This document shows positions 1 to 34,145 of a stretch of DNA of 34,145 bases, piece by piece (the first letter of the stretch is position 1; each line of letters opens with the position of its first letter). Origin of the DNA: an uncultured Clostridia bacterium (GTDB taxonomy: Bacteria; Bacillota; Clostridia; Christensenellales; CAG-917); NCBI GenBank assembly GCA_947589635.1, contig CANQCC010000004.1, positions 1 through 34,145 on the forward strand. The letters run 5' to 3'. Under the pieces are notes generated by a model. That model saw nothing but the letters and a program-made list of their open reading frames with translations. It searched no databases and had not been told where the DNA came from. Made by a program: the position numbers and the translations under genes.

Positions 1-73
1 GAGCGTACTTAAGCGTACGTGACTTGCAGCCCTGCGGGTTTTTCGCGAAGTAATTGGCGTTTACACGCGGTTT

Positions 74-1189
74 TTAGATGACTTTGCCTTTGACAACGAC
101 CATAGGATAAGACTCATACCCGCTCAGCGTGCGGCCGGACTGGATGATGACGTCCTTATCGGTGATGGTGTAGTCCAAAGAGGCGCCGTCCATGATGATG
201 GAGTCCTCCATAATGATGGAGTTACGGATGACGGCTCCTTTGCCGACCTTGACGGAGCGGAAGAGGATGGAATTTTCCACGGTGCCGTCGATGACGCAGC
301 CGTCGGCGATAATGGAGTTTTTGACGTTAGCGCCCTCTTTATACTTGGCGGGGACGCTGTCTTTGACCTTGGTGAGGATGGTGGAGTGTCTGTAGAAGAG
401 CGCTTCGCGGACTTCGGGATCGAGCAGCTCCATACTGCGCTTGAAGTAGGTGGGGATGCGGTCGATGACGGCGACGTAGTCCTTGACCTCATAGTTCATG
501 ATGTACAGCTCGTCGAGTTTCTTTTGCAGGATATCCTTCTCAAAGTCGTATGCGCCGTGGGCGTACGCGTTGTCGACGAGGGAAATGAGCAGATCCTTCT
601 TGATGAAGTAAATGTTGAGGTTGCAAAGCTGCTTGCCCGTATCGCTCGCGACGGGATAGCGCATGTCCGTTATGCGGTTATTTTTGTCGTGGCTGATGAT
701 GATCTTGCGGGGATTGGTGTCGTCGGTGTTGTAGGTGAGCACGGTGATATCCGCGCCCTTCGCGATGTGAAATTCCTCAACCGCCTCAAAGTCTATGTTG
801 AAGGCGATATTTGTGTTTGCGATGACGACATATTCCTCGCTGGCGTCCATCATGAAGCCGCGCAGGGTGTAAAGCGCCTCGATCTTGCCCTTGTAGACGT
901 CGTGCGCGCTGTTGAACACAAAGGGCGGGAAGACCGTGATGCCGCTGTTTTTGCGGTTGAGGTCCCAGTCGCGGCCCATGCGGATGTGGTCCATAAGGGA
1001 GTTATAGTTGTTTCTTGTGACGATGCCTATCGTGGTGATGTTGGCGTGCACAAGGTTGGAAAGCGCAAAATCTATAAGGCGATATCTGCCTCCGAAAGGC
1101 AGGGACGCCGTGGTGCGATGAATTGTGAGGTCATTGAGGTGATTTTCCGCGTCGGATGTGAACAGAACGCTCATAGTATGGTTTTTCAT
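74..1189 (-). CDS. glgD: GlgD, ADP-glucose pyrophosphorylase-like regulatory subunit
   Basis: 371 aa, the usual GlgD length. The N-terminal two thirds is a nucleotidyltransferase fold (SLPFGGRYRLIDFALSN) and the C-terminal third a left-handed beta-helix with hexapeptide-type repeats (VKNSIIADGCVIDGTV). The GGxGTRL nucleotide loop and the GDHIYK metal/catalytic segment seen in the adjacent GlgC are both missing; the latter position reads NTNIAFNID. The protein is therefore probably not catalytic and instead modulates GlgC, as known for Bacillus-type GlgCD. It is the last gene of glgB-glgC-glgD, 13 bp after glgC, with a strong GGGAGGT ribosome site 6 nt before the ATG. No convincing terminator is seen in the 73 bp between its stop and the window edge. 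Family assignment is certain; the regulatory role is inferred. Confidence 0.95.
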   Translation of the reverse strand: MKNHTMSVLFTSDAENHLNDLTIHRTTASLPFGGRYRLIDFALSNLVHANITTIGIVTRNNYNSLMDHIRMGRDWDLNRKNSGITVFPPFVFNSAHDVYKGKIEALYTLRGFMMDASEEYVVIANTNIAFNIDFEAVEEFHIAKGADITVLTYNTDDTNPRKIIISHDKNNRITDMRYPVASDTGKQLCNLNIYFIKKDLLISLVDNAYAHGAYDFEKDILQKKLDELYIMNYEVKDYVAVIDRIPTYFKRSMELLDPEVREALFYRHSTILTKVKDSVPAKYKEGANVKNSIIADGCVIDGTVENSILFRSVKVGKGAVIRNSIIMEDSIIMDGASLDYTITDKDVIIQSGRTLSGYESYPMVVVKGKVI

Positions 1190-1202
1190 ATTTCTACCTC
1201 CC

Positions 1203-2399
1203 TTAGCCGAGCATTTCGTTTGCGCCCACTATGGCGCCTTCCGGCAGTTGATATCCGGGGCCGATGACGCTTATCTTCCACTCGCCGGGGCGGCACTTTT
1301 CAAGCGTCTCGCCCACGACGGCGTTTTTGCCGACTACCGCGTCCCAGCCGACGATGCTGTATCTGACGTCCGCTCCGTCCTCGATGACGGCGCCGGGCAT
1401 GATTATGGACGCCTCGACGTACGCGCCCTCGCCTATCGTGACGGAGTGCGAGACTATGCTGTCGCGCACGGTGCCCTTAATCACGGTGCCTTCGGAGATG
1501 AAGCAGTTTGAGACCTTGCCCGTAGGCGTGATGAACTGAGGCGGCTCCGCATTGTTGCGCGCGTAGATCTTCCACTTGTCGTCGTCAAGATTGAGCTCGC
1601 TGCCGTAAAGGATGTCCATGTTCGCCTCCCACAGAGAGGATATCGTGCCGACGTCCTTCCAATAGCCGTCAAACTGATACGCAAACAGGCGCTGATTGTC
1701 CGCGAGCATTTTGGGGATTATGTTCTTGCCGAAGTCGTTTTCGGAATTCTTGTCCGCCTCGTCGTCCACGAGGTACTGACGCAGTTTCGCCCAAGTGAAG
1801 ATGTATATGCCCATAGACGCCTTGTTGCTGCGCGGGTTTTTAGGCTTCTCCTCAAATTCTTCGATCTGTTTTGTGCCCTTCTTGAGGTTGAGTATGCCAA
1901 AGCGGCTTGCCTCCTCGATGGGAACGTCCCTGACGGCGATGGTGCAGTCCGCGTTGTTCTTCTTGTGTTCGGCAAGCATGTCGCTATAGTCCATCTTGTA
2001 GATGTGGTCGCCGCTTAAAATAACGACGTAGTCGGGATCGTAGTTGTCGATGAAGTCTATGTTCTGATAGATCGCATTGGCTGTGCCCTTGTACCACTCG
2101 CCCGATTTGGCGCCCATGTACGGCGGAAGCACGTAGATGCCGCCGCTCAATCTGTCAAGGTCCCACGGCTGTCCGTTGCCGATGTATTGGTGCAGCTCGA
2201 AGGGTCTGTACTGCGTGAGCACGCCTATCGTATCAATGCCGCTGTTTATGCTGTTTGAAAGCGGAAAGTCAATGATGCGATACTTCGCGCCGAAAGGCAC
2301 CGCCGGCTTGGCGACGTTTGACGTGAGCACTCCGAGTCTTGTGCCCTGACCGCCCGCAAGCAGCATGGCAATGCACTCTTTCTTGGTATTTTTGCCCAT
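1203..2399 (-). CDS. glgC: Glucose-1-phosphate adenylyltransferase, catalytic subunit GlgC
   Basis: 398 aa. Makes ADP-glucose and pyrophosphate from ATP and glucose 1-phosphate, the committed step of bacterial glycogen synthesis in the cytoplasm. The N-terminus carries the nucleotide loop [15 protein letters not shown], followed by [11 protein letters not shown], the catalytic/metal segment [10 protein letters not shown] and the glucose-1-phosphate site EEKPKNP. The C-terminal beta-helix has repeated [14 protein letters not shown]-type turns. The start codon overlaps the glgB stop by one base (TAATG), with AAGGAGG 7 nt upstream inside glgB, so translation is probably coupled. It differs from neighbouring GlgD in keeping every catalytic motif. 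Confidence 0.97.
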
Positions 2400-4291
2400 T
2401 AATTATCCTCCTTATATTCGGGTTTCAAAAACATAACGCTGTTTTTGGGTATGTTTACTTTGATGGAATACGGCTGCCCGTGCGCGGGTTTTGCCGTAGC
2501 TCGGAAGGCGGGACGACGCTCCTCCTCTCCGCCGTATTTCTTAAGCGCGGAGAACAGATCCGCCTTGTAAGTTACGCATTCGGGCACGCCCATGACGTAT
2601 TTGAGCCTCTCCACGGGCGAGAAGTTGACCACGCATATCACGTACTCCCCGTCGGCGGCGCGGCGCACGAAGGACAGGATGTTTTGCGTGTTGTCGTCCA
2701 CGACTATCCACTTGAAGCCCTCATAGCTTGAATCCATTTGCCAGAGCGCCTTGTTTTCAAGATAGAACGCGTTGAGGTCCTTGACAAACTTCTGGAAAGT
2801 GCGGTGGCGCGGATAGTCAAGCAAAAACCAATCGAGTTGTTGCGCATAATTCCACTCTATAAATTGCGCGAACTCGTTGCCCATAAAGCTGAGCTTCTTG
2901 CCGGGATGCCCCATCATGTATCCGTAAAACGCCTTAAGCCCCTCAAACTTCTGATCGTAGTCGCCGGGGACTTTGTTTATCATGCTGCACTTGCCGTGCA
3001 CCACCTCGTCGTGACTGAGCGGCAAAATGTAATTCTCGCTGAACGCGTAGGTTATCGAGAATGTCAGTTTGTTGTGGTTGTCCTTCCTGAAGAAGGGGTC
3101 GAGAGAAAGATAACTGAGGCTGTCGTTCATCCAGCCCATATTCCACTTGAAGTTGAATCCGAGCCCTCCGTCGTAGGCGGGTTTTGTTATCATGGGATAG
3201 GCGGTGGACTCCTCCGCGATCGTGACCGCGCCGTGATACTTGCTGAGTATCGCGGTGTTCATCTGCTTGAGGAAATCCTTCGCCTCAAGATTGTAGTTGC
3301 CGCCGTATTGATTGGGCACCCACTCGCCCTCTTTCCTGCCGTAGTCGAGATAGAGCATGCTTGCCACCGCGTCGCAGCGTATGCCGTCGATGTGATAGAC
3401 GTCAAACCAGAACATCGTCGCGGATATCAGATAAGACTTGACCTCGTTTTTGCCGAAGTCGTACACGCAAGTGCCCCACTCCTTGTGCTCGCCCTTGCGC
3501 GGGTCGGCGTACTCGTAAAGAGGCGTGCCGTCAAATTGGCGCAGGCCTTGCTCGTCGCGCGGAAAGTGCGCGAGCACCCAGTCGAGGATGACGCCTATGC
3601 CCGCCCTGTGGCAGCGATCGATAAACTCCATAAGATCCTTCGGCGTGCCATAGCGCGACGTGGGCGCAAACATGCCCGTCACCTGATAGCCCCAACTTCC
3701 GTCGAAGGGATGCTCCGTGAGAGGCATAAGCTCGATGTGCGTATAGCCCATCTTCTTGACGTAGGGGATAAGGTCGTCAGCAAGGTCCTTATAATTGAAG
3801 ACGTTGCCGTCGGGATAGCGCCTCCAGCTGCCGAGGTGCAGCTCGTAAATGTTCATAGGACTGCCGTAGGGGTTGTAATTTTCCCTGTCGGTCAGCCATT
3901 TTCTGTCCTTCCAGCGATAGCCGCTTAGGTCATAAAGCTTGGACGCGTTTGCGGGCGCGGTCTCGAAGTGCAGGCCGTAGGGATCGCACTTCAGCGTGGT
4001 GTTGCCCTTCTGGTCGGTGATGGCGTACTTATATACGTCGTATTGCTTGAGCCCGGGGATGAAGGTCATGTGGATGCCGTCGTCCGTCTTTTCCATGACG
4101 TTTCTTGTGGCGTCCCACCCGTTGAAGTCGCCGACTACCGCGACGGAGGCGGCGTTGGGCGCCCAGACGTTGAAGTACCAGCCGTCGGCGCCGTCCTCCA
4201 CGCCCTTGCGGGGAGAAAACATCTTGTACGCCTGATAGTTGGTGCCCTCATGAAACAGATATGTAGCGTAACTGTCTTTAACAAGATTCAT
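2399..4291 (-). CDS. glgB: 1,4-alpha-glucan branching enzyme GlgB
   Basis: Introduces alpha-1,6 branches into glycogen; GH13 family. The protein has an N-terminal CBM48-type beta-sandwich ([23 protein letters not shown]), a catalytic barrel with nucleophile region [10 protein letters not shown] (Asp307 by this numbering), the acid/base region IAEESTAYP and transition-state region [13 protein letters not shown], and a C-terminal beta domain. The track ORF begins 13 codons upstream, but the ATG at 4291 ([11 protein letters not shown]) is preferred because GAGAGGA lies 4-5 nt before it and homologues start nearby. At 630 aa it is of normal GlgB length. It is the first gene of the glg operon, behind the promoter at 4355-4383. 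Confidence 0.96.
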
Positions 4292-4346
4292 AAAATCCTC
4301 TCGCGCGCAAGCGACCCTTTGCGAGCGCACGCGCGCAAAATCATCA

Positions 4347-4383
4347 TTTGATATATTTTATCAAACTCTCGCAAAACTTACAA
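4347..4383 (-). promoter_or_regulatory. glgBCD promoter with overlapping inverted repeat
   Basis: On the minus strand TTGTAA (4378-4383), a 17-nt spacer and TAAAAT (4355-4360) form a good sigmaA-type promoter about 60 nt before glgB. An inverted repeat, TTTGATA-5 nt-TATCAAA (4347-4365), overlaps the -10 and could be an operator. The operator role is inference. Confidence 0.7.
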
Positions 4384-4474
4384 CAGTATGAGCAACATTT
4401 TTGCATTTTTGTTAAATTTGCACAAAACATTTTTGCAGAAAATGAAAATTTTTAAGAAAATGTCACAAATTTGC

Positions 4475-4503
4475 AAAAATTCGTTGAGTCGTCAACGGAT
4501 TTT
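4475..4503 (-). terminator. Rho-independent terminator of the histidine kinase operon
   Basis: In minus orientation AAAAT-c-CGTTGA, loop CGAC, TCAACG-a-ATTTTT makes an 11-bp stem with one mismatch ending in a T run, about 20 bp after the kinase stop. The remaining AT-rich stretch up to the glg promoter holds no gene that I can see. Confidence 0.65.
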
Positions 4504-4523
4504 CGTTCAATGCGCAAACATCG

Positions 4524-6242
4524 TCATTCTGCCGCGCGAGGCAGCAAAACCTCGAATATCGTATTGAACCCGTCCTGCGCGGGAAGCAGCGATATGCGCC
4601 CGCCGTGCGCCTCGATTATCTTCTTGCAAAGCGCAAGCCCAAGCCCCGTTCCCTGCTTGTTGCGGGATTTTTCCGCGACGACAAAGGGCTCGAAAATATC
4701 CGCGCGCGCCTCTTCGGGGATGCCGCCGCCGTTGTCTTCAAACAGCACGCGCACGCCGTTTTCGTCCTCGCGCGCCAATACCTTAAGCAGGCTCCCCTTC
4801 GGCGTATATTTGAAGAAATTGCCGACGATATTGTCCATGACTCTGATAAATTGCTCCTTGTCGAGCACGGCGTCTATGCGCTCCGGCACGTCGAGGTCGA
4901 GGTCATAGCCGTTTATCTCAAACTCGCCGTAGCGCGCGGCAAAATATGTGCGCAGGGTCTCGGCGACGTCCGTCTGCTGCGCGTTTAAGCGGAAGTCGGG
5001 ATGGTCAAGTTTGCTGTACTCATAAAACTCGTTGATAAGCTCGCCCATATGCTCCGCCTTGGATATTATCAGATTGAGGTATTTGGGTTTATCCTCCTCG
5101 CGGACAAGCCCGTCTCTCATCGCCTTTGAAAAGCCTTCTATCACGGTGATAGGGGTCTTCAGATCGTGCGAAAGTCCCGCTAGCATGCGTTGTCTGTCCT
5201 GTTCCAGCGCGTTTCGCTGCTCCTCGGTGGCGTTCAGCAGGGAGACCATCTCGTTAAAAGTGCCGATAAGCTGTTCGAAATCCTTGGAGCCCATGTACTC
5301 TATGCGCCCGCGGTAGCCGCTTTTGGCAAACTTGTCCATCGCGGAGTTGAGCGCCTGTATGGGGCGTTGAACGTGTTTGTTGATGTATCTGATGTAAAAA
5401 CCTATCGCGGTGATGAAAAGCGCGACTACGCCGACGATCATAATCGCCATAAACAGCCAGGGCGGAGTCGCCTCGCCGTCGTTGACGTCTAGGTATATCG
5501 CGTAGCACTTCCTGCCGTCCTTGCTTTCGAAATAGTATTTTTTCACGACCTCGCCGCGGTGGACGGGGTTGTAGACAAGCAGGTCGAATTCCCGCTGAGT
5601 AAATTCCGTCTTCCCCGCAAATTCCGGCATGGTGTTGCTAAGTACTTTCAGGTCGGAGCTTAAAAGCAGGTATTCGTCCGCGCTTTCGGAGCCGTTTTGA
5701 TAACTTTTTGAAATGAAGTAGTTGAAATCGCCTTCGGGGGTCTTGAAGTTGGTCGCGCGTATCTCCCCTCCGTTTGCGGGTTGGACGCAATTGATCTCGC
5801 CGAGGGTGTATTCGCGCGAGCCGCCCGAGCCGTATATCTTTTCCGCGGTCTCCGCGTCCACGACGTCAAGCCAGCCGCCGTTTCCGAGTATGACCTCCAG
5901 GGGGACGGAGGGCGAAGACGGATTGTTTTTAAGTTCCGTCTCGTAATCCGCTATGCTCTGCACGCTGACGTTGATGCGCTTGTTGGAGTTTGCCCAAAGC
6001 GCGGCGAGCACTATCAGCGCGGTCGCCGCCACCGTGATAAGCGTAAAAGTGGTAAAACTTCTGACCAGCAGCGCGAGGAAGCTGCGGTTGTCAAAATGGA
6101 CGATGTCCGAAAACTTCTTCTGCTGTCTTCTCGCCCTCCTCGAGGGACGGGATGGGGCTTCGTTTTGGGAATCGTCCTTGCCCGAGACTTCGCCCGCAGA
6201 GGCGGCCTCGTCATTCAACCGTGATTCTTCGTTTTCTGCCAT
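4524..6242 (-). CDS. Membrane sensor histidine kinase (HAMP/HisKA/HATPase)
   Basis: 572 aa. After a hydrophilic, acidic then basic tail (residues 1-45) come TM1 (about 50-72), an extracytoplasmic sensor domain of about 190 aa, TM2 (about 265-287) and a HAMP linker. The H box is GLSHDLKTPITVIEGF with phosphoacceptor His359; the catalytic part has the N box (DNIVGNFFKYTP), G1 (FEDNGGGIPEE) and G2 (GTGLGLALCKKII). It autophosphorylates and passes phosphate to the regulator encoded 27 bp upstream in the same transcript. The signal is unknown; the sensor region matches no domain I recognise. No clear ribosome site precedes the ATG, so translation may depend on the upstream gene. The acidic tail resembles those of the MscS and phosphoesterase proteins here. 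Confidence 0.93.
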   Translation of the reverse strand: MAENEESRLNDEAASAGEVSGKDDSQNEAPSRPSRRARRQQKKFSDIVHFDNRSFLALLVRSFTTFTLITVAATALIVLAALWANSNKRINVSVQSIADYETELKNNPSSPSVPLEVILGNGGWLDVVDAETAEKIYGSGGSREYTLGEINCVQPANGGEIRATNFKTPEGDFNYFISKSYQNGSESADEYLLLSSDLKVLSNTMPEFAGKTEFTQREFDLLVYNPVHRGEVVKKYYFESKDGRKCYAIYLDVNDGEATPPWLFMAIMIVGVVALFITAIGFYIRYINKHVQRPIQALNSAMDKFAKSGYRGRIEYMGSKDFEQLIGTFNEMVSLLNATEEQRNALEQDRQRMLAGLSHDLKTPITVIEGFSKAMRDGLVREEDKPKYLNLIISKAEHMGELINEFYEYSKLDHPDFRLNAQQTDVAETLRTYFAARYGEFEINGYDLDLDVPERIDAVLDKEQFIRVMDNIVGNFFKYTPKGSLLKVLAREDENGVRVLFEDNGGGIPEEARADIFEPFVVAEKSRNKQGTGLGLALCKKIIEAHGGRISLLPAQDGFNTIFEVLLPRAAE

Positions 6243-6269
6243 CAGATACCGTAAAAAGTCGCGCCGCCG

Positions 6270-6956
6270 TCAGTCTATCCTGTAGCCTATCCCGCGCACC
6301 GTCTTTATGTATTTGGGATTTTTGGGATCGTCCTCAAGTTTGTCGCGCAGGTTGGAGATGTGCACCATGACCGTGTTGTCGTCGGAGGAATAATATTCGC
6401 CGTTGACCTCCTCGTACAGCTGCATGCGAGTGAACACTTTGCCGGGGGTCTCCAAAAGCAGCGCGAGCAGTTTGTATTCCGTCGCGGTGAGCGAAATGGG
6501 AACTCCGCGCTTTTCAACCGTCAGTTGGCGCGTGTCGAGAGTAAGCTCCCCGTGCACGATCTTGCCGTCGTCGGAAGTGCCCGCGCCAAGATGATAAAAC
6601 CTCCTGAGCAGCGCGCTTACCCTCGCCGTCATCTCGAGAGGGCTGAACGGCTTGACCATATAGTCGTCCGCGCCTATGTTGAGGCCGAGCACCTTGTCGC
6701 TGTCCATGTGCGCCGCGGACAAAATGAGTATGGGGATGTTGCTTGTCTCGCGTATGCGGGCGATAAGCTCGTATCCGTTCATGCGCGGCATCATTATGTC
6801 GACTATGGCAAGGTCGACCTTTTCGCGCGAAAAGACGTCGAGCGCCTCCACGCCGTCCCGAGCGCGCAGCGTGGTGTGCCCCGCGTTTTCAAGATACAGT
6901 TTCAGCAATCCGACTATATCTTCGTCGTCTTCGGCAATCAGTATGTTAAAACCCAT
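6270..6956 (-). CDS. OmpR/PhoB-family response regulator
   Basis: 228 aa. An N-terminal receiver domain has the acidic pocket AEDDED, phosphoacceptor Asp53 (AIVDIMMPRMNG), a Ser/Thr-type switch residue at LILSA and Lys102 (DDYMVKPFSP). A C-terminal winged helix follows (LTATEYKLLALLLETPGKVFTRMQL ending TVRGIGYRID). It is a DNA-binding partner of the kinase downstream. Start: ATG at 6956 with AAGGAG 8 nt before it. The targets cannot be read from the sequence; the next operon downstream is glgBCD, but it has its own promoter, so a link is only a guess. Confidence 0.95.
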   Translation of the reverse strand: MGFNILIAEDDEDIVGLLKLYLENAGHTTLRARDGVEALDVFSREKVDLAIVDIMMPRMNGYELIARIRETSNIPILILSAAHMDSDKVLGLNIGADDYMVKPFSPLEMTARVSALLRRFYHLGAGTSDDGKIVHGELTLDTRQLTVEKRGVPISLTATEYKLLALLLETPGKVFTRMQLYEEVNGEYYSSDDNTVMVHISNLRDKLEDDPKNPKYIKTVRGIGYRID

Positions 6957-6977
6957 AAGATATTCTCCTTAGTCCCG

Positions 6978-7006
6978 ATTATATCATATATATCGCCATC
7001 CTGCAA
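6978..7006 (-). promoter_or_regulatory. Promoter of the response regulator-kinase operon
   Basis: Minus strand TTGCAG (7001-7006), 17-nt spacer, TATAAT (6978-6983). The predicted start is near 6971, giving a 5' leader of about 15 nt that begins at the ribosome site. It is back to back with the ispE promoter, 37 bp away. Confidence 0.75.
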
Positions 7007-7043
7007 ACGTCAACTTGAAACTTTGCCTATTTTTTGCGAGATG

Positions 7044-7072
7044 TTGAAAGTTTTCGCGTGAAATGTTAAAAT
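7044..7072 (+). promoter_or_regulatory. ispE promoter, predicted leaderless transcript
   Basis: TTGAAA (7044-7049), 17-nt spacer, TAAAAT (7067-7072). Only 6 nt separate the -10 from the ispE ATG at 7079, so transcription should begin on or beside the start codon. No ribosome site is present. Confidence 0.75.
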
Positions 7073-7078
7073 ATCAGC

Positions 7079-7858
7079 ATGCAAAAGGATGACTTCGGCG
7101 CAAAATTCGCGGCAAGCGCGCCCGCAAAATTCAACCTCTCTCTCGCGATAGTCGGAAAGAGAGGGGATATGCACGACCTCGATATGATTACCTGCCCTCT
7201 TGAAAAGATGACGGACGAGGCGCTGTTTTGCCCTTGCCCCGAAAACACGATAGAGATAATCTCCGCCTTCGACGGCTTCGACGAGGCGAGATTTTTATCC
7301 TTCTTCGCGCCAAAATACGCCGCCATCCTCTCCCGCTTCGGCGAGACGGGCAAAATCAGCCTCAGCATGGGCGTCCCCCTCGGCGCAGGGCTTGGCGGAT
7401 CGAGCGCGGGAATGGTCGCAACAATCAAGGCGATACAAAAATTCAGGCGTTCTAAAGGCATAGATGACGATATTGACGACGGGTTTTTGCTCTCTCTCGG
7501 CAGCGACGTCCCCGCGATGTATATGGGCGGAATGTTGCGCGTGCAAGGCGTGGGCGACAAACTTACGAGGATAGACGGCGAGGTCCCCTCCGTCGAGGTC
7601 TTCATCGCGGAAGGCGGCTCTTCCTCCGCGGATTGTTACAGGCTGTACGATAAAATGCTTGCGGCAGGCGATATCCCCTCTCCCCCTCCGCCTCCCGAGA
7701 CTTTGAAAGAGGCCCTAAAGCAGCTGAGAAACGACCTCTCTCTGCCCGCCGAGGCCCTCAATCCCAATATCCGCGCCCTTCGCGAGCGCCTGATGTCCGA
7801 GGGCAAACGCCCCGTCATGAGCGGCAGCGGCAGCGCGCTTGTAGTGATACGCGACTGA
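7079..7858 (+). CDS. ispE: 4-diphosphocytidyl-2-C-methyl-D-erythritol kinase (IspE)
   Basis: 259 aa GHMP kinase of the MEP isoprenoid pathway; it phosphorylates CDP-methylerythritol with ATP in the cytoplasm. Motif 1 is SAPAKFNLSLAIVGKR with the conserved Lys, motif 2 the ATP loop MGVPLGAGLGGSSAG, then LGSDVPAMYMGG with the catalytic Asp, and motif 3 SGSGSALVV near the C-terminus. It is somewhat shorter and more divergent than typical IspE (VGKRGDMHDLD in place of the usual GYHEI stretch), so another small GHMP kinase is possible but less likely. The start is set by the promoter geometry, with no Shine-Dalgarno. It is monocistronic. The usual low-GC neighbour veg is instead about 17 kb away in this window. 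Confidence 0.87.
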   Translation: MQKDDFGAKFAASAPAKFNLSLAIVGKRGDMHDLDMITCPLEKMTDEALFCPCPENTIEIISAFDGFDEARFLSFFAPKYAAILSRFGETGKISLSMGVPLGAGLGGSSAGMVATIKAIQKFRRSKGIDDDIDDGFLLSLGSDVPAMYMGGMLRVQGVGDKLTRIDGEVPSVEVFIAEGGSSSADCYRLYDKMLAAGDIPSPPPPPETLKEALKQLRNDLSLPAEALNPNIRALRERLMSEGKRPVMSGSGSALVVIRD

Positions 7859-7984
7859 ATACGCAAAAAGCCGAAAATCATATAAAAAATCGCATATAAA
7901 ATAATGCGTCCCGGGCCTTTTATCGCGTATAGATATTCTGAAAGCCTTTGTTTATCTTTTGAAGCCGCAAAATAAGTCCATTAA

Positions 7985-8013
7985 AAAACGACCTGCAAAT
8001 CGCAAGCCGTTTT
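7985..8013 (-). terminator. Terminator of the MscS gene (possibly bidirectional)
   Basis: On the minus strand AAAACGGCTTGC, loop GATTT, GCAGGTCGTTTT pairs over 12 bp (two G-U) and runs into TTTTTT, 22 bp after the mscS stop. Read on the plus strand it has two mismatches but could still serve ispE, for which no better terminator is seen in the 176-bp gap. Confidence 0.75.
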
Positions 8014-8035
8014 TGTTTATATTTTGCGCTATGCG

Positions 8036-9151
8036 TCACTTTCCCTCGAATCTTTCGGGCTGATTGAGGACGATCTGCGGGAAGGGGATGGAGATGTTGT
8101 TCTCGTCGAAGAGGATCTTGAACTCCCTGTTCATAGCGCGCTGGATGTCATACACATAATCCTCCTTGCAGGTCGCGACAAAGAACAGTTCCACGCCCGA
8201 CGCGCCCAGCGAGTTTATGCCCTTGTAGACTATGTCGCCCTTTATCTCGTAGGGGATGCGCGCCTTTATGGCGGCGAGGTTGTCGTTTATCACCTTTTCG
8301 ACGCGCGGGATGGATTCGCGATAATCTATGCTGATATAGCACTTCGCAAGAGAGTCCGCCTTTGTCTGATTGACGAGCGTGGTTATCTGCGAGTTGTTTA
8401 TGATGTTGACGTTGCCGCCCGCGTCTATTATCTTTGTGGTGCGGATGCCTATCTCCTGCACAGTGCCGCGCCAGTCGTTGACGATGACTATGTCGCCCAC
8501 TTCGAAGGAGCCCTCAAACACAAGGAATATGCCCGCGACGATATCGGCTACCAAACTCTGCGCGCCGAGGCCTATGACCAACGTGACAATCCCCGCGCTT
8601 GCGACGAGCGCCGCCGTATTGACCCCGAACGCCCCAAGCACTATCAGCACGGATGCGATCGCCACCACCCACTTGATGAAGCTTTCCATAAGTTTGGCGA
8701 TGGTTATGCCGCGCGGCGTGTGCGCAAACCCAAGCCTCATGATGAAGCGCAGTATCAGAGACACTATGGCGGCTATAGTGACGACGCGAATGCTCCTTAT
8801 GATGGCGGGGATCCAGCTTGAATAGACCGTGTTGATAAAGGAGTTGCCCGTCACGTCCTTGTCGAAGACGGAGCCCTCCGTGATCACGGTGCCGTCCTCA
8901 AGCACGGTCTCTTTGCCGAAGATCTGCGTCGCAAAGACCATGGACAGCACTGTCACCGCTATGCCGATGACAAGCAGGATAAGCCCCACTATCGTGGACT
9001 TTTTGATTTTCTTCTTTGCGGGAGCCGCCTCGTTTGAGACCTCGCCCGCCTCGATCTGATTTTCGCCCGTATTGGGAACGACTTCGCTCGTCTCGCTTAC
9101 GCTTTCGACGTCTTCGGGAGCGCCTGTCCCCTGTTTGATTTCCTCGCTCAT
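8036..9151 (-). CDS. MscS-family small-conductance mechanosensitive channel
   Basis: 371 aa. A hydrophilic acidic N-terminal tail (about 1-47) ends in a lysine cluster (AKKKIKK), then TM1 (about 53-75), an outer loop with acidic residues, TM2-TM3, and the MscS signature: pore helix ASAGIVTLVIGLGAQSLVADIVAG, then the beta domain FEVGDIVIVNDWRGTVQEIGIRTT, and an alpha/beta cytoplasmic domain to the end. It releases solutes on hypo-osmotic stress. Start supported by GAGGAG 5 nt before the ATG. It is probably monocistronic; the next gene upstream is separated by a repeat array. Confidence 0.92.
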   Translation of the reverse strand: MSEEIKQGTGAPEDVESVSETSEVVPNTGENQIEAGEVSNEAAPAKKKIKKSTIVGLILLVIGIAVTVLSMVFATQIFGKETVLEDGTVITEGSVFDKDVTGNSFINTVYSSWIPAIIRSIRVVTIAAIVSLILRFIMRLGFAHTPRGITIAKLMESFIKWVVAIASVLIVLGAFGVNTAALVASAGIVTLVIGLGAQSLVADIVAGIFLVFEGSFEVGDIVIVNDWRGTVQEIGIRTTKIIDAGGNVNIINNSQITTLVNQTKADSLAKCYISIDYRESIPRVEKVINDNLAAIKARIPYEIKGDIVYKGINSLGASGVELFFVATCKEDYVYDIQRAMNREFKILFDENNISIPFPQIVLNQPERFEGK

Positions 9152-9204
9152 ATATGCTCCTCGGCTCGCCGTTGCGCGAGCTCATATTGATTTTGATTTG
9201 TTTT

Positions 9205-9329
9205 CCCGCCCGATGGCGGATTTTATTTGCTGTATCCCGCCTCAAGACGGAATTTTTTTGCTTTATCTCGCCCGAAAGCGGAGGTTCGCTTGCCCTGACC
9301 CGCTCGAGGACGAAAGCGCGGCAAAGCGC
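9205..9329. repeat. Degenerate 31-bp tandem repeat, four units, each with a small hairpin core
   Basis: Units start at 9205, 9236 and 9267 (exact 31-bp steps) and about 9299. Each begins CCCGCC/CTCGCC, has a short self-complementary core such as CCGCC-CGAT-GGCGG, then a T-rich half. It fills the space between the mscS leader and the stop of the next minus-strand gene. The fourth unit is weak. Confidence 0.6.
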
Positions 9330-9833
9330 CTATTGATCGAGAGGCTTTGTGCGCAAAGTCTTCGAGGCGACTATCGTCTCGCCAAAACCCTGCTTCATAA
9401 ACACTTCAAGCGTGTACTTCTTCCCCGCGGAAAGCCCCGCGAACTTCCCCTCGTTTGTGCCCGGGACAAGTTTTTTCTCCTGTTTGGAGCTGCCGCCGAC
9501 CACTCTCACGCTCAGCGCCTCCTCCCCCGCGGGCACGCTTATGTTGTAGGCGATCTCGTTGAGGGCGACAATCGTGGAGACTATCTTCGCGCCGGGCACG
9601 TCCGTAGTCGTCGTCCCAAGCGCGCCGCCGCCAAACAGCAATATCGCGGCAAGCGAAGCGGCAAACACCGCGATGAGAGCCCTGCCCACCGAGTGCGTGT
9701 TGCCGTAGTTGTCGGGATCGGCATGATACTCCTTGGGCGTGGGATTGCCCGCGAAGTCGTTTTTGGTCGCCGCGCCGTTTTTTGTGACTCCGCCAAAGGA
9801 ATCATAATTTTTTAAGGGAGAATCGTTTCTCAT
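9330..9833 (-). CDS. Single-pass membrane protein of unknown function, fibronectin III-like outer domain
   Basis: About 167 aa from the chosen ATG. I do not recognise a named family. A polar Gly/Asn-rich N-terminal region (about 50 aa) precedes one membrane segment (ALIAVFAASLAAILLFGGGAL); the C-terminal 95 aa look like a beta-sandwich of fibronectin type III style (AYNISVPAGEEALSVRVVG ... FAGLSAGKKYTLEVFM ... SKTLRTKPLD). Topology is probably N-in, domain outside. The track start is a TTG at 9899 with no ribosome site. ATGs at 9860 (GGGGAG close by) and 9833 (AGAGGG close by) are better; 9833 has the better spacing. The domain call rests on pattern alone. Confidence 0.65.
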   Translation of the reverse strand: MRNDSPLKNYDSFGGVTKNGAATKNDFAGNPTPKEYHADPDNYGNTHSVGRALIAVFAASLAAILLFGGGALGTTTTDVPGAKIVSTIVALNEIAYNISVPAGEEALSVRVVGGSSKQEKKLVPGTNEGKFAGLSAGKKYTLEVFMKQGFGETIVASKTLRTKPLDQ

Positions 9834-10310
9834 TTGCCCTCTGCGCCCGTGCGCGCCCATCGGCTCCCCAAAAGATGACGGGCGTTTTATCTGTGCCAAC
9901 CTTTGATAGGCACATGATCTTGCGCCGAACTTTTACAAGCAATTTGCTTTTGCCGCTCGGCAAGCGTTTTGCCCGTGGCGCGCCTTGGCGCGTCCGCTTT
10001 TGGGATCCGTTTATAAAATTTTATTTTAATTTACGCTCAAAGTCAACCCTATCTGCCTTCAAAATCAATTTGTTTTGCGCGGGGCGAGCCGTTATTTGTC
10101 AAACGTAGGCGGTTTTATGGCGATTCCCGCCTTTGCGCCCCGCTTCCCCGCTACTCCATATATTTGTTGCCGCCTCTGTCTTTTAATGCCGAAAGCATAT
10201 TCTGTCGTCGCCCCGCCGCGTTATCCGCGTCCTGACGCCTTTCGTCCGTGCTTGTCCCCTTGCATAATCTCCGTCTGCCGCGCATATCTTTAAGCGATAT
10301 GGAGGATGCT
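9834..10310. other. Long intergenic region between divergent genes
   Basis: About 475 bp with no convincing gene; the small ORFs here look like chance. It contains two tight inverted repeats, TTGCCG-CT-CGGCAA (9950-9963) and CGCGCC-TT-GGCGCG (9979-9992), and an AT-rich patch near 10010-10040 that may hold promoter elements. I could not place a confident -35/-10 pair for either flanking gene. Confidence 0.5.
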
Positions 10311-11804
10311 ATGTTCGATTTTGAAAAACTGAGCGCAAGCAAGCTGTATGCCGCGCCTCACGTGGAGCGCGTGGTGGAATTTTCGCCTCCGGGCGTGGAT
10401 ATTGAAAACATCGCGAAGGTGCTGTCCCTCTCGGTCGAGGCGAAGTGCAACTGTGCGGAGGCGTTTGACGGATACGCCGAGGTGACGGGCAGGACAAACT
10501 TTCGTCTGACCTATCTCGACAAGAACGGCGACCCGAAGGGCGTGGACTACAACGCGGACTTTTCCGTCAAGGCGGAGGGCGAATTTTGCGCGGCGGACGC
10601 GGCGAGCGCGACGATAACCGTTGTGGAGTCGGACGTGTCGGCGGCGGGAGCGCTTACTCTGTCCGCCGTTCTCGAAGTGTGCGTGACCGCGGTACAGCGC
10701 GAGGAGTTGAACGTGCTTATGGGCGCGGACAAGTGCTACAAGACGTCAAAAACGATAGCTCTCCCCGCGTATATCGCCTCTAAGACCTCGGTCTGTCCCT
10801 TTGACGCGGAGCAGGACGTCGGCGGCGAGATAACCTCCGTCCTCAGCATGGGCGCGCACTGCCCCGTCATTCGCGCGGAGGCCGTGGACGGCGGGATAAA
10901 AGCGGCGGCAAAGCTGAGCCTCAACGCGGTCTACGTCGAGGGCGGCGAGATAAAACAGCGCGACTTCATAATAGACCTCGAGGAGGAGCTTAACCTTGAC
11001 GGCGTGCGCGAAGGGGACAAGGTGCTTATCGACGCGTGCGTAAAGTCCTCCAAAATAGTGCTTCAGGGCGTGACGGACGACAACGTGCTGCGCGTAGAGG
11101 GCGACGTCGCTTTCAAGGCGCAGGTCTTCCGCCTTGCGCAAGTCGAAGTTGTGGACGACCTCTTCACGCTTGAAAACGAAGTGGATATCACTAAAACGTC
11201 CGCAAAATACGCATATTTTGACGGCAGCGCCTACTTTGCGAAGAAGGTGAGCGGAACGGCGACGCTTGGCGACAACCGCGCGGCGGCGATAAAGATAGAC
11301 GCCATCCCAAGCTCCCGCTGCTATACGACAAAGGCCGCGACGGAAGAGGACGGTTCGCTGACCGTGGAGGGCATTGTCAACGCGGACATCGTGTATACGG
11401 ACGAAAACGGATTCAACTCCGTGCGCGCGGAAGTGCCGTTTTCCCTCAACATCCAGAACGCGTCGCCGTTTGCGGGCGAGGTCAAGGTGCGCGCGGACAT
11501 AGAAAAGATATCCGCGGACATCAGGCGAGAGCGCGAAATAGACATCGATATCGCTCTGAGACTTGCCACGGACGCCTTTGCGGAGACTGACGCGGAGTTT
11601 ATAAGCGGCGTGGAACTGGGCGAAGAAAGAGCGCAAAACACAAGCGGCATATCCTTGTATATCGCGCGCGAAGGGGACGAGATCCTGGACTTGTGCAAGG
11701 CGTTTTCGGCGATGCCCGAGGACATCCTCGCGCAAAATCCCGCCCTCACCTTCCCGCTTGCAGAGGGCGAACGCGCCGTATATTTCAGACAGATCGCAAT
11801 ATAG
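10311..11804 (+). CDS. DUF3794 (SPOCS) protein with C-terminal LysM-like domain
   Basis: 497 aa. The body consists of repeated beta-rich modules of the DUF3794/SPOCS type (DVAFKAQVFRLAQVEVVDDLFTLENEV; EGIVNADIVYTDENGFNSVRAEVPFSL). The last 45 residues (YIAREGDEILDLCKAFSAMPEDILAQNP) resemble a LysM peptidoglycan-binding domain. This architecture is known from Clostridia and related to spore morphogenetic proteins such as SipL. There is no signal peptide, consistent with an intracellular or mother-cell protein. Track start 10248 is replaced by ATG 10311 because GGAGG lies 5 nt before it. Whether the organism forms spores cannot be told from this window; cwlD at 29.8 kb would fit. Monocistronic. 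Confidence 0.8.
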   Translation: MFDFEKLSASKLYAAPHVERVVEFSPPGVDIENIAKVLSLSVEAKCNCAEAFDGYAEVTGRTNFRLTYLDKNGDPKGVDYNADFSVKAEGEFCAADAASATITVVESDVSAAGALTLSAVLEVCVTAVQREELNVLMGADKCYKTSKTIALPAYIASKTSVCPFDAEQDVGGEITSVLSMGAHCPVIRAEAVDGGIKAAAKLSLNAVYVEGGEIKQRDFIIDLEEELNLDGVREGDKVLIDACVKSSKIVLQGVTDDNVLRVEGDVAFKAQVFRLAQVEVVDDLFTLENEVDITKTSAKYAYFDGSAYFAKKVSGTATLGDNRAAAIKIDAIPSSRCYTTKAATEEDGSLTVEGIVNADIVYTDENGFNSVRAEVPFSLNIQNASPFAGEVKVRADIEKISADIRREREIDIDIALRLATDAFAETDAEFISGVELGEERAQNTSGISLYIAREGDEILDLCKAFSAMPEDILAQNPALTFPLAEGERAVYFRQIAI

Positions 11805-11824
11805 CCAAAATGCAAGCTCGCATT

Positions 11825-11960
11825 GCGCGGCGCAAGTTTACAAAGCACAAGTTTGCACAACGCCGCAAATTTGCGAAATATACGTTTGCGAAGCGCACAT
11901 TTGCATAACGCGGCGTAAGTTTGCAAAAGTTTGCAAAATCGCACGATCTTGCAAATCTCA
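11825..11960. repeat. Degenerate short repeats with core AAGTTTGCA, about 17-bp spacing
   Basis: After the DUF3794 stop, copies resembling AAGTTTGC recur about every 15-18 bp (near 11834, 11849, 11866, 11884, 11899, 11917 and onward), with CGGCG-type words between some of them. The 344-bp gap up to the MATE gene otherwise shows only the MATE promoter. The periodicity is loose. Confidence 0.4.
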
Positions 11961-12094
11961 TTCAATTGTATGCATCTCGGTTGTATGTATCTCGGTCGGG
12001 AGGGCAGGCAGGCGACTGTCCTTCCGGCTTTTATATTGATTTTCCCGTATGAATTTTTGGTATTGATCTTTTGAGGATAATAATTTATACAAAA

Positions 12095-12125
12095 TTCGCA
12101 AAATCTTGTCTTAGTGTGCTATAAT
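12095..12125 (+). promoter_or_regulatory. Probable MATE gene promoter
   Basis: A consensus -10 TATAAT lies at 12120-12125. The best -35 is TTCGCA (12095-12100), with a long 19-nt spacer. Predicted start near 12132, giving a short leader that includes AAGAGGA. Confidence 0.5.
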
Positions 12126-12148
12126 GTAGCGCAAGGATCTAAGAGGAT

Positions 12149-13567
12149 ATGAAAAGCATGACGGACGAACAAGAATATAAGCGCATGACGGAATCCCCGG
12201 TATTCGGGCTGGTCATGAAACTTTCCATTCCCACGACATTCAGCATGCTGATAACGTCCATATACAACCTTGCGGACACGTTTTTCGTATCCTCGCTGGG
12301 CAACGCGCAGACAAGCGCGGTGGGCGTAGTCTTCGCCATTCAATCCATAATTCAGGCGATAGGATACGGCTTTGGCATGGGCACGCAAAGCCTCATCTCC
12401 CGCAAGCTCGGCGAAAAGAAGAACGACGAGGCAAATCTGTATGCCACTTCGGGCTTTTTGGCGGCGTTTTTGGTTGGGCTTGTCATGCTGTTCGGGCTTA
12501 TAGACCTCAAAGGCCTCGTGCGGGTGTTCGGCGCGACGGACACGGCGCTTTTGTACGCGCGGGACTATTGCTTTTTCATATTGCTTGGGGCGCCGCTTTT
12601 CTGCTCCTCGTTTGTGCTTAACAACATCTTGCGCGGGGAGGGCAAGGCTACGCTGTCCATGATAGGGCTTTGCAGCGGCGGCATAATCAACATAGGGCTT
12701 GACGCGCTGTTCATTTATGCGCTGAAACTTGGCGTGGCGGGCGCGGCGATAGCTACGCTTATAAGCCAGGCGATATCCTTTGTCATATTGCTGTCCTGCT
12801 TCATCTTTCATAGAACCATCGTCAAGATAAATCCGCTTAAAACAAGCCGCCATATAAAGGACTATCTCAACATATTCCGCGTAGGGCTGCCCACGGTGTT
12901 CCGCCAGAGCCTCGGCAGCGTGGCGACCACTCTGCTTAACCGCGCCGTGCGTCCCTTCGGCGACGAAGCGATGTCCGCAATAAGCGTGGCAAACAAAATA
13001 TACATGCTTCTTCGCAGCATGCTGATAGGCGTGGGACAAGGCTTCCAGCCCGTGGCGGGATACAACTACGGCGCCAAAAAGTACGAGCGCGTAAAGAGCG
13101 CCTTCAACGCCGCCGTCATAATAGGCACGGCGTACGGAGTCGTCGCGGCGATAATTCTGTTTTCGCTGTCGGGTCAGATAATGGGACTGTTCCGTCCCGG
13201 CGACGCCGAGGTCATCGCGATTGGCGGCAGAACGCTTAAATATCTCAGCTTCGCCCTGCCCCTGCTTGGCTACTCCACGTTTGTAAACCAGCTGTATCAA
13301 TCCCTCGGCTTTGTCGTCCCCGCGACCATTCTCGCCTCGTGCAGGCAAGGCATCTTCTATATCCCCCTCATCCTGATCCTGCCCATATACATGGGGCTTC
13401 GCGGCATAGAGATGACCCAGATGATAGCCGACCTCGCCACGTTTGTCGTCTCCATCCCCTTCCACATCTACATGTTCAAAAAGTTGCTTGTCCACCTCGC
13501 GTCCAAGGACCCGCCCTCCGCGGACGAGCACTTTAACGCGTCCGACCCCGACGTCCCAACCATGTAA
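12149..13567 (+). CDS. MATE-family multidrug/sodium antiporter
   Basis: 472 aa, about 12 membrane segments, the normal MATE size. The N-terminus has the family pattern (MTESPVFGLVMKLSIPTTFSMLITSIYNLADTFF), with the related second half beginning near residue 235 (GLPTVFRQSLGSVATTLLNRAV; VGQGFQPVAGYNYGAKKYERV). It exports cationic compounds in exchange for Na+ or H+; the substrate cannot be predicted. Two starts are possible: ATG 12149, and ATG 12158, which sits 10 nt after AGAGGA and may be the real one. It is monocistronic, ended by the hairpin at 13566-13594. Confidence 0.93.
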   Translation: MKSMTDEQEYKRMTESPVFGLVMKLSIPTTFSMLITSIYNLADTFFVSSLGNAQTSAVGVVFAIQSIIQAIGYGFGMGTQSLISRKLGEKKNDEANLYATSGFLAAFLVGLVMLFGLIDLKGLVRVFGATDTALLYARDYCFFILLGAPLFCSSFVLNNILRGEGKATLSMIGLCSGGIINIGLDALFIYALKLGVAGAAIATLISQAISFVILLSCFIFHRTIVKINPLKTSRHIKDYLNIFRVGLPTVFRQSLGSVATTLLNRAVRPFGDEAMSAISVANKIYMLLRSMLIGVGQGFQPVAGYNYGAKKYERVKSAFNAAVIIGTAYGVVAAIILFSLSGQIMGLFRPGDAEVIAIGGRTLKYLSFALPLLGYSTFVNQLYQSLGFVVPATILASCRQGIFYIPLILILPIYMGLRGIEMTQMIADLATFVVSIPFHIYMFKKLLVHLASKDPPSADEHFNASDPDVPTM

Positions 13568-13594
13568 AAAGCGCCCGATTAACGAGCGCTTTTT
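13566..13594. terminator. Bidirectional terminator between MATE and anti-sigma genes
   Basis: AAAAAGCGCCCG, loop ATTAA, CGAGCGCTTTTT: a 12-bp stem with one mismatch, flanked by A and T runs, overlapping the MATE stop codon and lying 24 bp from the convergent gene's stop. Confidence 0.85.
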
Positions 13595-13617
13595 CGTCCT
13601 TTTATCAATTGTCAAAA

Positions 13618-14265
13618 TCACCCCACAAGCGCAAAATATTGATGCACAAGGTCGGCAAGACTTTCGCACTCCTCGCCGCCGAGGGACAGCACGATGGCGC
13701 TAAGTCTTGCCCTGTCGTCCTCGTTTCCAATGCGGCGCGAGAGGGAGGCGGAAGGGGCAAAAGCGTATGCCGCCTCAAGCTCGCCCGCGACATATTTAAG
13801 CCGATCTCTTGCAAGCTCGCTGTCCTCGCAAATCACACAAACGGACGTTTTATCCGTCGATCCGTACTGATAAAGTTGCGATATTGAAACTATTTTCATT
13901 TTTGTCGCGCCCTCTTGCCCGCTTTCGTCCGCAAGCAAAACAATCCGTCCGTCGCCCGAAAACACAAGCCCGAAGTTTAAGGTCTCGCCCTCTTTTTGCA
14001 CCTCGATGGAGACGTAGCAATACGGCTTTGCCTTCTCGTGAGACGGCAACAAGATCATGGCGGTAAACGCGATCGCGGCGACGATCAAAAGCACGGTCGC
14101 CGTGACAAGCAATCTTACGGCAAGCTCCTTCCTGAAGGCCTGCGCGGGAGTTTCGCCGCTCAAAAGCCTGTTGAGGGGGGCGCGCTTTACGCGGGGCAGC
14201 ATGTCGGGGATGTCGTACCCCTCGTGCTCCTTTTTAAGTCTTTCTTTTATGTCCTTAATTTTCAT
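13618..14265 (-). CDS. Membrane anti-sigma factor with RsgI-like outer domain
   Basis: 215 aa. A basic cytoplasmic segment (1-50, DIPDMLPRVKRAPLNRLL) precedes one membrane helix (about 51-73), then an outer domain. The outer part follows the RsgI middle-domain layout: a YVSIEV strand, a NFGLVFSGDGRIVLLADESG stretch, and later TSVCVICEDSELARDRLKYVAGELEAAY. It overlaps the ECF sigma gene by 11 bp, the usual sigma/anti-sigma arrangement, so it probably holds that sigma factor inactive until a surface signal. The Asn-Pro autocleavage site of canonical RsgI (INPS-type) is replaced by VQKEGE. The N-terminus is not a typical RsgI_N domain, so family placement rests on the outer domain plus context. 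Confidence 0.72.
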   Translation of the reverse strand: MKIKDIKERLKKEHEGYDIPDMLPRVKRAPLNRLLSGETPAQAFRKELAVRLLVTATVLLIVAAIAFTAMILLPSHEKAKPYCYVSIEVQKEGETLNFGLVFSGDGRIVLLADESGQEGATKMKIVSISQLYQYGSTDKTSVCVICEDSELARDRLKYVAGELEAAYAFAPSASLSRRIGNEDDRARLSAIVLSLGGEECESLADLVHQYFALVG

Positions 14266-14794
14266 CCGCCGTCTCCTTTTCCAGCGCCTTTTTCAGCTTT
14301 GCAAGCGCGTTATTATACGTCCACAGCACGGTGCCGAGAGGCTTTGACAGCATGTCGGCGATCTCGCGATGTTTGAATCCCGCGACGACGTGCAAGGTGA
14401 CTATCTGCCTTTCGGTGTCGCCGAGGGTCTTGTTCATCAGCGCCATTATGGGCGAACACTCCTCGTCGATATGGTAGCTGCCAAATTTATCCTGCCCCTC
14501 GTCCATATCCGTAAGCGCCTCGCGTTTGGCGCGGGCGATCTCGTTGAGCGTGGCGTTTTTGGCGATAGTGTAAAGCCAGGCGTACGCGTTCGACCCCGCC
14601 CTGTACGACGCGACCGTAGTCCTCAGCCTTATGTAGGCGGTCTGCATCATGTCCTCGGCGGTGTGATAGTTTCGGCAAATGGAAAGTATGAACGCAAAAA
14701 GCCCGCGATGAGTCTCGTTGTAGATCTCCTCAAACGCTTGCTCGTCGCCCTGTTGAAGCCGAAGCATCTTTTGGTCGAATTCCTGCTTGGTCAT
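14255..14794 (-). CDS. ECF (sigma-70 family) RNA polymerase sigma factor
   Basis: About 179 aa, an ECF-size protein. Region 2 has FEEIYNETHRGLFAFILSI and DMMQTAYIRL; region 4 has LGDTERQIVTLHVVAGFKHREIADML followed by a helix-turn-helix with the GTVLWTYNNALAKLKK ending. It directs RNA polymerase to a stress or envelope regulon. The track start is ATG 14800, but the promoter at 14801-14829 would start transcription around 14794, so the second ATG (MTKQEFDQ) at 14794 is chosen; no ribosome site is present for either. It overlaps the anti-sigma gene. Its own promoter looks like a housekeeping type rather than an ECF type. Confidence 0.92.
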   Translation of the reverse strand: MTKQEFDQKMLRLQQGDEQAFEEIYNETHRGLFAFILSICRNYHTAEDMMQTAYIRLRTTVASYRAGSNAYAWLYTIAKNATLNEIARAKREALTDMDEGQDKFGSYHIDEECSPIMALMNKTLGDTERQIVTLHVVAGFKHREIADMLSKPLGTVLWTYNNALAKLKKALEKETADEN

Positions 14795-14800
14795 AAGCAT

Positions 14801-14829
14801 ATTTTACCATACTTGCCCGCCGTAAACAA
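14801..14829 (-). promoter_or_regulatory. ECF sigma/anti-sigma operon promoter, predicted leaderless
   Basis: Minus strand TTGTTT (14824-14829), 17-nt spacer, TAAAAT (14801-14806), then ATGCTTATG. The second ATG lies 6 nt after the -10, the same distance as in ispE. Confidence 0.65.
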
Positions 14830-15116
14830 GGCTAAATTTTTTGCGGACGCGTTTTGCGTCTCTCTGCCTTTCCCGTTTCGGGCTCCGTCTTGATTTTGCC
14901 CGTCGCAAAGTTTTGCCCGGTCGCCCTTGCGCCGCGTCTTGGCGCCTTTGTCCTCGCAAAAGTCCGGCGGCTTGCAAACGGCGCCGCGCCAAACAATTTA
15001 TGCTTATGTTTTGCGCTTTTCCTCTTCCCTCGCCGCGAAAGGTTTGCGCCGGGGGCGAAAATCGCATAAAAAATAAATTAAAAGTCGATGATTTTTGTCC
15101 CGGCGGCAATTTTTTG
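14830..15116. other. Intergenic region upstream of the surface lipoprotein gene
   Basis: Nearly 290 bp between divergent promoters, rich in recurring words such as TTTTGCCCG, TTTTGCG and GCGCC. I see no gene and no clean repeat period. An A-rich stretch at 15067-15082 just before the -35 could act as an UP element. Confidence 0.4.
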
Positions 15117-15145
15117 TTGATATTGCAAAGTTTTGATTGTATAAT
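15117..15145 (+). promoter_or_regulatory. Near-consensus promoter of the surface lipoprotein gene
   Basis: TTGATA (15117-15122), exact 17-nt spacer, TATAAT (15140-15145). This is among the strongest promoters in the window and predicts a leader of roughly 50 nt. Confidence 0.8.
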
Positions 15146-15149
15146 ATAA

Positions 15150-15200
15150 GTTGCTTTTTTATTTATAATAATCAAGTGCGCGCTGCGCACGCGGAGCAAC
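15150..15200 (+). promoter_or_regulatory. Leader hairpin that could mask the ribosome site
   Basis: GTTGCT (15150-15155) can pair with AGCAAC (15195-15200), which overlaps the GGAG ribosome site. Between them is a second stem, GTGCGC-GCT-GCGCAC (15176-15190). Translation control is possible but unproven. Confidence 0.35.
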
Positions 15201-15203
15201 ATT

Positions 15204-18080
15204 ATGAAAAAACGTGTTATTTTGGTTATGACGATAGTGTTGGCGGCGCTTTTGGTCGCCTCGCTTGTCGCATGCAACAGGGATGGCGGCGGCGACTTAG
15301 ACCCCGAGCCGGGCACTACGGGCAAGTATACGGTCACTTTTGACCTGAACGGCGCGCAGATCGTGGGCGAATCGGTGCTTTCGCCGCTTACCGACGTGGC
15401 GTATGATTCCACCATTGAGGAGCCTCTCGGCGCGGACGGAAAGCCTTTGAAACTGCAAAAGACGGGCTATACCTTCATGGGTTGGACGAAGGACGGCGCG
15501 GAGTTCAAATTCGGCAAAGGCGGCACGCCTATAAGAAGCAATACCACGCTGAGGGCAAACTTTGTCGCGAACAAATATTATCATACTCCCAATATTTACG
15601 CCACTCTCTCCTACGACGAGGAGCATGACAAGTTCAGCATAAATCCTTCCGGACACGCCAAGGATCCCGAAAATCCTCAGGTCGTTGAGGGCAGCTATCT
15701 CAAAAACTCCGCGGGCGAGGAGGTGCTTGACGAAAAAGGCGAAAAGATCCCCGTCTACGATACAAACTACTCGCTTGGCGCGGCGGAGTTCAACAAAGAC
15801 CAGACCACGATATATTCCACCTACAACACGACCTCTCCGTCGTACATCGTAAAGCCGACCTACACGCCCCCGCAGGGCGAGGAAGACAAGAAAGACCCCT
15901 TCTGCTTCTGGTACTATCTTGACGACAACGGCCGCCCCGTGCAGTTCACGGAGTGGGCAAACGCCGACGACGACAGCTCGACGGTAAAGGTCAAGACGGT
16001 GTCCTATGTCTTCACAAAGCCCCTCACGCTGTACGCGATGTTTGAAAGCGACCTTCCCAAGGTCACGGTCAATTACTATGATGGCGAAGACCAGTCGCAT
16101 CTTGTTGTCGACACTCAGTCGTATCCCCTCGGCGCCTACATTTCAGATAAGGATATGCCCGCGGCGCCGACAAAGGACTATTATGAGTTTGACTATTGGT
16201 ATTTTGTCTACACCACCAAGGACAAGGACGACAACGACGTCCGCAATGAGGAAAAATTTATATTCCAGACGCGCGACGAGGACGGCAAGGTGACAAACAC
16301 CGACTCCACCTCCCCCATGGACGCGGCGCATCCCGACCCTGAGATCATCCCCGCGGCGGAGATCAATTTCCGTCCCGTGACCCTCAACCTGTACGCGAAG
16401 TGGATAAAGAAGATAATGTTATCAGACGCGCAAGAATTCATCAGGGTGCGCAATGAAATATCAGACTTGATTGGCCGTTTGGACGACGCCGAAACAGATG
16501 AGACTAAGGCGAGCGTCAAAGCGGAGCTCGACTCCTATCTGACGGCAAAGATCGTGGTATCCAACCTGGACTTCACTACAATCGGAGGAACGGATGATAT
16601 GGCTCCTCTGTTCGGCAACAAAGATTATCCCTTCCTCGGCACAATAGACGGCGGCGACTACGATGCTCATACGGGCGCGGTGAAAGACTCTCACACGATC
16701 AGAAGTAATAACAACCATCTCTTCCTCGGCTCCATATTCGGCTATGTGAACGGCGCCATCAAAAACCTAAACGTCCAAACTATCACGATCAAGGCGCCCG
16801 ATTCTGCCGACAATATCCTTTATCTCGGCGTGCTTGCAAGCTCGCTGGCGGGCTCGGCGGACAACTGCTCCTTGTCAAGCATTTCGTTTGATTTGACCGG
16901 CTTGGGGTCAAAGAAGGTCATAATAGGCGGCATCGCGGGCGAGTTCCGCGGCGGCTCCGAATCTGGCAAGATCACCTCCTGCTCCGTTACGATGGAAAAT
17001 ATATTGGTCTCGGCGCAAGGCGTAGTCATAGGCGGCGTCGCGGGCATAGCGGGCTCCGCCACATCCATATCCGATTGCACCGCCACTCTCACGATAACCT
17101 CGGCGACGGCGACGGGCGGCGACGGAGCTACGTCCGGCTTGCGCATAGGCGGACTTGCGGGCGACAGCGAAAGCGCCATAACCAACTCGACCGCCTCGCT
17201 TACGATAACCGCGCTTGAGGCGCACGGCTCCTGCTATGTCGGCGGGATCGCGGGACAAAACAGCGCGAGCATATATAAATCGCAGGCAACAATGACTCTT
17301 TGCACAAGCGAAGCTCCCGCCTCCGTGGGCAGCGAGGCGCTTATAGCAAAGACCGTCGCGATCGGCGGTCTTGCGGGCCTCAACAGCGGCTATTTAAGAG
17401 ACAGCTATGCGACCGCAAATCTTTACGTAAGCGTGGTCCGTTACAACAACTCGAGGGTCGCCGTGGGCGGACTTGTCGGCGACAACTACGCGGACCGCAA
17501 AGACTCAAGCTCCGGCAGCCACAGCGACGAACAGAGCATCGGCGCCATCAACTACTGCTACAGCGTGGGCGAAATAGAGCTGAGAGTAACCGGCGACGAT
17601 ACGTCCGAAGCGCTTGCCATCGCTCCTGCCCTGTATGCGGGCGGCCTTGCGGGATACAGCCATCACAGCAACAACTCCGCAAACTTCGCCGTAGTGGACA
17701 TCACGATAACCTATAACGCGGCAAAGACCAACAAGCGGCTGTTGCACGCGGGCTTCCTGTACGGCGATATGGCGGCGGACGCCACGCTGAAGTCCGGCTA
17801 CTATGCGAGCGAAAGCACGCTTGAAATAAACGGCGACTCCTTCCCGACCACTCTGCCCAAGACCGAAGAGGGCGAAGGCAGCGAGGAGGGACAGCCCGAA
17901 GAAGAGGCATACAACGTCTCCCGCCTCGGCACCGCAACCGAAAAAGCAAAGTTTATGGACGAGTCCTTCGTCATCGGCAGCGAATCCACTCTCAAGTGGG
18001 CGGCGGATATCTGGGAAATTGGCGAAGAGAAGTACCCCACCTTCAAGTCCGCGACCGCTCCCACGGAGCCCACAGAATAA
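15204..18080 (+). CDS. Large surface lipoprotein with InlB-type and GLUG repeats
   Basis: 958 aa. Signal peptide with lipobox (ASLVAC; Cys24), so it is lipid-anchored outside the membrane. Residues about 40-115 form an InlB B-repeat/Listeria-Bacteroides module (YTVTFDLNGAQ ... GYTFMGWTKDG), with a related one near 285-335 (VTVNYYDGEDQ ... YEFDYWYF). After a linker, residues about 570-830 hold six or more GLUG-type repeats (IGGLAGLNSGYLRDSYATANL; VGGIAGQNSASIYKSQATM), expected to build a beta-helix. The C-terminus ends without a sortase signal. Such proteins are common adhesins or surface fibres in gut Firmicutes; the ligand is unknown. GGAG lies 7 nt before the ATG. Monocistronic. Confidence 0.88.
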   Translation: MKKRVILVMTIVLAALLVASLVACNRDGGGDLDPEPGTTGKYTVTFDLNGAQIVGESVLSPLTDVAYDSTIEEPLGADGKPLKLQKTGYTFMGWTKDGAEFKFGKGGTPIRSNTTLRANFVANKYYHTPNIYATLSYDEEHDKFSINPSGHAKDPENPQVVEGSYLKNSAGEEVLDEKGEKIPVYDTNYSLGAAEFNKDQTTIYSTYNTTSPSYIVKPTYTPPQGEEDKKDPFCFWYYLDDNGRPVQFTEWANADDDSSTVKVKTVSYVFTKPLTLYAMFESDLPKVTVNYYDGEDQSHLVVDTQSYPLGAYISDKDMPAAPTKDYYEFDYWYFVYTTKDKDDNDVRNEEKFIFQTRDEDGKVTNTDSTSPMDAAHPDPEIIPAAEINFRPVTLNLYAKWIKKIMLSDAQEFIRVRNEISDLIGRLDDAETDETKASVKAELDSYLTAKIVVSNLDFTTIGGTDDMAPLFGNKDYPFLGTIDGGDYDAHTGAVKDSHTIRSNNNHLFLGSIFGYVNGAIKNLNVQTITIKAPDSADNILYLGVLASSLAGSADNCSLSSISFDLTGLGSKKVIIGGIAGEFRGGSESGKITSCSVTMENILVSAQGVVIGGVAGIAGSATSISDCTATLTITSATATGGDGATSGLRIGGLAGDSESAITNSTASLTITALEAHGSCYVGGIAGQNSASIYKSQATMTLCTSEAPASVGSEALIAKTVAIGGLAGLNSGYLRDSYATANLYVSVVRYNNSRVAVGGLVGDNYADRKDSSSGSHSDEQSIGAINYCYSVGEIELRVTGDDTSEALAIAPALYAGGLAGYSHHSNNSANFAVVDITITYNAAKTNKRLLHAGFLYGDMAADATLKSGYYASESTLEINGDSFPTTLPKTEEGEGSEEGQPEEEAYNVSRLGTATEKAKFMDESFVIGSESTLKWAADIWEIGEEKYPTFKSATAPTEPTE

Positions 18081-18099
18081 AACCTATCGCTTATGCGAC

Positions 18100-18128
18100 G
18101 CGCGCTCCGCTTGGGGCGCGCTTTTTTT
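18100..18128 (+). terminator. Terminator of the surface lipoprotein gene
   Basis: GCGCGCTCC, loop GCTT, GGGGCGCGC: a 9-bp stem (one G-U) followed by seven T, 20 bp after the stop. Confidence 0.9.
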
Positions 18129-18196
18129 CGCGCTTTTTATGCATTTCTCGCGCTTTTTCGAGGTTATATCCGCTGCTCTTCCCGCCCGCGCGCCCA

Positions 18197-18202
18197 TATA
18201 AT
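18197..18202 (+). promoter_or_regulatory. glmM -10 element, predicted leaderless transcript
   Basis: TATAAT ends 7 nt before the glmM ATG. The -35 at the expected place (TGCTCT, 18174-18179) is poor. No usable ribosome site is present between the -10 and the ATG. Confidence 0.55.
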
Positions 18203-18209
18203 ATAGGGT

Positions 18210-19526
18210 ATGCGTTATTTTGGAACAGACGGAATAAGAATGAGGGCGGACGCCCTGCTGAGGGCACGACTGCCTCTCTATTTGGGCGCGGCGCTTGGCA
18301 AAATAGGCGGCAAGGTGCTCGTCGCGCGCGACGTGCGCGTTCACTCGCCGCTTGTGGAGCGCATGCTGACCGCGGGTTTGCTGTCCGGGGATTGCCTGCC
18401 GATAGTCGCGGGGATATTGCCTACGCCCGCGCTTGCCTACCTCGCGCAAAGAGAGGGCGCGCGCTTTGCCGTCATGATAACCGCGTCGCACAATCCGCCC
18501 GAATTCAACGGCATAAAGGTGTTCGGCAAAAACGGAACTAAACTTTCTCCCCGCGAGGAGGAGGCCATAGACGGCGCCGTGTGCGCGCTTGCGAACGGGA
18601 CGGGCGAAGAGGTTGAGGCGCTTAAAGAACTCGCCGCGGACGAGGCGCACCCTCCTTGTGGGGCGCACCGCGTGCGAGCGCTTGAAAACGCCGAGGAAAT
18701 ATACCTGGATCACGTCGTAAATATGTTTGGGCGATTTGACGGAACTCGCGCGGTTCTGGACGTCGCGCACGGCTGTATGGCGGGGATCGCGGACAAGGCG
18801 TTCGACCGCCTCGGGATAGAGACGCGGGTCATAAACGGCGACCGCGACGGAAATAAGGTCAATATAAATTGCGGCTCCACCCACCTCGAGGCGCTTTTGG
18901 GCGAGGTTAAAGAGGGCGAGATAGGCTTTGCCTTCGACGGGGACGGGGACAGGGCGCTTGCCGCCTTTGACGGAATGCCGTACGACGGCGACGCCATTTT
19001 GCTTGCGCTCGCCACACTGTACCGCATAAAGGGCAAGCTAAGAAAAAAATTCGTGGTCGGAACGCAGCTTTCAAACAGCCGCCTTCAGCGGGAGCTCGCC
19101 TTTCAAAACACCGCGCTAATGCGCACGGAAGTGGGCGACAAGCACGTGCTGGACGCGCTTCAAAAAAACGACTGCCTGCTCGGCGGAGAGAAGAGCGGCC
19201 ACATCCTGATGCTGGACCGCGCAAGCACGGGGGACGGCCTTATCACCGCGCTCAGCCTGCTTGAGGTCAAAAAAACGATAGGCTCCCTTCCACGCTTCAC
19301 GCCCTACCCCATGCGGGAGTTCAATATCCCTTGCGACGACCCCGCGGGCGAGGTGGCTTCCCCGCGCTTTCAAAAGAAGTTGGCGCTTGCAAAAAAGCTG
19401 TACGGGGCAAGCGGCCGCCTCATAGTCCGCCCAAGCGGCACGGAGCCTTATATCCGCGTGGCGTACGAGATGTTTTCGGGCGACGCCGACCTCGCCGCCG
19501 AAGAACTGAAAAAGATACTTGAATGA
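18210..19526 (+). CDS. glmM: Phosphoglucosamine mutase GlmM
   Basis: 438 aa, close to the usual 445. Converts glucosamine 6-phosphate to glucosamine 1-phosphate for UDP-GlcNAc and peptidoglycan. Hallmarks in order: RYFGTDGIRM at the N-terminus, phosphoserine loop TASHNPPEFNGIK (Ser93), metal loop FDGDGDRALA, sugar-binding GGEKSGHILM and phosphate-binding RPSGTEPYIRV. The domain order is that of the alpha-D-phosphohexomutase family, and the short start and GTDGIR motif favour GlmM over ManB/Pgm. The gene stands alone; glmS is not in the window. Confidence 0.95.
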   Translation: MRYFGTDGIRMRADALLRARLPLYLGAALGKIGGKVLVARDVRVHSPLVERMLTAGLLSGDCLPIVAGILPTPALAYLAQREGARFAVMITASHNPPEFNGIKVFGKNGTKLSPREEEAIDGAVCALANGTGEEVEALKELAADEAHPPCGAHRVRALENAEEIYLDHVVNMFGRFDGTRAVLDVAHGCMAGIADKAFDRLGIETRVINGDRDGNKVNINCGSTHLEALLGEVKEGEIGFAFDGDGDRALAAFDGMPYDGDAILLALATLYRIKGKLRKKFVVGTQLSNSRLQRELAFQNTALMRTEVGDKHVLDALQKNDCLLGGEKSGHILMLDRASTGDGLITALSLLEVKKTIGSLPRFTPYPMREFNIPCDDPAGEVASPRFQKKLALAKKLYGASGRLIVRPSGTEPYIRVAYEMFSGDADLAAEELKKILE

Positions 19527-19528
19527 CA

Positions 19529-19553
19529 AAATCGCCTCTTTATATGGCGATTT
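19529..19553 (-). terminator. Hairpin between convergent glmM and dapB
   Basis: AAATCGCC, 9-nt loop, GGCGATTT: a perfect 8-bp stem. In minus orientation it runs into TTTTG, suiting readthrough from dapB; on the plus strand, just after the glmM stop, it lacks a good T run. Confidence 0.5.
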
Positions 19554-19563
19554 ATGATATATA

Positions 19564-19767
19564 AACCCTTAATTATGCGCATTTGCGCGCATCGCTTTTG
19601 TCAAATCTTATACATTTTGGCGTGGCGTCCCTTTTCACATCATGTGCGTTTAAGTTGGGCGCTTCTTGCCAAATTATCTGCGTTTAAGCAGAGTATTCCG
19701 CGCCTAATTATCTGCGTTTGCGCAGCGCGCTTTTCTTCATATTATGTACACTTAAGCGGAGCGTTCC
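19564..19767. repeat. Degenerate 34-bp tandem repeat, six units, entering the dapB 3' end
   Basis: Units begin at 19564, 19598, 19632, 19666, 19700 and 19734, exact 34-bp steps. A shared core resembles AATTATCTGCGTTTAAGC. Units 4 and 5, and units 4 and 6, match at 23 of 34 positions. The last unit contains the dapB stop codon and its last codons. Unit 1 fits only with a small shift. Confidence 0.7.
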
Positions 19768-20503
19768 TCTTCAAATCCAGTATGTCGTTCACTTGGTACA
19801 GCCCCGCCTCTTTCCCCTCTATAAAGCGCAGCGCGTTTACTGTCCCGCGCGCAAAAAGTTCGGGGCCGAACGCCTCGTGTCTCAAGGCGACGCGCTGAAA
19901 TCCCGTGTCGAAGATGACCTCGTGCACGCCCGCGCCCTCGCCGAATCTCAGCGAGCTTATGCCTATGTCGCCCGCTCTTCGCCCGCCGCTTCTGTCTCCG
20001 CACACTATCCTACCGCCGCCCCGCACGTCGCGTATGGTGTTTGCAAGCATAAGCGCGGTGCCGCTTGGCGCGTCCTCTTTGCCGCCGCGGTGCGCCTCGA
20101 CGATCTCGACGTCGGCGTACGGAAAAGCCGCCGCCACCTGCCCCGCAAGGGAGGCGAACAGGGATACCCCAAAGGACATGTTGCTGCAAAAGAAGACGGG
20201 GATATGCGCGGAGGCCTCCTCTATAGTCCTCTTTTGCCCCTCGCTCTGCCCCGTAGTCGCGATTATAAGCGCGGCGCGGCGATCGAGCGCAAACCTGCAA
20301 AGCTCCTCGGTAAGCGAAGGACGTGAGAAGTCCACCACCGCGTCCGCCCCCTCTTTGACGTCGTTTAAGCGGCTATAGTGATTGCAGCCCAAGTTTGCGG
20401 GGAGGATGTCCACGCTTGCCGCAAGCCCTATGCCCGCTTCGTCAAACGCGCGCGCGACCGCCCTGCCCATGCGCCCCGCCGCGCCCACAAGAATAACCTT
20501 CAT
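19742..20503 (-). CDS. dapB: 4-hydroxy-tetrahydrodipicolinate reductase DapB
   Basis: 253 aa. NAD(P)H-dependent step toward diaminopimelate and lysine. The Rossmann loop is VGAAGRMGRAV; then DFSRPS and ATTG; the catalytic region EAHRGGKEDAPSGTA keeps the proton-donor His and Lys, with Arg in place of the usual second His; and IGISSLRFGEGAGVHEVIF. DapB proteins normally end soon after the ILDL strand; here about nine extra residues (KRNAPLKCT) follow, and their last part is encoded by the final 34-bp repeat unit. The ribosome site AAGAGG lies 6-7 nt before the ATG. A weak promoter (TTGTCA, 18 nt, CATATT at 20521-20550, minus) is possible. It stands alone, away from dapA. Confidence 0.95.
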   Translation of the reverse strand: MKVILVGAAGRMGRAVARAFDEAGIGLAASVDILPANLGCNHYSRLNDVKEGADAVVDFSRPSLTEELCRFALDRRAALIIATTGQSEGQKRTIEEASAHIPVFFCSNMSFGVSLFASLAGQVAAAFPYADVEIVEAHRGGKEDAPSGTALMLANTIRDVRGGGRIVCGDRSGGRRAGDIGISSLRFGEGAGVHEVIFDTGFQRVALRHEAFGPELFARGTVNALRFIEGKEAGLYQVNDILDLKRNAPLKCT

Positions 20504-20593
20504 AAAAAGCCTCTTGCCAAAATATGCCGCCCTCCCGCAAATATTGACAAAATTTTACAATATAAACAGATTTTTATATTTGCGTTAAACCAA

Positions 20594-20622
20594 TTGCCTT
20601 TTGGCGCATAATGTATTATGAT
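20594..20622 (+). promoter_or_regulatory. Promoter of the Ig-like/VanZ gene
   Basis: TTGCCT (20594-20599), 17-nt spacer, TATGAT (20617-20622). The predicted start near 20629 falls inside the palindrome that follows. Confidence 0.7.
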
Positions 20623-20645
20623 TATCTAAAGAATTCTTTAGATAA
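20622..20645. promoter_or_regulatory. Perfect 24-bp palindrome, candidate operator
   Basis: The half site TTATCTAAAGAA is followed at once by its exact reverse complement. It begins on the last base of the -10 and covers the predicted transcription start, the classic place for a dimeric repressor. I do not recognise the motif; no regulator gene is adjacent. Confidence 0.7.
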
Positions 20646-20672
20646 AGAGGGCGCTTGCTCTTTTGGGGTCTT

Positions 20673-22598
20673 ATGGCAGAAAGAAAGTATTTCAACATCG
20701 TAAGGTATATCGCTATCGCCGCTATCGCATGCACGCTTGCCGCGATAATTTTTATGATTGTCGAATCGGCGTTCCCGGGCGACATAAGCGCGGCGGCTTC
20801 CGCAAAGTTCACGGGAGATAAAGGCGATACCGTCGTCGTGGACCAAAAGCTGAAGGACGTCCCCACAAAGAGGATCGCGCCCGAAAGCCTGCAGGGCTAT
20901 ATCGGGCAGGACAAGGCCATAACCGTGTACTACTCGCCAAGCGAGGCCACGGACAGGGATATCGAATGGGAAATTGTTGGCAACGACGTCGCTGATCCCG
21001 TCTTCACGCTGTCCGATGACGGCGTCGTACACTTTTTGCGCATGGGAAACGCCAACGTGCGCGCCACGCTTAAAAGCGATCCCGAAATAACCGCGACTTG
21101 CAACGTCACCTGCTATGGCACGCATCCCGAGAAGATCACTTCGCTTACGCCGAAGGTCTCGACCTTCAAAAGCGGCACCAACTCGCAGTTTTATCTCACC
21201 GATCAAGACGGCGAAGACGTCTCCGTCATCCCCTACACCGCAACATATTCGGACGGAGGCGAGCACTTTGTGATCCAGCACAACCAATTGATCGCAAGAA
21301 AGCCGGGAACCGCCACGCTCACTCTGTCCCATAAGAGCATGCCTCAGGACATCTCCATGGAAATAACGATAACAGAAAATCCAAACTACGTCCCCATAGA
21401 AAAGCTCTCCATCAAGGAGGGGCTGCTTGACGAGGACGGATATTATAACCTTCCCATATACAGCTATTTGTCCGCGAATGAGATCTTTGACGTAACGCCC
21501 GCTAACGCCACCTCTACATATGTCAAGCTCAATTCGTCAAGCTCCAGCATACAGGTAATAGTCTTCCGCTTTCAGGCGGTCACGACGGGCGAGGCCACAC
21601 TGCGCATAACGCCGCTTGTGGACCCATCCAAGGCCATCGACGTGAAGATAAGGGTCTACGTGCCAAAGCCTCAGCAGATCCAGATCATGACCAACAGCGT
21701 CACTACCGTGGATTCGCTGACCGACATAAGCGTGTACGGCGACGACTCCTACATAGACCCAAAGGACATCGCCTATACCGTCGTCAAGGGCAAAGCCACC
21801 TTCGAAAACGGCAGGTTCAGAGGCAAGAGGCTTGGCAAACTTGTGATTAAAGCCACCTACCTGCCCGACCCCACGCTGACCGCCACCGCGGAGATCGACA
21901 TCAAGCTGTACACGACGTTCGGGCAATTCATCCGCAAGATCCTCGGCCACTTCACGCTGTTTTGCGTCATAGGCTTCGGGCTTACCTTCGTGTATCTGTT
22001 CGGGATAAAGCCGCGCTGGGTCTCCCTGCCGCTCACGCTGTCGTCGGGGCTGCTGCTCGGCATGCTCTCCGAGGGCATCCAGTCCCTCACCAAAGGGCGC
22101 TACGCAAGCTGGGTGGACGTGTTTGTGGACGCGACCGGAGCCGCGCTCGGCATGGTCATAGCCTTTGCCGTCTTCGGCCTCATACTGCTTGTAGCCCACC
22201 TGTTGGGCAACAAGGGCAAGCTGTGGAACGGCGTAAAAGCGGTCACCTTCCGCACCATGTTCAAGCGCTTCAGTCCCGCGACCGAGCCCGCCGCCGCAAC
22301 TCCCGACGGAGCAACACAGGAAGTCCCTGTCCCCGACGGCGCAACCATAGACGATCCAGCTCCTGCGGAGAATGTGGCAGCCAACGCCGCCATAAATGAC
22401 TCGGCTTCGGACGGCGCAACTAAAGGCAGCACATCTTCGGACGGCGCGACCATAAAAAGCGAAACTCCAAACGGCATAGCTCCCGCCGACGTCGCGCTCG
22501 CCGCGGATATCGACGGCGAAACAGCCGCGGACAGCTCGATTGCAGACGAAACGCCTGTCGTAGACGACGAAAATTCTTCGGACGGTCAAAACGGATAA
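20673..22598 (+). CDS. Membrane protein with Ig-like domains and C-terminal VanZ domain
   Basis: 641 aa from ATG 20673. One N-terminal membrane helix (about 10-33) is followed by about 375 aa of outer beta-rich modules of bacterial Ig (Big_2-like) style (ISCSATLK-type strands; RKPGTATLTLSHKSM; KRLGKLVIKATY). A VanZ-like membrane domain spans about 415-515: ILGHFTLFCVIGFG, SEGIQSLTKGRYASWVDVFVDATGAALG. VanZ itself lowers teicoplanin sensitivity by an unclear route. The last 110 aa are a polar cytoplasmic tail with repeats of DGAT. The track uses TTG 20655, which has AAGAGGG 4-5 nt before it; ATG 20673 has only GGGG close by, so either start is possible. It is monocistronic. Confidence 0.8.
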   Translation: MAERKYFNIVRYIAIAAIACTLAAIIFMIVESAFPGDISAAASAKFTGDKGDTVVVDQKLKDVPTKRIAPESLQGYIGQDKAITVYYSPSEATDRDIEWEIVGNDVADPVFTLSDDGVVHFLRMGNANVRATLKSDPEITATCNVTCYGTHPEKITSLTPKVSTFKSGTNSQFYLTDQDGEDVSVIPYTATYSDGGEHFVIQHNQLIARKPGTATLTLSHKSMPQDISMEITITENPNYVPIEKLSIKEGLLDEDGYYNLPIYSYLSANEIFDVTPANATSTYVKLNSSSSSIQVIVFRFQAVTTGEATLRITPLVDPSKAIDVKIRVYVPKPQQIQIMTNSVTTVDSLTDISVYGDDSYIDPKDIAYTVVKGKATFENGRFRGKRLGKLVIKATYLPDPTLTATAEIDIKLYTTFGQFIRKILGHFTLFCVIGFGLTFVYLFGIKPRWVSLPLTLSSGLLLGMLSEGIQSLTKGRYASWVDVFVDATGAALGMVIAFAVFGLILLVAHLLGNKGKLWNGVKAVTFRTMFKRFSPATEPAAATPDGATQEVPVPDGATIDDPAPAENVAANAAINDSASDGATKGSTSSDGATIKSETPNGIAPADVALAADIDGETAADSSIADETPVVDDENSSDGQNG

Positions 22599-22641
22599 AG
22601 CCAACGAGCTTTCCTTCAAATTATCCTGAAAAATAAAAGTT

Positions 22642-22665
22642 AAGGCGCGGCAGATGCCGCGCCTT
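22642..22665. terminator. Bidirectional terminator between VanZ and phosphoesterase genes
   Basis: AAGGCGCGGC, loop AGAT, GCCGCGCCTT: a perfect 10-bp stem, T-rich on the plus side and reading into TTAACTTTTATTTTT on the minus side. It sits between two convergent stops. Confidence 0.85.
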
Positions 22666-22685
22666 TGCATATGTTGTTTTATTTA

Positions 22686-24305
22686 TCAGTCCTTTTCGTG
22701 CGTCACTTTGTCATAGCTATAGTAGTTCTTCTGCGAGCAATCGAAGGAGCCGTCGCTTTGGACGATTATCCTTGTGCAGCCGCGCTGGTTGTGCTCCTTG
22801 TAGATGCCGGGATAGGCAAGATAGTCAACGCTCATGCCATAGGTCAGGCGGATGCCCTTATAGTCTATGGAGAAGTTGTTGTAGTGGTCGTGCCCGCAGA
22901 AAGTGCCCTGCATGCCGTGCGTGAGGCCTTCTTCAAACAGCATGTCCGTCTTGTATCCGCAGAAGATGCCGTAGCTTGAAACGCCGTGGCGCTCGGAGGG
23001 TGTTTCTCCCATCACGCCAAACTTGTAGGTGACCACGCCGTCCTCTTTGCTTTCGGTGTAGTCCTTGCTTGCCGTAGCGGTAGCGCCCGCCTCCGGGGTC
23101 TCGCCGTTGTATTGCTCGCGGACGGCTCTCCACGCCTCGCGGTACTCGACAAGCGGGATGTGGAAGAACGCAAGGTTTTTGACGTATTGGTTGTCGCCGT
23201 TGGCTTCTCTAAGTTTGTCCATCTCCTGCTTGTACCAATCCACCTGAGATTGATGGATGTTGTCGTACTTCCACGCGATCCCAAAATAGTCGCCGTCCGT
23301 GTAGGAGTGGCTGTCAAGCATGACCAGGGATTGAATGTACTTGCCCTCCGAATTTTTGACGTTGATGATGTGGTTTCCAAAGCCCTTGTCTATCTTGCCG
23401 AACTTGTCGTCCTCGTCCGAGAGGCCGCGCTGATACAAGCAATATTTGAAGTTGCTTTTTTCATAATATTCCGTGATGTCCTTGCGGGAATACATGCTGT
23501 ACGCCTCGGTGTCGTGGTTGCCGAAAGCAAACGTCCAATACACCTGCAAGCTCTCCATCATGTTTGCAAACACCTTGGTCGCGTTAAGATTGTTGAAGGT
23601 GCCCGCCTGGAAGGGGACGGGGTATGCGATGTCGCCCGTAACTACCACAAGGTCGGGTTGCTCCTGCCTTATCATGGTCGCGACCGCGTTCATAGCCCAC
23701 TGGTCCTTGTTCCCCGAAAAACTGCCCGCGCCGATGTGCACGTCGGTAAGCTGCAATATCTTAAACTCTGTCCTGTCTGCGGGAAGCTCAAAGTACGTCC
23801 AATCCTCCTCGCCGCGCACGGGGACAAGCTGCTCGTGCTCGGTATATTTGACAGGCTCCATGCTCCTCGCCTGCTTTATCAGCGCCTTTGCGCCCACCGC
23901 GTTGCCGATGGCTATGCCCGAGAAGAATATCGCAAGCACAAGCACTATTGCGCCCGTGATGATAAGCGCCTTTATAGTGCGCTTTTTCTTCTGCTCCGGA
24001 GTGAGCTTTTTGCGCTCTTTCTTTTTCTTCTTTTTGCCTTCCGCGTAGGAGAGTATGCCCTCTTCCTTGCCCTCTTCTTCGGCTTCGTCTTCAGAGGCTT
24101 CTTCCGCCTGCTGCGCGTTTTCGCTCTCTTCTTCCGCCTGCTCGGCCTCGCTAGCCTCGTCCGCCTGCGCGTTTTCTGCCGCCGGAGCCTCCGCCTCTGT
24201 TGCGGGCTGCTCCGCCTCGTCGGTTTGGACGGCTGCCTCTTCCGCCGTTTCGGGCGCCAAAGCCTCCTCTTCGCGGATCTCGTCCTTCTTGATGTCTTCG
24301 CTCAT
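22686..24305 (-). CDS. Membrane-anchored calcineurin-like metallophosphoesterase
   Basis: 539 aa. Residues 1-90 are an almost pure Glu/Ala tail; then a Lys/Arg cluster (KKKKKKERKK), one membrane helix (about 112-134), and the phosphoesterase domain, which should lie outside the cell. Metal ligands appear in order: LQLTDVHIG (Asp, His), VVTGDIAYP (Asp), FGNHDTE (Asn, His), FFHIPLVEY (His) and CGHDHYNNF (His-x-His). It is related to the bacterial and fungal Dcr2/PhoD-like class; the substrate is unknown. AAGGGAG lies 6 nt before the ATG. Monocistronic behind a strong promoter. Confidence 0.92.
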   Translation of the reverse strand: MSEDIKKDEIREEEALAPETAEEAAVQTDEAEQPATEAEAPAAENAQADEASEAEQAEEESENAQQAEEASEDEAEEEGKEEGILSYAEGKKKKKKERKKLTPEQKKKRTIKALIITGAIVLVLAIFFSGIAIGNAVGAKALIKQARSMEPVKYTEHEQLVPVRGEEDWTYFELPADRTEFKILQLTDVHIGAGSFSGNKDQWAMNAVATMIRQEQPDLVVVTGDIAYPVPFQAGTFNNLNATKVFANMMESLQVYWTFAFGNHDTEAYSMYSRKDITEYYEKSNFKYCLYQRGLSDEDDKFGKIDKGFGNHIINVKNSEGKYIQSLVMLDSHSYTDGDYFGIAWKYDNIHQSQVDWYKQEMDKLREANGDNQYVKNLAFFHIPLVEYREAWRAVREQYNGETPEAGATATASKDYTESKEDGVVTYKFGVMGETPSERHGVSSYGIFCGYKTDMLFEEGLTHGMQGTFCGHDHYNNFSIDYKGIRLTYGMSVDYLAYPGIYKEHNQRGCTRIIVQSDGSFDCSQKNYYSYDKVTHEKD

Positions 24306-24334
24306 AATATACTCCCTTATAAGTGATTACTTTA

Positions 24335-24363
24335 ATTATATTATCATATCAAAAAAATATCAA
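24335..24363 (-). promoter_or_regulatory. Near-consensus promoter of the phosphoesterase gene
   Basis: Minus strand TTGATA (24358-24363), 17-nt spacer, TATAAT (24335-24340), about 30 nt before the ATG. Confidence 0.85.
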
Positions 24364-24641
24364 GTGTCATTTTATATGGCCCCCAAGGCGCGCAAAAGTC
24401 CCCAAAATCCCTTAGACGCGCAAAAATTTTTATTTTGATAAACTTGTTAATTTAATAAATACCGCGTCGCCACTTTAGAGCGGCGACGTTTTATGAAACC
24501 CATGTGCGATTGATAAAAATTGACGTGCGATCTGTATTGAGGCTATGCGCAAAAGTAATTGCGCGCTTTATAAAAGCGGTGTTCTATTGGTATAAAACTT
24601 GGTATAAGACAATGCGAGACGCTGCTGCCTTAAGGCCGCCG
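24364..24641. other. Intergenic region with one hairpin
   Basis: No convincing gene. CGTCGCC-10 nt-GGCGACG (24465-24488) is a perfect 7-bp stem followed by TTTT on the plus strand, and TTGATA lies about 30 bp before it. A short plus-strand RNA is conceivable but I found no -10 to match. TTGGTATAA occurs twice, around 24587 and 24600. Confidence 0.35.
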
Positions 24642-24893
24642 TCACAAACTCTTGTCCTCTTCGGACGGCTTGAGAAACATTATGCCGCGCGTCTGAACGT
24701 CGGCATACGAAAAGGTTTTATGCTCCCCTCCGTCAAGTTTTACGGAAAATACCGCGGGAAAAGCGGCGATGACTTCGCCGTGGAAGAGCGAACTTTTTCC
24801 GCGCCCGCCGTTAATTTTTATCAGCACGGGCACGCCTATCAACCTTTTGACTCGCGCTTTTGCGGCGGACAGATCGCGACCAATTTCTCTCAT
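24642..24893 (-). CDS. veg: Veg family protein
   Basis: 83 aa from ATG 24893, close to the 86 aa of B. subtilis Veg. The family pattern is clear: KRLIGVPVLIKINGGRGKSSLFHGEVIAAFPAVFSVKLDG, then FSYADVQTRGIMFL. Veg is a small cytoplasmic protein linked in Bacillus to biofilm gene control; its biochemical role is not settled. The track ORF runs 69 codons further upstream, but that part is Arg/Ala-rich, unlike Veg, and the alignment starts at MREIGRDLS. There is no clear ribosome site; TATAAA at 24922-24927 (minus) may be a -10, without a good -35. In Bacillus veg lies just upstream of ispE; here the two are separated. Confidence 0.85.
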   Translation of the reverse strand: MREIGRDLSAAKARVKRLIGVPVLIKINGGRGKSSLFHGEVIAAFPAVFSVKLDGGEHKTFSYADVQTRGIMFLKPSEEDKSL

Positions 24894-25024
24894 ACGCAGA
24901 TTGTTGCCCGCGGCACGCAATTTTATACCTTCAAGCGCCCGCGCCTCCCGCGCTCGCCAAAAAAACCGCGATGTCTTAATAAAATAGCGCGGCGTTTGTC
25001 CTATCTCTCTCTTCAAAACCCGAC

Positions 25025-25062
25025 GAAAATAAAAATGCGCCGTGTGGCTTTGCACATCGCGC
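25025..25062 (-). terminator. Terminator of the subtilase gene
   Basis: Minus strand GCGC-ga-TGTG, loop CAAAGC, CACA-cg-GCGC, then ATTTTTATTTTC; two stems separated by a small internal loop, about 45 bp after the subtilase stop. Confidence 0.6.
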
Positions 25063-25105
25063 GCGTTCGATAAGCCGTAGCTTTTGGAAAGTACCGACAA
25101 ATGTT

Positions 25106-26971
25106 TCAGTTTTGCTCCGCTTTTAAGTTTTTGCGTTTAAGCGCTATGATGACGACGGTCACGACGGCAAACAGAGCCAATGCGCATCCGACTATCAGCA
25201 TGCTTAGGTCGAGAGGGCGCAGGATGAAGGGCTTGACTTTGGCCTCAAACGCCACGCCTGGCAAAAGAGTGGGCGCGCTGACGCCGTATTGCATGCCTAT
25301 GACGTAGTTGCCCGCCTTTTCCGGCTTAAAGGCAAACGTCCTGCCCTCGGCGGCGAATTGGCCGTTGACGTACCACTTGATTTTAACGTGCGGGTCCATA
25401 TACGGCTCGCCGACAAATGAAAACACCGTGGTTTCGCCGGTATACAGCACTCCGCTTGTAGGCGCGTTTTTTAAGTCGCGCACGTCCCCCTCGTAGGTCA
25501 CTTTTGCGTTCCCCGCAAAAAAGGTCAGGTACTCTATGTGCATTTTTTGCTCGCCCCGCACCGCGGACGCATAGCTGAGTTTCGCGACTATCCTGGAGTC
25601 TCCGAAGACGGTAGGCGTGAAGGATATCGACCTGCCCTCGCCAAGCGGCGTTTCGTTGCCGTCGCTGTCGATAAGGCTCCATCTTATGGACGAATCGAGG
25701 TCGGGGTCAGTCTGCCCGAAAGGGGTCAGCCTTGCGATGAGGGATATCTTGGGCACGCTGCGCGGGTCCGAATAGTATATGCAGTCCGCATAGTCTCCGC
25801 TGCCAAGCGCCGCGTCGTGCGAGATGGCGATCCCGGTCGGATCATTGTAGTTCGGCTCCACATCGGCAAGGTCCTGTGTGACAAGAGTCTTCAGGTCAAG
25901 CAGGTTTATCTGCGTGCCGTCGTAGGTGACGTTGTCAAACGCAAAGCTCCTCATATATCTCGACAAAATGTGCGGGTCGCACTCCTCTCCTTCCAATCTC
26001 AGGCGCAGCTTGAGAAGCGCCGCCGCAAAGGACGCAAACGGAGCCGCCATACTTGTGCCGTCGTCGTTGCTGTAGCCGCTTGCCCCGTAAACTCCCGCCG
26101 CGGAATATATCGTATCCGAGGGCGCCGCAATGTCGTACAGCGTGCCGTAGTTCGATCCGTTCCACAGCCTGCCGTTCTTGTCGTAGCCCATCACACCAAA
26201 CACTCCGTCCAAAGCCGCGGGATAAAACGCGCCGTCTTCGCGCGGAAGGCTCGCCCTTTTGCCGTTGTTGCCCGCCGCCGCCACGATAAAGCTGCTTTCT
26301 ATCGCGCTGTTGACGGTATATTGCAGCTGCGTGTTGTCCGCCCACGCCGTCGTATCCGCGTACGACCTGCCAAGAGAGAGGTTGATTATGTCCGCGTTCA
26401 CTTTCGAGTTTGCGCGCCTTATCGCCTCGCTGACGCTCTCTATGGAAAACGCCTCCTGCTGAGTGCCGTCGACGTTCTTTTTTACGCTGGCCTTTATGGG
26501 ATATATCTTGATGTAGTTTTCAAGCTCGAACTCGTGTATGAGCATGGCGATGACGCCCGCGACATGGTTGCCGTGCTTACCCGAAGACTCGTCGCCGATA
26601 TCCACTTCTCCGCCCGAATCGGGAACGGTGCTGTTGTCGCCGAGCACCTGCCCGCTTGAGTTTTTAAGCAGCACATCCTTAAAGATCTCGTGATTTACGG
26701 TAAGCCCCGTGTCCACTACGGCGATGACGATGGGTTTTGTCGCGTCAAGCTCGCTCTTCCAGCCGTCCACGACTTCCTTCGCGCCGTAGACGTCAAGCGC
26801 GTCCCGTCCGTAGTACCAAAGGTCCGCCGCCTCCGTACCGCCATAGACGTCCGCAACATAGGCAAAGTCGTCGGTAACGGCCGCCGGCGCGCCGAAAAGC
26901 GCGACGCAAAGCGCAAGCGCCATCACCGCCGCCATAATTATTATCGTCGTCTTAAAAAACTTCTTTGCCAT
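25106..26971 (-). CDS. Membrane-anchored subtilisin-like (S8) serine protease
   Basis: About 621 aa. A signal sequence (MAKKFFKTTIIIMAAVMALALCVALFG) leads an S8 domain with the triad Asp87 (AVVDTGLTVNHE), His133 (GKHGNHVAGV) and Ser307 (DGTSMAAPFASF), and the oxyanion region AAAGNNGKRAS. A beta-rich outer region of about 200 aa follows (about 385-590, including a PKD/Ig-like stretch, FSFVGEPYMDPHVKIKWYVNG), then a C-terminal membrane helix (SMLIVGCALALFAVVTVVIIAL) and a basic tail. It should be exported and held with the protease outside. Start: ATG 26971 rather than the track's 27004, since a signal peptide begins there and GGAG precedes it closely. It lies 72 bp after gltX on the same strand and may share its transcript. 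Confidence 0.92.
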   Translation of the reverse strand: MAKKFFKTTIIIMAAVMALALCVALFGAPAAVTDDFAYVADVYGGTEAADLWYYGRDALDVYGAKEVVDGWKSELDATKPIVIAVVDTGLTVNHEIFKDVLLKNSSGQVLGDNSTVPDSGGEVDIGDESSGKHGNHVAGVIAMLIHEFELENYIKIYPIKASVKKNVDGTQQEAFSIESVSEAIRRANSKVNADIINLSLGRSYADTTAWADNTQLQYTVNSAIESSFIVAAAGNNGKRASLPREDGAFYPAALDGVFGVMGYDKNGRLWNGSNYGTLYDIAAPSDTIYSAAGVYGASGYSNDDGTSMAAPFASFAAALLKLRLRLEGEECDPHILSRYMRSFAFDNVTYDGTQINLLDLKTLVTQDLADVEPNYNDPTGIAISHDAALGSGDYADCIYYSDPRSVPKISLIARLTPFGQTDPDLDSSIRWSLIDSDGNETPLGEGRSISFTPTVFGDSRIVAKLSYASAVRGEQKMHIEYLTFFAGNAKVTYEGDVRDLKNAPTSGVLYTGETTVFSFVGEPYMDPHVKIKWYVNGQFAAEGRTFAFKPEKAGNYVIGMQYGVSAPTLLPGVAFEAKVKPFILRPLDLSMLIVGCALALFAVVTVVIIALKRKNLKAEQN

Positions 26972-27043
26972 TTGCTCCGTCCACATTCGGCATAAAGCCG
27001 ACATTCTATCGCGTTGTTTTGATCTTTGTCTCTTCCTTTTGCT

Positions 27044-28492
27044 TTATGCTTTCGCGCTTATAAGCTCAAGCGAGAAGGCAAGGCGTCTTAAACTTTCCTT
27101 CTTGCCCAGCGTCGTCGCCATTTCTATTGCGCCGCCCGGGGTCACAGGCGCGCCCGTAAGCGCCACGCGCATCGCAAACATGACTTGCCCCGCCTTCATC
27201 CCCGCCTCTTCGGCGGCAAGGCGTATGCGCTCCTTGACGGCGTCGTCCGTCCAATCGTCGAAGTCCTTCAGCGCGGATATCGCGACTTCCACCGCCCTCT
27301 TCGCGACGGAAAGGTCCACCTTCATCTTCTGATGGGTGTACATATTCAGGTCATATTCGCCAAATTCGCCAAGGAACGCGAGCTTTTGCGGGATCTCGGA
27401 GAGGATGTCCACGCGCGTCTGCATAAGGGAGGCTATCTCCCGCTTGTTGTAGGGCGCGTCGCCGATCGCCTCGTCTATGAAGGGCAGCGCTACGGTGTAA
27501 AATTCGTCCGCGCTCATCGCCTTAAGATACTCGCCGTTTAGCCAGCGCATCTTTTGCTCGTCAAAGATAGAGGCGCTTTTTGATATGCCGTCCGTGTCGA
27601 ACGCCTCCGTCATCTCCTGCATGGTCATCTTTTCGCGGTTGTCCTTGGGGCACCAGCCCAACAGCGCGATATAGTTGACCACCGCTTCGGGCAGATATCC
27701 CTTCTTGATGAAGTCCTCGAAGTTGGCGTCGCCATAGCGCTTGGACAGCTTTCTTGTCGCGTCCTTCATGATAGGCGGCAAGTGCATGTATTTGGGGCGC
27801 TGCCAGCCGAACGCGTCGTATATCAGGTTGTATTTGGGCGTGGAGCTTAAATATTCCGTGCCGCGGATGACGTGCGTTATGCCCATAAGGTGGTCGTCTA
27901 CGACGTTGGCGAAGTTGTAGGTGGGAAGTCCGTCGGATTTCAGCAGCACTCCGTCCTCTATGTCCGCGCTGTCAACGCTGATTTTGCCGAAGACCATATC
28001 TTCGTACTCGCTGACAACGCCCTCGGGCACTTTTTGCCTTATCACGTACGGTTCGCCCGCGGCAAGCCTTGTCGCGACCTCTTCCTCGGACAGATAGCGG
28101 CAGTGCTTGTCGTAGGTGTGCACGCCGTTTTCGTCCTTGAGGCTCTCAAGCCTCTCCTTGTCGCAAAAACAATAGTACGCTCCGCCGCGCCTCACAAGCT
28201 CCTCGGCATACTTTTTGTACAGCGACATGCGCTCCGTCTGCACGTAGGGGCCGTAGCCGCCGTCCTTGTCCGGGCCTTCGTCGTAGGTTATGCCCGCGGT
28301 CTCAAGCGTGCGGTAGACCATCTCCACGGCGCCGTCGACTTTGCGCTCCTGATCGGTGTCCTCTATGCGCAGGATAAACTTGCCGCCGTTCTTTTTGGCG
28401 AAAAGGTAGGCGTAAAGCCCAGTGCGCAGATTGCCTATGTGCATAAAGCCCGTTGGAGAGGGCGCAAATCTTGTTCTTACAGTTTCACTCAT
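27044..28492 (-). CDS. gltX: Glutamyl-tRNA synthetase GltX
   Basis: 482 aa class I synthetase that charges tRNA-Glu (and often tRNA-Gln in Firmicutes lacking GlnRS). HIGH-type motif FAPSPTGFMHIGNLRTGLYAYLF at the N-terminus; GRxxS-type LRIEDTDQER; a CFC...HC zinc-like cluster in the acceptor domain; YNFANVVDDHLMGITHVIRG; KMSKS-type KLSKRYGD; and a C-terminal helical anticodon-binding domain. It overlaps the radC stop by 8 bp, so it is translated as part of the 29643-radC-gltX operon. No T-box leader is seen. Confidence 0.97.
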   Translation of the reverse strand: MSETVRTRFAPSPTGFMHIGNLRTGLYAYLFAKKNGGKFILRIEDTDQERKVDGAVEMVYRTLETAGITYDEGPDKDGGYGPYVQTERMSLYKKYAEELVRRGGAYYCFCDKERLESLKDENGVHTYDKHCRYLSEEEVATRLAAGEPYVIRQKVPEGVVSEYEDMVFGKISVDSADIEDGVLLKSDGLPTYNFANVVDDHLMGITHVIRGTEYLSSTPKYNLIYDAFGWQRPKYMHLPPIMKDATRKLSKRYGDANFEDFIKKGYLPEAVVNYIALLGWCPKDNREKMTMQEMTEAFDTDGISKSASIFDEQKMRWLNGEYLKAMSADEFYTVALPFIDEAIGDAPYNKREIASLMQTRVDILSEIPQKLAFLGEFGEYDLNMYTHQKMKVDLSVAKRAVEVAISALKDFDDWTDDAVKERIRLAAEEAGMKAGQVMFAMRVALTGAPVTPGGAIEMATTLGKKESLRRLAFSLELISAKA

Positions 28493-29219
28493 AGTAGAAT
28501 ATTCCGTCCTTGAGAGTAGATTTTGTCTTGATGATGCGGTTCATCCTGCCGTCCTCCTCGAAGGAATAGTAGTCCGAGCCGCAAAATATGAAGTGGTCCA
28601 GCAGAGCCACGCCTACGTTGGCGAGGGTGTCGAACAGCGTGTATGTAAGTTCCACGTCCGCCTGCGACGGACTTACCCTGCCGCTTGGATGGTTGTGCGC
28701 GAGAAGCACTCCGCTCGCCCTGTTTTTAAGCGCGAAGTCCACTATCGCGCGCACCGTGACCTGCACGGAGTCCCCGCTACCGCTTGAGATTATGTCGCTG
28801 GATATTATCTTTTCGTGCGCGTCAAGCGCCGCCACTACAACTTGCTCGTCGGGTATGCCAAACAACTTGTTGCCCATAAAAAGACGCGCCGCCGCCCTGC
28901 CCTTAAGCTCCGTCCTTTCGGAAGTCCTGTCGTCGAGATATTGCCTGAATACGCCGGGCAAAGAGCTTAAAAACAACGCCGCATTGTGCGTCATGCCGGG
29001 CACCTCCTCAAGGTGCTCCGCGTCGGCGGAGAGCACTCCGGAAAGAGAGCCGAACTCGGCGATCAACCTGTGCGCGATCTCGTTTGTGTCCCTGCGGGGA
29101 ATAAAACTGTACAGCAGATATTCAAGCACTTCGTGGTTTTGAAGAGATTCCACTCCCTGCTTTTTTATTCTGTCGCGCATTCTCTCGCGATGCCCCTCAT
29201 GTATTCCCTTGTCTGCCAT
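28485..29219 (-). CDS. radC: RadC family JAB/MPN-domain protein
   Basis: 244 aa from ATG 29219. The N-terminal helix-hairpin-helix part is ERMRDRIKKQGVESLQNHEVLEYLLYSFIPRRDTN, and the C-terminal JAB metalloprotease-like domain has LLAHNHPSGRVSPSQAD and a downstream HFIF segment. RadC was once tied to DNA repair, a role not upheld; its function remains uncertain. The track start at 29264 is rejected because the ATG at 29219 lies one base after the preceding gene's TGA and homologues start at this point. It is between an unknown gene and gltX in one operon. Confidence 0.93.
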   Translation of the reverse strand: MADKGIHEGHRERMRDRIKKQGVESLQNHEVLEYLLYSFIPRRDTNEIAHRLIAEFGSLSGVLSADAEHLEEVPGMTHNAALFLSSLPGVFRQYLDDRTSERTELKGRAAARLFMGNKLFGIPDEQVVVAALDAHEKIISSDIISSGSGDSVQVTVRAIVDFALKNRASGVLLAHNHPSGRVSPSQADVELTYTLFDTLANVGVALLDHFIFCGSDYYSFEEDGRMNRIIKTKSTLKDGIFYYE

Positions 29220-29220
29220 A

Positions 29221-29643
29221 TCAATTGAAAATCGCGGGATAATCCTTAAACACGCTGTCGTCAAGTTTCACCAGCCTGACCAGCACTTCGAGGGCCTCGT
29301 CCGCGTCGCGAAATCCGCACTGCTTGCCGATTATCTTGTACGCGCCGTACGCGTTGAGAAAATCGTACCAAAAATAACATTCGTCCTGAAGCTGAAAAAT
29401 CTCCAGATAGCTGAAAGATTGATACTTGCTCCAGTTTTTGAGGATGTCTATAAGCGCGGTGACCTCCTCATTGTTGTCATACCTGTCATGAATAAACTTG
29501 AGCATGTACTTTTTGACCTCTTTTGAAAAGGTCATCACGCCCTGTTTTGCGTTTTCTATGTCCTTTACGATAAGCGCTATCTCTTTGTCCGCCCCGTACT
29601 TTTTAAACAGCTTTTGGCATGTGTAAGCGAATGTGTTGGTCAT
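29221..29643 (-). CDS. Conserved-looking cytoplasmic protein of unknown function
   Basis: 140 aa from ATG 29643 (MTNTFAYTCQKLFKKYGAD). I do not recognise the family. It is soluble and probably all-helical, rich in aromatic and charged residues (YLEIFQLQDECYFWYDFLNAYGAY), with a DEALEVLVRLVKLDD tail. The start is fixed by the promoter 6 nt upstream, with no good ribosome site (only AGG). It heads the operon with radC (1-nt gap) and gltX, so its expression is tied to translation or genome maintenance functions, but that is context only. Confidence 0.75.
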   Translation of the reverse strand: MTNTFAYTCQKLFKKYGADKEIALIVKDIENAKQGVMTFSKEVKKYMLKFIHDRYDNNEEVTALIDILKNWSKYQSFSYLEIFQLQDECYFWYDFLNAYGAYKIIGKQCGFRDADEALEVLVRLVKLDDSVFKDYPAIFN

Positions 29644-29649
29644 GCCTAA

Positions 29650-29678
29650 AGTATATCCCAAAATCTCCCATAAATCAA
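29650..29678 (-). promoter_or_regulatory. Promoter of the 29643-radC-gltX operon, predicted leaderless
   Basis: Minus strand TTGATT (29673-29678), exact 17-nt spacer, TATACT (29650-29655); 6 nt then ATG 29643. Confidence 0.75.
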
Positions 29679-29815
29679 GCCGTAGACAATAAATAAGTAT
29701 ATTATTAACCCCATTATCCCCAAAATTGCGCCCAACCTATGCCCTTTACAACCTCGAACTCCCCGAAAAGCCCCTGTAACTCAAGCCCGGACAGTGTTAC
29801 CGTAAATCCGGCGCG

Positions 29816-30541
29816 TCAAGCGCTATGTTCTTGCGAGGTCAAAAAGATGACGACGGCTTGGAAGAGTGTGTAGGCGAGGCGGGCTTGAAAGGCGGGGTCT
29901 ACAAGTTTGGCCTCGTCGAGGGGATTGCTTAAAAAGCCGCACTCGGCGATGATGGCGGGATAGTGGCTGCAGCTGAGGATATATTTTTCGGCGCCGAGGG
30001 CGGAATATTCGCGCCCGCCGAGCTCGACGTTGATGTCGCGGTTGAGTATTTCCTGGGTCAAGTCGGCAAAATCATGGCTGTTGGGATCTGTGGGGTCGAA
30101 GAAGACTTGCGCGCCTCGGCGTGCCGCGGAGGAATAAAAATTCATATGCACGCTTATGACGGCGGCGGGGCGGGCGGAGTTTATGACGTCGCCGCGGTAG
30201 AACATATCGGCGCGTTTTTTGTTGTCCTTTATGCCCGGATAGGAGTGCATGGAGTCGTTTGTGCGCGTAAACACGGCCTTAAATCCGCCGCTTTGAAGGT
30301 ATTCGCCAAGCAGGCGCGCGACTTTCAGGTTGAGGTCGCTCTCTTTTGCCCCGGTGCGCACGCCGATGACTCCGCTGTCCGCGCCGCCGTGTCCCGGGTC
30401 TATGACGACGACGGGCGAGCGAGCGCCGTCTTTTATGGCGGAAGCGATGAGGGGCGCGCCCATTGCAAACGCCGCTATGACGACGGCAAGCGCCGCGCAC
30501 ACCGCCCTGAAAGATAAAACTTTGTTGAATTTTTTGTGCAT
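29816..30541 (-). CDS. cwlD: N-acetylmuramoyl-L-alanine amidase, CwlD-like (Amidase_3)
   Basis: 241 aa, the size of CwlD. An N-terminal signal anchor (AVCAALAVVIAAFAMGAPLIASA) is followed by the zinc amidase domain: VVIDPGHGGADSGVIG (first His ligand), GAKESDLNLKVA (Glu ligand), AVISVHMNFY (second His) and AIIAECGFLSNP (catalytic Glu). It cleaves the lactyl-alanine bond of peptidoglycan outside the membrane. In spore formers CwlD prepares muramic lactam of the cortex; size and the FLSNPLDEAKL end fit CwlD but a vegetative amidase cannot be excluded. Monocistronic, transcribed away from the DnaA-box cluster. No clear ribosome site or promoter. Confidence 0.85.
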   Translation of the reverse strand: MHKKFNKVLSFRAVCAALAVVIAAFAMGAPLIASAIKDGARSPVVVIDPGHGGADSGVIGVRTGAKESDLNLKVARLLGEYLQSGGFKAVFTRTNDSMHSYPGIKDNKKRADMFYRGDVINSARPAAVISVHMNFYSSAARRGAQVFFDPTDPNSHDFADLTQEILNRDINVELGGREYSALGAEKYILSCSHYPAIIAECGFLSNPLDEAKLVDPAFQARLAYTLFQAVVIFLTSQEHSA

Positions 30542-30587
30542 ATTGTTAAGCGTTACAATTTATTCATCGCGGTATAAAAATACGGTT

Positions 30588-30639
30588 TTATCCACCGAGT
30601 TATCCACAAAATCGCCTCAAAATGTGGATAAGTCGGTGG
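30588..30639. promoter_or_regulatory. Cluster of three DnaA boxes in an inverted repeat
   Basis: TTATCCACC (30588-30596), TTATCCACA (30600-30608, consensus) and TGTGGATAA (30623-30631, consensus, reverse). The second and third lie in a 17-bp inverted repeat (30592-30608 / 30623-30639, one mismatch, 14-bp spacer). It sits between divergent cwlD and the PRC-barrel gene, next to an AT-rich stretch at 30541-30590. It could be an origin element or a DnaA-controlled promoter. Confidence 0.7.
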
Positions 30640-30823
30640 AAAACCCCCTCCCGAAGCCGCATGCTTAAGTTGATGAGAGGGGCGTTTGTTTTATGACTGC
30701 GCCGCCTGATTTTCTTAAAATCTTGCGCTTTGCGACAATTTTCGTCTATCTAAACGAACGTTATTTTTTTGCGCCTTTCATAACCGCGCCGGGCTCCGCA
30801 TAAAATTTCGCGAGAGGTGAATT

Positions 30824-31780
30824 ATGACAAGCGTTTCCTTGTGCTCGGGAGTCCCGGTGATAACCGCCGCGGACGGCAAAGAGGTCGGTCGCATAAAAAA
30901 TGTATATTTTGACAAAATATCCAAAAGTTTTGTATATTTCGGCGTTTCGACGGGCGATGATATGGCGCTGCTCCCCGTAAAGAGCCGCGCCGTAAAAGAC
31001 GCGGCGATACTTGCATCGGCGGACGAGCTGCTTCCGTTTGACGAGGGTGCGGTCGCGGATTGCGCGGAGGGACTGCTCGGCATGAGGGTATATACTCTTG
31101 CGGGAGTTTTTAAGGGCGGTATAGCGGACGCGGCGTTTTCAAGCGACGGCAGGCTTGTCAAGCTTGTCCTTCCCGCCTGCGAGGTCTCCCCGAGCGCCAT
31201 AGCGACGATTGGCGACGTCGTCCTGATAAAGACAAGCAAGCCAAAGCGCACAAAACTTCCCCGCCCAAAAGAGGACTACCCTGTGACCATTGAGGAGACT
31301 GCAATCAACGCTTATCCAAACATAGCGCCTGACGGAGTGGGCGCTTCTTCGGCGGTAGACGGCGGCAGAGCGGGTTCTGCTCCTGCCGTGGCGGTTGACG
31401 GAGCGGATGCTACTCCTGCCGTGGCGCTTGGTAGTGTGGGTGTTGTTTCCTCCGCGGTCATTGGCGAGGCGGGCGCCCCTCCCGCCGTGGCGCTTGGCGG
31501 AGACGGGCCGCTGTTTTCGCAAGGCGCACTCAACAGGGTGCTCGGCGAAGAGGCGACCTATGCGCCCTACGACCCGCATATGCCTACGCGAGTCATTTGT
31601 GATTATGACTTTTTGCTTGGGCGCACTCTCGGCGCGGATCTTTATGCCTATTCGGGCGCACTTCTCGCGAAAAAGGGCGGCCTGATAGACGTAGCTACCG
31701 TGGAAAAAGCGCGCGCTCACGGCAAGCTTGTAGACCTCACGCTCAACAGCGTCAAAAAGTCAAACGCGTCTGTTTTATGA
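30824..31780 (+). CDS. PRC-barrel domain protein
   Basis: 318 aa. Residues about 5-75 (GVPVITAADGKEVGRIKNVYFDKISKSFVYFGV) and about 84-140 (LLGMRVYTLAGVFKGGIADAAFSSDGRLVKLV) are two PRC-barrel-like beta domains, as in small Clostridia proteins related to YlmC/YmxH. A low-complexity Ala/Gly/Val linker (about 160-230) with imperfect repeats (APAVAVDGAD, TPAVALGSVG, PPAVALGGDG) joins a C-terminal domain (RVICDYDFLLGRTLGADLYAYSGALLAKKGGLID) that may be a further barrel. No signal peptide. Ribosome site GAGAGGTG 4 nt before the ATG; TAAAAT at 30801 may be the -10. It overlaps the following peptidase gene by 4 bp (ATGA). Confidence 0.75.
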   Translation: MTSVSLCSGVPVITAADGKEVGRIKNVYFDKISKSFVYFGVSTGDDMALLPVKSRAVKDAAILASADELLPFDEGAVADCAEGLLGMRVYTLAGVFKGGIADAAFSSDGRLVKLVLPACEVSPSAIATIGDVVLIKTSKPKRTKLPRPKEDYPVTIEETAINAYPNIAPDGVGASSAVDGGRAGSAPAVAVDGADATPAVALGSVGVVSSAVIGEAGAPPAVALGGDGPLFSQGALNRVLGEEATYAPYDPHMPTRVICDYDFLLGRTLGADLYAYSGALLAKKGGLIDVATVEKARAHGKLVDLTLNSVKKSNASVL

Positions 31781-33204
31781 TATCGCCGCCGCCCCTGAAA
31801 AAGCAAATTTTTATGACGTTTTTTCGCGGAAAAATTTTGAGGGTCTGTCTTCTCGCCCTGCTTTTTGTATGCCTTATATGCGCGCTTTGCGCGTGCAATA
31901 AAAGCTCGCCTCGCCCCGCCTTTTCCCGCCCGATTTACGACATCAACATGACCTACGACGCCAAAGCGCACACAATAGACGCAAAACAGGAAACGCTTAT
32001 CCCACTGCCCGAAAAGATGACGGAAGACTACGTTTTGTTCAATCTGTACGCCAACGCGGTGGCGGGAGTTGGCGACGCAATAAGCGTTTCGGAGGTAAAA
32101 ATCAACAGAAAAAGCGTCGATTTTGAGATTTGCGGCAAAAACAATTGCTTTCTTAAGGCTCCGCTTTTGGGCGCGGATACGCTGTATGATATATGTTTCG
32201 AATATTCCGTAAACGTACCCGAAGAGAAGTTGCGCCTCGGCGTGAGCGACGGCGTCGCCTTGCTCTCGTTTTTCTATCCGTCGGCGGCGAGATACGACGG
32301 CGGTTGGAGAGAGAATGAATATCTTGAGATAGGCGATCCCTTCATGTCCGATTGCGCGGATTTTTATGTGACCCTGAAAACCTCGCCGTCCCTTGTCGCC
32401 GCGGCTTCGGGCGAGGTATCCCCCATGGATGACGAAGACGGCGTCTATGAGATCTGCGCGGAGGGCGTGCGCGATTTTGCGCTTGCGATAGGCGATTTTG
32501 AAGTCGCAAAGAAAGATATCCAAGTGGGCGGAAGAGATGTGGCTATAAAATACTTTTACTCGCAGGACGAGGCTTCGGACGCCACGCTTTCAAGAGCGGC
32601 GAACGCGGTCGAGATGTTTTCGCAGGCGTTTGGGGATTATCCCTACCCCGCCTTTTCGCTTGTGCAGGCGGATATAGACGGCGGAGGCGGCATGGAATAC
32701 GGCGCTTTTGCCACGGTCTCGCCGTCCGAAAGAGAAAATTATCTTGACGCGGTCGCCCATGAGGTAGCCCATCAATGGTGGTACGGCGCCGTCGGCAGCG
32801 ATCAGATAAACAGCGCGTGGCTTGACGAGGGGCTGAGCGAGTTTTGCACATACTATCTGGACTTCCTTGTGGGAGACAGGAAAAAATATGGCGACGCGAT
32901 AAAGGATATTTCAAGGTCATACTCGGCATTTGCGCAGGATCTGCGCCCCGCGGGCTTCTCGGAAAAGATGGAGCGCCCTCTGTCCTCCTTTCTCACGACG
33001 GGAGAGTATGTCGCCGTGGTCTATAAGCAAGGCGCGCTGTTGTTTGATATGATAAGAGGCCTTGTCGGAGACAAAAAGTTTGTCGCGGCAATGCGCGTCT
33101 ATTTTGAGGATAATAAGTTTGGCTTTGCGGACAAAAACTCGCTTATATCCGCCTTCAAAACACAAGGTTATGATATCTCGCCGATCCTGGCAGCGCGATT
33201 ATAA
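31777..33204 (+). CDS. M1-family zinc aminopeptidase-like lipoprotein
   Basis: 475 aa. A signal peptide with lipobox (CLICALCAC) anchors it outside the membrane. An N-terminal beta domain leads to the thermolysin-like core: the GGMEYGAF substrate motif (GAMEN-like), HEVAHQWW with zinc ligands His328 and His332, and the third ligand Glu351 in WLDEGLSEF, the exact HExxH-18x-E spacing of M1. It is shorter than the 850-900 aa housekeeping M1 enzymes and lacks their C-terminal helical domain. The ATG at 31777 overlaps the upstream TGA (ATGA), implying translational coupling; an internal ATG at 31813 has no ribosome site. It probably trims peptides at the cell surface. Confidence 0.9.
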   Translation: MISPPPLKKQIFMTFFRGKILRVCLLALLFVCLICALCACNKSSPRPAFSRPIYDINMTYDAKAHTIDAKQETLIPLPEKMTEDYVLFNLYANAVAGVGDAISVSEVKINRKSVDFEICGKNNCFLKAPLLGADTLYDICFEYSVNVPEEKLRLGVSDGVALLSFFYPSAARYDGGWRENEYLEIGDPFMSDCADFYVTLKTSPSLVAAASGEVSPMDDEDGVYEICAEGVRDFALAIGDFEVAKKDIQVGGRDVAIKYFYSQDEASDATLSRAANAVEMFSQAFGDYPYPAFSLVQADIDGGGGMEYGAFATVSPSERENYLDAVAHEVAHQWWYGAVGSDQINSAWLDEGLSEFCTYYLDFLVGDRKKYGDAIKDISRSYSAFAQDLRPAGFSEKMERPLSSFLTTGEYVAVVYKQGALLFDMIRGLVGDKKFVAAMRVYFEDNKFGFADKNSLISAFKTQGYDISPILAARL

Positions 33205-33479
33205 CGCTTTATCTGCTTCAAACGCCTCGGAAAATATAACCTGCTCAAATATACTCTCTTGAAGTAAAAGGTCGTGTTTTGCCGCATTTTTTGCCCTTAT
33301 GCCGCTTGCGTTAAGGTCAGACCGCGATGTTCAGATGTGAGGTTATGATGATTTGCAAATTCCGGCAATAAGATTATACCTCTTTGCAAAGTCATGACGA
33401 TAGGTTGCTTAATTTTGCCGCTCTCAATCGAGGTTTTAAGCCAAATCATTTATTGAAAAAGCAAAAATATAAAAATCTC
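33205..33479. other. Intergenic region upstream of tRNA-Asn
   Basis: About 275 bp with no gene that I can support. It shows recurring words (TTTTGCCG, TTTGCAAA) and a run-down sequence style like the other intergenic repeats, without a clear period. No clear terminator for the peptidase gene was found. Confidence 0.4.
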
Positions 33480-33509
33480 TTGACAAACGCCGCAAATAGA
33501 TATTATTAT
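33480..33509 (+). promoter_or_regulatory. tRNA-Asn promoter
   Basis: Consensus TTGACA (33480-33485), 18-nt spacer, TATTAT (33504-33509); TATAAT also occurs 3 nt later. The tRNA begins 17 nt downstream. Confidence 0.75.
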
Positions 33510-33526
33510 AATCAAGCATTAAATAT

Positions 33527-33602
33527 GCCTGTTTAGCTCAGTCGGTAGAGCATTCGGCTGTTAACCGAAGTGTCGGGGGTCCGAGTCCCTCAACAGGCGC
33601 CA
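33527..33602 (+). tRNA. tRNA-Asn (anticodon GTT), CCA encoded
   Basis: 76 nt. Acceptor GCCTGTT/AACAGGC (7 bp), D arm GCTC/GAGC, anticodon arm TTCGG-CTGTTAA-CCGAA with GTT, 5-nt variable loop, T arm GGGGG/CCCTC (one G-U), discriminator G and encoded CCA. The T loop reads TCCGAGT instead of TTCGAGT, so the base normally modified to pseudouridine 55 is C. Its 3' 21 bp are repeated 219 bp downstream. Confidence 0.95.
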
Positions 33603-33821
33603 AAAACACAACTATCGTCACTTTATGGGACGATAGTTTGTTTTTTATATACGTTTAAGAGGGACTCGAACGGGCGGATCAGCAAACAATCCGGTGAATT
33701 GTTTGCCCGCCCCGGCGTGATAGCGCAGTGAACGCAACGTCGTGCGGGACGTGTGTCATCCTCTCGTTCGGGCGGGTCGTAAAGCGCCACACAAGCGGAG
33801 CGAGTCCCTCAACAGGCGCCA
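33582..33821 (+). other. tRNA 3'-end direct repeat flanking a 219-bp-offset segment (candidate att remnant)
   Basis: CGAGTCCCTCAACAGGCG, extended by CCA to 21 bp, occurs at 33582-33602 (inside the tRNA) and at 33801-33821. Between them are the terminator, an inverted copy of the T-arm piece (GAGGGACTCGAAC, 33659-33671) and a long hairpin (GCAAACAAT / ATTGTTTGC at 33682-33706, with outer arms GGGCG / CGCCC). No ORF of substance lies inside. Confidence 0.65.
33610..33646 (+). terminator. Terminator following tRNA-Asn
   Basis: AACTATCGTC, 9-nt loop, GACGATAGTT, then TGTTTTTT: a perfect 10-bp stem. Confidence 0.85.
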
Positions 33822-33823
33822 CG

Positions 33824-33855
33824 AAAAACACGTCGTCTTGCGGCGTGTTTTTTTT
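33824..33855 (+). terminator. Second terminator, after the duplicated tRNA 3' end
   Basis: ACACGTCG, loop TCTTG, CGGCGTGT, then TTTTTTT; upstream AAAAA extends the stem. It stands 3 nt after the second tRNA-end copy, as the first does 7 nt after the tRNA. Confidence 0.8.
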
Positions 33856-33949
33856 GCATAAAGTTATATGTGATCTTTTTGAGATAATTTTCTGTTTTGT
33901 AAGTTTGTATTGTGGGCATACCCCTTCGATAACGTTGGATAGAAGGCTA

Positions 33950-34129
33950 TCGGGGTCCCCGCAAAATTGCGTAGCGAGTTTGTGGGGTAATGGATCGGGG
34001 TCCCCGCAAAATTGCGTAGCGAGTTTGTGGGGTAATGAATCGGGGTCCCCGCAAAATTGCGTAGCGAGTTTGTGGGGTAATGGATCGGGGTCCCCATAGA
34101 AAGGAGCGTAGCGAGTTTTATGGGGCACA
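33950..34129. repeat. 45-bp tandem repeat, four hairpin-forming units
   Basis: Units start at 33950, 33995, 34040 and 34085, exact 45-bp steps. The first three are almost identical (one base differs near each unit end); the fourth diverges in the stem but keeps GCGTAGCGAGTTT. Each folds as CCCCGCAAA ... TTTGTGGGG with an inner TTGC-GTA-GCGA stem. In unit 4 the arms become CCCCATA / TATGGGG, still paired. The ORFs crossing it exist because 45 is a multiple of three; they are not genes. Confidence 0.85.
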
Positions 34130-34145
34130 GATCCGCCCTCACTGC

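What the first reader, a model, noticed from the sequence alone, without database searches (positions are those of the whole stretch)
30588..30639. DnaA-box cluster at a switch of gene orientation: possible origin element or DnaA-controlled promoter
Two consensus DnaA boxes and one single-mismatch box lie within 44 bp, two of them inside a 17-bp inverted repeat, next to AT-rich DNA. For about 8 kb to the left every gene is on the minus strand (phosphoesterase, veg, subtilase, gltX, radC, 140-aa gene, cwlD), and to the right every gene is on the plus strand (PRC-barrel, M1 peptidase, tRNA), the leading-strand pattern expected around an origin. A further near-match, TTATCCCCA, is at 29714. Against an origin: dnaA, dnaN, rpmH and gidA are absent. 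A titration site or a DnaA-regulated promoter is the alternative.
Basis: partly seen in the sequence, partly recalled or inferred. Interest (0 to 1): 0.7.

Follow-up and report, generated by a model that had tools for sequence, protein, structure and literature searches.

The report
Conserved DnaA-box array outside the origin
A fixed palindrome of four binding sites for the replication starter protein DnaA, conserved in gut Clostridia of the order Christensenellales, is not the replication origin but a separate DnaA-binding element, probably a control site for DnaA.

Summary
The DnaA boxes are real and not chance (0 of 400 simulated windows give three boxes within 52 bp). A weaker fourth box completes a palindromic array (R1-3bp-R2-14bp-R3-3bp-R4, 30588-30643). 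The array and an adjoining 60-bp AT-rich block are conserved in the family: the array is found in 40 of 43 genomes, the other three being incomplete. It sits upstream of cwlD in 35/35 family genomes with cwlD and in 20/50 other order genomes with cwlD (13 more families).

It is not oriC: in four relatives the GC-skew minimum lies at or near dnaA/dnaN, 13-110 kb from the array (a fifth is too close to tell). It is not simply a cwlD promoter operator: five relatives with no cwlD and no Spo0A match keep the array at the syntenic place; in one genus it lies between convergent genes and is still the best-conserved stretch.

Best reading: a stand-alone, often origin-proximal DnaA-binding control element, comparable in kind to the oriC-external DnaA-box clusters of Bacillus subtilis. 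DnaA binding and the titration/regulation mechanism are inferred, not shown. In some sister families the dyad spacer holds a LexA-box-like palindrome, hinting at SOS input.

The parts
30588..30596 (+). DnaA box R1, TTATCCACC (1 mismatch)
   Evidence: aligned in register in the family
30600..30608 (+). DnaA box R2, TTATCCACA (consensus)
   Evidence: most conserved box in the family (mean 1.82 bits per position)
30609..30622 (.). 14-bp dyad spacer, nearly fixed length, poorly conserved sequence in this family
   Evidence: mean 0.69 bits per position; holds a LexA-like palindrome in some sister families
30623..30631 (-). DnaA box R3, TTATCCACA (consensus)
   Evidence: 1.70 bits per position
30635..30643 (-).
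   Evidence: 1.25 bits per position against 0.26 in the next 40 bp
30528..30587 (.). AT-rich conserved block flanking R1, with the motif TATAAAAAT at 30573-30581
   Evidence: mean 1.04 bits over the inner 50 bp; retained at the same offset in cwlD-less relatives G021, G029, G033 (z 8-10) and G009 (z 6.7), not in G019 except for ATAAAAAT
29816..30541 (-). cwlD-like N-acetylmuramoyl-L-alanine amidase, start 46 bp from R1
   Evidence: Pfam Amidase_3 7e-36; best NCBIfam model TIGR02883 CwlD, 135.8 bits, below its cut-off of 221.55
30824..31780 (+). divergent PRC-barrel gene, syntenic in family f1 but not beside the array in the cwlD-less loci
   Evidence: Pfam PRC 5.9e-7
29221..29661 (-). 146-aa conserved gene of unknown family, syntenic marker that stays near the array when cwlD is lost
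   Evidence: no Pfam hit; beside the array in L307-L310, about 2.2 kb away in L311

Best explanation
A stand-alone cis element, usually one strong copy per genome: a palindromic array of four DnaA boxes with fixed spacing (12, 23, 12 bp between box starts) plus a flanking conserved AT-rich block. DnaA is inferred to bind it cooperatively. Where it could be mapped it lies within about 111 kb of dnaA/dnaN, so it would be duplicated soon after initiation and would change the amount or activity of DnaA available to oriC, delaying re-initiation, in the way proposed for the oriC-external DnaA-box clusters of Bacillus subtilis. Shown here: the boxes, their geometry, selection on them, proximity to dnaA in seven genomes, and independence from cwlD. 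Inferred: DnaA occupancy and the effect on initiation (titration or a change of DnaA state).
For: Not chance. Geometry and sequence conserved while the 40 bp to the right of R4 has diverged. Present in 40 of 43 family genomes; the other three are 72-85% complete and also lack a cwlD match. Strict array pattern found in 51 of 396 order genomes, nearly always at one place, with no hit for the reversed control pattern. Ranks first or second among DnaA-box clusters in all six array-bearing contigs scanned. Array and dnaA on the same contig in seven genomes at about 4 to 111 kb. Retained in five genomes with no cwlD and no Spo0A match; in genus g3 it lies between the 3' ends of the 146-aa gene and a gene whose product reads as lysyl-tRNA synthetase (named by eye, not by a profile search), and the stretch holding AT motif and array is 98% identical in the best 44 columns against 70% for the whole intergenic region. 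In genus g8 the dnaN-upstream boxes read TTGTGCACA and array box R2 of G036 and G038 reads the same, which fits recognition by the same DnaA.
Against: No binding or replication data exist for these mostly uncultured bacteria. Four boxes is a small sink unless binding is highly cooperative or the site alters DnaA. The link to cwlD in 35 of 35 family genomes that have it, and in 20 of 50 others, is not explained by a position-free sink, although a shared conserved gene neighbourhood could explain it. In the window's own genome the distance to the origin is unknown, because array and dnaA are on different contigs. In B. [quoted passage not shown]
Confidence: 0.5

Rival explanations
1. DnaA-regulated promoter: DnaA bound to the array activates or represses cwlD, coupling replication to spore-cortex formation.
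For: Array 45-110 bp upstream of the cwlD match in 35/35 family genomes and upstream of cwlD in 20/50 others; 51 of 80 fetched genome-contig hits lie upstream of cwlD; conservation is stronger on the cwlD side than on the PRC side; cwlD and Spo0A are absent together in genus g3, G009 and G019, so cwlD looks sporulation-linked.
Against: The array, and in four of five cases the AT block, persist without cwlD; in g3 they lie between convergent genes. Distance to cwlD varies between families (33-298 bp).
Confidence: 0.22
2. It is the chromosomal origin, oriC, or its working unwinding site.
For: DnaA boxes next to a conserved AT-rich block; local skew minimum and orientation switch in the window; the same layout (R1-R2-N14-R3) lies directly upstream of dnaA in two f31 genomes; dnaN-upstream boxes are few in some family genomes.
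Against: Skew minima: G040 437.6 kb against array 485.7 kb; G026 117.1 against 59.7; G015 41.4 against 151.3; G029 65.4 against 78.4; G016 74.9 against 78.6, where the offset is too small to discriminate. G025 has no clear minimum. No DnaA-trio-like run at the array, though none upstream of dnaN either.
Confidence: 0.06
3. Another DnaA-dependent role, such as control of DnaA nucleotide state (DARS- or datA-like), segregation of the origin region, or transcription of an unannotated small RNA from the AT block.
For: Fixed geometry and an additional conserved block suggest an ordered nucleoprotein complex rather than a plain sink; a LexA-box-like palindrome at the dyad in some sister families suggests regulated occupancy.
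Against: No direct evidence; no Rfam match other than the tRNA in window 28000-34145.
Confidence: 0.18
4. The palindrome works as an RNA hairpin or terminator, not as DNA boxes.
For: The window copy folds very well as RNA (-32.2 kcal/mol, z -7.5); it lies between convergent genes in g3.
Against: Across 42 copies the outer helix is paired in only 59.8% of cells and covariation does not exceed shuffles; substitutions keep boxes box-like rather than paired, for example R3 TGTGGACAA opposite R2 TTATCCACA.
Confidence: 0.04

Closest known systems
oriC-external (oriC-proximal) DnaA-box clusters of Bacillus subtilis (Okumura et al. 2012, read here only through PMC5295017 and PMC13220808)
   Same: DnaA-box cluster outside oriC in a Bacillota chromosome, tending to lie near the origin.
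   Different: One strong copy per genome instead of six clusters; fixed four-box palindrome with an AT block, conserved in place across a family and recurring upstream of cwlD in 13 other families. The original paper was not held, so box geometry and locations of the B. subtilis clusters were not compared.
datA of Escherichia coli
   Same: Non-coding locus with several DnaA boxes outside oriC, one copy.
   Different: datA is about 1 kb with five boxes and needs IHF (PMC5295017); no IHF-like dependence was looked for here and the sequences were not compared.
Bipartite oriC of Bacillus and Clostridia (C. difficile oriC1/oriC2, PMC7561715)
   Same: DnaA boxes plus AT-rich DNA; the same box layout occurs upstream of dnaA in f31 genomes.
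   Different: Not flanking dnaA and not at the skew minimum; no DnaA-trio-like run found.

Membership tests
Bacterial oriC | Located at the GC-skew minimum | tested here: not met
   Four relatives with the minimum 13-110 kb from the array; a fifth (G016) only about 4 kb away, not discriminating; G025 without a clear minimum. For the window genome itself only the local profile is available.
Bacterial oriC | Next to dnaA or dnaN (usual in Bacillota) | tested here: not met
   dnaA and dnaN are on another contig in the window genome; about 4-111 kb away in seven relatives.
Bacterial oriC | DnaA-trio beside the boxes | tested here: inconclusive
   No run of five or more trio-like triplets within 150 bp of the array in seven genomes, but none upstream of dnaN either.
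oriC-external DnaA-box cluster | Cluster of DnaA boxes beyond chance | tested here: met
   0 of 400 simulations.
oriC-external DnaA-box cluster | Lies outside oriC | tested here: met
   (in relatives).
oriC-external DnaA-box cluster | Bound by DnaA in the cell | not testable with these tools
   Needs ChIP-seq or DNA-binding assays.
oriC-external DnaA-box cluster | Loss changes initiation timing | not testable with these tools
   Needs deletion in a cultured strain.
datA | IHF site and IHF-dependent DnaA-ATP hydrolysis | not tested
   No search for an IHF/HU site was made.
CwlD (TIGR02883 equivalog) | Score above the curated cut-off | tested here: not met
   135.8 bits against 221.55, though the best-scoring model; so called cwlD-like.

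The most novel reading that the evidence does not exclude
An order-wide DnaA control locus of Christensenellales: an ordered DnaA complex on a palindromic array with an AT-rich arm that tunes initiation, and that in some sister families has a LexA operator nested on its dyad axis, so that DNA damage could alter DnaA occupancy directly.
Probability: 0.25. Interest if true: 0.75.

Novelty: new variant of a known kind. Interest (0 to 1): 0.5.

Why it matters
How Bacillota limit DnaA without the E. coli control loci is unsettled (PMC13220808 states that datA and DARS are absent in B. subtilis and that regulators of its DnaA nucleotide balance are unknown). A single, fixed, deeply conserved DnaA array outside the origin gives one defined target for testing this in Clostridia. 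Natural losses of cwlD separate the array from its neighbouring gene and so tell the two explanations apart without an experiment.

Tried and rejected
Origin at the window: rejected by skew in relatives. Chance cluster: rejected. RNA hairpin or terminator: disfavoured despite a strong fold. Known RNA family: only the tRNA. Plain cwlD operator: not sufficient, because of cwlD-less relatives. The B. subtilis cluster paper was not held. Literature searches linking DnaA boxes with cwlD, with titration sites in Clostridia, or with LexA in Clostridia gave nothing relevant. Promoter elements in the AT block were looked at by eye and not resolved. The pattern scan outside the order shows the same box layout near parB, gyrB, dnaA and other genes in unrelated bacteria, so the layout alone is not specific to this element; the syntenic position and flank are.

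Full report
What is there. The three boxes reported are in place, and a fourth, weaker one (30635-30643, minus strand) completes a palindrome: R1 30588+, R2 30600+, R3 30623-, R4 30635-, with 3-bp gaps inside each pair and 14 bp at the dyad. Simulated windows never gave such a cluster (0 of 400). The window is the whole contig C4 of a 1.41-Mb, 141-contig genome (80.9% complete); dnaA and dnaN lie on contig C12.

Who has it. In relatives the boxes keep their spacing while the sequence to the right of R4 has diverged (R2 1.82, R3 1.70, R1 1.48, R4 1.25 bits per position; right flank 0.26; spacer 0.69). R1 and R4 vary more than R2 and R3, and one locus (L035) has a spacer 1 bp shorter. A sequence-only model of the array finds it in 40 of 43 genomes of the family; the three misses (G005, G012, G028; 83, 85 and 72% complete) also have no cwlD match, so the locus may simply be unassembled. 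Comparing coordinates, the array is directly upstream of cwlD in all 35 family genomes with a cwlD match and in 20 of the 50 other order genomes with one, in 13 further families. The model was trained on copies chosen next to cwlD, and the match table was cut, so these fractions lean towards cwlD neighbours but also miss weak matches. A strict pattern that takes no account of cwlD hits 51 of 396 order genomes, with no hit for the reversed control, and 51 of 80 fetched hits in genome contigs are upstream of cwlD. The rest lie near dnaA, parB, gyrB and various genes, many in other groups, plus a few loci cut off before cwlD. Records bear names such as Christensenella sp. UBA1260 and Candidatus Ornithoclostridium faecavium; NCBI places the latter in Christensenellales.

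Not the origin. Cumulative skew minima: G040 437.6 kb (array 485.7), G026 117.1 (59.7), G015 41.4 (151.3), G029 65.4 (78.4), all at or within a few kb of dnaA/dnaN; G016 74.9 (78.6), where array and dnaA are only about 4 kb apart and the test cannot separate them; G025 has no clear minimum. Contigs were examined, not closed chromosomes (G026:C2 for its first 500 kb). The window's own skew switch has only about 4 kb on its right side; it is compatible with proximity to the origin, not proof of it.

Not just a cwlD operator. Five family genomes have no cwlD match and no Spo0A match (G009, G019, G021, G029, G033) yet keep the array. Their contigs run through the site: a gene reading as lysS on one side and the 146-aa gene on the other, beyond two further genes in G019. 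In genus g3 (G021, G029, G033) the array is between two 3' ends. There the intergenic region is 70% identical overall but 98% in the best 44 columns, within AT block and array. The 60-bp block left of R1 matches the family profile at the same offset in the three g3 genomes (z 8-10) and in G009 (6.7), but not in G019, which keeps only ATAAAAAT. Some of these assemblies are incomplete (G009 62%), but absence of cwlD at the locus itself is seen directly.

Recognition by DnaA is inferred from box sequence. Supporting it, genus g8 has TTGTGCACA boxes upstream of dnaN and the same variant in array box R2 of G036 and G038. In several f5 and f19 genomes the spacer holds RAACNNNNGTTY centred on or near the dyad (perfect GAACATATGTTC in L188), and lexA upstream regions of two f19 genomes carry the same motif (L299, L301), while those of the f5 genomes checked show only an imperfect form or none. 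This is suggestive of a LexA operator; it is absent from the window family.

Interpretation. The element behaves as a conserved, stand-alone DnaA-binding site near, but outside, the origin. By analogy with B. subtilis, where removal of six oriC-external clusters causes early initiation (PMC5295017, PMC13220808), titration or local control of DnaA is the most likely role; that step is not shown. In spore-formers DnaA at the array may also affect cwlD. I file it as a new variant of a known kind: what sets it apart is the fixed four-box palindrome with AT arm, a single strong copy, and a conserved place. Whether the B. subtilis clusters share any of this geometry could not be checked.

Noticed in passing
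L188, L193-L196, L198, L199, L215, L218, L227, L229-L231, L234, L242, L243, L254, L257, L275, L276, L284 (array spacers): The 14-bp dyad spacer of the DnaA array carries a RAACNNNNGTTY-like palindrome resembling a Bacillota LexA box (perfect GAACATATGTTC in L188).
   Followed up: partly
G000:C12 (L011) and contigs of G015, G016, G025, G026, G040, G029: Gene order and strand of dnaA, dnaN, recF, parAB, rsmG and gyrBA are shuffled between close relatives, unlike the usual conserved dnaA-dnaN-recF order.
   Followed up: partly
G040:C1 433.7-433.9 kb and G026:C2 115.1-115.2 kb: Genus g8 dnaN-upstream regions carry TTGTGCACA-type boxes instead of TTATCCACA.
   Followed up: partly
window 33949-34118: 45-bp tandem repeat, 3.7 copies, at the right end of the contig; possibly why the assembly breaks there.
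   Followed up: no
window 29714-29722: Lone near-match TTATCCCCA between the 146-aa gene and cwlD; conservation not tested.
   Followed up: no
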